This document shows positions 1 to 64,000 of a stretch of DNA of 64,000 nucleotides, piece by piece. The translations under genes and the position numbers were made by a program. The stretch is from Pseudomonas sp. R5-89-07 (GTDB lineage Bacteria; Pseudomonadota; Gammaproteobacteria; Pseudomonadales; Pseudomonadaceae): assembly GCF_003851685.1 (NCBI RefSeq), contig NZ_CP027727.1, forward strand, positions 4,588,001 to 4,652,000, read 5' to 3'. Under the pieces are notes generated by a model that was not told the DNA's origin, ran no database searches, and worked only from the letters and a program-made list of their open reading frames with translations. Position 1 is the stretch's first letter. Each line of letters opens with the position of its first letter.

Positions 1-1
1 C

Positions 2-247
2 GCTGATGAAGTACGTCAATTGGCGGCGCGTACCAGCGGCTCCACAGCGGAAATTTCCGGCATGATCGCCATGATCCAGGACGAAACCCGCCAGGCCATC
101 GACAGCATGGACGCTACCCGCGACCGCGCGGCTCAAGGCGTGGAGCTGGCCAATCAGGCCGGTACAGTGATCCTGCAGATTCGTGAAGGCACCAGCGAGG
201 CGGTGCAGGCCGTGAGCGCGTTCGCCAATGAGCGGGGCAACCGCTGA
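2..247 (+). CDS. Methyl-accepting chemotaxis protein, C-terminal fragment (5' end outside window)
   Basis: The frame is open from base 2 and ends at the TGA at 245-247. The visible 81 residues begin ADEVRQLAARTS, the conserved stretch just after the hairpin tip of chemoreceptor signalling domains that contact CheA/CheW, and continue into the descending coiled-coil helix. The ending (GVELANQAG, VILQIREGT) closely resembles the end of the double-PAS receptor at 28600-29919, so the missing part may have a similar architecture; that is inference. No CheB/CheR pentapeptide tether is present at the C-terminus. Sensor and membrane domains lie upstream of the window. Confidence 0.9.
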   Translation, partial: ADEVRQLAARTSGSTAEISGMIAMIQDETRQAIDSMDATRDRAAQGVELANQAGTVILQIREGTSEAVQAVSAFANERGNR

Positions 248-321
248 CCGCTTCTTCATGTGCCTCTCAGAGGGCTCGGTCTATAGTGCGTGATGCCCCA
301 CGCCACCGACTCGAGCCTGCC

Positions 322-840
322 ATGACCTCAGAAAAACCTGACCCAACCCCGGTCGACCACCTGCGCTTTCACCGAAGCCACGCTCACCTGGCGCCGACCT
401 TTGGCAACGATACCTTTGCCCTCAAGGCCGAAGCCTTTGCGCGCTTCTTTGGCACGCCAGCCTTCCTCGGCGCGCAAACTGCCATTGTGGTGCTGTGGGT
501 GGTGTTGAATATCACCGGCATCACCCACTTCGACGTTTACCCGTTCATCCTGCTCAACCTGGCCTTCAGCCTGCAGTCCGCTTACGCCGCGCCGCTGATC
601 CTGCTGGCCCAGACGCGCCAGGCCGCGCGCGACAAAGCCCAGTCCGACGCCGACGCGCAGCACCGCGAAGCACTGGCCACCGCCAACACCGCCCGCCAAG
701 CCCAGGCCGCACAGACCACCAAACAGCTGCTGGAGCTGTTGGAGCAAAACACGCGGCTGACGGAAATGACCAAACAGTTGACCGAACGCATCGAAACCCT
801 GACCTGTGAAATGCATGAGCACTTTGTGCGCAAAACCTAA
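322..840 (+). CDS. DUF1003 family inner-membrane protein
   Basis: This is a 172-residue protein if it starts at the ATG at 322; an in-frame codon at 286 exists but would add an unconserved-looking Arg-rich leader. Two hydrophobic segments are visible, around residues 45-65 (AIVVLWVVLNI) and 75-100 (PFILLNLAFSLQSAYAAPLILLA), followed by an Ala/Gln-rich, probably coiled-coil tail of about 70 residues. This layout matches the DUF1003 family of small membrane proteins, whose function is unknown. It is followed convergently by a LysR gene with the stop codons overlapping (837-840), so it is probably monocistronic. Confidence 0.75.
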   Translation: MTSEKPDPTPVDHLRFHRSHAHLAPTFGNDTFALKAEAFARFFGTPAFLGAQTAIVVLWVVLNITGITHFDVYPFILLNLAFSLQSAYAAPLILLAQTRQAARDKAQSDADAQHREALATANTARQAQAAQTTKQLLELLEQNTRLTEMTKQLTERIETLTCEMHEHFVRKT

Positions 841-1721
841 CTGCGCAGCCCGCGCACATGTCGCCCCAGCTCATCAAACAGCGTCACCACCGAACGCAAC
901 GCCCGACAGTCCGGGCGCGTCAGCAGCCACAGCGCCGTGTCGTGCCCTGCCAATGCAGGGCCCAGCGGATGCAACCCATCCCCGATCAGAAAGTCCGGCA
1001 ACGCCGCCACCCCCAGCCCGGCGCGTACCAGTTCGGTCACCGACTGCATGCTGTTGCAGCGATAACTGGGCCGTACGCCCGGCAGATGCTCACGGCGCCA
1101 GGCCACTGTGGGGTGATCGGGCAAAAAATCATCCGGCGCGATCCAGGCCAGGTCGCCCAGTTCACGGCCTGCATATTCACGGGCATAGTCGGCACTGGCA
1201 CACACCTGGTACGTCACCGTTCCCAGGCAACGCCCGACAAGATGCTCGGGCGGCTTGCGGGTCAGGCGCAGGGCGATATCCGCATCGCGACGGCTGAGGT
1301 TGGCAAAATCGTTGGAGGTGCTCAGCTCCAGGATCAACGCCGGGTAAGCCGTCATGAACCGGGCCAGGGCCGGCAGCAGCAGACCTTGCAGCACAGAGTC
1401 GGTACAGGTCAGGCGCACCGTGCCGCTGATCACTTCACCGCCCTGTTCCACACCGATGCGCGCGGCCTCCAGGGCCTGTTCGGCACGCTCGGCCTGCTGC
1501 GCCAAGTGATTGGCTAAACCGGTGGGCAGGTATCCAGCACGGCTTTTTTCAAACAGCGTCTGGCCAAGGGCCGCTTCCAGGCGCCGCACCGCCCGGAACA
1601 CCGTGGACACATCCACCCGCAGCAGCCCCGCCGCCCGCGCCAGGGTGCCGCCGCGAACCAGGGCGAGGATCAGCGACAGGTCGGGATAGTCGACTTGATA
1701 GTGCGCAGCTGCATTGAGCAT
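837..1721 (-). CDS. LysR-family transcriptional regulator
   Basis: A 294-residue LysR regulator if it starts at the ATG at 1721; an upstream in-frame ATG at 1784 would place the start in the divergent promoter and is less likely. The N-terminal winged helix-turn-helix is recognisable (DLSLILALVRGGTLARAAGLL, then VSTVFRAVRRLEAALG), followed by the two-lobed effector domain (SGTVRLTCTDS, RRDADIALRL, GLGVAALPDFL). It is divergent from the amidotransferase at 1802, its most likely target. A tandem direct repeat in the shared intergenic region is a candidate operator. The effector cannot be deduced. Confidence 0.88.
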   Translation of the reverse strand: MLNAAAHYQVDYPDLSLILALVRGGTLARAAGLLRVDVSTVFRAVRRLEAALGQTLFEKSRAGYLPTGLANHLAQQAERAEQALEAARIGVEQGGEVISGTVRLTCTDSVLQGLLLPALARFMTAYPALILELSTSNDFANLSRRDADIALRLTRKPPEHLVGRCLGTVTYQVCASADYAREYAGRELGDLAWIAPDDFLPDHPTVAWRREHLPGVRPSYRCNSMQSVTELVRAGLGVAALPDFLIGDGLHPLGPALAGHDTALWLLTRPDCRALRSVVTLFDELGRHVRGLRS

Positions 1722-1728
1722 GTGGGAA

Positions 1729-1758
1729 AACGCCAATATTGATTGCGTGAACGCCAAT
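1729..1758. promoter_or_regulatory. Tandem direct repeat in the LysR/amidotransferase divergent promoter
   Basis: The nonamer AACGCCAAT occurs at 1729-1737 and again at 1750-1758, 21 bp apart, which puts both copies on the same helix face. The repeat lies in the only gap between the divergent LysR gene and the amidotransferase gene, so it is a plausible operator for the adjacent LysR protein. No footprint is known to me. Confidence 0.45.
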
Positions 1759-1801
1759 CTATAGTGCCCCTCAGGACACCACAAGCCATGGGATGCACAC
1801 G

Positions 1802-2509
1802 ATGAATGACGCCCCGCTGCACCTCGCCCTGATCGGCGATTACAACCCTGATGTGATTGCGCACCAGGCCATCCCCGTCGCGCTGCAACAAGCCGCCCGA
1901 GTCCTGAACCTAAGCGTCAACGCGCAATGGCTGGACACCGACACCATCACCTCCACGGCCTCGCTGCACGGGTTCGACGGTTTCTGGTGCGTGCCCGCCA
2001 GCCCTTACCGCGACATCGACGGCGCACTGCGGGCCATTCGGTTTGCCCGCGAACAGCGGCGGCCTTTCCTCGGCACCTGTGGTGGTTTTCAACACGCGGT
2101 GCTGGAATATGCCCGCAACGTGCTCGGCTGGGCAGATGCCGAACACGGCGAGTTGGCACCGGACGCTCGGCGCGCCGTCATCACACCCTTGAGTTGCGCA
2201 CTGGTAGAAGCAAGCGACGCCATACGCCTGGCGCCCTACACCCGTATCGCTGAAGCCTATGGCAGCCTGGATATCCACGAAGGCTATCATTGCCGCTACG
2301 GCATGAACCCCGAGTTCGCTCACGCCCTGCTCGAAGGAGAGTTGATTGCCAGCGGCCATGACACTGCAGGCGACCTTCGAGCGATGGAGCTGCTGAACCA
2401 CCCGTTTTTCGTCGCCACCCTGTTCCAACCCGAACGCGCCGCCCTCAAAGGCACCACGCCGCCGCTGGCACTTGCCCTGCTCAAGGCGTGCCAGGAGGCC
2501 TGCGCATGA
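1802..2509 (+). CDS. CTP-synthase-like class I glutamine amidotransferase domain protein
   Basis: A stand-alone GATase1 domain of 235 residues that resembles the C-terminal half of CTP synthase but lacks the synthetase half. The nucleophile elbow GTCGGFQ is present at about residue 93 (Cys93), and HEGYHCRYGMNPEF matches the CTP synthase ERHRHRYE region. The usual C-terminal HPE, which carries the other two triad residues, reads FQPE: Gln replaces His while Glu is kept. Glutaminase activity is therefore uncertain. An alternative ATG lies at 1793. The stop overlaps the start of the next gene (ATGA), so the two are translationally coupled. The substrate is unknown. Confidence 0.8.
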   Translation: MNDAPLHLALIGDYNPDVIAHQAIPVALQQAARVLNLSVNAQWLDTDTITSTASLHGFDGFWCVPASPYRDIDGALRAIRFAREQRRPFLGTCGGFQHAVLEYARNVLGWADAEHGELAPDARRAVITPLSCALVEASDAIRLAPYTRIAEAYGSLDIHEGYHCRYGMNPEFAHALLEGELIASGHDTAGDLRAMELLNHPFFVATLFQPERAALKGTTPPLALALLKACQEACA

Positions 2510-2826
2510 TCGCCCAGACTCCCGCTGCCCCCTATTACGCAGTGATATTCAGCTCACTGCGCAGCGATGGCGATCAGGGCTACGGCCAGGCCGCCACGCG
2601 CATGCTGGAACTGGCGCGTGAACAGCCGGGGTTTCTCGGCGTGGAGTCGGCGCGGGAAGATGGGCTGGGGATCACTGTGTCCTACTGGAGCAGCGAAGCG
2701 GCGATCCTCGCCTGGAAACAGCAGGCCGAGCATCGGCAAGTACGCGAGCAAGGACGCGCCCTCTGGTACACGGCGTTTCATACCCGCGTGTGCAAGGTGG
2801 AACGGGCCTATGCCTTCCACGGATGA
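2506..2826 (+). CDS. Antibiotic biosynthesis monooxygenase (ABM) fold protein
   Basis: A 106-residue dimeric alpha/beta-barrel type protein. YYAVIFSSLRSDGDQGYGQAA starts the first strand, then PGFLGVESAR and VSYWSSEAAILAWKQQAEHR follow, typical of ABM/DUF4188-like small proteins. Heme-degrading and quinol monooxygenase relatives share this fold, but the catalytic role here cannot be assigned. The ATG at 2506 overlaps the stop of the amidotransferase gene by four bases, so the two proteins are probably made together and may act on the same compound. An in-frame ATG at 2488 is rejected because it lies deeper inside the upstream gene. Confidence 0.75.
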   Translation: MIAQTPAAPYYAVIFSSLRSDGDQGYGQAATRMLELAREQPGFLGVESAREDGLGITVSYWSSEAAILAWKQQAEHRQVREQGRALWYTAFHTRVCKVERAYAFHG

Positions 2827-2852
2827 TGATCTTTGTCTGCAAACCTGCGCGC

Positions 2853-3176
2853 TTAACTGACCAGGCTGCGTAACGCACTGATCTGCGGGATCTCGACCCG
2901 GCGCATGTAGACCCGCAGCGGCTCGCTGATGTTGATGCGCTCGTCAATGTGCTGGTCCAGCAGCAATTGAATGCGCGCACGCGACAGGGTCATGGTGTGA
3001 TCGGCAGCCGGTACCCAGACGAATTCGGCGGTGGGAATGATGCCGTCATCGGCCACGTCCATGCCGAAGGCATCTTCGCTGAAACGCACAATGTACTGAT
3101 CAGTCTTGCGGTTCAGGCCGACAAAGCCGTGGAGTTGGTCGGCGGCCTGGCAGATAAGCTCGGAAGTGATGCGCAT
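2853..3176 (-). CDS. DUF2025 family conserved Pseudomonas protein
   Basis: A 107-residue protein starting MRITSELICQAADQLHGFVG and ending in the IPQISALRSLVS region. I recognise it as the DUF2025 family, to which P. aeruginosa PA1123 belongs by recollection. Function is unknown. The ATG at 3176 is preceded by a GTGAGG ribosome binding site six bases upstream, better than the in-frame ATG at 3188. There is no signal peptide or membrane helix. The composition is acidic, with several conserved aromatic residues. It is convergent with the ABM-fold gene and stands alone. Confidence 0.75.
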   Translation of the reverse strand: MRITSELICQAADQLHGFVGLNRKTDQYIVRFSEDAFGMDVADDGIIPTAEFVWVPAADHTMTLSRARIQLLLDQHIDERINISEPLRVYMRRVEIPQISALRSLVS

Positions 3177-3409
3177 GGTAAACCTCACTGAAAAGTCCTA
3201 CTCGGACTGGAAAGATGGTTTACACGCGTGGCAGGAAATACCGCCCTCTAACGGGGCGGCTTCGGCTAAGAGTACTGCAATGCATCACAAAAAAAACCCA
3301 CAAAAATGGGCCGCGCGCACGTTAATGTCGGTTTGGTGATAGCGCCTTTCGCAATCAGTTGTTAAAAAGGACACCTTCTCAAAGTTACCTCCACGAAAGG
3401 ACTTCGCAT

Positions 3410-4561
3410 ATGCCTGTCACGTTTACCAACGGCCCGGTGCCCGCAACCCTAGGGAGTGCCTTGCTGCTGGCACTGATGCTCGGCATTGCCCCTGCACAGG
3501 CTGCCGACCCGATCAGCCCGGCTGAACTGGCGACAAACGAAGGCATCCCCTACCCTGCCGTGATCGCCCACCGTGGCGCCTCCTATGACGCTCCCGAGTC
3601 CACCGCCGCGGCTTACAAAGTCGCGCGCGACCTGGGCGCCGACTACCTGGAACTGGACCTGCAGCGCAGCAAGGACGGCGTGCTGTTCGCCCTGCACGAC
3701 AACAACCTGCAACGCACCACCGACGTGGCGACCAAGTTCCCCGAGCGCAAAGACGCGCCAGCCAACGAATTCACTTGGAAAGAGCTGCAAACCCTCGACG
3801 CCGGCAGCTGGTTCAACGCCGCCTACCCGGACCGCGCACGCCCTGGTTTCGTCGGCCTGAAAATCCAGAGCCTGGATGACATCATCAAGATCGCCGAAGG
3901 CAATCCGCAGCACAAACCCGGCCTGTACATCGAGACCAAGGAGCCCAAGCAATTCCCGGGCATCGAGGCCGACCTGAAAAACAAGCTGCTGGACAAAGGC
4001 TGGCTGAGCTCCGCCGGCTCCAAGCTGGGCAAGAGCAACACCGGTGTCGGCCAAGGCAAAGGCCGCGTGGTGCTGCAGACCTTCGAAGTGGCCAGCCTGA
4101 AAGAACTGCAGCAAGAAATGCCCAACACGCCGAAAATCCTGCTGTTGTGGGTCGGTGAAGGCAGCATTGAGCCGAAGTCCAAAGTAAGCTTCGCCGAGTC
4201 TGGCGAACCGACCAAAGCCGCCTACTACGCCAAGCAGGAACCAAAGGATGCGGCCGAGTTCGAAAAATGGGTTGACCAGGCCAAGAGCCTCGGCGCCATC
4301 GGCACCGGCCCTTCGGCCGAGCTGACCGACCATGGCGACCAGAGCTACACCGACCTGGTCAAACCTGAAATGAACAAGCTGACACACGACAAGGGCCTGT
4401 TGGTGCACGTGTACACCGTGGATGAGCCGGTCGATTTCGACAAAGTGATGAAAGCCGGCGTCGATGGCATCTTCACCAACCGCGCGGCCGAACTGCTGAA
4501 GTTCTACAAGCGCTGGCCGTCGTCCAGCGTGCAGGACCTGCTGAGCGACCATAAGTACTGA
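3410..4561 (+). CDS. glpQ: Periplasmic glycerophosphodiester phosphodiesterase
   Basis: A 383-residue enzyme that hydrolyses glycerophosphodiesters to glycerol-3-phosphate and an alcohol, allowing use of phospholipid head-group material as phosphate or carbon. Residues 1-31 form a signal peptide ending AQA|AD. The GDPD domain follows: HRGAS at about 54 (catalytic His and metal site), EST at 63, the ELD metal ligands at 81-83 and HDN at 96 (second catalytic His). The C-terminal block VHVYTVDEPVDFDKVM, GVDGIFTNRA closes the TIM barrel. The ATG at 3410 has a GAAAGGA site upstream; the earlier in-frame codon at 3359 lacks one. The gene is monocistronic. Confidence 0.9.
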   Translation: MPVTFTNGPVPATLGSALLLALMLGIAPAQAADPISPAELATNEGIPYPAVIAHRGASYDAPESTAAAYKVARDLGADYLELDLQRSKDGVLFALHDNNLQRTTDVATKFPERKDAPANEFTWKELQTLDAGSWFNAAYPDRARPGFVGLKIQSLDDIIKIAEGNPQHKPGLYIETKEPKQFPGIEADLKNKLLDKGWLSSAGSKLGKSNTGVGQGKGRVVLQTFEVASLKELQQEMPNTPKILLLWVGEGSIEPKSKVSFAESGEPTKAAYYAKQEPKDAAEFEKWVDQAKSLGAIGTGPSAELTDHGDQSYTDLVKPEMNKLTHDKGLLVHVYTVDEPVDFDKVMKAGVDGIFTNRAAELLKFYKRWPSSSVQDLLSDHKY

Positions 4562-4652
4562 GTCGTTTGTGTCAGCGAGCCATTAAGCGTGAATTAAGTT
4601 GCGCCGGTTAATCTGGCGCCACTTAAACAGCTCAACCCAAAGGACACACACC

Positions 4653-4961
4653 ATGAAAACTTTGACCGCTCTGTTCGCCGCCACCGCCCTGACCCTGACT
4701 GCCGGCTTGGCACAGGCTGATGTTCGCCCGGATCAGATTGAAGGTCTGCTCAAGTCCGGTGCCGTGAAGCCATTCGATCAACTGAACGCTGCGGCCGTCG
4801 CCAAACACCCAGGCGCCACCATTAACGACACCGAGCTAGACCACAACAACAGCGGCGTATTGGTCTACGAAGTCGAACTGACCGACACTGCCGGTAAGCA
4901 ATTTGATGTCAAGCTCGACGCCAAGACCGGTGCCGTGCTGGAAGACAAGCAAGACACCTGA
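4653..4961 (+). CDS. Small periplasmic PepSY-domain-like protein
   Basis: A 102-residue protein with a clear signal peptide (MKTLTALFAATALTLTAGLAQA, cleavage after about residue 22). The mature part of about 80 residues ends VYEVELTDTAGKQFDVKLDAKTG, the typical final strands of a PepSY domain, in which side chains point to periplasmic inhibitor or calcium-binding roles. The molecular target is unknown. The start at 4653 follows an AAAGGACAC site. A strong rho-independent terminator lies 13 bases after the stop. Confidence 0.8.
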   Translation: MKTLTALFAATALTLTAGLAQADVRPDQIEGLLKSGAVKPFDQLNAAAVAKHPGATINDTELDHNNSGVLVYEVELTDTAGKQFDVKLDAKTGAVLEDKQDT

Positions 4962-4973
4962 GTTCGATCCCCC

Positions 4974-5007
4974 AAAAACGCGCCACCTTCGGGTGGCGCG
5001 TTTTTTT
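4974..5007 (+). terminator. Rho-independent terminator
   Basis: A 9-bp GC-rich perfect stem (CGCGCCACC, loop TTCG, GGTGGCGCG) at 4979-5000 is followed by seven T residues. It ends transcription of the PepSY-like gene and separates it from the ZntB-like gene. Confidence 0.9.
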
Positions 5008-5109
5008 ATGGCCGCTCGCCAAACCGTCACATAACCGTCATCCCGCCTTGCAATTATTTGCGCATGCGAACCTGTGAAACTTCCTACAGGCGCTTTCTTG
5101 CGAGCCACC

Positions 5110-6132
5110 ATGAACCACAGCATTGACCACAGCCACCAGGATTCGGATCTGTTTGGCCTGCTTTACGGTTTCCGCTTCCTGCCCGGTGAAAAAGCTGAGC
5201 AGATTGATTCGGCCACGGCGCTCAGGGCGCTGCAGCAGCCCACCGATCCAGAAGAGTTTCTCTGGCTGCACTTGAACCTGGCTCATGCCGCGTGTGAACG
5301 CTGGATGCAGGCGCACCTGGAGCTGCCCGAGGAGTTTTTCGAGGCTTTGCACGAAGGCTCGCGCTCGACGCGCATCGAGCACGTCGATTCAGCCTTGCTG
5401 GCGGTGGTCAACGACGTGGTGTTCAATTTCAGCAGCCTGGTATCGTCGGACATTTCCACGTTGTGGGTATGCGCGCGCAGCCGCTTGCTGATCAGTGCGC
5501 GCCTGCAACCGCTGCACTCGGTGGATAAATTGCGCTCGTCGGTCAAAGCCGGTGAACGCTTCCGCTCGCCGCTGGAATTGCTGGTGCATTTACTGCGCGA
5601 CCAGGGCGAAGTGCTGACGCAGATCGTGCGCAAGACCAGCCTCAGTGTCGACCAGATCGAAGACCAGTTGCTGTCCTCGCGCCTGTCCACCAACCGTGCC
5701 GAACTCGGTGCCGCGCGCCGCGTGCTGGTGCGCTTGCAACGCCTGCTGGCGCTGGAACCGGGCTCACTGTTGCGCCTGCTCAACCGGCCGCCGCAATGGC
5801 TGCAAAAGGAAGACGTTAAGGAGTTGCGCAAATCCACCGAAGAGTTCGCGCTGATCATCAACGACCTGACGGCCCTGGGCGAGCGCATCAAGTTGCTGCA
5901 GGAAGAAATCGCCGCCAACCTCAACGAACAGAGCAACCGCACGTTGTTCACCCTCACCGTGGTGACGGTGCTGGCGCTGCCGATCAACATCATCGCCGGC
6001 TTTTTCGGCATGAACGTCGGTGGGGTGCCGCTTTCTACCGACCCGGAGGGGTTCTGGATTCTGGTGGCCTTGGTGGCGACGTTTACCTTGATTGCCGGGC
6101 GCTGGGCGTTCAGGAAACGCACGGATTACTGA
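5110..6132 (+). CDS. zntB: CorA-family divalent cation transporter, ZntB type
   Basis: A 340-residue inner-membrane protein of the CorA/ZntB (2-TM-GxN) family. The long N-terminal cytoplasmic domain carries LHLNLAHAACERWM and the helical stalk region. The two C-terminal membrane helices are LFTLTVVTVLALPINIIAGF and WILVALVATFTLIAGRWAF, with the signature GMN following the first (GFFGMNVGG), where pentamers form the pore. ZntB proteins move zinc and CorA proteins move magnesium; the sequence resembles ZntB more, but ion preference is inference. I prefer the ATG at 5110 over the in-frame codon at 5074. No partner gene adjoins it. Confidence 0.88.
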   Translation: MNHSIDHSHQDSDLFGLLYGFRFLPGEKAEQIDSATALRALQQPTDPEEFLWLHLNLAHAACERWMQAHLELPEEFFEALHEGSRSTRIEHVDSALLAVVNDVVFNFSSLVSSDISTLWVCARSRLLISARLQPLHSVDKLRSSVKAGERFRSPLELLVHLLRDQGEVLTQIVRKTSLSVDQIEDQLLSSRLSTNRAELGAARRVLVRLQRLLALEPGSLLRLLNRPPQWLQKEDVKELRKSTEEFALIINDLTALGERIKLLQEEIAANLNEQSNRTLFTLTVVTVLALPINIIAGFFGMNVGGVPLSTDPEGFWILVALVATFTLIAGRWAFRKRTDY

Positions 6133-6193
6133 GACTCAACCTGCGGAAACGAGCGTGCTCGCGGATGCGGCATGCATTGCCCGGACTGACGCT

Positions 6194-6258
6194 ATCGCAG
6201 GCAAGCCAGCGCCCACATTGGAATGCAGCCCCCTGTGGGAGCCGGGCTTGCCCGCGAT
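6194..6258. repeat. REP pair (GTGGGAGCCGGGCTTGCCCGCGAT type)
   Basis: Two imperfectly matched inverted REP half-sites, 6194-6218 and 6235-6258, are separated by a short spacer. The second copy has the core GGGAGCCGGGCTTGCCCGCG. The rest of the 293-bp gap between the zntB-like and pit genes holds no further open frame that I support. Confidence 0.75.
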
Positions 6259-6425
6259 GAGGCCCTCAAGGCCAGAACAGTTTCAAGGCTTGCACCGCCT
6301 GCAGGAACCGCAGGTTTAATAGACCAGCGGCGCACGCATCCGCCTAAACACTGACCTGCCGCAGCATCTCTGTAACATTCTGCAATGATCATGGGAGACA
6401 TCCTTCCCACACTGGATGCTCCGGC

Positions 6426-8042
6426 ATGGCCACCCCTTCCCTGACTGCCTCCCCCCACGTATCACCCGCAGCCCCTAAACCCCGGCTGGACACCAAGCCC
6501 GGCCTGGTGACGGTGATCCTGTTCTTCGCCGTACTCGCCATGGGCCTGTTGTTCACCGCCTACAGCCTGATGCACGACATGCATGAACTGGGCACGGTGG
6601 TCACCACCTGGACACCGTTCCTGCTGCTGGGCGTGGCGCTGTTGATCGCCCTGGGCTTCGAATTCGTCAACGGTTTTCATGACACCGCCAACGCAGTGGC
6701 CACGGTGATCTACACCAACTCGCTGCCGCCGCATTTCGCGGTGGTGTGGTCGGGCTTTTTCAACTTCCTCGGCGTGCTGCTTTCCAGCGGTGCGGTGGCG
6801 TTCGGCATCATCGCCCTGCTGCCGGTCGAGCTGATCCTGCAGGTGGGCTCATCCGCGGGGTTTGCCATGATCTTTGCCCTGCTGATCGCCGCGATCCTGT
6901 GGAACCTGGGTACCTGGTGGCTGGGTTTGCCGGCGTCGTCGTCGCACACGCTGATCGGCTCGATCATCGGCGTCGGCGTGGCGAACGCCTTGATGCATGG
7001 CCGCGATGGCACCAGCGGTGTGGATTGGAGCCAGGCCGCCAAGATCGGTTACGCGTTGCTGCTGTCACCCCTGATCGGCTTCGCGTTTGCCGCCTTGCTG
7101 TTGCTGGCCCTGCGCGCCTTCGTGAAAAATCGCGCGCTGTACAAGGCGCCCAAGGGCGATACCCCGCCGCCGTGGTGGATTCGCGGCATGCTGATCGTCA
7201 CCTGCACTGGCGTGTCGTTCGCCCACGGCTCCAACGATGGGCAAAAAGGCATGGGCCTGATCATGCTGATCCTGGTGGGCACCCTGCCGATGGCCTATGC
7301 GCTGAACCGCACCATGCCCGCCGACCAGTCGCTGCAATTTGCCGCCGTCGCCGAGGTGACCCAGGCCGCGTTGGTAAAGGCCGCACCGCAGCCGGCACCT
7401 GCCGACTCCCGCGCGACCTTGTCGACCTACGTGCGCACCAAGGAAGCCACGCCGGAACTGGTGCCCGCCCTCGCCGCCATCACCGGACACATCGGCAGCG
7501 AAGTCAAAAGCTATGGCTCCCTCGCCGCGGTACCGGCTGAGGCGGTGGGCAACGTGCGCAACGACATGTACCTGACCAGCGAAACCATTCGGTTGATGGA
7601 CAAGGGCAAGGTCGGCCAATTCGACGCCGACACCCAGGGCAAGCTGCAGTTGTTCAAGCAACAGATCGACAATGCCACACGCTTTATCCCGCTGTGGGTC
7701 AAGATCGCCGTGGCCATCGCCCTGGGGCTTGGCACCATGGTCGGCTGGAAGCGCATCGTGGTAACGGTCGGGGAAAAGATCGGCAAGACCCACCTGACCT
7801 ACGCCCAAGGCGCGTCGGCCGAAACCGTGGCGATGCTGACCATCGGCGCAGCCGACATGTTCGGCTTGCCGGTGTCGACCACCCATGTGCTGTCATCCGG
7901 TGTGGCCGGGACCATGGTGGCTAACGGGGGTGGTTTGCAGATGCGCACCATCCGCAATCTGTTGATGGCGTGGGTGCTGACGTTGCCGGCGGCGATTGTG
8001 TTGTCAGGCAGCTTGTACTGGCTGTTCACCCAATTGTTCTGA
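6426..8042 (+). CDS. pit: Low-affinity inorganic phosphate transporter, Pit family
   Basis: A 538-residue polytopic permease. FEFVNGFHDTANAVATVIYT in the N-terminal half is the first Pit signature, and VSFAHGSNDGQKGMGLI is its inverted-repeat partner. A further block, LTIGAADMFGLPVSTTHVLSSGVAGTM, lies near the C-terminus. Pit transporters import phosphate as a neutral metal-phosphate with protons. A hydrophilic loop of about 120 residues between the halves (around residues 300-420) is typical of the gamma-proteobacterial PitA/PitB subfamily. It is monocistronic and is followed by a long hairpin shared with the convergent pxpC gene. Confidence 0.93.
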   Translation: MATPSLTASPHVSPAAPKPRLDTKPGLVTVILFFAVLAMGLLFTAYSLMHDMHELGTVVTTWTPFLLLGVALLIALGFEFVNGFHDTANAVATVIYTNSLPPHFAVVWSGFFNFLGVLLSSGAVAFGIIALLPVELILQVGSSAGFAMIFALLIAAILWNLGTWWLGLPASSSHTLIGSIIGVGVANALMHGRDGTSGVDWSQAAKIGYALLLSPLIGFAFAALLLLALRAFVKNRALYKAPKGDTPPPWWIRGMLIVTCTGVSFAHGSNDGQKGMGLIMLILVGTLPMAYALNRTMPADQSLQFAAVAEVTQAALVKAAPQPAPADSRATLSTYVRTKEATPELVPALAAITGHIGSEVKSYGSLAAVPAEAVGNVRNDMYLTSETIRLMDKGKVGQFDADTQGKLQLFKQQIDNATRFIPLWVKIAVAIALGLGTMVGWKRIVVTVGEKIGKTHLTYAQGASAETVAMLTIGAADMFGLPVSTTHVLSSGVAGTMVANGGGLQMRTIRNLLMAWVLTLPAAIVLSGSLYWLFTQLF

Positions 8043-8092
8043 CACAACAGGGAGATGTGGGAGCCAGCGCCCACATTACCCTGTTGTGTGTC
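8041..8092. repeat. Long stacked hairpin between convergent pit and pxpC
   Basis: Outer arms ACACAACAGGG (8042-8052) and CCCTGTTGTGT (8079-8089) pair perfectly. Inner arms ATGTGGG (8055-8061) and CCCACAT (8070-8076) continue the stem over a REP-like loop. The structure fills the whole gap and reaches into the stop codons of both genes, so it probably acts as a bidirectional terminator or mRNA 3'-end stabiliser. Confidence 0.75.
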
Positions 8093-9065
8093 AGAGGTTG
8101 AAAAGTCCAGTCATCGCCTTGAGTCGCTTCTTGTACACCCGCCGCGCCTCCAGCGCTTGCTCCAGGGTGACCGCGACAAACCCCGCCCGCTGGTTCGGCT
8201 GCATCTGCCCGATCAGGTCCAGGTCGGCGCTGATCACGGTGCCGATCATGGCATAGCCGCCGCCCGACACCGCATCGCGGTGCAGCACAATCGGCTCCAG
8301 CCCGGCCGGCACCTGGATCGAGCCGATGGGGTAGCAACTGTCGACGATGTTAGAAGGGTCGGAACCCGCGCCAAACGGCTGTTCCCGTGGCTCGAAGCTC
8401 AAGGCGCTGCCGCCCTTGAAGCGATAGCCGATGCGGTCTGCCTCCGAGCCCACGGTCCATGGCTCAGCGAAAAAGCTGCTTTTTGCCGCTGCCGTCAACC
8501 GCTCGTAATACAGCCCCGGCACCACACGCAAGGTCACATCGCCGCCGACCGATTGGCGCAAGGCCATCGGCAGGCTGTTGCCCGCCCGCCCCTTGCCGCT
8601 GGCCTCGCCGACCGGCAGTTCATCGCCTTCCACCAGGCGCCGCCCATGAAACCCGCCCAGCGCCCCAAGGGTGTAAGTGGAGCGGCTGCCAAGCACCAGC
8701 GGCACATCGATGCCACCGGCCACGGCCAGGTAAGTGCGTGCGCCGGCCTTGGGAAATTCGAACCGCAGCACTTGCCCGGCGCGCACGTGGAAGGCGGTGT
8801 CCTGATGCACCACTTCGCCATCCAGGCGCGGCGACATCAGCGCGCCGCACAGTGCCACCAGGCCATCGCGCTGGAACTGCAACTGCGGGCCGATCAAGGT
8901 GCATTCCAGCCCCGCCGCGCCAATCGGGTTGCCCACCAGATGGTTGGCCGCGCTCAATGCGTACTGGTCCAACGCGCCCGACGGCGGAATGCCCAGGTGG
9001 TAATAGCCTTCACGGCCAAGGTCCTGCACCGAGGTGGCCAGGCCGGGTTTGAGGACCTTAATCAT
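8091..9065 (-). CDS. pxpC: 5-oxoprolinase subunit PxpC (biotin-dependent carboxyltransferase-like)
   Basis: A 324-residue protein of the KipA/AHS2 family. It begins MIKVLKPGLATSVQDLGREGYYHLGIPPSGALDQYAL, the usual AHS2 opening, and contains YLAVAGGIDVPLVLGSRSTYTLGALGGF. Together with PxpA and PxpB it forms the prokaryotic ATP-dependent 5-oxoprolinase, which opens pyroglutamate to glutamate, so it recycles a damage product of glutamine/glutamate. The start codon overlaps the pxpB stop by four bases (ATGA), indicating translational coupling. It is the last gene of the pxpABC operon, all read on the minus strand. Confidence 0.92.
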   Translation of the reverse strand: MIKVLKPGLATSVQDLGREGYYHLGIPPSGALDQYALSAANHLVGNPIGAAGLECTLIGPQLQFQRDGLVALCGALMSPRLDGEVVHQDTAFHVRAGQVLRFEFPKAGARTYLAVAGGIDVPLVLGSRSTYTLGALGGFHGRRLVEGDELPVGEASGKGRAGNSLPMALRQSVGGDVTLRVVPGLYYERLTAAAKSSFFAEPWTVGSEADRIGYRFKGGSALSFEPREQPFGAGSDPSNIVDSCYPIGSIQVPAGLEPIVLHRDAVSGGGYAMIGTVISADLDLIGQMQPNQRAGFVAVTLEQALEARRVYKKRLKAMTGLFNL

Positions 9066-9940
9066 GCCAGCGCCTCCTGCAGGGTTTTCGGATAACCGAT
9101 GGGGTCGGCGAGAAATGCATCGAGGGAAAACTCCACCGGGCGGATGCGCAGGTCGAAACGTCCTGCATCCACCTGGGCCACCGCCTGGTCATAGGCCCCA
9201 CGGTCGATGGGCTTGAACTGAACGATATCGCCGGGGCGGAAGAACACCATGTGTTCCTTGAGGTACGCCAGTTGCTGCGCCGGGTCGTAGATCGGCGCCG
9301 GGGTCACGCCGAACATCTGGTAACCACCGGCGCCGCGTACCGAATAGATGCAACCGAAACAGCCGCCGTGGCCGAGGGTCAGTTTTGGCGTGTCGGTGCG
9401 CGGGCGCAGGTACTTGGGCACCTGCAACTGTCGCTCGCGCTCGACCATCTGGAACATGAACGGCAGGCCGGCGACGAAACCGACCATCGACACAAACCAC
9501 GGCGCGCCACTGTGGGCCGCGACAAAGGCGTCGACGTCCGCCAGGCCGTTGATCCGCGCGGCGTACTCCAGGTCGGTGCCACTCGGGTCCTGGTGACGGT
9601 CGCGAAAGCGCATCAAGGTTTCATGGGTCCAGGGGTCGTTGTACAGCACCGGAATCTCGATGATCCGCGTGTGCAGGGTGCGCTCGGCCACGGCCAGGCC
9701 TTCGGCGCTTTGCACCGCATCGAGCAGCACCTGGGGCGCGATGCGGTCGGGGTCGAAACGGATCTGGAATGAGGCATTGGCCAGGCACACGTCCAGTACA
9801 CCGTCCAGCGCCAGGCGCTCTACCGCACGGGTCACGGCCATGCCCTTGAAAAAGGCCTGCAGGGACATGCTCTCGCTGACCTCGGCAAACAGGTGCTCAT
9901 CACCGCCAAAGCTGTAGCGGATCGGGGAAGATTCAGCCAT
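9062..9940 (-). CDS. pxpB: 5-oxoprolinase subunit PxpB
   Basis: A 292-residue KipI/AHS1-family protein. Diagnostic stretches are IRYSFGGDEHLFAEVSE at the start, IEIPVLYNDPW in the middle, and the glycine-rich region GFVAGLPFMF and LGHGGCFGCIYSVRGAGGYQMFG. It partners PxpC to form the ATP-using half of 5-oxoprolinase. The ATG at 9940 is chosen because an AGAGGAA site sits just upstream; an in-frame codon at 9961 lacks one. A 76-bp gap separates it from pxpA. Confidence 0.92.
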   Translation of the reverse strand: MAESSPIRYSFGGDEHLFAEVSESMSLQAFFKGMAVTRAVERLALDGVLDVCLANASFQIRFDPDRIAPQVLLDAVQSAEGLAVAERTLHTRIIEIPVLYNDPWTHETLMRFRDRHQDPSGTDLEYAARINGLADVDAFVAAHSGAPWFVSMVGFVAGLPFMFQMVERERQLQVPKYLRPRTDTPKLTLGHGGCFGCIYSVRGAGGYQMFGVTPAPIYDPAQQLAYLKEHMVFFRPGDIVQFKPIDRGAYDQAVAQVDAGRFDLRIRPVEFSLDAFLADPIGYPKTLQEALA

Positions 9941-10016
9941 GTCTGTTCCTCTTGGAATCATTGTAGAAAGGCAGGCAAAAAATCAGTCAAACCCGGTGTC
10001 TGTGTACCGGTGTCAT

Positions 10017-10775
10017 TCAGCGTGGCGTGCGCACTACGATCCCTGCCTGGTCCAGTGCCTCGCGCGTGGCTTCCACCAGTTCCAGCGCGCCGGGGGTATC
10101 GCTGTGCAGGCAGATGGAATCGAATTCGATAAGCAAGTCTTCCCCTTCGACGGTACGCACCAGGCCGGTCTGACACGCACGCAGGACACGTGCCGCGACA
10201 GTGGCCGGATCCAGCGCGCGTACCTTGCGGGTAAATACGATGGAACCGGAGAGATCGTACTCACGGTCAGCGTAAAATTCGCGCACCACCGGTTGCCCCA
10301 GTTCCTGGGCAACCTGCCAGATCACCGAATTGGGCATGCAGTACAGCAACAAGGTGGGCTCGACGATCTGCAGGTTTTCCACCAGCAGTCGCGCGGCTTC
10401 TTCGTCCCGTGCCAGGTGCATGTACAGCGCACCGTGGGGCTTGATGTGTTGCAGCGTCACCCCCTGCGCGCGGGCAATTTCGCGCAAGGCGCCGAGCTGG
10501 TAGAGGATGTCGTCCACCAGTTCCTGGGCCGCCGCGTTGATGTGCCGGCGACCGAAGCCGACCAGGTCACGAAACCCCGGATGCGCGCCGATGCCAACCC
10601 CCAGCTGACGGGCGCGCTCGACGGTGCGGCGCATCGTGCCGGGGTCACCGGCGTGAAAGCCGGTGGCGATATTGGCCGAGCTGATGTAGGCCATCAGTTC
10701 GCTGTCGACGCCATCACCGATGGTCCAGGGACCGAAGCCTTCGCCCATGTCCGAATTGAAATCCACTGCCTGCAT
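10017..10775 (-). CDS. pxpA: 5-oxoprolinase subunit PxpA (LamB/YcsF family)
   Basis: A 252-residue protein with the family opening [18 protein letters not shown], followed by [39 protein letters not shown] and HIKPHGALY. These conserved acidic and histidine residues line the putative active site that binds pyroglutamate. It leads the pxpABC operon. A GGAG ribosome binding site precedes the ATG at 10775. It is divergent from a LysR gene, the probable pathway regulator, across 156 bp. Confidence 0.93.
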
Positions 10776-10856
10776 CGAGGTCGCTCCGCAAAGGTTCGTG
10801 GCGTCGAAAGTAGGCCGCGGCTTGACCCCTTGGGAAGATCTATTATCAGATAGGCC

Positions 10857-10878
10857 ATCTTCTGAAAATCAGATATCA
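10857..10878. promoter_or_regulatory. Inverted repeat in the pxpA/LysR divergent promoter
   Basis: TCTGA-AAA-TCAGA at 10861-10873 is a perfect short palindrome, and TATCAG-type half sites recur on each side (TATCAGATAG at about 10846-10855 and TATCAG at 10874-10879). It lies in the 156-bp region between divergent pxpA and the LysR gene. An A/T-rich site of this kind is a reasonable LysR operator. Confidence 0.4.
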
Positions 10879-10931
10879 GGATCACTCCAACGCTCCGCGC
10901 GGGAACGATTACCCTCACTGTGGAGAACCGC

Positions 10932-11849
10932 ATGTCCCTCACCCTGCGCCAGGTTCGCTACTTCGTCGCCACCGCCGAAATCGGCCAGATCTCCCAGGCG
11001 GCGATTCACCTGAACATCTCGCAATCGGCGGTGACCACCGCGATCAAGGAACTCGAAGCCATGCTCGGCGCGCAGTTGTTCGTGCGCTCGGCCCAAGGCA
11101 TGAGCCTGACCGACGCCGGACGGCACTTTCTCAACCGCGCCTATGTGATCGTGCGCAGCGTCGACGACGCGCTGAACAGCCCGCTGCCGGACTACCGCGC
11201 CAGCGGTGTGCTGCGCGTGGCGGCCAGCTACACGGTGCTCGGGTATTTCCTGCCGCACCATTTGCAGCGCATGGAACACTGGCACCCGGACGTGACCATC
11301 GAGGTGTTCGAACAGGAACGCCAAGCCATCGAGCACGGCCTGCTCAACGGCCAGTTCGACATGGCCGTGGTGTTGACCGCCAACCTGACACATCCGGCTA
11401 TCGTTTCCGAAACCCTGTTCAACTCCGAACGCCGCCTGTGGCTGCCCAGCCACCACCCACTGTGCAACCAGCCGGCGGTGAGCCTCGCCGATGTGGCGCG
11501 GCAACCGTACATTTTTCTCACCGTCGACGAAGCCGAACAAAGCGCCATGCGCTACTGGGAACAGGCCGGCCAAACACCCACGGTGCGCCTGCGCACCAGC
11601 TCGGTGGAAGCGGTGCGCAGCATGGTGGCCAATGGCAGCGGCGTGGCGATTCTGTCAGACCTGGTGCACCGCCCCTGGTCGCTGGAAGGCAAGCGCATCG
11701 AAACGGTAAGCGTGACCGACAAGGTCACCCCCATGAGCGTCGGCCTGGCCTGGCACCGCGAGCGGGATTTCACCCCGGCGATGCAGGCCTTCCGTGATTA
11801 CTTCCACGATGCGTTCCTCGCACCGCAACAACTGTCGGCCCGCCGCTAA
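10932..11849 (+). CDS. LysR-family regulator divergent from pxpABC
   Basis: A 305-residue LysR protein. The DNA-binding part reads TLRQVRYFVATAEIGQISQAAIHLNISQSAVTTAIKELE. The effector domain includes LRVAASYTVLGYFLPHHL and GQFDMAVVLTANL. The ATG at 10932 has a GGAG site; an in-frame GTG at 10920 is possible but sits on the binding site itself. Its position opposite pxpA suggests it controls pyroglutamate catabolism, which is inference from arrangement only. Its stop overlaps the stop of the next convergent gene by four bases. Confidence 0.88.
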   Translation: MSLTLRQVRYFVATAEIGQISQAAIHLNISQSAVTTAIKELEAMLGAQLFVRSAQGMSLTDAGRHFLNRAYVIVRSVDDALNSPLPDYRASGVLRVAASYTVLGYFLPHHLQRMEHWHPDVTIEVFEQERQAIEHGLLNGQFDMAVVLTANLTHPAIVSETLFNSERRLWLPSHHPLCNQPAVSLADVARQPYIFLTVDEAEQSAMRYWEQAGQTPTVRLRTSSVEAVRSMVANGSGVAILSDLVHRPWSLEGKRIETVSVTDKVTPMSVGLAWHRERDFTPAMQAFRDYFHDAFLAPQQLSARR

Positions 11850-12742
11850 AGCTGGGCCTGCAAGGTCATGGCGAGCCAGTCCATGAACACCCGCACCCGC
11901 AGTGGCAGATGCCGTTGCCCGGCGTACAGCAACGACACATCCAGCGCCGGCGCCGGGTATTCGGGCAGCACAGCCAGCAATTCGCCATTGGCCAGTTGCT
12001 CACGAATTCCCAGGGCCGGCATCTGCGCCAGGCCGAACCCACCGAGGCACGCAGCCTTGTAGGCGTCGGTGCTGTTGACCGTGACCCGCCCGGCCATCGG
12101 CACGCGGTGCACCTTGTTGCCCTGTTGGTACTCGAACCCCGGCGAACGCGCGCCCAGCGGCCGCACGTAATGCACCAGCCGATGCTCGGCCAGGTCCCCC
12201 AGCGTGTGCGGCACGCCATGGCGCTGCACGTACGCGGGGCTCACGCAGTTGAGCATCGGCATGCTGCACAGCAGGCGCGCCACCACCGACTGGTCCGGCT
12301 GGGCACCGACGCGCAGCACGCAATCGAAGCCCTCGGCCAGCAGATCGACCTGGCGGTCGGTGCTGCTGATTTCCAGTTCGATCAGCGGGTGCAGGTCCAT
12401 GAACTGCGGCAGGCGCGGCAGGATCAATTCGCGCGCCATCACGTTCGGCATGTCCACGCGAATCCGCCCGGCCAGTTGCGCCTCATCCTGGCGAAACAGC
12501 CCTTCCAGTTCCTCCATGTGCGCCAGCAGGTCCTTGCTCCGCTCGTACAGCACCCGCCCGTCCTGCGTGGCCTGGACCTTGCGTGTGGTGCGCTGCAGCA
12601 GGCGCGTGCCGAGCAGTTCTTCCAGCGCCTGCACATGCTCGGACACCGTGGAGCGCGGCAGGCCAAGGCGCTCGCCCGCCTGGGTGAAACTCGACAGTTC
12701 GGTGACGCGCACGAAGGTGCGCAGCAGCTCAAGTTTATTCAT
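11846..12742 (-). CDS. LysR-family regulator divergent from an SDR oxidoreductase
   Basis: A 298-residue LysR protein of the large subgroup beginning MNKLELLRTFVRVTELSSFTQAGERLGLPRSTVSEHVQALEELLG (DNA-binding domain, residues 1-60). The effector domain shows RIRVDMPNVMARELILPRLPQF, FDCVLRVG, and the subgroup-typical ending GQRHLPLRVRVFMDWL. It is divergent from the SDR gene at 12855 across 112 bp, a very common pairing in which the regulator controls the oxidoreductase. The ligand is unknown. Confidence 0.88.
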   Translation of the reverse strand: MNKLELLRTFVRVTELSSFTQAGERLGLPRSTVSEHVQALEELLGTRLLQRTTRKVQATQDGRVLYERSKDLLAHMEELEGLFRQDEAQLAGRIRVDMPNVMARELILPRLPQFMDLHPLIELEISSTDRQVDLLAEGFDCVLRVGAQPDQSVVARLLCSMPMLNCVSPAYVQRHGVPHTLGDLAEHRLVHYVRPLGARSPGFEYQQGNKVHRVPMAGRVTVNSTDAYKAACLGGFGLAQMPALGIREQLANGELLAVLPEYPAPALDVSLLYAGQRHLPLRVRVFMDWLAMTLQAQL

Positions 12743-12854
12743 GGGATTGTTCGCCTTATCCGGCCAGTGATTCCGGTATTGCTCTGTTTATCACGTTATG
12801 AGCGGACAAATACACTCAGTCCCACACTCACTCACCTGCTCCGAGGACTCCACC

Positions 12855-13613
12855 ATGACCCGTAAGATCGCACTGATCACCGGCGCCAGCCGCGGCCTGG
12901 GCAAAAGCGCGGCGCTGCACCTGGCCGCCCAGGGCGTTGATATCATCGGCACTTACCACAGCAAGGCCGATGAGGCGCAAGCGTTAGTGGGGCAAATCGA
13001 ACAACTGGGCGGCCGCGCTGCCATGTTGCAACTGGATGTGGGCCAGAGCGCGACGTTCGCGGGTTTTGTCAGTGAAGTTACCGACGCGCTCAAAGATGTT
13101 TTCGCACAGGATCACTTTGATTTTCTGATCAATAACGCCGGCATCGGCCTGCATGCAAGCTTTGCAGAAACCACCGAAGCCCAGTTCGACCAACTGGTGG
13201 CGATCCAATTCAAGGGGCCGTTTTTTCTCACACAGAAGCTGTTGCCATTGATCCGCGACGGTGGCCGCATTCTCAACGTGTCCAGCGGGCTGGCGCGCTT
13301 CAGCCTGCCAGGCTACGCGGCCTACGCAGCGATGAAAGGCGCGATGGAAGTGCTGACCCGCTACCAGGCCAAAGAGCTGGGCGCGCGTGGCATCAGCGTC
13401 AATATCCTCGCTCCTGGCGCGATTGAAACCGACTTTGGCGGCGGTGCGGTACGCGACAACGCCAACCTCAATGCCATGGTCGCCAACAACACCGCCCTGG
13501 GCCGCGCCGGGTTACCCGACGATATTGGCGGGGCGATTGCGCTGCTGCTGGCCGATGGCAGCAAGTGGATCACCGGCCAGCGGATCGAGGCGTCAGGCGG
13601 CATGTTCCTGTAA
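12855..13613 (+). CDS. Short-chain dehydrogenase/reductase
   Basis: A 252-residue classical SDR. TGASRGLG at residues 9-16 binds the NAD(P) cofactor, NNAG lies near 94, the catalytic Ser falls in LNVSSG, and the Y-x3-K pair is in YAAYAAMKGA. The end, ITGQRIEASGGMFL, is the usual C-terminal signature. The alcohol or ketone substrate cannot be predicted. The start at 12855 was chosen because the fold begins right after it; the in-frame codon at 12798 adds an unrelated leader. It is divergent from a LysR regulator. Confidence 0.9.
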   Translation: MTRKIALITGASRGLGKSAALHLAAQGVDIIGTYHSKADEAQALVGQIEQLGGRAAMLQLDVGQSATFAGFVSEVTDALKDVFAQDHFDFLINNAGIGLHASFAETTEAQFDQLVAIQFKGPFFLTQKLLPLIRDGGRILNVSSGLARFSLPGYAAYAAMKGAMEVLTRYQAKELGARGISVNILAPGAIETDFGGGAVRDNANLNAMVANNTALGRAGLPDDIGGAIALLLADGSKWITGQRIEASGGMFL

Positions 13614-13624
13614 GCGACTGGCGC

Positions 13625-14062
13625 TTACTGAGGAACCGGGGTCTTGCTGACAAGCCTTTCGCGTATCACGTCATAGCCCCAGTGATACACGTAGGTGTAC
13701 GGCAGGAAGAACACCAAGACCCCAATGTCGAGGATGAAGGCTTCCAGCAGGCTGATCTTCATCAAGGCGGCAATCAATGGCACCGCCAGCACAATCAAGC
13801 CACCTTCGAACAGCAGCGCATGCAGCACCCGCGTCCAGCCGTCGCCGGGCAGTTGCAGGCGCACTTTAAGGCGGTCGAACAGGCTGTTGAAGATGACGTT
13901 CCAGCTCAGCGCCAGCAGGCTGATGCCCAGCGTTACCGCGCCCATTTCCAGGGCCGGTCGGCCGGTGATCCAGACCAGCAACGGCGTACAGATCAACAAG
14001 GCCAGGCCCTCGAACCCCAGGGCCTGGAAAACGCGTTCAGTAATCGATTTGGTAGGGTTCAT
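13625..14062 (-). CDS. PACE-family efflux transporter (AceI-like)
   Basis: A 145-residue inner-membrane protein with four predicted helices arranged as two repeated helix pairs: ITERVFQALGFEGLALLICTPLLVW with LGISLLALSWNVIFNSLFDRLKV, then RVLHALLFEGGLIVLAVPLIAAL with FILDIGVLVFFLPYTYVYHWGYD. The paired FEG motifs, the WN in helix 2 and the acidic residue in helix 1 are hallmarks of PACE (proteobacterial antimicrobial compound efflux) proteins such as AceI, which export chlorhexidine-like biocides or short diamines. The divergent LysR gene is the typical regulator of this family. Confidence 0.88.
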   Translation of the reverse strand: MNPTKSITERVFQALGFEGLALLICTPLLVWITGRPALEMGAVTLGISLLALSWNVIFNSLFDRLKVRLQLPGDGWTRVLHALLFEGGLIVLAVPLIAALMKISLLEAFILDIGVLVFFLPYTYVYHWGYDVIRERLVSKTPVPQ

Positions 14063-14149
14063 GACCCGGCTCCGTGAAGGACGATGGTTGCCATGATTAC
14101 CCCTTGAGCCGATACTTCATAACCATTAACCATCGACCAAGGCGATACT

Positions 14150-15004
14150 ATGGCGTCCCATGAAGTGCTCCAGGCGTTTGTCCAGGCCGCCACCCAGGGC
14201 TCGTTTTCTGCGGCGGCGCGCAAGCTGGGCAAGAGTCAGTCCACCATCAGCGCGGCGGTGGCGAGCCTGGAGATCGACCTGAATGTGGCGCTGTTCGACC
14301 GCAGCAGCCGCAAACCGACGCTGACCCCGGCTGGCCAGGTGTTGTTGCAGCGTGCCGAGCAGGTGCTGGAGGCCAGCAGCCGGCTGGAGCTGGCGGCGAG
14401 CCAATTGGCCCAGGGCCTTGAGCCGAAGCTGAGTATCGCCATGTCCGATACCTACCAGTCCGACCGCTTCGAGATCGCCCTCAGCGCCTTCGAACAACGC
14501 TACCCGGACCTTGAGCTGGAATGCCTGATCGCCGAATGCGAAGACCTGATCGCCTTGGTGCAAAGTGGCCGGGCGCACATCGCATTTATCGAAAAGCAGG
14601 AGGTTTACCCGCCCGACCTGACTTTTTCCAGCGTTGAGGAGCGCACGGAAATCGCCCTGTTCGTCTCGCCCAAACACCCGTTGGCGAGCCTGGCCAAGGT
14701 TGACCCGCATACGCTGCAGCTGCACCGAGAGTTGCGCTTGGCGAGCATCATCAACCCCAATGAAACCCGTAGCACACAGCGCGTCTGGTCGGCACCGAGC
14801 TATTTGATGTTGATGGAAATGGCGCAACTGGGCTTCGGCTGGGCACCGATTCCGCGCTGGCTGGTGGAGCGTTTTGGCGGCGGGCAGCTGGTCGAGCTCA
14901 AGGTTCGCAGTTGGCCCCGCTCGGTGGCGGTGGATGCGCTGTGGTCGCGGCAAAGCCCGCCTGGGCCGGCGGGCAGTTGGTTACTGGGCAAGATGCTTGA
15001 GTGA
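14150..15004 (+). CDS. LysR-family regulator of the PACE efflux gene
   Basis: A 284-residue LysR protein. DNA-binding domain: EVLQAFVQAATQGSFSAAARKLGKSQSTISAAVASLEIDL. Effector domain: LSIAMSDTYQSDRFEIAL and GRAHIAFIEKQ. The ATG at 14150 lies 87 bp from the start of the divergent PACE gene, an arrangement like aceR-aceI in Acinetobacter, so it probably controls that pump in response to its substrates. The intergenic strip contains a tandem ACCATTAACCAT near 14122. Confidence 0.88.
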   Translation: MASHEVLQAFVQAATQGSFSAAARKLGKSQSTISAAVASLEIDLNVALFDRSSRKPTLTPAGQVLLQRAEQVLEASSRLELAASQLAQGLEPKLSIAMSDTYQSDRFEIALSAFEQRYPDLELECLIAECEDLIALVQSGRAHIAFIEKQEVYPPDLTFSSVEERTEIALFVSPKHPLASLAKVDPHTLQLHRELRLASIINPNETRSTQRVWSAPSYLMLMEMAQLGFGWAPIPRWLVERFGGGQLVELKVRSWPRSVAVDALWSRQSPPGPAGSWLLGKMLE

Positions 15005-15005
15005 G

Positions 15006-16235
15006 TCAGGGCTCATTGGATTTGAGTTCGGCCAGGCGTTGTTCGAGGAAGCGCTGCTCAGGGATTTGCCGGGTCAGGGCCAGTGCCCGCGCATAGGCAG
15101 CGCGCGCTTCATCAACCCGTCCCAACTGCCGGCAAAATTCGCCTCGCGCCGAATGCGCCAAGTGGTAATCCTGTAACTCACCGCGCTGCAAAATGCCGTC
15201 TACCAGCGCCAGCCCCGCCAGCGGCCCCTGCCCCATCGCCACGGCCACCGCCCGGTTCAGCTCGATCACCGGCGACGGCACTGCCCTGAGCAAGACATCG
15301 TAGAGCCCGACGATCTGCGGCCAGTCGGTTGCCTGCGCACTCGGTGCTTCGGCGTGTACGGCGGCAATCGCCGCCTGCAGGCAATACGGCCCGAAGCGCG
15401 GCGTGGTCAGCGCCTGCTCCACCAATGCGCAGCCTTCGGCAATCAAGGACGCGTCCCACAGTGAACGGTCCTGTTCACCCAGCAGCACCAGCTCACCGCC
15501 CGCCGAGGTGCGTGCAGGGCGACGCGCCTCATGCAGCAGCATCAACGCCAGCAAGCCCATGACTTCCGGCTCCGGCAGCAATTCCATCAGCAAACGGCCC
15601 AGGCGAATCGCTTCGCGGGTCAAGTCCTGGCGCATAAGGTCGGTGCCCGTGGAGGCCGAATAGCCCTCGTTGAACACCAGGTAAATTACCCGTAGCACGC
15701 TGTCGAGACGCTCGGGCAGCTCGGCCAGGGACGGCACTTGATAGGGAATTTTCGCGTCGCGAATCTTGTGTTTGGCGCGCACGATGCGTTGCGCGATGGT
15801 GGTAGGAGTGGCAAGAAATGCACGGGCGATTTCTTCGGTGCTGAGGTCGCAGATTTCGCGCAAGGTCAGCGCTGCCTGAGCGTCTGCGGCCAGGGCCGGG
15901 TGACAGCAGGTGAAGATCAGGCGCAGGCGATCGTCTTCCACCGCTTCGGCACTCCAGTCAGCCGCTTCCAACGCGTCGACCTGCTCCTGCAATAAAGGCG
16001 TAAAACGCGCCTGGCGACGCAAACGGTCAATCGCCTTGAAGCGGCCGGTCGACACCAGCCATGCACGGGGGTTATCCGGCACGCCGTCCTGCGGCCAGCG
16101 TTGCACCGCAACCAAAAACGCCTCGTGCAGGGCCTCCTCGGCCAGGTCGAAATCACCCAGCAGGCGAATCAGCGTCGCGAGTACGCGGCGTGATTCGCTG
16201 CGGTAAAGGGCCTCGACCTGGCGGTTGAGCGTCAT
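15006..16235 (-). CDS. ECF42-type RNA polymerase sigma factor with long C-terminal extension
   Basis: A 409-residue protein, far longer than a normal ECF sigma factor. Region 2 (LATLIRLLGDFDLAEEALHEAFLVAVQRWP) and region 4 (ALTLREICDLSTEEIARAFL, TTIAQRIVRAKHKIRD) occupy the first 190 residues. The remainder is an alpha-helical DUF6596/TPR-like extension (PSPVIELNRAVAVAMGQGPLAGLALVDGI). This matches the ECF42 group, which is typically encoded next to DGPF/YCII-type proteins and has no anti-sigma factor. The gene is translationally coupled (ATGA, 16232-16235) to such a DGPF gene. Target promoters are unknown. Confidence 0.9.
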   Translation of the reverse strand: MTLNRQVEALYRSESRRVLATLIRLLGDFDLAEEALHEAFLVAVQRWPQDGVPDNPRAWLVSTGRFKAIDRLRRQARFTPLLQEQVDALEAADWSAEAVEDDRLRLIFTCCHPALAADAQAALTLREICDLSTEEIARAFLATPTTIAQRIVRAKHKIRDAKIPYQVPSLAELPERLDSVLRVIYLVFNEGYSASTGTDLMRQDLTREAIRLGRLLMELLPEPEVMGLLALMLLHEARRPARTSAGGELVLLGEQDRSLWDASLIAEGCALVEQALTTPRFGPYCLQAAIAAVHAEAPSAQATDWPQIVGLYDVLLRAVPSPVIELNRAVAVAMGQGPLAGLALVDGILQRGELQDYHLAHSARGEFCRQLGRVDEARAAYARALALTRQIPEQRFLEQRLAELKSNEP

Positions 16236-16582
16236 CGCGGCAGGTTCAATTCACGCACTGGGCGCACTTCCACACTGCCGACCCGCGCAGCTGGAATGCC
16301 GCCCGCCACCTGAATGGCCTCGTTCAAGTCCCTGGCCTCGATCAGGTAAAAGCCGGCGAGCTGTTCCTTGGTTTCGGCAAAAGGCCCGTCCGTGATCGAA
16401 AGCTTGCCGTTGCGCATGCGCACGGTGGTGGCGGTGCTTACCGACTCCAGCGGCTCGGCGGCGAGCATGCGACCGCTTTTCTGTATCGCCTCGGCATAAG
16501 CGAAACACTCAGTGTCAGCCGGGCTGTCGGGTGAGGTGTGCAACACCTGTTCGTTGCTGTAGATCAGGCACAGGTATTTCAT
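16232..16582 (-). CDS. YCII-related DGPF-domain protein
   Basis: A 116-residue protein with the family opening MKYLCLIYSNEQ and the signature DGPFAETKEQLAGFYLIEARDLNEAI. DGPF proteins have a ferredoxin-like fold related to YciI and are regular neighbours of ECF42 sigma factors, where one or more of them is part of the regulon. The four-base overlap with the sigma gene shows co-translation. The biochemical function of the family is unresolved. Confidence 0.9.
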   Translation of the reverse strand: MKYLCLIYSNEQVLHTSPDSPADTECFAYAEAIQKSGRMLAAEPLESVSTATTVRMRNGKLSITDGPFAETKEQLAGFYLIEARDLNEAIQVAGGIPAARVGSVEVRPVRELNLPR

Positions 16583-16624
16583 GGCGTTCTCCGGTGTCGG
16601 ATGACTGACTATAGTTCGCCGCGA

Positions 16625-17044
16625 TCAAGGTTTCAGGTCGAACAGCGCCGTGCCGCTTTGCATATCGAAAGGTGCCGACCAATGCTCATGCACCACCTTC
16701 CACTCACCGTTGACTCGCTGATAGCCGGCGGTAACGCGCATCCAGCAGGCCTTCACCTCGCCATCCGGCCCGGCGCCGCCACAATGGGCCAGCCAATGGG
16801 CAAACGCGCTGTCTTGAGCCTCCACAATGCGCAACTCGTGAAACTCGAAAATACCGGGGCCGGGGCAATGCTCCATGCACGCCTCCCAGTGCGCGCGGTA
16901 GGCCGCCTTGCCTTTGAATTGCAGGGCAGTGACGGCGTCGAACGAGACGATATCGTCGGCGTAGAAGCTGACAATCTTATCGATATCACGGCTGACGACA
17001 GCGTGTTTCCATTGCTCGATCAGGCTGTTGATTGCGGTACTCAT
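16625..17044 (-). CDS. SnoaL-like/NTF2-fold small protein (DUF4440 type)
   Basis: A 139-residue NTF2-like protein: helix INSLIEQWKHAVVSRDIDKIVSFYADDIVSFDA, then the cone-shaped sheet (YRAHWEACM, VEAQDSAFAHWLAHCGG) and the ending VNGEWKVVHEHWSAPFDM. Proteins of this size act as isomerases, dehydratases or ligand binders; no specific function can be given. The ATG at 17044 has an AAGGAG site; the upstream in-frame codon at 17194 does not. It lies 42 bp upstream of the DGPF-sigma pair on the same strand, so it may belong to that operon. Confidence 0.82.
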   Translation of the reverse strand: MSTAINSLIEQWKHAVVSRDIDKIVSFYADDIVSFDAVTALQFKGKAAYRAHWEACMEHCPGPGIFEFHELRIVEAQDSAFAHWLAHCGGAGPDGEVKACWMRVTAGYQRVNGEWKVVHEHWSAPFDMQSGTALFDLKP

Positions 17045-17183
17045 GGCGATGACTCCTTGGGGTGGGAAAGTACGGAAGACACCCTTAGTCGAACGCGCTC
17101 CAGGCAAATCGACAGCCCGCACAAAAATAATTTCGCCTCCCGCAAAAACGCTAGAATCCGCCCCTCTTTGCAGGATTTCGGAT

Positions 17184-17681
17184 ATGCCGCCCATGGAAAC
17201 CCGCCTCGTTCCCTATGAGACGCTGAACGCGCTGCAAAAACAGCAGCTCGACGGCCTGGAAGTGAATCCAGAACAATTGGCGTACTCGGGTGATATCTAC
17301 TGTGCGCTGAACAGCTTGCTGGTCAATCCCAACCCTGACGCTATCAAAGGCTTCGCCCTGCTCGCCGACGAAGTTCCCGTGGCATTCCTGCTGCTCAAAC
17401 GCCCGCCTTGCTTGCCCCATTGGGCCGACGAACACAGTGCGACGCTGCATGCGTTGCAAGTCGACAGGCGCCAGCAGGGCCGAGGGTTCGGCAGGGCGTG
17501 TCTGCAGGCACTGCCGGCAATGGCAATCCAGGTGTGGCCACGGATCAAGGCGTTGGAGTTGTCGGTCGATAGCGACAATGTGGCGGCGATGGGGTTGTAT
17601 CTGGGCGCCGATTGGGTGGACAGCGGGGTGGCCTATAAAGGGCGGCTGGGGTACGAGCGACGGTTGACGCTGGCGCTTTGA
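17184..17681 (+). CDS. GNAT-family N-acetyltransferase
   Basis: A 165-residue acetyltransferase. The acetyl-CoA loop is seen as LQVDRRQQGRGFGRACLQAL, the R/Q-x-x-G-x-G/A pattern, with the final strand LELSVDSDNVAAMGLYLGADWVDSG. The start at 17184 follows GCAGGA; ATG 17193 is a close alternative. The substrate is unknown. It is divergent from the SnoaL-like gene across 139 bp. Confidence 0.82.
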   Translation: MPPMETRLVPYETLNALQKQQLDGLEVNPEQLAYSGDIYCALNSLLVNPNPDAIKGFALLADEVPVAFLLLKRPPCLPHWADEHSATLHALQVDRRQQGRGFGRACLQALPAMAIQVWPRIKALELSVDSDNVAAMGLYLGADWVDSGVAYKGRLGYERRLTLAL

Positions 17682-17844
17682 GGATTCACGAGTGGCTGGC
17701 TACACGACCCGGTAGCGGCTGTCTACTGTGGTATCTGACAGCTATTCGAAGGGGTGACATTCATTTTAAATGACGCTCCATCGTTGTCGCTTTGATCATC
17801 GCTATCAAGCAGGTATGGCTTCCTACTTTTGAGGAGCACAGATC

Positions 17845-19038
17845 ATGAGCATCCCTTCACAACCTTTGGCCGAGAACACAAACACCGCAGGCAGCAAAGA
17901 CTTGACCTTCGGCAACACCGACCCGAAAACCGGTGATGCGATTTTTTATGACGTCGAGGGCATCTGCGCTACCAGACCCGATGGGGTGATCATCACCGTC
18001 GGCACCACTTACGTCGATAACGTGCCCAACATCGCCCTTGTCAAGACCACGAACGCCGGCGAAACCGATCCAAATCATAGGATCACTCTTATTCCTATGG
18101 TTAGCCGCGTAGTCCTCTTCAACCTGACACTCCAACCTGATGGAAAGGCGCTTTTACTGTTTTCACAACGGGACACACAAACGGCTACGATCATGCGTTT
18201 CAACGAAGACGGCACCGTTGATACCGCCTTTGGTATCAACGGCGAAACCTCGCTGTCCAAGCCCATTTATGGCGGATTGCTGCCAAGAAGTAGCCTGACG
18301 CTTCAAAACGATGGAAAAATCCTGACCGCTTTCAGCGACAACGCCCATAGCTACATTTTCCAATTGGACACTCACGGTACCCCGATCAACTTTGGTAAAC
18401 CGGAACCCATCACCCTTGAATCGACCACAATCACCTGCCTGATCACCTCCGTTTCGGGGTTCGTGGCAGGCGGTTACCGGGGAAACGATGCGATTGTGCG
18501 CGGTTACGATGCGCAGGGCAGGCTTGACTCAGGATTTGGCGTTGAAGGCGAGACAGTCCTGGCGTTTCCCAATGGCGAGCAAAATCTCATCGTCTTGGCC
18601 ATCGCGCCAGGCCCACAAGGCTTGATCGGAGTGGTTGGCTCCAGCCGGTCTTTCCCGGAGCGAGAATGGAACTTCATTACTTCGCTGCGCAGCGATGGCA
18701 CGCCCTCTCAAGCATTCAACCAAGGCAAAGCCATTGTCACCGACGGAGATATCGGCGCTTATATCGACTTAGTCTTCCAGAGCGACGGGAAAATGGTTGC
18801 GCTGGCTCGGGAGGATGCCAAAGGAAGCAAAGTCCACTTGGTGAGGCATAGCCTGGCGGGCCCCTTGGATCAAACATTTGGAGTTCAAGGCATTGCACAG
18901 GCTTACATAGACCCGCAAAGCAGGCCAGTGTCGTCATATGTGAACAAACTCGAATGTGTGCTGCCTGGCGATAAGCTACAGTCCAGCGGCGCTCTTTATG
19001 TTTATGGCTATTTTATCGGGCGCTTGCTAAGCGAGTGA
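17845..19038 (+). CDS. Delta-60-repeat beta-propeller-like protein
   Basis: A 397-residue protein without signal peptide or membrane helix. It contains repeated units of the delta-60 type, each with a strand pattern xxDGKxLxx followed by xRxxxDGxxDxxFGxxG. Clear copies are LQPDGKALLLFS with EDGTVDTAFGINGET (about 97-137), LQNDGKILTAFS (about 152), GNDAIVRGYDAQGRLDSGFGVEGET, and FQSDGKMVALA with AGPLDQTFGVQG. This predicts a beta-propeller. The GAGGAG site fixes the start. GC content is visibly lower than in the neighbours, suggesting acquisition. Function is unknown; neighbours give no clue. Confidence 0.75.
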   Translation: MSIPSQPLAENTNTAGSKDLTFGNTDPKTGDAIFYDVEGICATRPDGVIITVGTTYVDNVPNIALVKTTNAGETDPNHRITLIPMVSRVVLFNLTLQPDGKALLLFSQRDTQTATIMRFNEDGTVDTAFGINGETSLSKPIYGGLLPRSSLTLQNDGKILTAFSDNAHSYIFQLDTHGTPINFGKPEPITLESTTITCLITSVSGFVAGGYRGNDAIVRGYDAQGRLDSGFGVEGETVLAFPNGEQNLIVLAIAPGPQGLIGVVGSSRSFPEREWNFITSLRSDGTPSQAFNQGKAIVTDGDIGAYIDLVFQSDGKMVALAREDAKGSKVHLVRHSLAGPLDQTFGVQGIAQAYIDPQSRPVSSYVNKLECVLPGDKLQSSGALYVYGYFIGRLLSE

Positions 19039-19059
19039 GCCACTTGGACGCAGACGCTC

Positions 19060-19114
19060 CACTGCCCACTCATCCGCCTCCCTGTTTTGAGTGTTCTGGA
19101 ATGAGTAGGCAGTG
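19060..19114. terminator. Stem-loop between convergent genes
   Basis: CACTGCC-C-ACTCAT (19060-19073) pairs with ATGAGT-A-GGCAGTG (19101-19114): 13 base pairs with one mismatch and a 27-base loop. It lies between the convergent delta-60 and GyrI-like genes. There is no T-tract, so it may be a transcript end-stabilising hairpin and not a classical terminator. Confidence 0.5.
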
Positions 19115-19141
19115 GGTGAGTGGAAAGTCCGCTGACCCAGC

Positions 19142-19624
19142 TTAACTGCGTTCACCCACCGGCAGCCATATTTCCACCGTCCCGGTGCCCTTCCTTCCAT
19201 CAAAATCAGCGCTATAGCGCTCGAAATCAGCCCCCACCACTTTGTAGCCCGAGTTCGGCAGCCATTCGAACATGATGCGCTCGTAGGTTTGCGCAAGCGC
19301 TTGCACCGACCCGTAATGGGGGAATACGGCATAGTTGAGTGGAGGAATTTCAATGGATTGGAAATTGCTCGGCACATCGCCGCGGGTCGGGACTTCAACC
19401 CCGGCCAGGTAGTCGAATTCGCCGTGGTGGACGTTGTGGCACACGCCGTAGGTCACGCCGCCGACGCGCTTTTTGATGTCCTTGATACAGCTGTCGAACA
19501 ACTCCCACAGCTTTGGAATATCGCCCACCGTGGCCTTCGAATAGCGCCCTTGGACGCCTGCGATCACCAAGGCCTTGCCGGCTTCCATGCGTGGCTCCAG
19601 CGCTTGTCTTGTCTGCTGATCCAT
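19142..19624 (-). CDS. GyrI-like (AraC effector-binding) small-molecule-binding protein
   Basis: A 160-residue stand-alone GyrI-like domain. ALVIAGVQGRYSKATVGDIPKLWELFDSC starts the domain, YGVCHNVHHGEFDYLAGVEV and YAVFPHYGSVQALAQTYERIMFEWLPNSGYK follow, and it ends GTGTVEIWLPV, the standard closing strand. Such domains bind hydrophobic or cationic ligands or sequester toxins. The ATG at 19624 has an AAGGAGAC site. It is monocistronic and divergent from alaC. Confidence 0.85.
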   Translation of the reverse strand: MDQQTRQALEPRMEAGKALVIAGVQGRYSKATVGDIPKLWELFDSCIKDIKKRVGGVTYGVCHNVHHGEFDYLAGVEVPTRGDVPSNFQSIEIPPLNYAVFPHYGSVQALAQTYERIMFEWLPNSGYKVVGADFERYSADFDGRKGTGTVEIWLPVGERS

Positions 19625-19817
19625 ACGAACAGTCTCCTTGTTGTGAGGGATAGAACCCGCATCGAGTATAGGGGCATATCCGCGCCGCACTCCATGCAGA
19701 AATTTTTCCTACGTATCTGGACAACTGGCCATCATCGACCGTATTGTCTGCCGCAGGCCACCGCAGTGGCCGACGTCGCTCGGACGGTTCCGGGCGCTTA
19801 CGTACCTCGAGGCAACA

Positions 19818-21035
19818 ATGGCAGACCAAGGTTCGCCGCGCCGCTTTGCGCGCATAGATCGACTCCCCCCTTACGTGTTCAATATCACTGCCGAGCTGAA
19901 GATGGCTGCGCGTCGGCGCGGCGAAGACATCATCGACTTGAGCATGGGTAATCCCGACGGCGCCACGCCACCGCACATCGTGGAAAAGATGGTCACCGTC
20001 GCCCAGCGTGAAGACACCCACGGCTACTCCACTTCCAAAGGCATTCCGCGTCTGCGCCGGGCGATTTCGCGCTGGTACAAGGACCGCTACGAAGTGGACA
20101 TCGACCCCGAGTCGGAAGCCATCGTCACTATCGGCTCCAAGGAAGGCCTGGCGCATTTGATGCTGGCCACCCTGGACCAGGGCGATACCGTGCTGGTGCC
20201 CAACCCCAGCTACCCGATTCACATCTACGGTGCGGTGATTGCCGGCGCCCAAGTGCGCTCGGTGCCGCTGGTGCCCGGCGTGGACTTCTTCGCCGAGCTG
20301 GAGCGGGCGATTCGCGGCTCGATCCCCAAGCCGAAAATGATGATCCTGGGTTTTCCGTCCAACCCCACTGCGCAGTGCGTGGAACTGGATTTCTTTGAAC
20401 GTGTAATCGCCCTGGCCAAGCAATACGACGTGCTGGTGGTGCATGACCTGGCCTACGCCGACATCGTCTACGACGGCTGGAAAGCCCCATCGATCATGCA
20501 GGTGCCCGGCGCCAAGGACATCGCGGTGGAGTTTTTCACCCTGTCCAAGAGCTACAACATGGCCGGCTGGCGTATCGGTTTCATGGTGGGCAACCCGGAA
20601 CTGGTCAACGCCCTGGCGCGGATCAAGAGCTACCACGACTACGGCACCTTTACCCCGCTGCAAGTCGCCGCCATCGCGGCCTTGGAAGGCGACCAGCAGT
20701 GCGTGAAAGACATTGCCGAGCAGTATCGCCAGCGCCGCAATGTACTGGTCAAGGGCCTGCACGAGCTGGGCTGGATGGTGGAGAACCCGAAGGCGTCGAT
20801 GTACGTCTGGGCCAAGATTCCCGAGCAGTATGCCGCCATGGGCTCGCTGGAATTTGCCAAGAAACTGCTGCTGGAGGCCAAGGTGTGCGTGTCGCCGGGG
20901 ATCGGCTTTGGCGAGTACGGGGATGACCATGTGCGCTTCGCACTGATCGAAAACCAGGACCGGATCCGCCAGGCGGTGCGGGGGATTCGCGCAATGTTCC
21001 GCGCGGATGGACTGGTAGCAAAAACCGGCGCCTAA
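19818..21035 (+). CDS. alaC: Alanine-type class I/II aminotransferase
   Basis: A 405-residue PLP enzyme. [18 protein letters not shown] is the substrate-loop opening, [12 protein letters not shown] binds the cofactor phosphate, and the PLP lysine falls in [25 protein letters not shown] and [12 protein letters not shown] add the conserved Asn, Asp and Tyr. The closest recognised group is AlaC/glutamate-pyruvate aminotransferase, which makes alanine from pyruvate; related methionine or LL-DAP aminotransferases cannot be fully excluded. It is convergent with gntT across a 180-bp tandem repeat array whose junctions resemble the end of this gene. Confidence 0.85.
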
Positions 21036-21749
21036 CCCGGTCAAAAATGTGGGAAGGGGCTTGCCCCCCGATGGCGGTGGGTCAGCAACACATGCAGTGA
21101 CTGACACTCTACTATCGGGGGCAAGCCCCCTCCCACACTGGATTGGGTTCCCACCTTTGTTGCGTGGTGTGGCTTACACCATCAACGGCAGCAATATGAT
21201 GAAAATCAGTGCCCGACTCGGTCAAAATGTGGGAGGGGGCTTGCCCCCGATGGCGGTGCATCAGTCACCAGATGCAGTGACTGACACTCTGCTATCGGGG
21301 GCAAGCCCCCTCCCACACTGGATTGGGTTCCCACCTTTGTTGCGTGGTGTGGCTTACACCATCAACGACAGCAACATGATAAAAATCAGCACCTGACTCG
21401 GTCAAAACTGTGGGAGGGGCTTGCCCCCGATGGCGGTGCATCAGTCACCAGATGCAATGACTGACACTCTGCTATCGGGGGCAAGCCCCCTCCCACACTG
21501 GATTGGGTTTCCACCTTTGTTGCGTGCTGTGGCTTATACCACCAGCGACAGCAACATGATGAAAATCAGTGCCCGACTCGGTCAAAATGTGGGAGGGGGC
21601 TTGCCCCCGATGGCGGTGCATCAGTCACCAGATGCAGTGACTGACACTCTGCTATCGGGGGCAAGCCCCCTCCCACACTGGATAGGGTTCCCACCTTTGT
21701 TGCGTGGTGTGGCTTATACCACCAGCGACAGCAACATGATGAAGATCAA
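21031..21749. repeat. 180-bp tandem repeat array, four copies, each with a REPIN and copied gene ends
   Basis: Four head-to-tail units with an exact 180-bp period fill the alaC-gntT gap. Equivalent bases sit at 21060, 21240, 21420 and 21600. Each unit holds a REPIN: GTGGGAGGGGGCTTGCCCCC, about 55 bp, then the inverted partner. Next come a constant stretch and a copy of the last dozen codons of gntT including its stop (true end at 21714; copies near 21174, 21354 and 21534), and a junction resembling the last bases of alaC. Copies differ at only a few positions, so the expansion is recent or homogenised. Confidence 0.95.
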
Positions 21750-23066
21750 CGCCACCACCGACAGGATGGTCTCCATCGCGGTCCAGGTCTTGAACGTTTC
21801 CGCCACGGTCATGTTGAAGTACTGCTTCACCAGCCAGAACCCCGCATCGTTGACGTGAGACAGGATCAACGAACCCGCGCCCGTCGCCAGCACCAGCAGC
21901 TCGCGGTTAACCCCTGGAATCATACCCACCACCGGCACCACGATGCCCGCGCCGGTAATGGTCGCCACGGTTGCCGAGCCTGTGGCCACGCGAATCACCG
22001 CCGCCACCAGCCATGCCAGCAAAATCGGGTTGATCTGTGCGTTCACCGCCATATGGCCGATCACGTCACCCACGCCGCTGGTCACCAGCATCTGCTTGAA
22101 GCCGCCGCCGGCACCGATGATCAGGATGATCGCGGCGGTAGGCGCAAGGCTGGCGTCGAGCAGTTTGAGAATCTGCTTGGAGTGGATGCCCTGGCGATGG
22201 CCAAAGGTGTACAGCGACAGCAGCAACGCCAGCAACAGAGCGGTGATCGGGTGACCGATCATGTCCATCCAGTTGCGCACCACGTTGCCCTCGGCAAAGG
22301 CGATGTCGGCGAAGGTCTTGAGCAGCATCAGGAACACTGGCAGCAGCACAGTAACCAGGGTGATGCCAAAGCTTGGCAGTGATTTGTTATCGGTCTCGCG
22401 GGCCAGTTGATCCACCAGTTCCTGGGACGGGTTGCCCGGAATGTACTTGGCGATGAAGGTACCGAAGATCGGGCCGGCGATGATGGCCGTCGGCAGCGCG
22501 ACGATCAGGCCATACAGAATGGTCTTGCCAATATCAGCGCCAAACACGCCGATGGCCAGCAGCGGACCCGGGTGCGGAGGCACCAGACCGTGCACCGCCG
22601 ACAGGCCGGCGAGTAGCGGAATACCGATCTTGATCAGCGACACGCCGGTGCGGCGCGCGACGATGAACACCAGCGGGATCAGCAGTACAAAGCCGATCTC
22701 GAAGAACAGCGGGATGCCCACCAGGAACGCGGCGAACATCATGGCCCACTGAACCTTTTCCTTGCCGAAGGCACGGATCAAGGTCTGGGCGATCTGATCG
22801 GCACCGCCGGATTCGGCCATCATCTTGCCGAGCATGGTTCCCAGCGCGAGGATGATGCCGACAAAACCGAGCACCCCGCCGAAACCGTCTTGGAACGCCT
22901 TGATGATCTTGTCCACGGGCATACCCGAGGTCAGGCCGAGAAAGCCGGCCGCGATGATCAGTGCAATGAACGGGTGCACCTTGAATTTGGTGATCAGAAC
23001 GATCAACCCGATGATAGTGACTACTGCGTCTAGCAGCAGGTAGGACTCGTGGGACATGCCAAACAT
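21714..23066 (-). CDS. gntT: Gluconate permease (GntP family)
   Basis: A 450-residue inner-membrane proton-gluconate symporter with about 12 hydrophobic segments. Family signatures are LVPPHPGPLLAIGVFGADIGKT, ATGSATVATITGAGIV and LSHVNDAGFWLVKQY. AGGAGAG precedes the ATG, with an A/C-rich Hfq/Crc-like motif just before it and a GATAGCGCTATC palindrome about 60 bp upstream. It lies 83 bp downstream of gntK on the same strand. Its last codons are copied three more times in the adjacent tandem array. Confidence 0.94.
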   Translation of the reverse strand: MFGMSHESYLLLDAVVTIIGLIVLITKFKVHPFIALIIAAGFLGLTSGMPVDKIIKAFQDGFGGVLGFVGIILALGTMLGKMMAESGGADQIAQTLIRAFGKEKVQWAMMFAAFLVGIPLFFEIGFVLLIPLVFIVARRTGVSLIKIGIPLLAGLSAVHGLVPPHPGPLLAIGVFGADIGKTILYGLIVALPTAIIAGPIFGTFIAKYIPGNPSQELVDQLARETDNKSLPSFGITLVTVLLPVFLMLLKTFADIAFAEGNVVRNWMDMIGHPITALLLALLLSLYTFGHRQGIHSKQILKLLDASLAPTAAIILIIGAGGGFKQMLVTSGVGDVIGHMAVNAQINPILLAWLVAAVIRVATGSATVATITGAGIVVPVVGMIPGVNRELLVLATGAGSLILSHVNDAGFWLVKQYFNMTVAETFKTWTAMETILSVVALIFIMLLSLVV

Positions 23067-23080
23067 GGGGGGTCTCTCCT

Positions 23081-23096
23081 GTTTGTTGTTGTTATT
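23081..23096 (-). promoter_or_regulatory. Hfq/Crc-like A/C-rich motif at the gntT ribosome binding site
   Basis: On the coding strand the leader reads AATAACAACAACAAAC directly before AGGAGAG. This fits the AAYAAYAA catabolite-activity motif that Hfq with Crc binds in Pseudomonas to repress translation when preferred carbon sources are present. Assignment is by motif only. Confidence 0.65.
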
Positions 23097-23123
23097 AAAG
23101 CGGGTGTTGAACTTCCTGCCGGG

Positions 23124-23135
23124 GATAGCGCTATC
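23124..23135. promoter_or_regulatory. GntR-type operator palindrome upstream of gntT
   Basis: GATAGCGCTATC is a perfect 12-bp palindrome in the gntK-gntT gap. Near-identical sites occur upstream of gntK and gntR, which makes it the probable operator of the adjacent LacI-family GntR. Confidence 0.75.
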
Positions 23136-23149
23136 TTTCCGGCAAAAAA

Positions 23150-23683
23150 TTAATGAGTTGGTTCAAAGCCGTGCTTGCGCCACCAGGTATTGGTCTGCGC
23201 GGCCAGGTCCTCGACACTGTCTTCGCTGGCGTTGAGGGCCAGGGTCAGCGGCTCGCCCTTGGGCGATTCAAGGGTGGCGAACTGACTGTCGATAAGGCTT
23301 GCCGGCATGAAGTGGCCGGGGCGATGGGACACGCGGTCGGCGGCCACTTCACGGGTCAGCTCCAGAAACACGAAGCCCAGCCCCGGCGCAGCTTCGCGCA
23401 GGTGGTCGCGGTATTTCTTTTTAAGTGCGGAGCAGGTCAGCACCGGGTGCTCACCGGCCTTGAGCGAACGGCGCAGCTCATCACAGAGGATGTCGAGCCA
23501 GCCGGCGCGGTCGTCGTCGTTGAGGGGGTGGCCGGCGCTCATCTTCTCGATGTTCGCGGCGGGGTGAAAGCTGTCGCCTTCAATAGCAGTGGCACCGTTC
23601 AGGCGGCACAGGGCCTCGCTGACGCTGGACTTGCCACAGCCGGAAACACCCATGATGACCAGGGCGGTAACAGGTTGACTCAT
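23150..23683 (-). CDS. gntK: Gluconokinase
   Basis: A 177-residue kinase that converts gluconate to 6-phosphogluconate with ATP, feeding the Entner-Doudoroff pathway. The P-loop is MGVSGCGKSS (about residues 11-20), followed by GDSFHPAANIEKMSAGHPLNDDDRAGWL, the gluconokinase substrate block, and CSALKKKYRDHLR and HFMPASLIDSQFATLE. The ATG at 23683 has a TGAGGTG site; the longer frame back to 23800 is not supported. It is followed by gntT and preceded by a TAGCGCTA operator. Confidence 0.95.
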   Translation of the reverse strand: MSQPVTALVIMGVSGCGKSSVSEALCRLNGATAIEGDSFHPAANIEKMSAGHPLNDDDRAGWLDILCDELRRSLKAGEHPVLTCSALKKKYRDHLREAAPGLGFVFLELTREVAADRVSHRPGHFMPASLIDSQFATLESPKGEPLTLALNASEDSVEDLAAQTNTWWRKHGFEPTH

Positions 23684-23701
23684 GAAACACCTCAGGACGC
23701 A

Positions 23702-23713
23702 GATAGCGCTACC
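23702..23713. promoter_or_regulatory. GntR-type operator upstream of gntK
   Basis: GATAGCGCTACC matches 11 of 12 bases of the gntT-proximal palindrome. It lies 19 bp upstream of the gntK start in the gntK-gntR divergent region, a position suited to repression. Confidence 0.72.
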
Positions 23714-23853
23714 TTTGCACGCTGTAAGGCTAGTGCAAAAACAGGCTTTTCCCGCGCCGTCTTGTCTTTTTTTATGGAGTGACGCGTGCATCCGCTCCAA
23801 CGGTTTTGAACAGGATCAGGCAATCCTTCGTTCATGATTTGCAGCCCTTCGGA

Positions 23854-23865
23854 GACAGCGCTACC
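23854..23865. promoter_or_regulatory. GntR-type operator upstream of gntR
   Basis: GACAGCGCTACC is the third member of the AGCGCTA family, 35 bp upstream of the gntR ATG. With the gntK site it would allow autoregulation and looping across the 216-bp divergent region. Confidence 0.65.
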
Positions 23866-23899
23866 TTAGTGCCTCGATTTTTGTTTGGCAAGCCGCCTG

Positions 23900-24928
23900 A
23901 TGACCTCCAAGAACGATAAAAATACCCGTACCACGGGACGCCCTACCCTGAACGAAGTCGCGCGCCTGGCCGGCGTCAGCCCGATCACCGCCTCCCGCGC
24001 CCTGCGCGGTATCAGTACCGTCGCCGCCGAACTGGTGGAAAAAGTACAGCACGCCGCCGCCGAACTCAGCTATGTGGTCAACCCCGCCGCCCGCGCGCTG
24101 GCTTCGGCCCAGAGCCATTCGGTGGTGGTACTGGTGCCATCCTTGTCCAACCTGCTGTTTATCGAAACGCTGGAAGCTATCCACCAGGTACTACGGCCTA
24201 AAGGCTTTGAAGTGCTGATCGGCAATTCCCATTATTCGCGCGATGAAGAAGAAAACCTGCTGCGCAACTACATGGCCTACCAACCCCGCGGTTTGCTGCT
24301 GACCGGGTTCGACCGCACCGAAAGCGCGCGACGGATGGTCGAGGTCAGCAACGTACCGTGCGTGTACATGATGGACCTGGACCCCAACGCCGGGGTGAAC
24401 TGTGTGGGTTTCTCGCAATTGGCCGCCGGTGAAACGGCAGCCGCGCATTTGCTGTCCCGTGGGCGCAAGCGCCTGGCCTATATCGGCGCGCAGTTGGACC
24501 AGCGCACATTGCTGCGGGGTGAGGGCTTTCGCCGCGCCTTGCAACAGGCCGGCCTGTACGACCCGGCGCTGGAGCTGCTGACACCGCGCCCCTCGTCCGT
24601 GGGCCTGGGTGGCGAACTGTTTTTGCAATTGCTCGCCGCCCATCCGGATGTGGATGCGATTTTCTTCGGCAACGACGACCTGGCCCAGGGCGCCCTGCTC
24701 GAAGCCATGCGCCACGGCATCAAAGTACCGGAGCGCGTGGCGGTGCTGGGCTTCAACGACTTGCCCGCCTCCTCGTTCATGGTGCCGCGCCTGAGCAGCA
24801 TCAGCACACCGCGCGAAGCCATCGGCCGGCGTGCGGCGGAGCATTTGTTGACGATCATGGCCGGCAACAAGATCGCCAAACCGGTGGTGGATATGGGGTT
24901 TGAGTTGCAGGTGCGGGAGAGTACTTGA
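23900..24928 (+). CDS. gntR: LacI-family repressor of gluconate genes
   Basis: A 342-residue LacI/GalR protein. The HTH and hinge read RPTLNEVARLAGVSPITASRALRG, and the periplasmic-binding-like core includes SVVVLVPSLSNLLFIETLEAI, GRKRLAYIGAQ and DVDAIFFGNDDLAQGALLEAM, ending VLGFNDLPASS. Its position divergent from gntK-gntT and the repeated AGCGCTA sites identify it as GntR, which in Pseudomonas responds to gluconate or 6-phosphogluconate. The ATG at 23900 is used; a TTG at 23885 is possible. The ribosome binding site is weak. Confidence 0.92.
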   Translation: MTSKNDKNTRTTGRPTLNEVARLAGVSPITASRALRGISTVAAELVEKVQHAAAELSYVVNPAARALASAQSHSVVVLVPSLSNLLFIETLEAIHQVLRPKGFEVLIGNSHYSRDEEENLLRNYMAYQPRGLLLTGFDRTESARRMVEVSNVPCVYMMDLDPNAGVNCVGFSQLAAGETAAAHLLSRGRKRLAYIGAQLDQRTLLRGEGFRRALQQAGLYDPALELLTPRPSSVGLGGELFLQLLAAHPDVDAIFFGNDDLAQGALLEAMRHGIKVPERVAVLGFNDLPASSFMVPRLSSISTPREAIGRRAAEHLLTIMAGNKIAKPVVDMGFELQVREST

Positions 24929-24988
24929 AGATCTGCGCTTAGGCGCAAGCCGTTGTCGATCGTTCACGCATGGAAACGATCTTTAAAG

Positions 24989-25074
24989 GTGAGAGGGGGC
25001 TTGCCCCCGATTCAGTGGGTCAGCCACAAATAAGTTGACTGACTCACCGTTATCGGGAGCAAGCCCTCCCACAT
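24989..25074. repeat. REPIN
   Basis: Two inverted REP arms, GAGGGGGCTTGCCCCCGAT (24993-25011) and ATCGGGAGCAAGCCCTCCCAC (about 25052-25072), flank a 40-bp spacer. The stem lies between gntR and the glutathione transferase gene and may end gntR transcription; T-rich sequence follows. Confidence 0.85.
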
Positions 25075-25136
25075 TTTTTAACCATGCCCACTTGGCCCCT
25101 GCTAAATTGACCACTCTCCATCGCCAGGGAAGCACC

Positions 25137-25769
25137 ATGGGACACTCACTGAAAATATTGGGCCGCGCCTCCTCCATCAACGTACGAAAAGTACTGTGGA
25201 CCTGCCAGGAACTGGGCATCGACTACGTGCGTGAAGACTGGGGCATCGGCTTCAAGCCCACCCAATCCCCCGAATTTCTCGCCTTGAACCCCAATGCCCA
25301 GGTGCCGGTGCTGATCGACGACCATGGCGTGCTGTGGGAGTCCAATACCATCTGCCGCTACCTCGTCGGCCTGTATCAACGCACTGACCTGCTGCCCCTC
25401 GAACCCGCGCCACGGGCCCGCGTCGAGCAATGGATCGACTGGCAAGCGATCGAGCTCAACCGGGCCTGGGGCGATGCGTTCACCGCGCTGGTGCGGAGCA
25501 ATCCCGACGGTCTGGACGCGTCACAGATTGCCGCTGCCGTGCAGCGCTGGAACAACGTGATGGGCATTCTGGAGCAACAGTTATCCAAGACCGGCGCTTA
25601 CGTAGCGGGCGATGAATTCACCCTCGCCGACATCCTGATTGGCCTCTCGGTGCACCGCTGGCAAGTAACGCCCATGCAGCGTCCGCCCTACCCGGCCATC
25701 GCCGCCTACTATCAGCGGCTCGCCCAGCACGCGGGCTTCAGAGCCTTCGCTCTTGATGGGCATAATTAA
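25137..25769 (+). CDS. Glutathione S-transferase family protein
   Basis: A 210-residue GST. The thioredoxin-like domain carries SSINVRKVLWTCQELGIDY, the cis-Pro motif NAQVPVLID and ESNTICRYLV, which binds the gamma-glutamyl moiety. The helical domain includes GAYVAGDEFTLADILIGLSVHRW with the N-capping box. The catalytic residue is probably the Ser in RASSINV. The start has an AGGGA site. The next gene overlaps or nearly abuts it, so an operon with the epimerase and MFS genes is likely. Substrate unknown. Confidence 0.9.
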   Translation: MGHSLKILGRASSINVRKVLWTCQELGIDYVREDWGIGFKPTQSPEFLALNPNAQVPVLIDDHGVLWESNTICRYLVGLYQRTDLLPLEPAPRARVEQWIDWQAIELNRAWGDAFTALVRSNPDGLDASQIAAAVQRWNNVMGILEQQLSKTGAYVAGDEFTLADILIGLSVHRWQVTPMQRPPYPAIAAYYQRLAQHAGFRAFALDGHN

Positions 25770-25785
25770 ACAAAAGGACGATACC

Positions 25786-26523
25786 GTGGATGGAATCCGC
25801 GTACTCCTCACCGGCGCCTGCGGCAGAATCGGCAAGACCTTTTTCGAGGCGTCGAAAGACCGCTATCGCTTTACCCTCACCGACCGCATCGCGCCGGATT
25901 TCGAGCTGGATGAACACCGCTTCATACGCGCCGATCTCAGCGACAAATCCAGCCTTGCCGCGCTGCTCGAAGGCATCGATGTGATCGTGCACCTATCGGG
26001 TATCCCCGACCCCGAGGCGACGTTCGACGAACTGCTGCCCAATAATATCCTCGCCACCACCTACCTGTTCGAAGCCGCTGTGGCTGCCGGCGTGCAGCGC
26101 CTGGTCTACGCCAGCAGCGCGCAAGCCATCGAAGGCTACCCGGTGGACAGCCAGATAACGCCTGGCATGCCCGTGCTACCGGCCAATCTGTATGGCGTGA
26201 GCAAATGCTACGGCGAGGCGCTGTGCGGTTATTACGCCGCCAGGACGCCGCTGTCGACTATCGCCCTGCGCATCGGCGCCTTCGAATCGGCTCAAAGCCA
26301 CGGCTTGCGCAATGCCCGTGACCTCAGCGCCTGGCTCAGCCCCCGTGATGCCGTGCAACTGCTGCAGCGCGCGGTAGAGACCGAAGGTGTGAAACACTTG
26401 ATCGCCCATGGCATCTCCAATAACCGTTTCAAGCGGCTGGACCTGAGCGAAACCACGCGTGTGCTGGGCTATCATCCCGTGGATGATGCGTTCCAGACCT
26501 TTGAAATCCCCATTACCGACTGA
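25786..26523 (+). CDS. NAD-dependent epimerase/dehydratase, uronate-dehydrogenase-like
   Basis: A 245-residue extended SDR. VLLTGACGRIGKTFFEA is the nucleotide-binding glycine motif, DLSDKSSLAALLEGIDVIVHLSG follows, and the catalytic YxxxK is in LYGVSKCYGEAL. GACGRIG and HLSGIPDPEATFDELLPNNI are typical of uronate dehydrogenases, which oxidise galacturonate or glucuronate; this specificity is inference. I place the start at the GTG at 25786, eight bases after AAGGA; an in-frame ATG at 25756 would overlap the GST gene and lacks a binding site. An MFS gene follows 11 bp later. Confidence 0.82.
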   Translation: MDGIRVLLTGACGRIGKTFFEASKDRYRFTLTDRIAPDFELDEHRFIRADLSDKSSLAALLEGIDVIVHLSGIPDPEATFDELLPNNILATTYLFEAAVAAGVQRLVYASSAQAIEGYPVDSQITPGMPVLPANLYGVSKCYGEALCGYYAARTPLSTIALRIGAFESAQSHGLRNARDLSAWLSPRDAVQLLQRAVETEGVKHLIAHGISNNRFKRLDLSETTRVLGYHPVDDAFQTFEIPITD

Positions 26524-26534
26524 GTTCTCCGGCC

Positions 26535-27944
26535 ATGCCCTCATTCTCTGCCGCAGACGGCATCGACCCGACCCGCGCCGCCCACATCAGCGCACGTATC
26601 GACCGCCTGCCCGCCGTCGCCAGCATCTGGCGCCTGGTGGCATTGCTGTCGATCGGCGGTTTTTTCGAGCTGTATGACCTGTTCCAGACGGCCTACATCA
26701 GCCCTGGCCTGATCAGCGACGGGATCTTTCACACGGGCAGCGAGGGCGTGTTCGGTTTTTCCGACCAGGCCGCATTCGCCTCGGCCACCTTCCTCGGCCT
26801 GTTTCTCGGCGCCAGCCTGCTCAGCCCCATCGCTGACCGTTTCGGGCGTCGGGCAATCTTCACTTTTGCGTTGATCTGGTACACCGTCGCCACCGTGTTG
26901 ATGGGCATTCAGACATCCGCGCTGGGCATTATCTGCATGCGTTTTCTGGTGGGCATCGGGCTGGGTATCGAACTGGTGACGATCGACGCCTATCTGTCGG
27001 AACTGGTGCCCAAGCGCATGCGCAGTTCGGCGTTCGCCTTTGCGTTCTTCATCCAGTTTCTGTCGGTGCCGGCAGTGGCGCTGATGTCATGGTGGCTGGT
27101 GCCCCAGGCGCCGTTGGGGATTTCCGGTTGGCGCTGGGTGGTGCTCAGCAGTGCGGTGTTTGCGCTGTTTATCTGGCAACTGCGCAAGCGCCTGCCGGAG
27201 TCGCCGCGCTGGCTCGCCCAGAAAGGTCGTTTCGAAGCAGCCGGCACGATCCTGGATCGCCTGGAAGCACGCTGCCTGAAGGATCACGGAAAGCCGCTGG
27301 ACGAACCGCAACCCGAGGCTGTCAGCGTGCAGGGCAGCGGCCGGTTTGCCGATATCTGGCAACCGCCCTACCGGCGCCGCGCCTTGATGCTGATTGTGTT
27401 CCACGTGTTCCAGGCCATCGGTTTCTTCGGCTTTGGCAACTGGCTGCCGGCCTTGCTCTCGGGCCAGGGTGTCAGCGTGACCCATAGCCTGCTCTACGCG
27501 TTCATAATCACCCTCGCCTATCCGCTGGGCCCGTTGCTGTTCGTGAAGGTCGCCAACCGTTTTGAAAACAAATGGCAGATCGTCGGCTCGGCCATGGGTG
27601 CGGTGATCTTCGGCAGCCTGTTCGCCCTGCAAACCACGGCGCTGGGGCTGATTTTCTGCGGGGTGATGATCACCTTCTGCAATGCCTGGCTGAGCTTCAG
27701 TTATCACTCGTATCAGAGCGAATTGTTCCCCACCAATATCCGTGCGCGGGCGGTGGGGTTCTGCTACTCGTTCAGCCGCCTGTCTACGGTGTTCAGTAGC
27801 CTGCTGATCGGATTTATCCTCGAACACCTGGGCACGCCGGGCGTGCTGGCGTTCATCGCCAGCAGCATGTTGATTGTGATGATCACCATCAGTTGGTTCG
27901 GGCCACGAACGCGCAACCTGGCGCTGGAGAACATCGCTCACTGA
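26535..27944 (+). CDS. MFS transporter, sugar/organic acid porter type
   Basis: A 469-residue permease with 12 predicted helices. The A-motif loop between helices 2 and 3 reads SPIADRFGRRAIF, and RLPESPRWLAQKGRFEAA after helix 6 is the sugar/organic-acid porter signature. FPTNIRARAVGFCYSFSRL precedes helix 11. It lies 11 bp after the uronate-dehydrogenase-like gene, so the pair probably imports and oxidises the same carbohydrate or acid. Exact substrate unknown. Confidence 0.88.
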   Translation: MPSFSAADGIDPTRAAHISARIDRLPAVASIWRLVALLSIGGFFELYDLFQTAYISPGLISDGIFHTGSEGVFGFSDQAAFASATFLGLFLGASLLSPIADRFGRRAIFTFALIWYTVATVLMGIQTSALGIICMRFLVGIGLGIELVTIDAYLSELVPKRMRSSAFAFAFFIQFLSVPAVALMSWWLVPQAPLGISGWRWVVLSSAVFALFIWQLRKRLPESPRWLAQKGRFEAAGTILDRLEARCLKDHGKPLDEPQPEAVSVQGSGRFADIWQPPYRRRALMLIVFHVFQAIGFFGFGNWLPALLSGQGVSVTHSLLYAFIITLAYPLGPLLFVKVANRFENKWQIVGSAMGAVIFGSLFALQTTALGLIFCGVMITFCNAWLSFSYHSYQSELFPTNIRARAVGFCYSFSRLSTVFSSLLIGFILEHLGTPGVLAFIASSMLIVMITISWFGPRTRNLALENIAH

Positions 27945-28077
27945 CGGCAACGGTTGGCCGTCGACGGGACATTATTTGCCGCAACGGCGACTTCCACCCC
28001 AATCAAACCGGGCATGTCATGCCCGGCATGCTAATTGCTCCAGCTGTCACACCGAACATTCTCCCAGGTGACCGATC

Positions 28078-28548
28078 ATGCTGGTTAACAACGACACCCA
28101 AGCCGCGTCGACCGTCCAACAGCTCAAGCGCTCCGACATGGACCCGGCCAACGCCGCCGCCAGCGCGCTGTACAGCGGCGCCCTGCAAGCCGCGCAGCAA
28201 AGTGTGACGGTGCCGGCCGCCCAGAAGGACTTGGACAAGGCGAGCGATCGCATCGATGAAGCCTTCGCCAAAACCCGTGTGCAACTGCAGGCCTCGGCGT
28301 CGACCTCCGGGGCGCGGGCTGAACTGACCGAGTACATGAGCAAATCGCCTGCCGAGCGCATCCGCGAACAGTTGCTCAAGGAGCAGGGGTTGACCGAGGA
28401 GCAAGTGCAGGCCCTGCCGCAGCAACAGCAGGACGCGATTGCCAAGCAAGTGGCGGAGCGCCTGAAGGAACAGCAACAGCAGCAGGTGGCGGCCAAAACG
28501 GCCGCTCCCCAGGCTGAGGCGATAAAGGAAACCCTGGCTGCGATCTAA
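28078..28548 (+). CDS. Conserved hypothetical, Ala/Gln-rich helical protein
   Basis: A 156-residue protein I do not recognise functionally. It has no signal peptide or membrane helix. The N-terminal half is Ala-rich and amphipathic, and the centre has MSKSPAERIREQLLKEQGLTEEQV, which looks like a short helical domain. The C-terminal third is a coiled-coil-like run of Lys, Glu and Gln. A ribosome binding site is seen as CCCAGGTGACC. A small perfect hairpin (CCGGGCAT-GTC-ATGCCCGG, 28008-28026) precedes it and a REP-like hairpin follows. Confidence 0.7.
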   Translation: MLVNNDTQAASTVQQLKRSDMDPANAAASALYSGALQAAQQSVTVPAAQKDLDKASDRIDEAFAKTRVQLQASASTSGARAELTEYMSKSPAERIREQLLKEQGLTEEQVQALPQQQQDAIAKQVAERLKEQQQQQVAAKTAAPQAEAIKETLAAI

Positions 28549-28564
28549 GCCAAACCGCGAAGCC

Positions 28565-28596
28565 AATGTGGGCGCTGGCTTGCCTGCGCCCACATT
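28565..28596. terminator. Hairpin between convergent genes (REP-derived)
   Basis: AATGTGGGCGC (28565-28575) and GCGCCCACATT (28586-28596) form a perfect 11-bp stem over a 10-base loop in the 51-bp gap between the convergent hypothetical and chemoreceptor genes. No T-tract is present. Confidence 0.6.
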
Positions 28597-28599
28597 GCG

Positions 28600-29919
28600 C
28601 TACTGCAGTTGCAACGTTGAATTGAACTGACTGATCGCATCCACCACATGCCGCGAGCCTTCCTGAATCTCCAGGATCACCTGCCCTGCTTCGTTCGCCA
28701 GTTCCACCCCCAGCCCCGTGCGGCTCAAGCTCGACTGCATGCTCGACACCGCGCTCAGCGACAGGTCGTGGTTCTTGCGCACCACGTCGACAATTTCCAC
28801 CGTGGCCTGGCTGGTGCGCGCCGCAAGGCTGCGCACTTCATCGGCCACCACCGCAAAGCCACGCCCATGCTCACCGGCCCGCGCCGCTTCAATCGCGGCG
28901 TTGAGCGCAAGCAGATTGGTCTGCTCGGCAATGCCGCGGATGGTCTGCACGATGGTGCCGATAATGTCCGATTGCTTGCTCACTGCATCAATACTTTGCG
29001 CGGCCTGGTTCAGATCATCGGACATGGCCTGGATGGTCTGCACCGTTTGCTGCACCACCTGCGAGCCCTTGCGCGCGCAGGCGTCGTTTTGTACCGAGGT
29101 GGCGTGAGCCGAGTCGGCGGCGCTGCGCAACGTGGTGACCTGCTCGGTGATGTCGCTGGCGAACTTCACCACTTTGTACAAGCGCCCATTGGTATCGAAG
29201 ATCGGGTTGTAAGAGGCTTCCAGAAACAGGGTCTTGCCGTACTTGTCTTTGCGTTCGAAGCGATGCGAGTGATATTCGCCGCGATTGAGCGAGGCCCAGA
29301 ACGCCTTGTACGCGGGCGACTCCACGTCGCTGCGATGGCAAAACAGGCTATGGTGCTGGCCGATGATCTCCTCGCGTGAATACTTCACGGTGCGCAGGAA
29401 GTTGTCGTTGGCATTGAGGATCTGGCCTTGCGGGGTGAATTCGATCACCGCCATGGAACGCCCGATCGCGTCAATCAGGCTTTGATTCTCGTGTTCATGG
29501 TGGACGCGCGCAGAGATATCCGACGCGACCTTGATCACACTGTGCACCTGCTCATCGCTGTCGAGTACCGGCATATAGCTGGCTTCCAGCCAGACTTCCT
29601 CGCCGCGCTTGTTAAGGCGCATGAACGTGCCACTGAGCGCCTCGCCGTGCGCCAGGTCGCGCCACAATTTGCCGTAGGCCTCGGTGTGGGTATAGGCCTC
29701 GTCGCAAAACAGGCGGTGATGCTTGCCACGTATCTCCTCGACGCTGTAACCCATGGTTTTGCAGAAATTGTCGTTGGCGTCGAGGATCACGCCATGGCTG
29801 TCGAACTCAATCATTGCCATGGAACGGCTGATGGCGGCGAGCTTGGCGTTGGATTCGGTGAGGGCCGAGGAAAAACGTTCGATTTGTTGCAGGTCGGATT
29901 TGTGGTGGAGATTGAACAT
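28600..29919 (-). CDS. Cytoplasmic double-PAS chemoreceptor, BdlA-like
   Basis: A 439-residue soluble methyl-accepting protein without membrane helices. Two similar PAS domains, about 25-140 ([26 protein letters not shown]) and 145-260 ([26 protein letters not shown]), precede a signalling domain with the conserved tip [29 protein letters not shown]. The layout equals BdlA of P. aeruginosa, which links redox or c-di-GMP state to biofilm dispersion; equivalence of role is inference. The ATG at 29919 is chosen; the frame extends to 29964. Its last 30 residues match the receptor fragment at the start of this window. Confidence 0.88.
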
Positions 29920-30085
29920 GGTCAGATCACCCTTGGGTCCCGGCGCCGGGACGGCGCATTCCATTCTTCAACTGCATGCTGCTGGCAAACTTTCATGGGC
30001 ACATAACCCTTCGAATGCTTTGTACGCCAAGCATCGTTAACGGTTCTGGGTGAGCATAGACAGGGCTTGGCGCTATGCAAGGCCA

Positions 30086-30946
30086 CTACTCAGCCAGCAT
30101 TGCCAACAAAGCGCGGGCTGCGGCGCAAGGCGCTCGAGCAGGCGAGCCGACCAAGGCGAACTCGCGGTGTATCGGCACGCTCAAGGGCAGCACATGCAAG
30201 CCCTGGCGCTGGACCGGCAAGGTCATTTCCGGCACCAGGGTCACGCCGACACCTTCGCGCACCAGGCTGAAAGCACTGCTCCACTCACGCACTTGCACGC
30301 GCACATCGCGCAGCACCAGCCCGGCGTCGACACCCAGACTGCGGGCGTTGACGGTGCAGCCGCCGGTGGCTAGCACGAAGGGCTGCTCCAGCAACTGCGC
30401 AAGGGTCACCGTGGCCTGCTGCGCCAACTCATGCCGGGCCGGGACCACCGCCAGCCAAGTGTCCCGTCCCAGTAGCGTGGCGTTACGCTCGGTTCCGGGA
30501 TTGAGCACCACGCCCAGGTCGATAAGGTCGGCGTCGAGCAAGGCATTCACTTCGTTGTCAGTGACTTCAAGGGTGGTGACCGCAATGCCCGGATACAGCT
30601 GCGCAAACCGCTGCAGCCTGGGGCTCAGAAACTTCGCCAGAACCTGGGGGAAACAGGCGATGCGCAGGCTCCCACGCAGCGCGGGCCTGGCTTCCTCCAC
30701 GCGGCAGCGTATCGCCTGCAAGGCGCCGAGCATCACCCGTGCCTGTTCGAGCACACTCACGCCCAAGGCGGTGGGCAAGGTCCTGCGCGGCTCGCGCGTG
30801 AATAGTTGTGCCCCCAGCGTGGCCTCCATGGACGCCATGGCCTGGCTGGCGGCGGACTGGGTCATGCCCACCCGCTCGGCAGCGGCGGTGATGCTGCCGT
30901 GATCGGCCACCGTCACCAGCAAACGCCAATGCATCAGGTTCATCAT
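30086..30946 (-). CDS. LysR-family regulator
   Basis: A 286-residue LysR protein. The DNA-binding part reads MHWRLLVTVADHGSITAAAERVGMTQSAASQAMASMEATLG. The effector domain includes GSLRIACFPQVLAKFLSPRL, ALLDADLIDLGVVLNPG and EGVGVTLVPEMT. It is divergent from a beta-class GST gene across 96 bp and probably regulates it. GTGAG and CTCAC half sites occur in that gap (30967-30971 and 30991-30995). Confidence 0.87.
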   Translation of the reverse strand: MMNLMHWRLLVTVADHGSITAAAERVGMTQSAASQAMASMEATLGAQLFTREPRRTLPTALGVSVLEQARVMLGALQAIRCRVEEARPALRGSLRIACFPQVLAKFLSPRLQRFAQLYPGIAVTTLEVTDNEVNALLDADLIDLGVVLNPGTERNATLLGRDTWLAVVPARHELAQQATVTLAQLLEQPFVLATGGCTVNARSLGVDAGLVLRDVRVQVREWSSAFSLVREGVGVTLVPEMTLPVQRQGLHVLPLSVPIHREFALVGSPARAPCAAARALLAMLAE

Positions 30947-31042
30947 GGCAGTAGCTGTCCTTATGGGTGAGGTATGAAGGATTAATTTTACTCACGGTGT
31001 CACGCCCGCGAGACTGGCGCAAATCCTACACAGAGGCCCTGC

Positions 31043-31645
31043 ATGAAACTGTACTTTTCGCCCAATGCCTGCTCGCTCGCCCCCCATATCGTCCTGCGGG
31101 AGTTGGCCCTGCCCTTCGACCTGGTACGCGTGGACAACCAGGCCAAGATTACGGCCGACGGCGCGGACTTCCTGCAGATCAACCCCAAGGGCTACGTGGC
31201 GGCACTGCAACTGGACAACGGCCAGGTGCTGACCGAAGCCAGCGCGATCCTGCAATACCTCGCCGACCTGCAACCCAATTCCGGTCTGGCCCCGGCCAAC
31301 GGCAGCTGGGAGCGCGTGCGCTTGCAGGAATGGCTGAATTTCATCGCCAGCGAAGTGCATGGCGGGCTGGCCGTGTTTTTCAACCCTGCGATACAGGGCG
31401 AGGTGCGAGCGATGTTCCAGGCCACGTTGTTCAAACGTTTTGCGGTGCTGGTGCGCACGCTGGAGCGGCAGGACTACCTGCTGGGCGCGCAGTATTCGGT
31501 GGCGGATGCGTATCTGTACGTGGTGCTGCGCTGGGCGGCGGTTCATGCGATCGAGCTGGCGCAGTGGCCAGCGTTGGCGGCGTTTGAGCAACGGGTGGGC
31601 GAGCGGCCCGCCGTCATTGCGGCCCTGGCAGCGGAAAACCCATGA
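31043..31645 (+). CDS. gstA: Beta-class glutathione S-transferase
   Basis: A 200-residue GST starting MKLYFSPNACSLAPHIVLREL; Cys10 in SPNACS is the diagnostic active-site cysteine of bacterial beta-class GSTs. NPKGYVAALQLDNGQVLTEASAILQYLADL supplies the cis-Pro-like and Glu-Ala/Ser glutathione motifs, and YLLGAQYSVADAYLYVVLRW is the C-terminal capping box. It probably detoxifies electrophiles or handles peroxides. It is divergent from a LysR regulator. Confidence 0.9.
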   Translation: MKLYFSPNACSLAPHIVLRELALPFDLVRVDNQAKITADGADFLQINPKGYVAALQLDNGQVLTEASAILQYLADLQPNSGLAPANGSWERVRLQEWLNFIASEVHGGLAVFFNPAIQGEVRAMFQATLFKRFAVLVRTLERQDYLLGAQYSVADAYLYVVLRWAAVHAIELAQWPALAAFEQRVGERPAVIAALAAENP

Positions 31646-31665
31646 GCGAGCCGCTAATCAAGCGC

Positions 31666-31690
31666 TGGCGAGGGAGCGGCTCCCTCGCCA
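31666..31690. repeat. Near-perfect 25-bp palindrome between convergent genes
   Basis: TGGCGAGGGAGC (31666-31677) and GCTCCCTCGCCA (31679-31690) are exact inverted repeats with a single base between them. The sequence resembles one REP family core (GGCGAGGGAGC) collapsed to one arm. It separates the GST gene from the convergent SsuA-like gene. Confidence 0.75.
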
Positions 31691-31696
31691 CAGGGC

Positions 31697-32623
31697 TTAT
31701 GGCCCCTTGAACACAACTTGCTGCACATCGATCTTTTTCGGGATCAAGCCGTTGGCGAAAAACAGGTCGGCGGTGCGTTGCTGAGTGGCGACGTCGCTCG
31801 CCTGCAGCGGCCGTATCGGCTCGGGCGAGCGGTGCTCGAAGTAGCGCTTGACCACGGCCGGTTGCAGGCCCAGGGTCTTGGCCATCAGCGCGATGCTGTC
31901 TTCGGGTTGGTCGAGCGACAGACGCTGCGCTTTGGCGAGGGTTTGCAGAATGGTGGCAATCGCCTGGGGGTTTTGCCTGGCAAATGCGCTGCTGGCCACA
32001 AAGAAACTGCCGGCCGGATTGAGGCCTTCGCCGGTGCCCAGCACGCGCGCGGCACCGTCGACCACGGCGGCCGAGTAGTACGGGTCCCATATCACCCAGG
32101 CGTCCACCTTGCCTTGCTCGAACGCGGCGCGCCCGTCGGATGGCGACAGGTACACCACGTTCACGTCCTTCCACTGCAAGCCGGCACGCAACAGGCTCTT
32201 GAGGAATAGATTGTGCGAACTGGAGCCCTTGAGCAGCGCCACGCGCTTGCCCTTGAGCTCAGCCACGCTCTGGATCGTACTGGTTTGAGGCACAAGGACG
32301 GCTTCGTTCTTGCCCTCATTGGGCTCGACGGCGATGTATTGCAGCTCGATACCCGCGGCCTGGGCGAAAATGGGCGGGATGTCGCCGATATTGCCGATGT
32401 CCAGGCTGCCGGCGTTGAGCGCCTCGATCAGCGGCGGGCCGCCGAGGAATTCGGTCCACTGCACCTGGGTGCCGGGCAGCGCCGCTTCGAAGAGCTTGTG
32501 CTCACGGGCAAGCACCATGCTCACCGAGCTTTTCTGATAGCCGATGCGCAGCGTGGCGGGGTCGGCGGCCAGTGCGTTTGCGGCGACCAGCGAAAGTATG
32601 GCGACGGCAATTATCTTCAGCAT
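31697..32623 (-). CDS. Aliphatic sulfonate-type ABC solute-binding protein (SsuA-like)
   Basis: A 308-residue periplasmic binding protein. The signal peptide is MLKIIAVAILSLVAANALA|AD. The mature part has the SsuA/NMT1 pattern: LRIGYQKSSVSMVLARE, EFLGGPPLIEALNAGSLDIGNIGDIPPIFAQAAG, GKRVALLKGSSSHNLFLKSL and VDAWVIWDPYYSAAV. Sulfonates or taurine are the usual ligands of the family. Its ATG overlaps the stop of the ProX-like gene (TGATG), so it is co-translated. No ATPase or permease gene adjoins it, so it must use components encoded elsewhere. Confidence 0.88.
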   Translation of the reverse strand: MLKIIAVAILSLVAANALAADPATLRIGYQKSSVSMVLAREHKLFEAALPGTQVQWTEFLGGPPLIEALNAGSLDIGNIGDIPPIFAQAAGIELQYIAVEPNEGKNEAVLVPQTSTIQSVAELKGKRVALLKGSSSHNLFLKSLLRAGLQWKDVNVVYLSPSDGRAAFEQGKVDAWVIWDPYYSAAVVDGAARVLGTGEGLNPAGSFFVASSAFARQNPQAIATILQTLAKAQRLSLDQPEDSIALMAKTLGLQPAVVKRYFEHRSPEPIRPLQASDVATQQRTADLFFANGLIPKKIDVQQVVFKGP

Positions 32624-33636
32624 CAGAGCGCTCCCTTGACCTTGGCGGCGATGTCCGTCGGCAGCCATGGCTGCCAGACCTGCGGTTGTTCCTTGAGGAA
32701 TGCCAGCGCCACTTGGCGCGGTGGCAGGCGCTTCTCGCTCATTTGCGCCAGCGTGCTGTTGAGCAGGTCAATCGGCAGGTCCACTTTTTCAAAGAATGTC
32801 ACCAGTTGGGGATACTGCGCCTTGAACGGCGCCGACACGCCAATCGCCAAATGCGCCGGTAACGAACGCGTGCCGATCGGATGGGGGTTGTTGGCGTCCG
32901 CCAGGGTTTTCCAGGCTTCGGCGTTGAACGCTGGCTCCTCCAATTTGACCAGTTTGAACCGCCCCAGCAGCGGCGTGGGCGACCAGTAGTAGAACAGCAC
33001 CGGCTTGCCGCGACGGATCGACGACGCCACCTCGGCGTCCAAGGCAGCACCTGAGCCGGTGCGGAAGTTGACGAAGCTGTCGGTCAGCCCATACGCCTTG
33101 AGCTTCTGGCTGTTGACGATCTCCGAGGTCCAGCCGGTGGGGCTGTTGAGAAAGCGTCCACGGCTTGGGTCTTCCGGGTCGCGGAACACATCCTTGTAGC
33201 GCGCCAGGTCGGCCACCGATTTGAGGTCCGGCGCCAGAGGCTTGATGCCGCGCTCGGCATCACCCTTGATCACATATTCCGGCACCCACCAGCCTTCGGT
33301 GGCGCCCTTGACGATGTCACCCAGGCCGAACACTTTGCCTTCGCCTTCGGCCTTGACCCACGCCGGACTGCGCCCGGCCCATTCCTCGCCGATCACCTGG
33401 ATATCATCCTTGGCCAGGGCCGCTTCCAGGCTCACGGTGCTGCCGGGCAGCGTGTCGGTCGGCAAGCCGTAGCCTTTCTCGACGATCAGGCGCAGCACCT
33501 CGGTGATCAGGCTGCCGCTTTCCCAGGTAATGTCGCCGAAGTGGATCGGTTTAGTCGCCTCGGCCGCTGGCGCGGGTTGGGCCAGCAGGCCTAGGGCCAG
33601 CAGCGAACCGCCGAGCAGGTGTTTGAGTGTTTTCAT
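32623..33636 (-). CDS. Glycine betaine/choline-type ABC solute-binding protein (ProX/OpuAC-like)
   Basis: A 337-residue periplasmic protein. The signal peptide is MKTLKHLLGGSLLALGLLAQPAPA|AE. The OpuAC domain includes IHFGDITWESGSLITEVLRLIVEKGYG, DIQVIGEEWAGRSPAW, FLNSPTGWTSEIVNSQKLKAYGL and PVLFYYWSPTPLLG, where aromatic residues usually cage a quaternary ammonium group. The ATG at 33636 overlaps the sigma factor stop (ATGA, 33633-33636), so its translation is coupled to the sigma gene. No ABC permease or ATPase is present nearby. Confidence 0.87.
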   Translation of the reverse strand: MKTLKHLLGGSLLALGLLAQPAPAAEATKPIHFGDITWESGSLITEVLRLIVEKGYGLPTDTLPGSTVSLEAALAKDDIQVIGEEWAGRSPAWVKAEGEGKVFGLGDIVKGATEGWWVPEYVIKGDAERGIKPLAPDLKSVADLARYKDVFRDPEDPSRGRFLNSPTGWTSEIVNSQKLKAYGLTDSFVNFRTGSGAALDAEVASSIRRGKPVLFYYWSPTPLLGRFKLVKLEEPAFNAEAWKTLADANNPHPIGTRSLPAHLAIGVSAPFKAQYPQLVTFFEKVDLPIDLLNSTLAQMSEKRLPPRQVALAFLKEQPQVWQPWLPTDIAAKVKGAL

Positions 33637-34145
33637 GTAAAGCCTCGTGATGAGTGCAGGCGGCGTAGCGCCTGCGCCGAATAGTCGCTGACCGAGCGCT
33701 GGGAAATGCCCAGCTCGGCGGCTATTTGCGGGTAGGTCAAACCGTTGAGTCGCGAGAGCAAGAAGGTGGCCTTGACCTTGGCGGGCCAGCCGTCGAGCCA
33801 CTGGTCAATGGCCTGCAAGGTTTCCAGCTGCTGGGCCAGCGCTTCGGGGGATGGCGTGCAGCTGGCGTCGTCGTGATCCAGGCCGTTCAGGTAAGCGCGC
33901 TCCAGGTCGCGGCGGCGCCACAGCTGGTACATCAGGCGCTGGGCGATGGTGGTGAGCAAGGCGCGGGGCTGGCGGATCGGCAGTGCATCGGATGAACGCA
34001 AAAGCTGGACGAACGCGTCGGCAGCAATGTCTTCGGCGTGAGCACGGGAATCGAGTTGGCGGTGCAAACGGCTGCACAGCCAGGCGTAGTGACTGTGGAA
34101 CAATCCGCCCACGTAGTCGCGGTGAAAAGTGTCGGCGCCGGACAT
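33633..34145 (-). CDS. FecI-type ECF sigma factor
   Basis: A 170-residue ECF sigma factor. Region 2 reads FHSHYAWLCSRLHRQLDSRAHAEDIAADAFVQLLR, the linker PRALLTTIAQRLMYQLWRRRDLERAYL is typical of the iron-starvation (FecI) group, and region 4 is ATFLLSRLNGLTYPQIAAELGISQRSVSDY. FecI factors normally sit upstream of a FecR anti-sigma gene and a TonB receptor gene; neither is here. Instead the sigma gene is translationally coupled to two solute-binding-protein genes. The ATG at 34145 has a GGAG site. A 60-bp AT-rich strip upstream probably holds its promoter. Confidence 0.85.
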   Translation of the reverse strand: MSGADTFHRDYVGGLFHSHYAWLCSRLHRQLDSRAHAEDIAADAFVQLLRSSDALPIRQPRALLTTIAQRLMYQLWRRRDLERAYLNGLDHDDASCTPSPEALAQQLETLQAIDQWLDGWPAKVKATFLLSRLNGLTYPQIAAELGISQRSVSDYSAQALRRLHSSRGFT

Positions 34146-34254
34146 AGTTGGCTCCATTTGGGTAGGTTGCACGGTATGTCCGGTGTTCCGGTGGAGCGAT
34201 CCTAACAAGCCCTCTTATTCTTTAATAATATTTAAAATTCATCTCTATATAACT

Positions 34255-35046
34255 TTATATAAGGACAGGATAGCCGCTGTTTTCGGCCTGCTGTTGGTAG
34301 TCCAGCAGCACGCGGTAATCGTCCTGGCTCGCTGCCAGCACGGCTTGCAAGCCCAGCGTTTCAGCCACATGCGGTAGATCGCGCAGCGCGAGGTTCATCG
34401 CTTCGCGGATCTGCCCCAGGCGCTCATCGCTCAAACCCCGAGAACCGATATAGGGCAACGTCGGGCTCGGTGCGCTGCGCGTGACGATGCGCAGCCCAGC
34501 CACTTCGGCGGGCGCGAAACGGGCCAGGTAATCAAAGGTAACGCTGTCGATGGCGGCCAGGTCGGCGCGGCCTTCGCGCAGCCAGCGCAGGCTTTCGCGA
34601 TGGGCGCCGCTGATACCGACACTGGCGAAGAAACGCCCCCCGCGCTGCAACGGCGCCAAGCACTCGCGCAGCAGGTTCATGCCACTGTTGGAATCATGGC
34701 CATTGATCACCCCCCGGCTGTCGTAGAACTGTTCAAGGCGGGTACGCGGGTTGTCTTCGCGGGTCAGCAGCAGGCTGCAATGCTCGCCATCGCGGCTATG
34801 GGCCAGTTCATAGCGGGGGCGGCCGATGACCCGGACCTGGCCGCGCAGTTGGGTCACCAACGGGTAGCCACAGGTTTGCGCGACCAGCAATTCGGGGGCC
34901 AGCCACAGGCTGTGCAGGTCCAGGTGGTCAGCGCGGCGACGCGTCAGGCCCAATCGCTCAAAGATGCGTTCCAGCCACTGCTGGTTGGCCTGCCGCACCT
35001 GCTCCGGCGCGATATACATCAGCAACTCGGCGTAGTGCTCACTCAT
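34255..35046 (-). CDS. PhnD-like phosphate/phosphonate binding protein without signal peptide
   Basis: A 263-residue protein with the PhnD-type fold: LPYIGSRGLSD and GVINGHDSNSGMNLLRECLAPL (ligand loop), VGISGAHRESLRWLREGRADLAAIDSVTFDYLAR. It starts MSEHYAELLMYIAPEQ and lacks a signal peptide, so it is predicted cytoplasmic and may be a sensor or a domesticated binding protein. It lies nine bases downstream of the desaturase gene on the same strand, a probable operon. No phn transport or C-P lyase genes are present. Confidence 0.8.
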   Translation of the reverse strand: MSEHYAELLMYIAPEQVRQANQQWLERIFERLGLTRRRADHLDLHSLWLAPELLVAQTCGYPLVTQLRGQVRVIGRPRYELAHSRDGEHCSLLLTREDNPRTRLEQFYDSRGVINGHDSNSGMNLLRECLAPLQRGGRFFASVGISGAHRESLRWLREGRADLAAIDSVTFDYLARFAPAEVAGLRIVTRSAPSPTLPYIGSRGLSDERLGQIREAMNLALRDLPHVAETLGLQAVLAASQDDYRVLLDYQQQAENSGYPVLI

Positions 35047-35055
35047 GCTCGTTTC

Positions 35056-35985
35056 TCACGCAAAGGGATGCCGGGGGCTGTCGATGGCCTTGACGCCGTA
35101 ACGACTGAGCAACTGGCCGTAGCCCTGCACAAGAAAACCGCCACTGCGCGCCACCCACTGTTCACGCCGCGCACGGTACACCGTGGGCAGCACATACCAG
35201 GGCAGCTTCGGCAAGTCATGGTGCACCAGGTGCAAATTGTTGTTGAGGAACAGCCAGCTCCACGGCCACGACGCCTCATTGAGTACGGTGCGTCGTTCCG
35301 GCTGCGGGTGCGGGCGATGTTCATAGTAGGAACGGATCGAGGCCAGGGACAAGGCCGGCACCGTCACCAACAGCACGTAATGCCAGACCGGGAGTGCGCT
35401 GAAATGGGCAATAAAACCCAGCATCAGGCAGGTGACTGCACCGTGGGCCAACCACATCGGCCATGCGTGCGGCAGGCGTTGCCACTCATGACGGGCCAAT
35501 CGGCTGATCGCCAGCGGCGCCGCCAGCAGGAAACGGCCCAGCAGGGTCTTGGTCAACCAGTGCACGCCGCGCTCGAATAATGAGCTGCGGTCCCACTGCT
35601 GCTGATTGAGGTAGCGGCTTTCCGGGTCGATGCCCGGCAGGGTCAGGTCCTCGTCGTTGTGGTGCAGCAGGTGGCTGTCTCGATACAGGGTGTAGGGGTA
35701 CCACACGGCAAACGGCGCGTAGCCGAGCAGTTTGTTCAGCCACAGGGAGCGGGTGGGATGACCGTGGAGCAATTCGTGTTGCAACGACAACCACAAGGTC
35801 ACCAACGGGATCAGCAACAGCGTGCTCAGCCATACGCCGAGCCAGGCGCTGGCGAGTATCACCGCGAACCAACCGGCATAGATGCCGATCAGCAGCAGCC
35901 ACGTCGGCCATTCGCTACGCACGGTAAAGCCTTGGCAGAGGGCTTCGATTTCGCGGCGGTGGGTCGTATCCAGATAGTTGGCCAT
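35056..35985 (-). CDS. Membrane fatty acid desaturase/hydroxylase family protein
   Basis: A 309-residue integral membrane protein. Three histidine boxes coordinate a di-iron centre: HELLHGHP (about residue 70), HLLHHND (about 104) and HLVHHD (about 252), plus YYEHRPHP. Hydrophobic segments WLLLIGIYAGWFAVILASAWLGVWLSTLLLIPLVTLWL precede the first box. The family inserts double bonds or hydroxyls into lipids or similar alkyl chains; the exact substrate is unknown. I use the ATG at 35985; the longer frame to 36078 lacks a signal. The PhnD-like gene follows nine bases later. Confidence 0.87.
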   Translation of the reverse strand: MANYLDTTHRREIEALCQGFTVRSEWPTWLLLIGIYAGWFAVILASAWLGVWLSTLLLIPLVTLWLSLQHELLHGHPTRSLWLNKLLGYAPFAVWYPYTLYRDSHLLHHNDEDLTLPGIDPESRYLNQQQWDRSSLFERGVHWLTKTLLGRFLLAAPLAISRLARHEWQRLPHAWPMWLAHGAVTCLMLGFIAHFSALPVWHYVLLVTVPALSLASIRSYYEHRPHPQPERRTVLNEASWPWSWLFLNNNLHLVHHDLPKLPWYVLPTVYRARREQWVARSGGFLVQGYGQLLSRYGVKAIDSPRHPFA

Positions 35986-36117
35986 CGAACGCTCAGAGCA
36001 GGTGTTTATCACTCTGTGCAACCACGCGCGAAAATCTTGCAGAACGTTTGGCGCTGAGCTTAGAAGCAAAAGCTGCAACGGCTACAATGCACGCCTTGCC
36101 CCTTGATTGGTTTGAAC

Positions 36118-36531
36118 ATGTCCATCGAACTGCTGGCAGCGCCGCTATGGCCGCTGCTGAACAAGTTTTACCGCAGCCACAACTCGTCGATGAAGGCGCT
36201 CAAGGGCGGGCAGCTGTGGGTGGCAAGGGACACGGACATCGTTGCCGGTTTGTGCCTGACATCCGTGGTCGGTGGGCAATGGCTCACGGGTGTGTTCGTC
36301 GACCCAGCCTATCGCGGCCAGGGGCTGGCGGCGCGGTTGATCCACCAAGCCGTGGCGCAGGTGGACGGCACGGTATGGTTGCTGTGCCATCCAGACCTTG
36401 AACCGCTGTACCAGCGCATGGGGTTTTCTCAAGACACCGTGTTGCCGCAGTCGCTGAGCGAACGGCTGGTGCGCTACAAGCGCAACAAGCCGATGATTGC
36501 GATGGGCTTGAATGCCCGGGATGAACAGTAA
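36118..36531 (+). CDS. GNAT-family N-acetyltransferase
   Basis: A 137-residue acetyltransferase. VARDTDIVAGLCLT and WLTGVFVDPAYRGQGLAARLIHQAV carry the acetyl-CoA loop (RGQGLA), and LCHPDLEPLYQRMGFSQD is the C-terminal strand-helix. The substrate is unknown. The start at 36118 (ATG) is preferred over a codon at 36103. It is divergent from the desaturase gene, 132 bp apart. Confidence 0.82.
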   Translation: MSIELLAAPLWPLLNKFYRSHNSSMKALKGGQLWVARDTDIVAGLCLTSVVGGQWLTGVFVDPAYRGQGLAARLIHQAVAQVDGTVWLLCHPDLEPLYQRMGFSQDTVLPQSLSERLVRYKRNKPMIAMGLNARDEQ

Positions 36532-36578
36532 CCACTGCGGGGGGCGGTCAAGCAGCAGCCCAAGCGAGAAGTCATCTG

Positions 36579-36668
36579 TGGCGAGGGAGCTTGCCCCCGC
36601 TGGACTGCGCAGCAGGCCTATTGTTTGGGGCCGCTTCGCGGCCCAGCGGGAGCAAGCTCCCTCGCCAC
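36579..36668. repeat. REPIN of the GGCGAGGGAGCTTGC family
   Basis: Inverted arms TGGCGAGGGAGCTTGCCCCCGCTGG (from 36579) and CCAGCGGGAGCAAGCTCCCTCGCCA (to 36668) flank a spacer that itself has a GGGCCGC-TTC-GCGGCCC hairpin (36628-36644). It lies between the GNAT gene and the convergent def gene. Confidence 0.85.
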
Positions 36669-36700
36669 GGGTACGGTGTTCGCCGGGGGTGTTTCGAGGG

Positions 36701-37240
36701 TTATTCGTCGGCCGTTGGGTCCATGTCGGGGAACATCACGTCGATAAAGCCGAACTTGCTGAAGTCGGTTATCCGCGACGGGTACAAGCGGCCGATCAGG
36801 TGATCGCATTCATGCTGCACCACCCGCGCATGGAAGCCGTCGGCAAAACGTACGATCGGCTCGCCCTTGGGGTCGAAGCCTTCGTAGCGGATCTGTTGAT
36901 AACGGTCCACGGCGCCGCGCAGGCCGGGGACGGACAGGCAACCCTCATAACCCTCTTCCAGCACTGGGCTGAGCGGCGTGATCAACGGGTTGATCAGGAT
37001 GGTCTGCGGTACCGGTGGCGCGTCCGGGTAGCGTTCGCTGGCCTCGAAACCAAAGATCACCAGTTGCAGGTCCACGCCGATCTGCGGTGCGGCCAGGCCG
37101 ACGCCGCCCACATGTTCCATGGTCTGGAACATGTCGTCGATCAGTTGCCACAACTCCGGGCTGTCGAACATTTCCGGCGGCACTGGCGGAGCAATGCGCA
37201 GCAGACGTTCATCGCCCATTTTCAGGATTTCACGGATCAT
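36701..37240 (-). CDS. def: Peptide deformylase
   Basis: A 179-residue metalloenzyme that removes the formyl group from N-terminal formyl-methionine. All three motifs are intact: [10 protein letters not shown] (motif 1), EGCLSVPG (motif 2, metal-binding Cys) and [11 protein letters not shown] (motif 3, two His and catalytic Glu). The HECDH motif, with Cys in place of the commoner Leu, is seen in secondary Pseudomonas deformylases. It lies downstream of yihY with an ATGA overlap, not beside fmt, so it is probably an additional def copy. Confidence 0.93.
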
Positions 37241-38190
37241 TGATCGGGCTCGATGATGGGTTTGGAGTGGTCCCGGCCCAGGCCTGAGACATGTTGTTTT
37301 TCGCCGGCATGGCCCGGTTCGCCGATTTCCTTCTCACCGGGGTCCTTGCCTTCGGCGGACATGTGTTCGATCACCGCGTTCATCTCCGCGCCGAGCAACA
37401 GCACCGCGGCAGAGATATAGAAATACAGCAGCAGGACGATGATCGCACCGATACTGCCATACATGGCGTTGTAGTCGGCGAAGGTCTTGACGTAGTAACC
37501 AAAGCCGAGGGAAGCGACAATCCATACCACCACCGCCAATACGGAACCTGGGGTAATGAAACGAAACTCCTGTTCGACGTCCGGCATCACGTAATACATG
37601 AGGGCCACGGCAAACATCAGCAGGATCACGATCAGCGGCCAGCGCAGGATGGTCCACAGCGTGACGACAAACTCCTGCATGCCGATCTGCCCCGCCAGCC
37701 ATTCCATCACCTGCGGGCCGAGTACCATCAACGCGGCGGCGGCCAGCAGCATGCCGGCGATGCCGATGGTGTAGAAAATCGACAACGGGAAACGCTTCCA
37801 GATCGGCCGCCCTTCCACCACATCATAGGCCGCGTTCATCGCGCTCATCATCAAGCGCACGCCGGCGGATGCAGTCCAGAGAGCAATCACGATACCCACC
37901 GAAAGCAGCCCACCCTTGGATTGCTGCAACTGGTCGATCACCGGGTTGACCTGCTCCAGGGCTTGTGGCGGCAGCACCAATTCCGACTGCAGGCGCAGCC
38001 AGGTGAAGAAGTCGGGCAGATGCAGGAAACCGATCAGGGCAATCAGGAACAGCAGGAAGGGAAACAGCGAGAACAGCATCTGGTAGGCCAGTGCCGACGC
38101 GTAGGTGGGCATCTCGTCATCGACGAATTCCGTGACGGTGCGCACCAGCACCTTGTGCAGCTTGAGGCCATCGAGTACCGGAAAAATCAT
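37237..38190 (-). CDS. YihY/BrkB-family inner-membrane protein
   Basis: A 317-residue protein with about six membrane helices. [25 protein letters not shown] opens the family domain, and [94 protein letters not shown] are highly typical. Once annotated ribonuclease BN, the family's function is unknown. A hydrophilic C-terminal tail of 50 residues ([13 protein letters not shown]) follows. The stop overlaps the def start. Confidence 0.9.
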
Positions 38191-38313
38191 AGCGTCTCCT
38201 TTCGCCGCAAAGAGGTTGAGATCGTGGGCGACTCAGGGGCCGTTTTCTACATCAAAGTAGCCCATTTGGCGACTTTGAAACAATTTCTAAACTTTAGTTG
38301 CAGCAGCGGATAC

Positions 38314-38340
38314 AAAAACGGCCATCCGTGGATGGCCGTC
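38314..38340 (-). terminator. Rho-independent terminator of csbD
   Basis: Read on the minus strand, ACGGCCATCC-AC-GGATGGCCGT is a perfect 10-bp stem followed by TTTTTG. It lies 31 bases beyond the csbD stop codon. Confidence 0.85.
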
Positions 38341-38370
38341 GGGCTGCAGGGGTGAGCCAGCCATACCGTC

Positions 38371-38556
38371 TTACTCGGTGGCTTTTTTCACCGCGTCCTT
38401 GGTCTTGCCCACTGCCTGCTGCGCTTCGCCTTTCTTTTCCTGGACCACGCCTTCAGCACGCAGTTTGTCGTTATCCGTAGCCTTGCCGACACCTTGCTTG
38501 ATGTTACCGACGGCTTCATTAGCCGCGCCTTTTACCTTATCGGAAGTGCTGCCCAT
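38371..38556 (-). CDS. CsbD-family stress protein
   Basis: A 61-residue, charged, Ala/Lys-rich protein: [34 protein letters not shown] is the CsbD signature. CsbD-like proteins are small, abundant general-stress proteins of unknown mechanism. The ATG at 38556 has a CAGGAG site. It is followed by a strong terminator and is a single-gene unit. Confidence 0.9.
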
Positions 38557-38756
38557 GGTATTACTCCTGATAACAATCAAATGGTTTTTGGTCACTACGC
38601 AGCGGTTGACTCGAAGCCAAGCGCCAGAGTTTCAATTATTTTCAGTGGGCATTTCATCGAATGGGGCAGGTTTGCCTTTATGTTTTGCGGCCAACCCACG
38701 AGAATGCCCGGCAGATTCAGGCTCGAACGCTGAATAACAGATCCCGTAGGAAGGTT

Positions 38757-39134
38757 ATGAAACTCAATAAAGCACAGGCCATCGCCCGCAGAAACCAGGA
38801 ACTGGGCGGTGCCGTACTCGGCGTCAACAACTGCCACTTCACCGACCTGGACCCCAAACGCAATATCTGGTGGTTCGACCTGCCAGTGGCGCGGATTGGC
38901 GTGGGCCAGTACGAGTGGATTCACCTGTTGATGCACAACGCCGAGACCGACCAACTGCTGCACCTGAAAGTGCCAACCGTGTTCCTGCGCGAAAACCTCG
39001 AAGGGCTGGTGGTGCGCAATGCCGGCAAGCGCAAGCCGGAAATCACTCTGGAACTGAGCGCCGACAAGGACTCGTTCCTCAAGGACGTGCGCCCTGCCGG
39101 GGCCGGCATAAGCTTCGCGCAGTTCGCCCTGTAG
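38757..39134 (+). CDS. Conserved hypothetical Pseudomonas protein (PA3298-like)
   Basis: A 125-residue soluble protein starting MKLNKAQAIARRNQELGGAVLGVNNCHF, with WWFDLPVARIGVGQYEWIHLLMHN and ending GAGISFAQFAL. Function is unknown. Its position convergent with fadD1 corresponds to my recollection of PA3298 beside fadD1 in P. aeruginosa. AGGAAGGTT precedes the ATG. No signal peptide is present. Confidence 0.75.
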   Translation: MKLNKAQAIARRNQELGGAVLGVNNCHFTDLDPKRNIWWFDLPVARIGVGQYEWIHLLMHNAETDQLLHLKVPTVFLRENLEGLVVRNAGKRKPEITLELSADKDSFLKDVRPAGAGISFAQFAL

Positions 39135-39146
39135 GAATGCTGAAAA

Positions 39147-39180
39147 AAATGTGGGAGGGGGTTTGCCCCCTCCCACATTT
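39147..39180. terminator. Perfect 15-bp hairpin, bidirectional terminator
   Basis: AAATGTGGGAGGGGG (39147-39161), loop TTTG, CCCCCTCCCACATTT (39166-39180). Runs of A on the left and T on the right make it usable on both strands between the convergent hypothetical gene and fadD1. It looks like a single REP core converted to a terminator. Confidence 0.8.
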
Positions 39181-39188
39181 GAGGTGCG

Positions 39189-40880
39189 TTACTTCTTGAG
39201 ACCGAGTTTCTTCAGCTCTTCGTCCCGCAGTTCACGCCGAAGAATCTTGCCCACATTGGTGGTCGGCAGCGCATCGCGAAATTCAATGGCCTTGGGCACC
39301 TTGTAGCCGGTGACGTTGGCGCGCATGTGCTCCATTACCTGTTCCTTGGTCAGCGTAGCCCCTGGCTTGACCACGATGAACAGCTTGATGTGTTCCCCGG
39401 ATTTTTCATCCGGCACGCCGATGGCCGCGCACTGCAAAACGCCCGGCAGGCCGGCGAGCACGTCTTCCAGTTCGTTGGGATACACGTTGAAGCCCGACAC
39501 CAGAATCATGTCTTTCTTGCGGTCGACAATACGCATGTAGCCGTCAGGCTGGATGATCGCGATGTCACCGGTCTTCAGCCAGCCTTCGCTGTCGAGCATC
39601 TCGTCGGTAGCGTCCTGGCGCTGCCAGTAGCCCTTCATGACCTGTGGGCCCTTCACGCACAGCTCGCCGGTTTCGCCCAGCGGCAGCTCGGTGCCATCGT
39701 CGGCGATCACTTTACACACGGTGGATGGCACCGGGATGCCAATGGTACCGATCTGGTTATGCTGGATCGGGTTCACCGTGGCCACCGGGCTGGTCTCGGT
39801 CATGCCGTAACCCTCGCAGATGCCACAACCGGTCACGGCCTTCCAGCGCTCGGCCGCCGCCAGCTGCAGCGCCATGCCGCCGGACAGGGTGACCTTCAGC
39901 GCGGAGAAATCGAGCTTGCGGAACGCTTCGTTGTTGCACAGCGCCACGAACAGGGTGTTGAGGCCGACGAAGCCGCTGAATTTCCACTTCGAGAGTTCCT
40001 TGACCATTGCCGGCAGGTCACGCGGGTTACTGATCAGGATGTTGTGGTTGCCGATCAACATCATCGCCATGCAATGGAAGGTAAACGCATAGATGTGGTA
40101 CAGCGGCAATGGCGTGATCAGGATTTCGCAACCTTCATTGAGGTTGGAGCCCATCAGCGCCTTGCACTGCAGCATGTTGGCGACCAGGTTGCGATGGGTG
40201 AGCATGGCGCCCTTGGCCACGCCGGTGGTGCCGCCGGTGTATTGCAGCACCGCCACATCGCCGCTGGCCGGGTTGGCATCGCTCACCGGCTGGCCGTGCC
40301 CCTTGGCCAGCACATCGTTGAACTTGATCGCTTGCGGCAAGTGATACGCCGGGACCATTTTCTTCACGTACTTGATCACGCTGTTGATCAACAGGCGCTT
40401 GAATGGCGACAGCAGGTCGGCCACTTCGGTCACGATCACGTGCTTGACGGCGGTCTTGGGCACGACTTTTTCAGCCAGGTGCGCCATGTTGGCCAGGCAA
40501 ACCAGGGCCTTGGCCCCGGAGTCATTGAATTGATGTTCCATTTCCCGCGCGGTGTACAGCGGGTTGGTGTTGACCACGATCAGCCCGGCACGAATCGCAC
40601 CGAACACGGCGACCGGGTACTGCAAAACGTTGGGCAGTTGCACGGCGATTCGGTCGCCAGGCTTCAGGTCGGTGTGCTGCTGCAGGTAGGCGGCGAAGGC
40701 ACCGGACAATTCGTACAGCTCACCGTAGGTGATGGTCTTGCCCAGGTTGCTGAAAGCCGGTTTGTTGGCGAAGCGCTGGCAGGACTGCTTCAGTACCGCC
40801 TGAATATTCGGATACTCGTCCGGATTGATTTGTGCAGCAATCCCGGCGGGGTACTTATCCTTCCAAAAGTCTTCGTTCAT
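39189..40880 (-). CDS. fadD1: Long-chain fatty acid-CoA ligase FadD1
   Basis: A 563-residue adenylate-forming enzyme that activates exogenous fatty acids with ATP and CoA for beta-oxidation. The AMP-binding signature is YTGGTTGVAKGAMLTHRN (about 215), GYGMTETSP lies near 370, and WLKTGDIAIIQPDGYMRIVDRKKDMI carries the A5/A8 motifs. The C-terminal catalytic Lys is in GKILRREL. TGAGGAG precedes the ATG. It is paralogous to the adjacent fadD2 gene but separated by 383 bp and a REPIN, so each has its own promoter. Confidence 0.94.
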   Translation of the reverse strand: MNEDFWKDKYPAGIAAQINPDEYPNIQAVLKQSCQRFANKPAFSNLGKTITYGELYELSGAFAAYLQQHTDLKPGDRIAVQLPNVLQYPVAVFGAIRAGLIVVNTNPLYTAREMEHQFNDSGAKALVCLANMAHLAEKVVPKTAVKHVIVTEVADLLSPFKRLLINSVIKYVKKMVPAYHLPQAIKFNDVLAKGHGQPVSDANPASGDVAVLQYTGGTTGVAKGAMLTHRNLVANMLQCKALMGSNLNEGCEILITPLPLYHIYAFTFHCMAMMLIGNHNILISNPRDLPAMVKELSKWKFSGFVGLNTLFVALCNNEAFRKLDFSALKVTLSGGMALQLAAAERWKAVTGCGICEGYGMTETSPVATVNPIQHNQIGTIGIPVPSTVCKVIADDGTELPLGETGELCVKGPQVMKGYWQRQDATDEMLDSEGWLKTGDIAIIQPDGYMRIVDRKKDMILVSGFNVYPNELEDVLAGLPGVLQCAAIGVPDEKSGEHIKLFIVVKPGATLTKEQVMEHMRANVTGYKVPKAIEFRDALPTTNVGKILRRELRDEELKKLGLKK

Positions 40881-40912
40881 GGAAGCCCACTCCTCAGCGA
40901 CGCGAATTCATC

Positions 40913-40929
40913 ATCGCATTTGATGCGAT
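40913..40929. promoter_or_regulatory. Palindrome upstream of fadD1
   Basis: ATCGCA-TTTGA-TGCGAT is an exact inverted repeat 33 bp upstream of the fadD1 start, next to AT-rich sequence. It could be an operator or a leader hairpin. It does not match the PsrA consensus I know (GAAAC-N4-GTTTC type). The rest of the 383-bp fadD1-fadD2 gap holds no open frame that I support apart from the REPIN at 41155. Confidence 0.35.
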
Positions 40930-41154
40930 TATTATTGGTGTATGTATTTTTAAGGTGAATCTGGCGCTTTAAAGCAGGGCCTAGACGTCACAAAGCGCGC
41001 CGAGAGTAGCAGCTTTGCCAAGGGCCGCCTAGAGCCAAACGAGGGCCCTACGGTCATTATCACGACTGTCCTACAATAATTGGTCACACTTTAAACGTAG
41101 GCAAAATAACCCACTGGAAGGCTCTGGAATGGGACTCGCAGGCCATACAAAAAC

Positions 41155-41248
41155 AATGTGGGAGGGGGCTTGCCCCCGATAGCGGTGGGCCAGTCACCAA
41201 TAACGTGACTGACACTCCGCAATCGGGGGCAAGCCCCCTCCCACATTT
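41155..41248. repeat. REPIN between fadD1 and fadD2
   Basis: Arms AATGTGGGAGGGGGCTTGCC (from 41155) and GGCAAGCCCCCTCCCACATT (to 41248) enclose a 40-50 bp spacer with a secondary inverted repeat (CAGTCAC, GTGACTG). It lies directly after the fadD2 stop codon. Confidence 0.9.
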
Positions 41249-41263
41249 CCTGGCTATTTCACT

Positions 41264-42952
41264 TCAAGCGATGTCGCGCAGCTCCCGCCGCAGAATTTTG
41301 CCCACCGGCGTCATCGGCAACGACTCACGCAGCACAATATGCTTGGGCACCTTGTAGCCCGTGAAGTTGGTCTTGCAATAGGCCTTCAACTCCTCAAGGC
41401 TCACCCCTTCGGCACGCGCAACCACAAACAGCTTCACTGCCTCCCCCGTGCGCTCATCCGGCACGCCGATCACTGCGCAGTTGGCCACGGCCGGGTGGGC
41501 CATCACCACGTCTTCGATTTCGTTGGGGTACACGTTAAAGCCCGACACGATAATCAGGTCTTTCTTGCGATCGACAATGCGTATGAAGCCGTCGGCATCG
41601 ATCACCGCGATATCGCCGGTCTTGAGCCAGCCTTCGGCGTCCAGGGTTTCGGCGGTGGCCTGCGGCTGCTGCCAATAGCCCTTCATCACCTGCGGGCCCT
41701 TGATGCACAGTTCGCCGCGTTCGCCCAACGGCAGCTCGGCGCCCTCGTCGTCGATCACTTTCATGGCCGTGGCCGGCACCGGAATACCCACCGTACCCAG
41801 CCGCGATTTGTTGCCATAAGGGTTGGTGCTGGCCACTGGCGAGGTTTCGGTCAGGCCATAGCCCTCGCCGATCGCACAGCCGGTGATTTGCTGCCAGCGC
41901 TCAGCGGTGGCCTTGATCAGCGCGGTGCCGCCGGAGTTGGTCAGCTTGAGGTGGGAAAAATCCAGGTTCTTGAATTCCGGATGGTCCATCAGCGCCACGA
42001 ACAGCGTGTTGAGCCCCAGCAGCCCGGTGAAGCGCCATTTTTTCAGCTCCTTGATGAACCCGCCGATGTCCCGTGGGTTGGTGATCAACACGTTGTGGTT
42101 GCCGGAGACCATCATGCACATGCAGTTCGCCGTGAACGCATAGATGTGGTACAGCGGCAACGGGGCAATCATCACTTCCTGCCCTTCCTTGATCAGCGGA
42201 TGGCCGTCGTCCCCCACTTGCGACATGCACGCCCGCGCCTGCTGCATATTCGCCACCAGGTTACCGTGGGTGAGCATCGCGCCCTTGGCCAGGCCGGTGG
42301 TGCCACCGGTGTATTGCAGCACGGCAATATCATCGAGGCTCACCGGATGTCGCGTCACCCCCAGGCCCGCCCCCATACGCAAGGCGCGCTTGAACGACAC
42401 CGCGCGCGGCAGGTGGTAGGCCGGGACCATCTTCTTCACTTTGTCGACCACGGTGTTGATCAGCCAGCCTTTGGCGGCGGGCATTAAGTCGCCCATCTTG
42501 GCTTCGATCAGGTAGTCGATCTCGGTATCGGTACACACCTCCTGTACCCGCGAACCGAACAGGTTGAGGTAGACCAGCGCACGCACGCCGGCATCCTTGA
42601 ACTGATGGCGCATTTCACGCGGGGTGTACAACGGGTTGGTATTGACCACGATCAGCCCGGCGCGCAGGGCGCCAAACACGGCAATCGGATAATGCAACAC
42701 GTTGGGCATCTGTACCGCGATGCGCTCGCCGGGCTTGAGGTCGGTGTGCTGCTGCAGGTAACCGGCGAACGCCGCACTCTGGCGCTCAAGCTCGGCGTAG
42801 GTCAGGGTAATGCCCATGTTGCTGAACGCCGGACGGTCGGCAAAGGTCTTGCAGGAACGCTCGAAAACTTCGATCACCGAATGATAGGTGGTGAGGTCGA
42901 TGGCATTGGGCACGCCCGCCGCGCGTTTGTCATTCCAAAAATCAGGTTGCAT
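41264..42952 (-). CDS. fadD2: Long-chain fatty acid-CoA ligase FadD2
   Basis: A 562-residue paralogue of FadD1. The AMP-binding motif is YTGGTTGLAKGAMLTHGN, GYGLTETSP follows, and WLKTGDIAVIDADGFIRIVDRKKDLI and GKILRREL complete the catalytic set. In P. aeruginosa the two FadD proteins differ in chain-length preference, FadD2 favouring shorter chains by recollection. AGAGGAC precedes the ATG, which is itself preceded by ACAAGAATA, a weak Hfq/Crc-like motif. It is divergent from the alpha/beta hydrolase gene. Confidence 0.94.
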   Translation of the reverse strand: MQPDFWNDKRAAGVPNAIDLTTYHSVIEVFERSCKTFADRPAFSNMGITLTYAELERQSAAFAGYLQQHTDLKPGERIAVQMPNVLHYPIAVFGALRAGLIVVNTNPLYTPREMRHQFKDAGVRALVYLNLFGSRVQEVCTDTEIDYLIEAKMGDLMPAAKGWLINTVVDKVKKMVPAYHLPRAVSFKRALRMGAGLGVTRHPVSLDDIAVLQYTGGTTGLAKGAMLTHGNLVANMQQARACMSQVGDDGHPLIKEGQEVMIAPLPLYHIYAFTANCMCMMVSGNHNVLITNPRDIGGFIKELKKWRFTGLLGLNTLFVALMDHPEFKNLDFSHLKLTNSGGTALIKATAERWQQITGCAIGEGYGLTETSPVASTNPYGNKSRLGTVGIPVPATAMKVIDDEGAELPLGERGELCIKGPQVMKGYWQQPQATAETLDAEGWLKTGDIAVIDADGFIRIVDRKKDLIIVSGFNVYPNEIEDVVMAHPAVANCAVIGVPDERTGEAVKLFVVARAEGVSLEELKAYCKTNFTGYKVPKHIVLRESLPMTPVGKILRRELRDIA

Positions 42953-43165
42953 TATTCTTGTCCTCTTTACCTGAGTGTGTCCGGCCGCTTTTCTATGCAG
43001 CTATAAAGAGCGGAGCTTTGAGGACGTTAGCAGTAATGGCCAAACAGGCAAATACACTGAACTGTGTCATTGATTGTATGAATCTTGTTGCTGAGGCGTA
43101 GGCAGATACCCCGCCCTTCGACAGATGAGCTATACACTGCAACGACCCTGAGCAAAGGAACCGCC

Positions 43166-44110
43166 ATGAACCACAACGCTTTCTGGCTGACCGCGAACGA
43201 CCACAGCCGCCTGTACGTCAATCAATGGATGCCCGATGCCACCCCCAAGGCTCTAGTGATGCTGTCCCATGGCATGGCCGAGCACAGTGGCCGTTACGAG
43301 CGCCTGGCGCAGGCGTTATGTGGCGCCGGCTACGGTTTGTATGCGCTGGACCAGCGTGGGCATGGCCGCACCGCCGAGGGAGGCACTTTGGGGCTGTACG
43401 CCGAGCAAGATGGCTGGAACAAAGTGGTGGGCGACCTCGCCAGCCTTAATCAGCATATCGGCCAGCAGCAACCGGGGCTGCCGATTATTCTGCTGGGCCA
43501 CAGCATGGGCAGCTATATCGCCCAGGCCTATCTGCTGCACCACAGCGCCAGCCTGCATGGGGCGATACTCAGCGGTTCGAATTTCCAGCCGGTGGCGTTG
43601 TATCGAGCCGCGCGGGCGATCGCACGTATCGAACGCGCACGCCAGGGCTTGCGCGGGCGCAGTGCGTTGATTGACTTTCTATCGTTCGGTTCCTTCAACA
43701 AAGCGTTCAAACCCAATCGCACCGCCTTCGACTGGCTCAGCCGCGACCCGGTTGAAGTCGACAAGTACATCAACGATCCGCTGTGCGGCTTTCGCTGCAC
43801 CAATCAGTTGTGGGTCGACCTGCTCGGTGGCTTGCAGCAAATCAGCAAAGCGTCCAATCTCGCGCAGATCGATCCGGGCCTGCCGATTCTGATAATAGGC
43901 GGCGAATGTGATCCGGTCAGCGAAGGCAAGCGTCTCAAAAACCTGGCCCATGCCCTGCGTGAGGCCGGCTGCCAGCACCTGCAACTGACGATCCATCCGC
44001 AGGCGCGTCATGAAGTGTTCAACGAAACCAACCGCGACGACGTTACTGCGGATGTGCTGACATGGATCGAGCAAGCCCTGACATTGCGCAGGCCCGCCCG
44101 CTGCGAATAA
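43166..44110 (+). CDS. Alpha/beta hydrolase, lysophospholipase/monoacylglycerol lipase type (PA3301-like)
   Basis: A 314-residue serine hydrolase. LSHGMAEHSGRYERLAQAL forms the oxyanion hole, the nucleophile elbow is GHSMGS, the acid lies in IIGGECDPVSEG, and the catalytic His is in QARHEVFNE. This is the Hydrolase_4 family that releases fatty acids from lysophospholipids or monoacylglycerols, a sensible partner for the neighbouring fatty-acyl-CoA ligases. AAAGGAACC precedes the ATG at 43166. Confidence 0.9.
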   Translation: MNHNAFWLTANDHSRLYVNQWMPDATPKALVMLSHGMAEHSGRYERLAQALCGAGYGLYALDQRGHGRTAEGGTLGLYAEQDGWNKVVGDLASLNQHIGQQQPGLPIILLGHSMGSYIAQAYLLHHSASLHGAILSGSNFQPVALYRAARAIARIERARQGLRGRSALIDFLSFGSFNKAFKPNRTAFDWLSRDPVEVDKYINDPLCGFRCTNQLWVDLLGGLQQISKASNLAQIDPGLPILIIGGECDPVSEGKRLKNLAHALREAGCQHLQLTIHPQARHEVFNETNRDDVTADVLTWIEQALTLRRPARCE

Positions 44111-44167
44111 TTTTTCGTTTAAAATCAGCCAATTAAATTACCGTTTAGCCACAGGATGCACGTTTAG

Positions 44168-44638
44168 ATGACCCAGGTAACCAACACCCCGTACGAAGCC
44201 CTCGAAGTCGGCCAGACCGCCAGCTTCAGCAAGACCGTCGAAGAGCGCGATATCCAGCTGTTCGCCGCCATGTCCGGCGATCACAACCCGGTGCACCTGG
44301 ATGCCGACTATGCCAAGGCGACCATGTTCAAGGAGCGAATCGCCCACGGCATGTTCAGCGGTGCGCTGATCAGCGCAGCGGTAGCCTGTGAACTGCCTGG
44401 CCCGGGCACCATTTATATCGGCCAGCAGATGAGCTTTCAAAAGCCGGTCAAAATCGGTGACACCCTGACCGTGCGCCTGGAAATCCTGGAAAAGCTGCCC
44501 AAGTTTCGTGTGCGCATTGCCACGCGCGTGTTCAATCAGCGCGATGAGCTGGTGGTGGACGGCGAAGCGGAGATTCTTGCCCCTCGCAAACAACAAGTGG
44601 TGACGCTGACCGAGCTGCCGCCAATCAGCATTGGCTGA
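44168..44638 (+). CDS. phaJ: (R)-specific enoyl-CoA hydratase, MaoC family
   Basis: A 156-residue hot-dog-fold protein. The hydratase motif is seen as FAAMSGDHNPVHLDADYAKATMFKERIAHGMFSGALIS, with the catalytic Asp and His, and GPGTIYIGQQMSFQKPVKIGDTL follows. It converts trans-2-enoyl-CoA to (R)-3-hydroxyacyl-CoA, linking beta-oxidation to polyhydroxyalkanoate synthesis. The length and the position next to fadD2 and the lysophospholipase match PhaJ1 of P. aeruginosa. A stem-loop follows the stop. Confidence 0.9.
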   Translation: MTQVTNTPYEALEVGQTASFSKTVEERDIQLFAAMSGDHNPVHLDADYAKATMFKERIAHGMFSGALISAAVACELPGPGTIYIGQQMSFQKPVKIGDTLTVRLEILEKLPKFRVRIATRVFNQRDELVVDGEAEILAPRKQQVVTLTELPPISIG

Positions 44639-44656
44639 TCCGTCGCGTCACGTAAG

Positions 44657-44679
44657 GGACGGCCTCCCACCGGCCGTCC
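44657..44679 (+). terminator. Stem-loop after phaJ
   Basis: GGACGGCC (44657-44664), a 7-base loop, then GGCCGTCC (44672-44679): a perfect 8-bp stem 18 bases after the phaJ stop. Only a short TGATTT follows, so termination may be partial. Confidence 0.65.
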
Positions 44680-44781
44680 TGATTTGGCCATCCACGCATC
44701 AACGTTCATTGAACCAGGCGTTATCCCACACCCTACGCCCCTAATAGCGACTGGCGTCGTCCTGTACGTTCGAGAAAACTT

Positions 44782-44809
44782 AACTGGCTTCAAACATGCA
44801 AAGCCAGTT
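44782..44809 (+). promoter_or_regulatory. Leader hairpin upstream of the propeller gene
   Basis: AACTGGCTT (44782-44790), a 10-base loop, and AAGCCAGTT (44801-44809) form a perfect 9-bp stem 84 bp before the start at 44894. It could be an operator or an untranslated-leader structure. Confidence 0.45.
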
Positions 44810-44893
44810 GTCTGTTCAGTCGAATCCTCAAACCAGGGTAATCCGTTCTTACGGCTGACGCCGTATTCAGAACACGCCAGGAAACTATTAAGA

Positions 44894-46252
44894 ATGAAGA
44901 ATCCGCTCGAAAACGTGATTTATGAAAATAACACTTTCAAAGAATCGGGAACTTGGTTCAGCGGCACACTCCTACCTGATAGAGCTTCAGCCAGTATTAG
45001 CGCAGTGGTGTTCCAAGGCAACCTGTATGTATTTATTCAACACTACGGCAGCATGGACAACGGCAAAGTTGACTACCTGGTTTTCCATCGCATGGCATCG
45101 GGCCAACTGAAGAACATTTCCAAACACACGATCGCGCATATATACGTCACCGGCACACCTGCGGTAGCGGTATACGATAATAAAATCTATTGCGCGTTTC
45201 GGCCCGGCGGAGACTCGCAAAAGTTAACGTACACCACCTTTGACGGGAACGCCTGGTCAAGCGTCATCACGACGAGCAAGGGTATTTTGACCTCCCCTTC
45301 CCTGGCGGTTTACCGAGATAGATTGTATTGCTTCCACCAAGGCTGGGAGGAGGACCGGGGAACCCTTTGGTATTCCACATTCAATGGCTCCGATTGGGAC
45401 GAGGATCACCGTATCCCAGGCGTTGAGATAACGGAGTCGCCTTCCCTGGCCGTGCATAACGGTGCGTTGTATTGCGCCTATCATAGGGCGAGCGCCAAAA
45501 CCGCCTGGTGCATTAAGTTTGACGGCACGCACTGGTCTCATGAAATGAGCCTGTCTGCCAACGTTTTGGAAAGCCCCTCCCTTTATACTTACAATGACAG
45601 CCTTTATAGCGCGCGCACCGTCAAGTCCGAGCACGCCAGCCTCTGCGTAAACTATCTGGAAAATGGCAGTTGGTGCGCTGACAAGGTCATCGTGAAAAGC
45701 GACATCTCGAACAGCCCGTGCCTGGTAGAGTATGAAGGTCTTCTTTATTGCTTCTATCGAAACAACAACCATACCCTGTCGTACACTTTCCAACATTATC
45801 AAACCCTGAACCGGGCCATCCCATTGCTTGATGTCTGGGGCGAAGGACGCATACATTCCGGCAACTTGGTATCCGGCTTCGACACGGCAGTTAACTTGAA
45901 TTTATACCGACAGGCCGTTTCCAATGGCATTAGCCGCCACAGTGCAATCCCAAACATCATGCCGGTTTCGACATACGAGGAGCCCGACTTCCCCATCGGC
46001 TGCGAGCACGTTAAAACCGTTACTTTAATGGGCGCCCCCATCACCGAAAGGGTAGCTGATGAAATAGGTCGAGTACTTGATATCGAAGGCACCGTATTTT
46101 TATTCGCGCCGGATGAGCAGGAAAGGGAGATGTTTCAAATTAGAAACAAGTTTCGGCTCAAACCTATCAGCACCGCCACGCTGCCCTCGCCAATCGATCA
46201 GATTTCCAAGGACTTCCACCCCGTTTACGCCTATAAAAAATACAGAAGCTGA
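44894..46252 (+). CDS. Six-repeat beta-propeller protein with methyltransferase-like C-terminal domain
   Basis: A 452-residue protein I cannot name. Residues 35-300 hold six repeats of about 47 residues with the pattern SPSLAVYxxxLYCxxxG then FDGxxW (clear starts near 35, 88, 134, 182, 227 and 274), predicting a sialidase- or lectin-like propeller. Residues 310-425 differ: LLDVWGEGRIHSGNLVSGFDTAVNLN, IPNIMPVSTYEE, VTLMGAPITERVADEIGRVL, GTVFLFAPDE, resembling the late strands of a degenerate SAM-methyltransferase fold. No signal peptide is seen. Base composition is clearly more AT-rich than the neighbours, suggesting transfer. The ATG at 44894 is the first in frame; earlier codons have no support. 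Confidence 0.7.
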   Translation: MKNPLENVIYENNTFKESGTWFSGTLLPDRASASISAVVFQGNLYVFIQHYGSMDNGKVDYLVFHRMASGQLKNISKHTIAHIYVTGTPAVAVYDNKIYCAFRPGGDSQKLTYTTFDGNAWSSVITTSKGILTSPSLAVYRDRLYCFHQGWEEDRGTLWYSTFNGSDWDEDHRIPGVEITESPSLAVHNGALYCAYHRASAKTAWCIKFDGTHWSHEMSLSANVLESPSLYTYNDSLYSARTVKSEHASLCVNYLENGSWCADKVIVKSDISNSPCLVEYEGLLYCFYRNNNHTLSYTFQHYQTLNRAIPLLDVWGEGRIHSGNLVSGFDTAVNLNLYRQAVSNGISRHSAIPNIMPVSTYEEPDFPIGCEHVKTVTLMGAPITERVADEIGRVLDIEGTVFLFAPDEQEREMFQIRNKFRLKPISTATLPSPIDQISKDFHPVYAYKKYRS

Positions 46253-46284
46253 GCCGCTATAGCCCGGGGCCTGCCGGGCAGGCG

Positions 46285-46321
46285 AAAAAAATCCGAAGCC
46301 CAAAACGGGCCTCGGATTTTC
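46285..46321. terminator. Bidirectional rho-independent terminator
   Basis: AAAATCCGAAGCCC, loop AAAA, CGGGCCTCGGATTTT forms a near-perfect GC-rich stem flanked by A and T runs. It ends both the propeller gene and the convergent four-helix-bundle gene. Confidence 0.88.
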
Positions 46322-46371
46322 TTAGGCGCTAGACATCAGTCAATGCGCTTGCAACCGTGATGCGGCTCAAA

Positions 46372-46839
46372 TCAAGACTGGGCACGCGCCTGGTTACGCA
46401 GGGCTTTAACCTGGTCGTGGTTGCGCTGCACGCCGTGGAACTGGCGCTCCACCAGGTCACGAATACCCAGCAGGTTGTGCTGATTGATCTTCTCGATCGC
46501 TTCCTTGTAAGCCTTCAGTGCGTGGTCTTCACCGCGCTCGGCCTCGTTCAGTACCGCTTCTTCGTCCTTGCCGGTCACCATCGACTTCACGTCGACCCAA
46601 CCGCGGTGCATTGCACCGGCCACACTGCCGGATTCTTTTGGCTCGCCACCCAGGGCACGCACGGCGGTTTTCAGTTCTTCAGCGGCGGTACCGCAATCAA
46701 CGGCACGCTTGGCGAACAACGCCTTGAGTTCAGGGTGCTTGATGTCTTCAGCGCATTCCTTGAAACCCTTTTGGCCGTCAATGCTGGTTTCGATCAGGTC
46801 GTTCAATACCGAGATGGATTCTTTATTGATGTCAGTCAT
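46372..46839 (-). CDS. PA2169-type ferritin-like four-helix-bundle protein (DUF2383)
   Basis: A 155-residue helical protein: SISVLNDLIETSIDGQKGFKECAEDIKHPELKALFAKRAVDCGTAAEELKTAVRALGG, then GWVDVKSMVTGKDEEAVLNEAERGEDHALKAYKEAIE. The two E-x-E-x-x-x-H-like patterns suit a di-iron four-helix bundle. It is often a stress-induced protein in Pseudomonas. Function is unknown. It is a single-gene unit. Confidence 0.88.
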   Translation of the reverse strand: MTDINKESISVLNDLIETSIDGQKGFKECAEDIKHPELKALFAKRAVDCGTAAEELKTAVRALGGEPKESGSVAGAMHRGWVDVKSMVTGKDEEAVLNEAERGEDHALKAYKEAIEKINQHNLLGIRDLVERQFHGVQRNHDQVKALRNQARAQS

Positions 46840-47045
46840 TTTTCAATTCCTTATGTGGGTTGAGGAAGGTTGCTTTAATGATTGCAGCGCCCGTGCCAGG
46901 TTTTGAAAAACTATTTAACCTTTATATTTCAAAGACTTACGATTTATTGAACCATCTGTATGTACGTTATTTGCATGATCTGTCATTTGGCCTTCGTGCA
47001 GAATGCCTGTATTTTCCCAACTACCGACCCGCACGCTTGAAGCCC

Positions 47046-47282
47046 ATGAACCCCGAAAAACTCGAATTGCTGATCACCCGCCAAATGCCCTTCGGCAAAT
47101 ACAAAGGGCGGATCATCGCTGACCTGCCCGGCCCCTACCTGAATTGGTTCGCCCGCGAGGGTTTTCCCCACGGCGAACTGGGTGGCTTGCTGGCACTGAT
47201 GCAGGAAATCGACCACAACGGCCTGGCCGAATTGCTCGAACCGCTACGCGTAAAACACGGTAAACCCGCCCCTCGCCATTAA
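47046..47282 (+). CDS. DUF3820 family protein
   Basis: A 78-residue protein: MPFGKYKGRIIADLPGPYLNWFAREGFPHGELGGLLALMQEI is the family signature (FGKYKG plus LPxxYLxWF). These proteins resemble the small modules attached to exonucleases and may bind nucleic acid; that is family knowledge, not shown here. The ATG at 47046 is chosen; upstream codons to 46860 are AT-rich noncoding. It is 14 bp upstream of the aminotransferase gene, a likely operon. Confidence 0.85.
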   Translation: MNPEKLELLITRQMPFGKYKGRIIADLPGPYLNWFAREGFPHGELGGLLALMQEIDHNGLAELLEPLRVKHGKPAPRH

Positions 47283-47296
47283 CTAAGAGCCGCCCG

Positions 47297-48472
47297 ATGC
47301 CAAGGAATGCAGACAACGAACTTCACTGGCAGGCCATTGCCCAGCGCTACGAGCCGGAGCCAGGCCCGATCAATCTGGAAAACGGTTACTTCGGACGCAT
47401 GAGCCGTGCAGTCCAGGCGCAGTACCTGGAGCATGTTGCGTTTATCAACCGCAGCAACTCGGTGTATGTGCGCCAGCGTTTCGAGCAGGGAGAAAATCTG
47501 CAGATTCGCCGCCAGCTGGCCGGCTTGATCGATGCAGACCCGGACTCGCTGGCCTTCACCCGCAACGCCACCGAAGCCTTGCAGTCGCTGATCCGCAACT
47601 ACAACCGCCTGCAGCCGGGCGATCAGGTGCTGATCAGTGATCTGGAGTACGACACGGTCAAAGGCGCGATGCGCTGGCTGGCCGGCGTGCGCGGGGTGGA
47701 GGTCGTCGAAATTACCCACACTCACCCAGCCAGTTTCGACAGCCTGCTTCAGACGTATCGCGATGCCTTCGTTCAATACCCGCGCTTGAAGCTGATGGCG
47801 CTGACCCATGTCACCCATCGCACTGGCCTGGTGATGCCGGTGGCGGCAATCGCCAGGGCGGCGCGTGAACGCGATGTCGACGTGATCCTCGATGGCGCCC
47901 ACGCCCTGGGCCAGATCGACTTCAACCTTGCCGAACTGGGCATTCAGTTCGCCGGCTTCAACCTGCACAAATGGATTGGGGCACCGCTGACCCTGGGCTT
48001 TCTGTATATCGCCCCGGAGCGCCTGGCGGATATCGACCCGGACATGGGTGAATTCCACTACCCCACCACCGACGTGCGTGCGCGAACGTCCTACAGCACG
48101 CCGAACTTTCCGGCGCTGATGAGCCTGCCCTTGGTGTTTGAAGAGCATCGCCAATTGGGGGGTGCGGCGGCCAAGGGGGCGCGGGTGAACTACCTGCGCG
48201 ATCTTTGGGTGAGCCAGGTGCGGCCGCTACCGGGGATTGAAGTGCTGACTTCGGATGATCCGCGCCTGTATTGCGGGATCACGGCGTTCAAGTTCGCTGG
48301 TCGCGATCAGCAGGTGATGGTCGACCGGTTGCTCAAAGAGTATGACGTGTTCACCACGACCCGCTCAGGGGCAGCGTTTGGCACGTGTATTCGGGTGACA
48401 CCGGGGTTGATGACTACGGCTACGGAGATCAATGTGTTGGTGCACGCGATTACCCAGCTCAACACAGATTGA
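47297..48472 (+). CDS. Class V aminotransferase/cysteine-desulfurase-like PLP enzyme
   Basis: A 391-residue PLP enzyme of the isopenicillin-N-epimerase-like group. LENGYFGRMSRAV is the N-terminal substrate part, FTRNATEALQSLI binds the phosphate, LTHVTHRTGLVMPV and VILDGAHALGQIDFNL carry the conserved Asp/His, and the PLP lysine is in FNLHKWIGAP. No Tat signal is present, so it is cytoplasmic, unlike many EgtE-type homologues. The substrate is unknown. It is probably cotranscribed with the DUF3820 gene. Confidence 0.87.
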   Translation: MPRNADNELHWQAIAQRYEPEPGPINLENGYFGRMSRAVQAQYLEHVAFINRSNSVYVRQRFEQGENLQIRRQLAGLIDADPDSLAFTRNATEALQSLIRNYNRLQPGDQVLISDLEYDTVKGAMRWLAGVRGVEVVEITHTHPASFDSLLQTYRDAFVQYPRLKLMALTHVTHRTGLVMPVAAIARAARERDVDVILDGAHALGQIDFNLAELGIQFAGFNLHKWIGAPLTLGFLYIAPERLADIDPDMGEFHYPTTDVRARTSYSTPNFPALMSLPLVFEEHRQLGGAAAKGARVNYLRDLWVSQVRPLPGIEVLTSDDPRLYCGITAFKFAGRDQQVMVDRLLKEYDVFTTTRSGAAFGTCIRVTPGLMTTATEINVLVHAITQLNTD

Positions 48473-48566
48473 AATGTGGGAGGGGGCTTGCTCCCGATGG
48501 CGGTGTATCAGTCACCAAATGTATTGACTGAACCACTGCTATCGGGGGCAAGCCCCCTCCCACATT
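48473..48566. repeat. REPIN after the class V aminotransferase gene
   Basis: Arms AATGTGGGAGGGGGCTTGCT (from 48473) and GGCAAGCCCCCTCCCACATT (ending 48566) face each other over about 50 bp. The left arm starts directly after the stop codon. Confidence 0.9.
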
Positions 48567-48597
48567 AGACTGTGTGGTGGTCTTGATTTCCACAGGC

Positions 48598-48630
48598 AAA
48601 AAAAAGCGGTCCGCCGACCAAGCGCACCGC
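48598..48630 (-). terminator. Terminator of the zwf-pgl-eda operon
   Basis: On the minus strand GCGGT-GC-GC pairs with GC-GG-ACCGC and is followed by eight T residues (48605 down to 48598). It lies 43 bp after the eda stop. Confidence 0.75.
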
Positions 48631-48673
48631 AAAAATGCCGTTAAGCACAGCAACAACGATTCGGTAAATCAGA

Positions 48674-49339
48674 TCAGTCCAGCAGCGCCAGCGCCTCGGC
48701 GGTGACTTCCTGGATGCGCGCCCAGTCGCCGTTCCTGACCCACTCAGGATCAAGCATCCAGCTACCGCCCACGCACATCACGTTTTTCAACGCCATGTAG
48801 CTTTTGATATTGGCCGGGCCGACGCCGCCGGTCGGGCAGAATTTCACTTCGCCGAACGGGCCGCCCAAGGCCTTGATCGCCGCTACGCCGCCGCTGACTT
48901 CGGCCGGGAACAGCTTGAAGCGGCGATAGCCCAGGCCATAGCCTTCCATGATGCCGGAGGCGTTGCTGATGCCGGGCAGCAGCGGGATCGGGCTGTGCAC
49001 CGAGGCTTCCAGCAGATCGCGGGTGATGCCGGGGGTGACGATGAATTGCGAACCGGCCACCTCAGCGGCTTCAAGCATATGGCGGTCCAGCACGGTGCCG
49101 GCACCGGTGCACAGTTCAGGGCGCTGCTCGCGCAGCACCTGAATGGCCTTGAGGCCGAACTCGGAACGCAGGGTCACTTCCAGGGCGGTCAGGCCACCGG
49201 CGGCCAGGGCATCGGCGAGCGGCAGGATGTCCTGTTCGCGAGCGATGGTGATCACCGGCAGAATCCGCGCCTTGGCGCAGAGGCTGTCGATCAGGGCAAC
49301 TTTATCCGCCATGGACACGGTCGGTTGAGGGCTTTTCAT
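48674..49339 (-). CDS. eda: 2-keto-3-deoxy-6-phosphogluconate (KDPG) aldolase
   Basis: A 221-residue class I aldolase that splits KDPG into pyruvate and glyceraldehyde-3-phosphate, the last Entner-Doudoroff step. LTALEVTLRSEFGLKAI carries the catalytic Glu, GAGTVLD follows, and the Schiff-base lysine is in YRRFKLFPAEVSGG. FCPTGGV forms the phosphate site. The ATG at 49339 follows AAGGAT; 49366 is possible. It lies 17 bp after pgl in the zwf-pgl-eda operon. Confidence 0.95.
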   Translation of the reverse strand: MKSPQPTVSMADKVALIDSLCAKARILPVITIAREQDILPLADALAAGGLTALEVTLRSEFGLKAIQVLREQRPELCTGAGTVLDRHMLEAAEVAGSQFIVTPGITRDLLEASVHSPIPLLPGISNASGIMEGYGLGYRRFKLFPAEVSGGVAAIKALGGPFGEVKFCPTGGVGPANIKSYMALKNVMCVGGSWMLDPEWVRNGDWARIQEVTAEALALLD

Positions 49340-49356
49340 AGCGGCTGATCCTTGGC

Positions 49357-50070
49357 TCATGGGCACCAGTAAATCTCTAGAGTAGGTTGCAAAAACGCGC
49401 GAATCGGCATGGCAGCAACATCGTCACTGGCCAGGGCCGCGCTCAAGGTGGTCAATTTCGAACTCCCGGAAATCGACAGCACGGTGTAGTGGGCCGTGGC
49501 CAGTAAGGCGCGACTCATGGTCAGGCGCTGGTGCGGCACGGTCGGCGCCAGCATGGGCCAGCAACGACGGGTACCGTCGGCCTGCAACGCTTGGGCGAGG
49601 TTCGGGCTGTTGGGGAACAGCGAGGCGGTGTGACCGTCATCGCCCATGCCCAGCACCAGCACATCAATCGCTGGCAGCTCGGCCAGCAGGCGATCAGCCT
49701 GCTCGGCCGCGTCTTCGAGGTTGGCTGCGGCGCTGTACAGGCTCAAAAACTTTGCCTTGGCCGCCGGGCCTTGCAGCAGGTGCTGCTTCAACAGGCCGGC
49801 ATTGCTGTCGGCGTGCTCAACCGGCACCCAGCGCTCGTCGGCCAGGGTGACGGTGACCTTTGACCAGTCCAGGGCCTGCCTGGCCAGGTTCTGGAAGAAC
49901 GCCACGGGACTGCGGCCACCGGACACCACCAGGGTCGCCGCGCCACGGGCACTGATGGCCGCGCGCAGTTGTTCGGCCACGTCATTGGCCAGGCCGTCCG
50001 CCAACTGCACGGGCGTGCGGTACTCATGGGCAGTGACGCCCTGAGGCAGTTTCAATTCAGATATCGCCAT
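49357..50070 (-). CDS. pgl: 6-phosphogluconolactonase
   Basis: A 237-residue enzyme hydrolysing 6-phosphogluconolactone to 6-phosphogluconate. [19 protein letters not shown] is the phosphate-binding segment; [26 protein letters not shown] and [17 protein letters not shown] are the two family signatures. The start at 50070 overlaps the 3' end of zwf by 14 bases, so the two are translationally linked. Confidence 0.95.
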
Positions 50071-51523
50071 ACCACGACCTCCCATCCCGCGTGATCAGTG
50101 CAATCGAGCTCATCGGCCCCCAGGAACCCGCCGCATACGGCTTGGGCGCATCACCGGATTTTTTCCACCCGGCGATCAACTGGTCACACCACTTCCACGC
50201 GGCTTCGATTTCATCTTTGCGAACAAACAGGTTCTGATTGCCGCGCATGACTTCCAGCAACAGCCGCTCGTAGGCATCGGGAATCCGTGCGCTGCGATAG
50301 GTGTCGGAAAAATTCAGTTGCAGCGGACCACTGCGCAGTTGCATGCCCTTGTCCAGGCCCTGCTCCTTGGTCATCACGCGCAAGGAAATACCTTCGTCCG
50401 GCTGCAGGCGGATGATCAACTTGTTGCTGATCTGCAGGCGCTGCTCGGGGGCGAAAATATAGTGGGACGGTTCCTTGAAGTGGATGACGATCTGCGACAG
50501 CTTTTGCGGCATGCGCTTGCCAGTACGCAGGTAGAACGGCACCCCGGCCCAACGCCAGTTACGGATATCGGCCCGCAGGGCGACGAAGGTCTCGGTGTCG
50601 CTCTGGGTGTTGGAGTTCTCTTCTTCCAGGTACCCCGGCACGGCTTTACCGGCGCTGTAGCCGGCAATGTACTGGCCGCGCACCACCTGGGTGGTCAGGC
50701 CTTCCGGGCTGATCGGCGCCAGGGCCTTGAGTACCTTGACCTTCTCGTCACGGATGCTGTCGGCGGATAGGTCGGCCGGCGGGTCCATGGCGATCAGGCA
50801 CAGCAACTGCAGCAGGTGGTTCTGGATCATGTCGCGCAGTTGGCCGGCCTTGTCGAAGTAACCCCAACGGCCCTCGATACCCACCTGCTCGGCCACGGTG
50901 ATTTCCACGTGGGAAATGTAGTTCTGGTTCCATTGGGTTTCGAACAGGCTGTTGGCGAAACGCAAGGCGATCAGGTTCTGGACGGTTTCCTTGCCCAGGT
51001 AGTGGTCGATACGGTAGGTGCGGTTTTCCGGGAAAAACTGCGCGACGGCGTCATTGACCTTACGCGAGGATTCCAGGTCAGAACCAATCGGCTTTTCCAG
51101 CACCACGCGGGTGTTTTCCGCCAGGCCGACCTTCGACAGGTTTTCGCAGATCGCGCCATACACGGCGGCCGGAGTGGCGAAGTAGGCAATGAGGCGCTGC
51201 TCGCTACCGACCTTTTCGGCAAGGCCGACGTAGTCGTCGGCCTTCATGAAGTCGACATGCACATAGGCCAGGCGAGCGAGGAAACGCTGGGCCACGGCTT
51301 CGTCCAGCTCCTTGCCAACGTATTTGCGCAGTTCTTTTTCGATATGGGCCAGGTGCTGCTGCTCGGAACCGGCTTCGCGGGCCAGGGCCAGGATGCGCGT
51401 ATCCTCGTGCAGGAGGCCTGCGCCATCGAGCTGATAGAGGGCAGGAAATAACTTGCGTAGCGCCAGATCACCCAAGGCGCCAAACAGGGCAAAGGTGCAG
51501 GGTTCCACGGTTATCGAAGGCAT
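50057..51523 (-). CDS. zwf: Glucose-6-phosphate 1-dehydrogenase
   Basis: A 488-residue enzyme that oxidises glucose-6-phosphate to the lactone with NADP+, also accepting NAD+ in Pseudomonas. [20 protein letters not shown] is the dinucleotide motif with GALGDLA in place of the usual GASGDLA. The active site reads [21 protein letters not shown], with the catalytic His-Asp/Lys. It leads zwf-pgl-eda and is divergent from hexR. A HexR-type palindrome and an A/C-rich Hfq/Crc-like motif lie upstream. Confidence 0.96.
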
Positions 51524-51526
51524 GAT

Positions 51527-51538
51527 GTTTGTTCTTTT
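51527..51538 (-). promoter_or_regulatory. Hfq/Crc-like A/C-rich motif before zwf
   Basis: On the coding strand AAAAGAACAAAC lies 3 bases upstream of the zwf ATG, an AAnAAnAA pattern. It is weaker than the gntT and gtsA motifs. Confidence 0.45.
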
Positions 51539-51588
51539 ATCAAGTTAAGCTACAAATACCTTTTTTCAAGGCATCACTCAAGGAAAAA

Positions 51589-51604
51589 TGTAGTAATAAC
51601 CACA
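51589..51604. promoter_or_regulatory. HexR operator candidate in the zwf-hexR promoter
   Basis: TGTAGTAATAACCACA is an inverted repeat (TGTAGT and ACCACA, four-base centre). HexR of Pseudomonas is known to repress zwf and its own gene from a site between them and releases on binding KDPG. Position and symmetry fit; binding is inference. Confidence 0.7.
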
Positions 51605-51734
51605 ACATTTTCCGCAAATACGCATTGCGAGTGGTGGTGTTCAGCTACCCTCAGTAGGATAGGCCACCGCGAAAAGCCACTCATCGATTGGTTACCGCCT
51701 TTTTATTTGCATCGTCGCCCGAAGGAAAGACTGA

Positions 51735-52604
51735 ATGGACCGCGTGCGAAATCTTCTGGAACAGATCCGGAACCGCCTCGAAGAATTGAACAAGGCCGAA
51801 CGCAAGGTCGCCGAAGTGATCCTGCTCAACCCGCAGCAGGCCACGCGCTTCTCGATCGCTGCCCTTGCCCAGGCCGCCTCGGTCAGTGAACCGACGGTCA
51901 ACCGTTTCTGCCGTTCGTTCGGCGTCAGCGGTTACCCTGAACTTAAATTGCAGTTGGCGCAAAGCCTGGCCAGTGGTGCGGCGTATGTCAGCCGCGCCGT
52001 GGAAGCCGATGATAACCCGGAGGCCTACACCCAGAAGATCTTTGGCAGTGCCATTGCGTCCCTGGACAGCGCCTGCCAGGCCCTCGACCCTGCGCTGATC
52101 AGCAAGGCCGTTGACTTGCTGATCCAGGCGCGGCAGATCCACTTCTTCGGCCTGGGCGCCTCGGCACCGGTGGCCATGGATGCGCTGCATAAGTTCTTCC
52201 GCTTCAACCTGGCGGTCACCGCCCACGCCGACGTATTGATGCAACGCATGATCGCCTCGGTGGCGCATACGGGTGAATTGTTCGTGATCATTTCCTACAC
52301 CGGGCGTACCCGTGAGTTGGTGGAAGTGGCGCGTATCGCGCGGGAAAACGGCGCGTCGGTGCTGGGCGTGACGGCAGAGAACTCGCCGCTGGCCAAGGCC
52401 AGCACCGTGAGCCTGAATATTCCGCTGCCGGAAGACACCGACATCTACATGCCAATGACCTCGCGGATCATTCAACTGACGGTGCTGGATGTGCTGGCGA
52501 CCGGCATGACGTTGCGCCGCGGGGTGGATTTCCAGCCGCACTTGCGCAAGATCAAAGAGAGCTTGAATGACAGCCGGTATCCGGTGGGGGATGAGTTCAA
52601 CTGA
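51735..52604 (+). CDS. hexR: HexR, RpiR-family repressor of hexose catabolism
   Basis: A 289-residue RpiR/HexR regulator. The N-terminal HTH reads [54 protein letters not shown]. The C-terminal SIS domain has [21 protein letters not shown] and [31 protein letters not shown], which binds KDPG in known homologues. It is divergent from zwf and should regulate zwf-pgl-eda and other Entner-Doudoroff genes elsewhere in the genome. Confidence 0.95.
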
Positions 52605-52631
52605 GCCAGCGTGCTTGTGTGCTGGATGTAC

Positions 52632-52738
52632 TGGCCTCATCGGGGGCAAGCCCCCTCCCACATGGGTTCTTTGTGATTCTCACAGTCGGTTAACACTGAA
52701 GATCAAATGTGGGAGGGGGCTTGCCCCCGATGAGGCCA
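52632..52738. repeat. Inverted repeat with perfect 32-bp arms (outward-facing REP pair)
   Basis: The arms at 52632-52663 and 52707-52738 are exact reverse complements, separated by 43 bp. Each starts from TGGCCTCATCGGGGGCAAGC on its own strand. The REP cores face the opposite way from the REPINs elsewhere in this window. It sits between convergent hexR and the mutarotase gene and could form a very stable hairpin. Confidence 0.92.
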
Positions 52739-52750
52739 TCAGCCACACCG

Positions 52751-53596
52751 CTAAACCCCAGCCCTCGCCTGCAGACTCAAGTGCGCCCTCTCCCCCGGCG
52801 CCAGGCTCGCGCCGGCCATCGCCGACTCCACGCACACAAACCCCGACGCCTCGTTGAAGCTTACGCCCAGCAACGGCCGGCTGCCGGGGTGCCACACCAC
52901 GGTATCGGCGCTGTCGCCGGTGTCGATGCACAGTTCACGCTGCCAGGCGTGGTCCTTGAGGTGTAACTCACCCTCATGCTGGAACACCCGCTGGCAGCCG
53001 CCATCCACACGCAGTTCGCCTTCCTGCTGGCAAGCCTGACGGTTGAGCTGGTCATAACCTTGCGCTCCGTCGAGCCCAGACAGCGCTACCTCATCAACGT
53101 GACCAATACGCCAGTAGGCATGCAAAGCATGGCTCAGCTGGCACGGCAGTTCATCCTGATGCTCGGTGCTCAGGCGCAGCTCCAGGGTTTCGCCCAGATG
53201 CGCATGCAGGTCCACCTGCCAGTCGCACAACTGCAACTGCCAGTGCAGGCGCACGCCATCGTCATCGGTGCTGCTGTCGAGCAGTTTCCAGTCGATCAAG
53301 CGTGCCCAGCCATGGGACGGCCAGGCGTTTTCGCTGGGGTGACGGCCATACCAAGGCCAGCACACCGGAACCCCACCACGGATGGCACCGACTTGCGGCC
53401 ATTTGGCCGCGCACCACAACCAGGGTTTCTGGCCGGTGGGCTGAAAATGCAGCAACTGAGCGCCCTGGCGACTGAACACCGCCTGGCACAGCGGATGGTC
53501 GATCACCAACACATCGCGCATCTGAAAGCGCTCCCAGGCGAACACCGGACGCTCGCGCAAGGACTTGAAAAAGCGTTGCAGTGGTTGCTCATGCAT
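52751..53596 (-). CDS. D-hexose-6-phosphate mutarotase (YeaD-like)
   Basis: A 281-residue aldose-1-epimerase-fold protein. GGVPVCWPWYGRHPSENAWPSHGWARLIDW is the family's conserved block with the catalytic His; the Glu acid/base is in SFNEASGFVCVESAM region. It interconverts alpha and beta glucose-6-phosphate, feeding Zwf. It follows oprB on the minus strand but after a clear terminator, so expression partly depends on read-through or its own promoter. Confidence 0.85.
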   Translation of the reverse strand: MHEQPLQRFFKSLRERPVFAWERFQMRDVLVIDHPLCQAVFSRQGAQLLHFQPTGQKPWLWCAAKWPQVGAIRGGVPVCWPWYGRHPSENAWPSHGWARLIDWKLLDSSTDDDGVRLHWQLQLCDWQVDLHAHLGETLELRLSTEHQDELPCQLSHALHAYWRIGHVDEVALSGLDGAQGYDQLNRQACQQEGELRVDGGCQRVFQHEGELHLKDHAWQRELCIDTGDSADTVVWHPGSRPLLGVSFNEASGFVCVESAMAGASLAPGERAHLSLQARAGV

Positions 53597-53628
53597 GTGC
53601 CACGGTCCTGAATATCACAGTGCAACCC

Positions 53629-53658
53629 AAAAAAAAGCGGATAGCCATGGCTACCCGC
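53629..53658 (-). terminator. Rho-independent terminator of the gts-oprB operon
   Basis: On the minus strand GCGGGTAGCC-AT-GGCTATCCGC forms a stem with one mismatch and is followed by eight T residues, 39 bp after the oprB stop codon. Confidence 0.85.
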
Positions 53659-53696
53659 AAAATGCGCACAGAGAGAAGGAGCTTATCGCAACAGCG

Positions 53697-55043
53697 TTAG
53701 AACGTAGACTGAATTTTCAGGCCCGCTACCAGCGCGTTGTCGACTTTGTCCACGCCACCCGGCTGGACAACGTATTGCAGGTTAGGACGCACGGTCAGCC
53801 AGTTGGTGACGTGGAAACCGTAGTTGAGTTCGACGTTGTACTCGGTCTCGCGAATCGGCGTGTAGAGCGGGTTGTCGTAGTCGCTGACACCATTGGCGGC
53901 GTTGAGCAGCTCGGAGTTCTTTTTCACGTCATCGTTGACGTGCAGGCGAGCGACACCAATGCCGACGTCGTCTTTTGGACGCGCGTCGAATGGGCCCTTG
54001 TACACCAGCATCAAGGACTGGTAGTTGTCGACCAGGTTGGTTTCCTTGTCGTGGAAGGTCGCGTTGGCGGCAATGTTCAGGCCGCGTGTAGCGTCGCCGT
54101 TATGCGTGGTGAGTTGCTGTTGCGCAACGAACCAGTAGCCTTTCTTGCTGCTGCGGGTACGGTAGGCGGCGCCAGTGGTAGCGGCGTCGTTGCCGTTGAT
54201 GTCTTCACGCACGTCAGAGGCATCGGCGGCGCTTTTGTAGTAACCCACACGGTATTCGCCCGGCAGGTTGTTGACCTTCGGCGACCAGACCAACTCCACC
54301 GGAATCACGGTGCCTTTGGTACCGCTGCCGCTGAGTTTGAAGCCGTTGCCGTGCTCCAGCTGCGACGGGTTCTGGTTGTAGGCACCGATCTGCGCATACA
54401 GCTCAGGCGTGATGTTGTACTTCACGCGGATAGCCGCCTGGCTGACGGGCCAGTTGTACCAGGTGTTTACGTAGTTACCCACCTGGGAGCCACAGAACGA
54501 CAGGTTCTGGAAGTCGCACGGGAAGGTGTTGAAGTCTTCGCCTTCACCGAAGTAGCCGAGTTTGACGTCCAACTTGTTGTCGAACATCTGATGCTGAACC
54601 CAGAACTGGGTCAGGCGCACCATGTGGCCACGGCCATACACTTCCTGGGACGAGCTCAGGGTGCCGGCACGCGGGTCGCCGATACGGTCGTTGGAGATGT
54701 TCTGGCCATTACGGTTGGTGAACTGGATCTTGGCCTGGGTGTTATCCCAGCCCCACAGCTTTTGCAGGTCCAGTGCCACGCCCAGACCGAACTGGTCGGA
54801 GTAACGACCAGTCTTGTCGTCGTTGTAGCCACCGTGGGCGTTGTAGCCCATTTCCCCAACGTAGTCGGCCTTGATGTCGATACCTTGCTCGATCAGCTTG
54901 GTACGCTCGCCGCCCCAATCGCCGGTCATCCACTTGGAATCGGCGCTGAACGCATCGGCCGCCATCGCATTGGCGGACAATACAAGGGCTGCTGCCGCTG
55001 ACAGTTGGCAGAGCAGCCGGGTGTTGTTGTGTTGCTTTTTCAT
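53697..55043 (-). CDS. oprB: Carbohydrate-selective porin OprB
   Basis: A 448-residue outer-membrane protein. The signal peptide is MKKQHNNTRLLCQLSAAAALVLSANAMAADA with cleavage near 28. The mature start SADSKWMTGDWGGERTKLIEQGIDIKADYVGEMGYNAHGG is the OprB signature, followed by alternating beta strands, and the protein ends in FKIQSTF-like LKIQSTF, with terminal Phe as required for BAM assembly. It is the glucose/sugar channel supplying GtsABCD and follows gtsD with a REPIN between. Confidence 0.95.
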   Translation of the reverse strand: MKKQHNNTRLLCQLSAAAALVLSANAMAADAFSADSKWMTGDWGGERTKLIEQGIDIKADYVGEMGYNAHGGYNDDKTGRYSDQFGLGVALDLQKLWGWDNTQAKIQFTNRNGQNISNDRIGDPRAGTLSSSQEVYGRGHMVRLTQFWVQHQMFDNKLDVKLGYFGEGEDFNTFPCDFQNLSFCGSQVGNYVNTWYNWPVSQAAIRVKYNITPELYAQIGAYNQNPSQLEHGNGFKLSGSGTKGTVIPVELVWSPKVNNLPGEYRVGYYKSAADASDVREDINGNDAATTGAAYRTRSSKKGYWFVAQQQLTTHNGDATRGLNIAANATFHDKETNLVDNYQSLMLVYKGPFDARPKDDVGIGVARLHVNDDVKKNSELLNAANGVSDYDNPLYTPIRETEYNVELNYGFHVTNWLTVRPNLQYVVQPGGVDKVDNALVAGLKIQSTF

Positions 55044-55058
55044 CCCTACATCCTCGTC

Positions 55059-55070
55059 TTTATTGTTATT
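55059..55070 (-). promoter_or_regulatory. Hfq/Crc-like motif upstream of oprB
   Basis: The coding strand reads AATAACAATAAA shortly before the GACGAGGATG ribosome-binding region of oprB. This fits the AAYAAYAA motif for Hfq/Crc translational repression. Confidence 0.55.
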
Positions 55071-55138
55071 AAACTGTTTTTATCTAACGCGGGTTACATT
55101 TTTTAATTAAAACAACAACTTAAATCCTAATCAAATCC

Positions 55139-55240
55139 CTGTAGGAGCGAGCTTGCTCGCGAAAAATCCGAGAGCGCCACTCTCAACCAGGAGCGCTGCG
55201 TCATCGTTAACGACCTTCGCGAGCAAGCTCGCTCCTACAG
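55139..55240. repeat. REPIN of the TGTAGGAGCGAGCTTGCTCGCGA family, between gtsD and oprB
   Basis: The arms CTGTAGGAGCGAGCTTGCTC (from 55139) and GAGCAAGCTCGCTCCTACAG (to 55240) are exact inverted copies; the spacer holds a smaller GAGAGCGCCACTCTC hairpin. It may stabilise gtsD mRNA ends and allow separate oprB expression. Confidence 0.9.
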
Positions 55241-55245
55241 ATGCT

Positions 55246-56406
55246 TCAACGGCCTTTGAACTGGGCCACGTTGTCGGCATGCCCCTGCGCCGGCAATGAA
55301 GCAGCGCTGCCCAATCGCTCACCGGTCTTGGCATCGAACAGCAATACCTTGGCCGGGTCGAACTGCAGGGTCAGGGTCTCGCCAACCTGCGGTGCCACGT
55401 CCGGCGCCAAACGGCAGCAGACCTTGGTGTCATTGAGCTGCACGAACACCAGGGTGTCCGGGCCGGTCGGCTCGGTCACCTGGACTTCGGCGCGAATGCT
55501 CGAAGCACCGTTGCCCTCGCCTACCGCCAGCACGATCTGCTCCGGGCGCAGGCCCAGGATCACATCGCGGTCTTCCAACCCAGCGTCATTCATGCTCAGC
55601 GGCAGCTCGCAACGGGCCTGGCCGCTGTCGAGCAGCGCCACCAGGCGACCGTCCTTGCGTTGCAGGCGCAAAGGTACGAAGTTCATGGGAGGTGAACCGA
55701 TAAAGCTTGCCACAAACAAGTTGGCCGGGTCGTTGTAAATTTCTTTCGGCGTACCAAATTGTTGGATGATGCCGTCCTTCATCACCGCCACTTTGTCACC
55801 CAGGGTCATCGCTTCGATCTGGTCGTGGGTCACGTAGACGGTGGTGGTCTTCAGGCGCTGGTGCATCAGCTTCATTTCGGTGCGCATCTCGACGCGCAGC
55901 TTGGCGTCGAGGTTCGACAACGGCTCGTCGAACAGGTAGATCTTCGGCCGACGCGCCAAGGCCCGGCCCATGGCCACGCGCTGTTGCTGGCCGCCAGAAA
56001 GCTGGCCCGGCTTGCGGTTGAGCAGGTGCTCGATCTGCAGCAGCTTGGCCACGCGCGCCACTTCGGCGTCGATGTCGGCCTGGGGCATCTTGCGGATCTT
56101 CAGGCCGAACTCGATGTTCTCGCGCACGCTCATGGTCGGGTAAAGCGCGTAGGACTGGAACACCATGGCGATGTCACGGTCCTTGGGGCTCATGCCGCTC
56201 ACGTCCTGATCACCGATCATGATCGCGCCGCCGGAGATGGTCTCAAGGCCGGCGATGCAGTTCATCAGCGTGGACTTGCCGCAACCCGAAGGGCCGACCA
56301 GGATCAGGAATTCACCTTCCTTGATCGACAGTTCGATGTTCTTCAAGGTGTCGGGCAGGCCGGCGCCATAGGTCTTGTTTACATTGCGAAGTTCAAGCGT
56401 AGCCAT
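55246..56406 (-). CDS. gtsD: Glucose ABC transporter ATP-binding protein GtsD
   Basis: A 386-residue CUT1-type ATPase (UgpC/MsmK group). Walker A is GPSGCGKST (about 38), the Q-loop [12 protein letters not shown] follows, the signature is [15 protein letters not shown], and Walker B is [14 protein letters not shown] with the switch His in YVTHDQ. The C-terminal TOBE/OB domain carries [11 protein letters not shown] and could bind regulatory proteins. The ATG is two bases after the gtsC stop. Confidence 0.94.
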
Positions 56407-56408
56407 GA

Positions 56409-57254
56409 TTACCCCTTGACCGCGCCGGCCGTAAGGCCGCGCACGAAATACTTGCCTGCGATCACATAGACCAGCAGGGTCGGCAGCCCGGCGATCATCG
56501 CCGCCGCCATATCCACGTTATATTCCTTGGCCCCGGTACTGGTGTTGACCAGGTTGTTCAGCGCCACCGTGATGGGCTGGGAGTCGCCGCTGGAGAACAC
56601 CACACCGAACAGGAAGTCGTTCCAGATCTGGGTGAACTGCCAGATCAGGCAGACCATGATGATCGGCGTCGACATCGGCAGAATGATCTGGCGGAAGATG
56701 GTGAAGAAACCGGCACCGTCCAGGCGAGCCGCCTTGATCAGCGCATCCGGAATGCTTACGTAGTAGTTACGGAAGAACAGCGTGGTGAACGCCAGGCCGT
56801 AGACCACGTGCACGAAGACCAGGCCGGTGGTGGTGCTGGCCAGGCCCATCTTGCCGAGGGTGAACGACGCTGGCAGCAACACGGTCTGGAACGGCAGGAA
56901 GCAGCCGAACAGCAACAGGCCGAAGAACAGCTGCGAACCGCGAAAGCGCCAGAACGACAGCACGTAGCCGTTCAACGCACCGATGGCCGTGGAGATCAGC
57001 ACAGCCGGCACGGTGATCTTGAGCGAGTTCCAGAAGTAACCGTCAACGGTGGCCCAGGCCTTGACCCAGCCGATGCCGCTGAACACGGTCGGCCAGCTCA
57101 GCAGGTTGCCGTTGCTGATGTCTTCCGGGGTCTTGAAGCTGGTGAGCAGCATCACCACCAGCGGCACCAGATACAGCAGCACCGCGAGGATCAGCACCGC
57201 GTAGATCGCGATGCGACTCAGGCTGATGGCGGGTTTGGCGGCGAGACTAGTCAT
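56409..57254 (-). CDS. gtsC: Glucose ABC transporter permease GtsC
   Basis: A 281-residue MalG-type permease with six helices. The N-terminal helix is IAIYAVLILAVLLYLVPLVVMLLTSFK and the EAA loop reads DALIKAARLDGAGFFTIFRQIILPMSTP. It pairs with GtsB in the inner membrane. The start overlaps the gtsB stop by eight bases. Confidence 0.94.
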   Translation of the reverse strand: MTSLAAKPAISLSRIAIYAVLILAVLLYLVPLVVMLLTSFKTPEDISNGNLLSWPTVFSGIGWVKAWATVDGYFWNSLKITVPAVLISTAIGALNGYVLSFWRFRGSQLFFGLLLFGCFLPFQTVLLPASFTLGKMGLASTTTGLVFVHVVYGLAFTTLFFRNYYVSIPDALIKAARLDGAGFFTIFRQIILPMSTPIIMVCLIWQFTQIWNDFLFGVVFSSGDSQPITVALNNLVNTSTGAKEYNVDMAAAMIAGLPTLLVYVIAGKYFVRGLTAGAVKG

Positions 57255-58155
57255 TGCGCTTGGTCCTCAGCTCGGAATACAGGTAGGGCACGATGATCGC
57301 AAGGATCGCACCGAGCATCAGGATTGCACTGGCCGAGCCCATGCCCATCTGGCCGCGACTGAAGGTGAACGAGTACATGAACATGGCCGGCAAGTCGGAC
57401 GAATAGCCCGGGCCGCCTGCGGTCATCGCCGCCACCAGGTCGAAGCTCTTGATCGCAATGTGCGCCAGGATCATCACCGCACTGAAGAACACCGGACGCA
57501 GGCTTGGCAGCACCACACTCCAGTAGATGCGCGGCAGGCTCGCGCCGTCGATCTGCGCGGCGCGGATGATCGACTGATCAACCCCACGCAGGCCCGCCAG
57601 GAACATCGCCATGATAAAGCCCGAGGCTTGCCATACGGCGGCGATGACCAGGCAGTAGACCACGCGGTCGGGGTCGATCAGCCAGTCGAGACGGAAGCCT
57701 TCCCAGCCCCAATCACGCAATAATTTGTCCAGGCCCATACCCGGGTTGAGCAGCCATTTCCAGGCGGTACCGGTGACGATCATCGAGAGCGCCATCGGGT
57801 ACAGGTAAATGGTGCGAATGAAACCTTCGCGACGGATTTTCTGGTCGAGGAAAATCGCCAGCATCACGCCGATCACCAGGGTGATCCCGATGAACATCCC
57901 GCCGAAAACGGCCAGGTTCTTGCTCGCGACCCACCAGCGATCGTTGTCGAACAACCGCTCGTATTGCGCAAGGCCAGCCCACTTGTAGCTGGGCAGGAAC
58001 GTGGAAGTGGTGAACGACAGCACGAACGTCCACAGGATGTAGCCATAAAAGCCCACCAGCACGATGAACATGCTCGGCGCCAGCACCAGTTTAGGGAGCC
58101 AGCGCTGCAGTGCATCGAACGGCGAGGCCTTGCTGAACACAGCAACAGAACTCAT
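57247..58155 (-). CDS. gtsB: Glucose ABC transporter permease GtsB
   Basis: A 302-residue MalF-type permease. LVLAPSMFIVLVGFYGYILWTFVLSF is the first helix and QSIIRAAQIDGASLPRIYWSVVLPSLRPVF the EAA motif. The ATG at 58155 is chosen over the codon at 58281, which would run through a REP element. A 170-bp gap with a REPIN separates it from gtsA, so gtsA is probably expressed more strongly. Confidence 0.92.
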   Translation of the reverse strand: MSSVAVFSKASPFDALQRWLPKLVLAPSMFIVLVGFYGYILWTFVLSFTTSTFLPSYKWAGLAQYERLFDNDRWWVASKNLAVFGGMFIGITLVIGVMLAIFLDQKIRREGFIRTIYLYPMALSMIVTGTAWKWLLNPGMGLDKLLRDWGWEGFRLDWLIDPDRVVYCLVIAAVWQASGFIMAMFLAGLRGVDQSIIRAAQIDGASLPRIYWSVVLPSLRPVFFSAVMILAHIAIKSFDLVAAMTAGGPGYSSDLPAMFMYSFTFSRGQMGMGSASAILMLGAILAIIVPYLYSELRTKRND

Positions 58156-58200
58156 GGGAAAATCCAGTACAGGAAAAGGACTAGCAGGTGAACCGACCCT

Positions 58201-58315
58201 TGTAGGAGCGAGGCGGGCGGCGAGCCCTTGCTTGCGAAGGCCTTCAACGATTTCGCGCTCATACAGGATAAACGCGGTCACTTTGAGATTTTCGCGAGCA
58301 AGCTCGCTCCTACAG
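58201..58315. repeat. Degenerate REPIN between gtsA and gtsB
   Basis: TGTAGGAGCGAGG at 58201 and the inverted partner TTCGCGAGCAAGCTCGCTCCTACA ending 58315 mark the two ends. The left arm is degraded. The position inside the operon suggests differential stability of the gtsA message, which is a common effect of REP sequences. Confidence 0.8.
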
Positions 58316-58325
58316 GTGCTCGGCG

Positions 58326-59612
58326 TTACTTGGCCGACTTGATCGCAGCGCCAAGTTTCTTGGCAGTGTCGGCCGGGTCGGCTTTCGGATCGTTCATGTA
58401 GTTGGTAACCACGTCAAAGAACGCACCTTGTACCGCCAGGGTGGTGGCCATGTTGTGCGCCATGCTTGGCTGCAGGCCGCCGGTCTTGGCGTCGGCGAGG
58501 AAATCCTTGGCCGCGGTCTGGGCGCACGAGTCGAAGCCGTACGAATCCATTTTGTTCAGCATGTCGTTACGCACCGGGATCGAACCCTTGTTGATGCTGA
58601 AGACCTTCTGGAAGTTTTCACCCAGCACGACTTTGGCGATGTCCTGCTGGCCAGCCGCGGTGCCTTTGTCTTTCTGCTTGAACACCGCCAGGGAGTCGAT
58701 GTTGTAGGTAAAGGCTTTGTCGGTGCCCGGGAAGGCTACGCACTCGTAGTCCTTGCCGGCGACTTTCTTGGCGGCGGTCCATTCGGACTTGGCCCAGTCA
58801 CCCATGATCTGCATGCCGGCCTTGCCGTTGATGACTTTACCGGCTTCCAGGTTCCAGTCCTGGCCTTTGCCGTCAACGTCCATATAGGTCGCGACTTTCT
58901 TAAGCTCGGTCAGGGCCTTGACCATTTCCGGGCCGGTCAGGGCGGCGTTATCCAGGTCGACCAGGGCTTTCTTGTAGCCATCGGCCCCCATCACCGAGAG
59001 CACCACCGCTTCGAACACGGTGCTGTCCTGCCAAGGCTGGCCGCCGTGAGCGAGGGCAATGAAGCCTGCCGCTTTGAGCTTGTCGCCGGCGGCGTAGAAT
59101 TCTTCGAGGGTAGTTGGGTTCTTGGTGATGCCGGCTTTCTTGAAGACTTCCGGGTTGATCCAGAGCCAGTTCACGCGGTGGATGTTGACCGGTACGGCAA
59201 CGTAGTCACCGTCGTACTTCACGGTGTCGGAGACTTTCTTGTCGAGCAGCGAATCCCACTTTTCTTCTTTGGCGACGTCCTTGAGCACGTCGGTGTCGAG
59301 CAGGCCGGTGGACGCCCATTCCTGGATGTCGGGGCCTTTGATCTGGGCAACGCCTGGCGGGTTACCGGCGACCGCGCGGCTTTTCAGCACGGTCATGGCC
59401 GTGGCGCCACCGCCACCTGCGACCGCACCGTCTTTCCAGGTGAAGCCGTCTTTCTCAACTTGGGCCTTCAGGACATCCACTGCTGCCTTTTCACCGCCGG
59501 AGGTCCACCAATGCACCACTTCAACCGTACCTTTGGAGTCGGCGGCAAATGCACTGAGGGGAAACATCGAGGCAATGGAAATAGCAACGGCGAGGCGATT
59601 AATCGCGTTCAT
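58326..59612 (-). CDS. gtsA: Glucose ABC transporter periplasmic binding protein GtsA
   Basis: A 428-residue CUT1 binding protein. The signal peptide is [25 protein letters not shown]. The mature part begins [21 protein letters not shown], a typical sugar-binding pattern, with aromatic residues such as WWTSGG and HGGQPWQDS likely to stack on glucose. The gene heads gtsABCD-oprB. A promoter module identical in layout to that of the neighbouring epimerase lies upstream. Confidence 0.95.
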
Positions 59613-59624
59613 CTGAGTACCTTT

Positions 59625-59637
59625 TCTTGTTGTTATG
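59625..59637 (-). promoter_or_regulatory. Hfq/Crc-like motif upstream of gtsA
   Basis: CATAACAACAAGA on the coding strand sits directly before the AAAAGG ribosome binding site of gtsA. The AACAACAA core is a strong match to the catabolite-activity motif. Confidence 0.62.
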
Positions 59638-59663
59638 CATGCAAGTCTAGAGCTTGCGCTGCA

Positions 59664-59733
59664 CGGAGTTTAAACAGGGATTTTCCGGGCGCAGGTAACA
59701 AAGGGACGCACAAATGTCACCACTTGGTGACAT
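59664..59733 (-). promoter_or_regulatory. gtsA promoter module: operator palindrome, GTTAC box, TTTAAACTCCG element
   Basis: Reading in the direction of gtsA: ATGTCACCA-N2-TGGTGACAT (59733-59714), GTTAC (59699-59695) and CCCTGTTTAAACTCCG (to 59664). TAAACT is a plausible -10. The same three elements at the same distances occur upstream of the sugar epimerase gene. The operator overlaps the last codons of that gene. A GltR-like response regulator is a possible binder, not demonstrated. Confidence 0.72.
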
Positions 59734-60976
59734 AGCGTCCGCTGCCCAATGCACTGGCCAGGCTGGGTGCCAAGGGTAACGCAGGCAGCACTACCGCTTG
59801 CCAGGCATGGTACAGGTCCGGCTTGCCGCCCCAGATCTTGCTGCTGGGTTGGTTGTGCGGGCTGAGTTCGTGATGCCAACTGCCATGGAGTCGGTCAATG
59901 AAGTGGGTTTCGCAAAATTCCCAGAACCGCCGATACCAGATTTCGTAATGCAACTGGCCGGTACGCTTGAGCAGCGCCTGGGCAGCGGCGCTGGCTTCGG
60001 CATGGGTCCAGTGCAGGCGTTCACGCACCACCGGGCGCTGGCTCCAATCCAGGGTATAAACAATGCCCGGCGCACCATCCACTGCCCAGGCATAGTCACA
60101 GGCACTGGCAAACAGCCCTTGGGCGTCGGTCACCAACCAGTCTGGCGTGGGCAGCCCGGCTTGCAGGCGCGCAGCCTCCAGGTGCAGCACCAGCCGCGCC
60201 CATTCGAAGCCATGGCCGGGGGTGATGCCATAGGGACGGAAACCGTCGGCGGGGTTGTCTTCGTTGTAACCGAGCACCGGCTGCCACTGGGCGTCGAAGT
60301 GCTCGATCACCATGAAGCGGTTACCGGCGGCATGGGCATGGATGACCCGTTCGACGATACGCAACGCGCGGTCCAGCCAGCGCGTGTCACCCGTGACATC
60401 GGCCAGGGCGAGGAACGCTTCGGTGGCGTGCATGTTGCTGTTGGCGCCGCGGTAGGCTTCGACGCCGCTCCAATCCTGGGCGAAGGATTCGAGCATCACG
60501 CCTTCCTCCTCACTCCAGAAGAACTGGTCGATGATATGGATCGCATCGTTGAGCAGGGTTTGCGCGCCGGGTGCGCCGGCCACCACCGCCGAGCTGGCGG
60601 CCAGGGCGACGAACGCATGCAGGTAAGCGGCCTTGCCGGTGTTGCCATCGATGGCCTCGGGCGCGGCGAACCAGCCACCGTGTTCGCTATCGTGCAACGG
60701 GCCACTCAGGGCGGCGACGCCGTGCGCGACCAGCTCGGCATAACCGGGCAAGCCCATGGCATGGGCCATGGCAAAGCTGTGGGTCATGCGGGCAGTGTTC
60801 ATGGTTTCAGCGTGGGCATCCGCCGGGAGCTGACCTGTATCGTCGAGGTTGCCAAAGCCGTGCGGCAGGCGGGAAGCCTTGGCAAACGAGAGCAGGCGCT
60901 GGCCTTCGGCAGCGAGCCAGCCGTGATGGGCAGGTGCGTTCAGCCAACTGCTGGCGGGCAGTGGTTGCATGGTCAT
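59717..60976 (-). CDS. AGE-family sugar epimerase/isomerase
   Basis: A 419-residue (alpha/alpha)6-barrel protein. PAHHGWLAAEGQRLLSFAKASRLPHGFGNLD, RMTHSFAMAHAMGL, HGGWFAAPEAIDG, GANSNMHATEAFLALADVTGD, and GITPGHGFEWARLVLHLEAA carry the conserved Arg/His residues. The family includes N-acylglucosamine 2-epimerase, YihS and mannose isomerase; interconversion of glucose, fructose and mannose is plausible here because the gene shares a promoter type with gtsA and lies beside it. Exact substrate is inference. Confidence 0.88.
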   Translation of the reverse strand: MTMQPLPASSWLNAPAHHGWLAAEGQRLLSFAKASRLPHGFGNLDDTGQLPADAHAETMNTARMTHSFAMAHAMGLPGYAELVAHGVAALSGPLHDSEHGGWFAAPEAIDGNTGKAAYLHAFVALAASSAVVAGAPGAQTLLNDAIHIIDQFFWSEEEGVMLESFAQDWSGVEAYRGANSNMHATEAFLALADVTGDTRWLDRALRIVERVIHAHAAGNRFMVIEHFDAQWQPVLGYNEDNPADGFRPYGITPGHGFEWARLVLHLEAARLQAGLPTPDWLVTDAQGLFASACDYAWAVDGAPGIVYTLDWSQRPVVRERLHWTHAEASAAAQALLKRTGQLHYEIWYRRFWEFCETHFIDRLHGSWHHELSPHNQPSSKIWGGKPDLYHAWQAVVLPALPLAPSLASALGSGRYVTKW

Positions 60977-61006
60977 GGGTGGCCCTTGTTATTTTTTATG
61001 GGTGAC

Positions 61007-61077
61007 CGGAGTCTAAACAAGGGCATGGGAGCGGCAAGTAACGAAGGCGAAGATAAATGTCACCAGATGGTGACATT
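61007..61077 (-). promoter_or_regulatory. Promoter module of the AGE-family gene, twin of the gtsA module
   Basis: In the coding direction: AATGTCACCA-N2-TGGTGACATT (61077-61056), GTTAC (61042-61038), and CCCTTGTTTAGACTCCG (to 61007). Offsets from CGGAG to GTAAC (31) and to the operator centre (59.5) equal those at gtsA. Confidence 0.72.
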
Positions 61078-61089
61078 TTGCGATTTATG

Positions 61090-61911
61090 TCATTGACCCG
61101 GCGTAGCCGCCCCCGGCGCATTGAGACGTTGATTCAGGTTCTGCACCTGGCTCTGCAGGGTGGTGATATTGCGCGTGGTCTGGATGCGGAACACGTCGAA
61201 CTCTTTATTGGTTGGCGCATCAGCGTTGGCTGGCTGGTTTTCCTGTGCGCTCTTTAGCACCAGCAGATCCTGCTCGATTCGAGCGATGGCCGCCGTCGGA
61301 TTTCCCTGTTTCTTCAACGCCGCCACATCCTCAGCAAGGCCCTTGGTCTCGCCTTGTGCCGCCTTGAGTGTGGCGACCGCATCGGTCAACGCCTGCACCT
61401 GGCCCTGCAATTTGGCATTCGCGTTCGTCAGCTCGGTGGTGCTGGCGCTCATCTGTGCCAGGCGCTGATCCAGCTCGGTGGCTTGCCCGACCACGCCCGA
61501 TTGCTGCTTGCCCTGCTCGAGCAACTGGGCTTTCAACTGTTCGATCTGCAGTTTCAGCGCTTCGCTGCCGTTGTTCACGTTGGCTTCGCTGGCCACGAAC
61601 TTGCCGGAAATATCCTGCAGGCGCCCCGCCGCTTCTTCGCTGATACGCGCAAAGCTTTCCTGGGTGGCGACCAGTTGCTGGCCCATCAGGGAAATCTGCT
61701 GGAAGCTCCACCAGGCAAGGCCGGCAAAGGCAATCAGCAATGCGCCGACCAGGGCCCATAACGGCCCGGTGTTGGCCTTTTTCAGCTTGACCACAGGCGT
61801 GGCGCGCGAGCGCACCGAAGTGGCGGCTGTCGGCACGAAATCATCATCGTCCCCAAGATCGGCCCGCAGGCTGGGAACGTTGTCGAAATCGTCTTTAGCA
61901 TCGTTACGCAT
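61090..61911 (-). CDS. Single-pass membrane protein with long periplasmic coiled coil
   Basis: A 273-residue protein that I do not recognise functionally. The N-terminal 65 residues are acidic then basic (DLGDDDDFVP, VVKLKKAN), a single helix GPLWALVGALLIAFAGLAWWSF spans the membrane, and the remaining 180 residues are Gln/Ala/Leu-rich heptads predicting a coiled coil. The ATG at 61911 follows AGGGTAG. The family is conserved in Pseudomonas. A role in envelope organisation is possible but unsupported. Confidence 0.75.
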   Translation of the reverse strand: MRNDAKDDFDNVPSLRADLGDDDDFVPTAATSVRSRATPVVKLKKANTGPLWALVGALLIAFAGLAWWSFQQISLMGQQLVATQESFARISEEAAGRLQDISGKFVASEANVNNGSEALKLQIEQLKAQLLEQGKQQSGVVGQATELDQRLAQMSASTTELTNANAKLQGQVQALTDAVATLKAAQGETKGLAEDVAALKKQGNPTAAIARIEQDLLVLKSAQENQPANADAPTNKEFDVFRIQTTRNITTLQSQVQNLNQRLNAPGAATPGQ

Positions 61912-62038
61912 GAATCTACCCTGAATCAATGAGATGGCCCGTTGAGAAGCCGAGCGGCGGGAGTATAAACCCTGCTCCCGGCGCATGGGTCGACACGCAA
62001 CCCTCCATTCGGTTCCCGATGTGTTGCCAGGTATGAGC

Positions 62039-63037
62039 TTACTGCTGGCCCAGGTCTTGGGCCTTCCACCATGTGCAGAACTCGTCGAGGGCGCTCCACA
62101 GGCTGACCTTGGGGTCGTAATCGAGATAATGCCGTGCCCGGCTGATGTCGAGGGTGAAATCTTTGTTCATCACCTGCATGCCCAGGCGCGACAACGATGG
62201 CTCCGGCCTGCCCGGCCACATCGCGCAAAACGCCTCGTTCAACGCCGCCACGCTGTAGGACAAGCCGTAGGACCGATAGCGAGTGACCTGCGGCAGGTCC
62301 ATTTGTCGCATCACGTAGTTGACCACATCCCACACCGGCACCGGCGTGCCATTGCTGATGTTGTAGGCCTTGCCCAACGCCGAACCCGGCGCCAGCAGGC
62401 TGCTGAGCAACGCCTCGTTAAGGTTGTGCACGCTGGTGAAGTCGACCTTGTTAAGGCCATCACCCACGATGGCCAGGCGGTTCTTGCGCTGCATCTTCAA
62501 CAGGCGCGGGAAGATGCTCATGTCGCCGGCACCGGTGACGAAACGCGGGCGCAGGGCCAGCACTTCCAGGCCGAACTCCTGAGCACCGAACACCTTCTGC
62601 TCGGCCAGGTACTTGGTCGCGGCGTAAGGGTGTTTGAAACGTTTGGGCACTTGCTCTTCGGTCAGCCCCAGGTGGTCGCGCCCATCAAAGTAGATGGAGG
62701 GTGACGACAGGTGCACCAAGCGCCCGACCCGCTGCTTGAGGCACGCTTCGACGACGTTCTCGGTGACCAGCACGTTACCTTGATGAAAATCCTGATACTT
62801 GCCCCACAGCCCCACGGCTCCGGCGCAATGCACCACGGCTTCGACGTCACGGCACAGGTCGCGCACCAGGTCGGCATCGTTCAGATCACCCTGGATAAAC
62901 TCGGCACCGCGGCGCACCAGGTGTTCCACACCTTCGGCACGTCGCCCGTTGACCCGCACGTCCAGGCCCTGCTCCAGGGCGAAACGCGCAAAGCGCCCGC
63001 CGATGAAGCCGCTTGCGCCGGTGACCAGAATTTTCAT
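62039..63037 (-). CDS. NAD(P)-dependent epimerase/dehydratase, 3-beta-HSD-like
   Basis: A 332-residue extended SDR. VTGASGFIGGRFARFALEQG is the cofactor motif, HCAGAVGLWG and HLSSPSIYFDGRDHLGLTEEQ follow, and YAATKYLAEQ has the catalytic Tyr and Lys. NAFCAMWPGRPEPSLSRLGMQVMNKDFTLDISRARHYLDYDP is typical of the sterol/3-beta-HSD-like branch. Natural substrate unknown. It is monocistronic, upstream of the coiled-coil gene by 127 bp. Confidence 0.87.
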   Translation of the reverse strand: MKILVTGASGFIGGRFARFALEQGLDVRVNGRRAEGVEHLVRRGAEFIQGDLNDADLVRDLCRDVEAVVHCAGAVGLWGKYQDFHQGNVLVTENVVEACLKQRVGRLVHLSSPSIYFDGRDHLGLTEEQVPKRFKHPYAATKYLAEQKVFGAQEFGLEVLALRPRFVTGAGDMSIFPRLLKMQRKNRLAIVGDGLNKVDFTSVHNLNEALLSSLLAPGSALGKAYNISNGTPVPVWDVVNYVMRQMDLPQVTRYRSYGLSYSVAALNEAFCAMWPGRPEPSLSRLGMQVMNKDFTLDISRARHYLDYDPKVSLWSALDEFCTWWKAQDLGQQ

Positions 63038-63089
63038 GCATTACCCCATGTTCTTTCGTTTTTCATCGCTGTTGCCTTGACGCCCGCCA

Positions 63090-63983
63090 TCACTCCAACG
63101 GCACCAACCATTGCCCACAGACGTGCGCCAGATGCTCGGTCAACAGGCCCAACAGTTGCCCGCCACTGCGCCAATGATGCCAGTACAACGGCACGTCGAT
63201 GGGCTTATCTGGCAGCAATTCGACTAACAAGCCGGTTTGCAGCTGCTCGCGCACCTGCAATTCGGGCACCAGGCCCCAGCCCAGGCCGGCTTCCGCCAGG
63301 CGAATAAAGCCTTCGGACGACGGGCATAAATGGTGCTCGAAACCACCGCTCACCCCGAGCGAAGCCAGGTACCGGTGTTGCAGGAAATCATCCGGCCCGA
63401 ACACCAGCGCCGGCGTACTGGCCAATTGATTAGCCTGCACGCCGCCTGGAAAGTGCCGCGCTATAAATGCAGGGCTGGCCAATGCACGGTAACGCATGGC
63501 ACCCAGCGCCAGGCTGCGGGCGCCGGCAACCGGGCGCTCGCTGGCGCAGATACAGGCCGCCACTTCACCGGCGCGCATGCGTTTGAGGCCCACGGTCTGG
63601 TCCTCCACCACCAAATCCAGCAGCAAGTGCTGCTCGCCACAGAAATCACTGACCGCCAACGCCCACCAGGTGGCGAGACTGTCGGCGTTCAGCGCGATAC
63701 GCAAACGCTCGGGCATGCCTTCCTCGTCCAACGCGGGCACTTGGCTTTGCAGGTCGCGCTCCAGCAGACGTACCTGCTGCACATGGTTGAGCAAGCGCCG
63801 ACCGATATCGGTGGGGGTCGGCGGCGTCGCCCGTACCAGCACCGGTTGGCCGACACGCACCTCCAGCAGCTTGATCCGCTGGGACACCGCCGACTGCGAA
63901 AGCCCCAGCACCTGAGCACCGCGCTCGAAGCCGGCCTGTTCCACCACCGCCGCCAGGGCAGAAAGCAATTTATAGTCGAACAT
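63090..63983 (-). CDS. argP: LysR-family regulator of the ArgP type
   Basis: A 297-residue LysR protein. The subgroup opening FDYKLLSALAAVVEQAGFERGAQVLGLSQSAVSQRIKLLE is characteristic of ArgP/IciA, and LRIALNADSLATWWALAV, DQTVGLKRMRAGEVAACICAS and PALVFGPDDFLQHRYL also match. ArgP controls arginine or lysine export genes such as argO; no argO-like gene lies inside the window but it may adjoin on the right. The bases 63984-64000 are its leader. Confidence 0.88.
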   Translation of the reverse strand: MFDYKLLSALAAVVEQAGFERGAQVLGLSQSAVSQRIKLLEVRVGQPVLVRATPPTPTDIGRRLLNHVQQVRLLERDLQSQVPALDEEGMPERLRIALNADSLATWWALAVSDFCGEQHLLLDLVVEDQTVGLKRMRAGEVAACICASERPVAGARSLALGAMRYRALASPAFIARHFPGGVQANQLASTPALVFGPDDFLQHRYLASLGVSGGFEHHLCPSSEGFIRLAEAGLGWGLVPELQVREQLQTGLLVELLPDKPIDVPLYWHHWRSGGQLLGLLTEHLAHVCGQWLVPLE

Positions 63984-64000
63984 CAGTTTCTCTAATGAGC

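Follow-up and report, generated by a model that had tools for sequence, protein, structure and literature searches.

The best-described counterpart of the promoters studied here is that of the gltBFGK-oprB operon of P. aeruginosa, where binding, footprinting and activation by GltR are established at gltB (PMC7927077). ChIP-seq yielded the GltR motif GTNACAAA, with the strongest peak, about 75-fold, at gltB; a gltB-lux fusion was induced about 64.5-fold by glucose, and no induction was seen without gtrS-gltR, with a promoter lacking GTGACAAA, or after partial removal of the element GTGACAAACCCGGA (PMC7927077). In the same study, GltR protected two regions of the gltB promoter (footprint I, -44 to -13; footprint II, -11 to +15), acetyl phosphate strengthened binding, and a 2008 study of P. 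putida is cited for GltR as an activator. GltR has also been described as a repressor acting on the operator tgGTTTTTc, an argument that rests partly on operators overlapping the mapped promoters (PMC4081096); sequence differences in that earlier promoter were already noted (PMC7927077). HexR likewise controls glucose genes, namely the zwf and edd operons (PMC11544825), but differs in its motif, TTGTN7ACAA, and in the sign of regulation. Finally, P. protegens Pf-5 makes extracellular fructose from mannose by way of a gene that was not annotated (PMC6293094).

The window, that is, the whole 64,000-nucleotide stretch of Pseudomonas sp. R5-89-07 that was analysed, contains two genes, gtsA and the AGE-family gene manI, each preceded by a copy of the same promoter module; genes and modules all lie on the minus strand:

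58326..59612, minus strand: gtsA, periplasmic glucose-binding protein, equivalent of P. aeruginosa gltB (gene context and the gtsABCD = gltBFGK equivalence)
59627..59634, minus strand: Crc-type A-rich motif AACAACAA in the gtsA leader (from sequence)
59667..59672, minus strand: gtsA -10 box TAAACT, predicted from conservation, with a predicted start at about 59660
59695..59702, minus strand: gtsA third element TTTGTTAC, abutting the -35 region (from sequence)
59714..59733, minus strand: gtsA operator, palindrome ATGTCACCAAGTGGTGACAT with two inverted GTNAC half-sites, putative GltR site I by homology
59717..60976, minus strand: manI, D-mannose isomerase of the AGE family (NF051846; PF07221 GlcNAc_2-epim)
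60989..60996, minus strand: Crc-type A-rich motif AAAAATAA in the manI leader (from sequence)
61010..61015, minus strand: manI -10 box TAGACT, predicted from conservation, with a predicted start at about 61003
61038..61045, minus strand: manI third element TTCGTTAC (from sequence)
61057..61076, minus strand: manI operator, palindrome ATGTCACCATCTGGTGACAT (from sequence)

The AGE-family gene is identified as a D-mannose isomerase by its curated family score (722.6 bits against NCBIfam NF051846, cut-off 600), and its nearest solved chains are YihS and sulfoquinovose isomerase. A domain search with the GtsA protein found no Pfam family and a weak match to ABC_arch_GlcS (68.3 bits, cut-off 500); gtsA is orthologous to gltB by gene context and by the published equivalence of gtsABCD with gltBFGK (PMC7927077).

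Read in the direction of the genes, both promoters show the order ATGTCACC-N4-GGTGACAT, then TTTGTTAC (gtsA) or TTCGTTAC (manI), then TAAACT or TAGACT. The palindrome form common to both is TGTCAC-N6-GTGACA, with GTTAC at a constant distance from it and then a TARACT -10 box. The module comprises three GTNAC half-sites spaced by 11 and 21 bp, and offsets counted from the first A are the same in the two copies (GTNAC at 2, 13 and 34, -10 at 61). A sequence-only reading of this DNA had reported the palindrome, GTTAC and the string TTTARACTCCG before both genes, with equal distances from CGGAG to GTAAC (31 bp) and to the operator centre (59.5 bp). All of these elements and distances hold in the window, and the string TTTARACTCCG includes the -10 box. 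The same reading took the intervening filler to be diverged; this it is, but it is not random, as 12 of the 29 bases outside the elements are identical.

Chance occurrence of the twin module in the window is excluded. The palindrome ATGTCACCA-N2-TGGTGACAT lies at 59714-59733 and 61057-61076, and with up to three mismatches there are three sites in the window (the third, at 32796, has three mismatches), versus a mean of 0.02 in shuffled windows, none of 100 shuffles reaching three. The composite TGTCAC-N6-GTGACA-N12-TTCGTTAC, again with up to three mismatches, occurs twice in the window versus 0 expected. The gtsA and manI 67-mers agree in 46 of 67 columns, and the runner-up to the gtsA module across both strands of the window reaches 35. 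A genome-wide search, which had been proposed from the sequence alone, was made with R1, a sequence model of the module built from 57 sequences: in the 6.0 Mb genome of the strain it returned two full copies only, those of gtsA and manI (66.8 and 64.2 bits). The next scores were 15.7 bits (a shadow of the manI palindrome), 15.1 bits (C1:3988907, within a reading frame resembling an XRE-type regulator, and taken as noise) and 14.0 bits (a shadow of the other module's palindrome). The half-pattern TGTNAC-N6-GTNACA is not enriched by itself in this genome (3 versus 6 in the reversed control); its third exact match, at C1:1259811, lacks a TTCGTTAC at the spacing of the module, whichever strand is read.

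Conservation of the module was followed in close relatives: the best 80 of 593 loci selected by GtsA were added to the window, giving 81 gtsA and 68 manI promoters, 67 of the latter readable since locus L093 is cut by a contig end. The third element stands at offset 34 in all 81 gtsA and all 67 manI promoters, always as GTTAC except for GTGAC in two manI promoters. The -10 box is found at offset 60-61 in gtsA and 61-62 in manI. Mean information is high in the palindrome arms (1.89 bits for gtsA, 1.98 for manI) and the third element (1.88 and 1.96), reaches 1.25 and 1.80 bits in the -10 box, and is lower in the N6 core (0.96 and 0.67) and in columns 39-60 (0.95 and 1.11). In columns 19-30 it is 1.49 bits for gtsA and 1.03 for manI, so that these columns are also conserved in gtsA. 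The -35 region of gtsA is poor (best match 1-3 of 6 positions in 80 of 81 promoters), and that of manI is better, with four matches in 29 of 67; the manI promoter may therefore have some basal activity. The fixed offsets, together with high information in the elements and lower information in the N6 core and columns 39-60, support the proposal of selection on a common activator/promoter geometry.

To which regulator do these sites belong? Genome G270 carries upstream of gtsA the exact 14-base element of the published promoter, ATGTAACCATCCC-GTGACAAACCCGGA-TCGCTTCGTTACCC, in which GTGACAAACCCGGA is the right arm of the module palindrome; TTCGTTAC then follows at the usual place. We infer that G270 is P. 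aeruginosa or a very near relative. When the last A of the element is set as -10 (uncertain by 1) to follow the numbering of the paper, the G270 palindrome spans -35 to -18, inside footprint I, and its GTTAC spans -2 to +3, inside footprint II. In the window, the reverse complement of the gtsA third element, GTAACAAA, matches the ChIP-seq motif GTNACAAA exactly and that of the manI third element, GTAACGAA, with one mismatch, while the right half-site GTGACATT of both operators has two mismatches to it. The two footprints reported for P. aeruginosa fall on the palindrome and on the third element; they and the ChIP-seq motif from that species support naming GltR as the putative regulator of both window promoters. 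The earlier proposal that the AGE enzyme is tied to the glucose uptake regulon is likewise supported.

The gltR gene of the strain lies 125 kb past the window end (G000:C1:4777263-4777979) and adjoins glk and edd, by reading of the frames. Its product is 87% identical to the GltR of locus L070, a protein with Response_reg and Trans_reg_C domains. Between this strain and G270, 63 of 74 residues of the GltR C-terminal domain are identical, the stretch IVDMAVSRLRQRLRD being unchanged. The statement that no regulator is encoded next to either site is thus true of this genome but not of many relatives, in which gltR-gltS lies upstream of gtsA or manI, though not always immediately (in L025 other genes are found there).

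We consider it very probable that the two modules are GltR-dependent promoters, both activated by phospho-GltR. Glucose-bound GtsA (GltB) would stimulate the sensor kinase GtrS (GltS), and phosphorylated GltR, a response regulator of the OmpR family, would bind the inverted GTNAC pair centred near -63.5. It would also bind the third GTNAC half-site, which lies two turns of the helix further downstream against the poor -35, and recruit RNA polymerase, by a presumed contact, to the TARAMT -10 box. One copy of the module would drive gtsABCD-oprB and the other manI, so that isomerisation of mannose to fructose would be switched on together with hexose uptake. Binding and activation by GltR would then extend to manI, and because its promoter matches the GltR binding site, mannose use is probably under glucose-sensor control.

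Three other explanations are considered. Another regulator might bind the palindrome and GTTAC, with GltR only encoded nearby in some cases. In its favour are the shortness of the GltR motif, the usual preference of OmpR-family regulators for direct repeats rather than an inverted arrangement, and the distance of 125 kb between the gltR of this genome and the window with both sites. Yet both published footprints fall where the palindrome and third element lie, which argues against this, and for a regulator of the HexR type there is no exact TTGTN7ACAA match in the window, as against two in a stretch holding gltR. Sites of CRP/Vfr, of LysR type (T-N11-A), of TyrR type and of LacI/GntR type differ in spacing or half-site, and an ArgP-like LysR gene at 63090-63983 is not tied to the sites. 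We thus regard another regulator as improbable. As a separate observation, the two HexR-type sites of the 15 kb stretch containing gltR lie less than 80 bp apart, both inside a 77 bp segment (L183:11025-11101), against 0.11 sites expected; this would agree with control by HexR of the operon encoding GltR.

Alternatively, as was suggested in 2014, GltR could act at both sites as a repressor that leaves the DNA once phosphorylated: a gltR mutant shows raised expression, and phosphorylation frees GltR from DNA (PMC4081096). Against this stand the loss of induction without gtrS-gltR, the stronger binding with acetyl phosphate and the differing sequence of the earlier promoter (PMC7927077). That model concerns the same regulator and, as stated in PMC7927077, the same promoter element, but it has another operator (tgGTTTTTc), the opposite sign of regulation and a start inside the third element. 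The sites are also upstream of the conserved -10 box, a usual position for an activator, the gtsA -35 is poor in 80 of 81 promoters, and the published start falls within GTTAC. On the G270 promoter, the published numbering places +1 inside GTTAC and the conserved -10 box, TAGACT, at +25 to +30, which suggests that in P. aeruginosa the start published for gltB was placed some 36 nt too far upstream. If transcription began near +37 instead, the GltR sites would lie around -63 and -37, as is usual for an activator. Repression by GltR at these promoters therefore seems a little less probable still than another regulator. The conserved -10 box offers a sequence-based way to resolve the conflict between the activator and repressor descriptions.

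For breadth we turned from the 80 GtsA-selected loci, which are close relatives of the query, to searches of 149 genomes of the genus (R1 at E <= 1e-3 with strict filters, gtsA at E <= 1e-100, GltR at E <= 1e-80). A pattern with the exact outer bases TGTCACCANNTGGTGACA and at most one mismatch had matched 66 of the 149 genomes (reversed control 2, G001 and G147); it undercounts because the N6 core is free, and was replaced by R1. The module was found in 133 genomes, gtsA in 134, GltR in 133 and manI over its cut-off in 115. By hand tally, two modules are present in 91 genomes, one in 41, three in one and none in 16; the 91 are 90 with manI over the cut-off plus G083, where manI is split across two contigs. 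Module, gtsA and GltR are absent together in 15 genomes, a co-occurrence weakened by linkage in many genomes, where a single deletion could take all three. The sixteenth genome, G012, possesses both gtsA and GltR, and inspection of its sequence shows a weaker module (19.7 bits). G051 has three modules and a partial GltR; its segment G051:C1:7360500-7370500 (L225) shows a local duplication of gltR-gltS-manI-gtsA with partial gltR, in an assembly marked as 9% contaminated.

Across the family, R1 (E <= 0.01) matched 103 of 198 genomes in 8 of 19 genera, and so reaches seven other genera. Among 20 loci outside the genus, chosen by hand rather than drawn at random, the site precedes gtsA in 19. Three of those loci (L198-L200) contain manI as well, and in each of them manI is preceded by the composite, with 0-1 mismatches. 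A few observations stand apart. L203 (G235:C5:70511-75548), which R1 matches weakly (24.5 bits), shows neither gtsA nor manI in its vicinity and so speaks against the GltR reading. Palindromes in L003 and L004 have two mismatches. L005 and L022 hold TGTCACCA-N2-TGGTGACA-like palindromes with one mismatch in stretches with neither gene; these were taken as unrelated, L005 containing what reads like an enhancer-binding-protein gene. A second gtsA-like gene (62-67% identity) occurs in six of the 149 genomes (G023, G032, G051, G131, G140 and G143); in five of them R1 counts show no module in excess of the number expected for gtsA and manI, and G051 is rearranged.

The 24 genomes with manI over the cut-off and a single module provide a natural control, and all 24 manI loci were read. 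In 18, manI and gtsA are apart (the 7.2 kb covered at manI contain no gtsA), and none of these has a site: the best TGTNAC-N6-GTNACA within 300 and 700 bp upstream has 3-4 mismatches. In the other six manI adjoins gtsA; three loci (L172, L181 and L182) retain all three elements, the third as GTGAC, two (L171 and L178) retain the palindrome alone, and one (L175) has no element within 700 bp upstream. The incomplete or missing modules at L171, L178 and L175 speak against the GltR reading. Since distant manI genes have no site and adjacent ones mostly do, the module tracks the gtsA-manI arrangement, not manI as such. Absence of the module from close relatives keeping both genes had been named in advance as evidence against a shared promoter design; adjacent pairs mostly retain both modules. 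That the likeness of the two promoters is a mere leftover of tandem duplication, without present function at manI, is the least probable of the three alternatives: filler identity between gtsA and manI promoters (67 genomes) exceeds that of shuffled sequence (0.376 versus 0.284), so that a common origin is possible, but the filler has diverged to an equal level within and between genomes (0.376 and 0.383) and the elements have not, and the module is gone from all 18 manI loci away from gtsA.

The gtsA operator overlaps the 3' end of manI, where TAT GTC ACC AAG TGG TGA CAT encodes Y V T K W followed by the stop. Where both genes are present, the operator contains the stop codon of manI in 62 of 68 loci, as the TGA of GTGACA in 37 and the TAA of TGTAAC in 25, that is, in two different frames. 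The base left free in GTNAC thus serves the stop codon as well. In the remaining six the stop is 6-31 bases upstream of the operator. Downstream of the promoters, the A-rich motif AANAAYAA is present in 80 of 81 gtsA leaders and 65 of 67 manI leaders. Equivalents of gtsA are among the predicted Crc targets of PMC3003667; manI was not seen among those named in the text covered.

Returning to activation by phospho-GltR, a joint reading of these results, which we hold to be somewhat more probable than its opposite, is as follows. As an activator of the OmpR family, GltR would act through an unusual fixed geometry: two inverted GTNAC half-sites near -63.5 and, two helical turns on at the -35 box, a third half-site standing alone. 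This arrangement would be conserved throughout the Pseudomonas family. The published gltB start, and hence the repressor model, would be an artefact of a +1 placed inside the third half-site, and manI would be a second full GltR promoter, kept only beside gtsA. The P. aeruginosa promoter of PMC7927077 agrees in its equivalent gene, its GTNAC elements and the 14-base GltR element within the palindrome, and both its footprints are explained; it differs in that the paper gives a single 8-base motif and a start-site numbering that does not fit the conserved -10 box, and 'palindrom', 'inverted repeat' and 'mannose' have no occurrence in its text. In the mostly open-access literature searched, none of the papers listed concerned GltR control of a mannose isomerase, judging by titles and the openings of abstracts, and the motif string GTNACAAA and 'gltB promoter' with GltR lead to a single common source.

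We would therefore place manI as a new putative target in a regulon already known, whose promoter anatomy becomes clearer. A full and testable anatomy of the GltR promoter would replace the 8-base motif, and a mannose isomerase would be added to the glucose-sensor regulon. It may also be relevant to the conversion of mannose to fructose by an unnamed isomerase that was observed in P. protegens in 2018.
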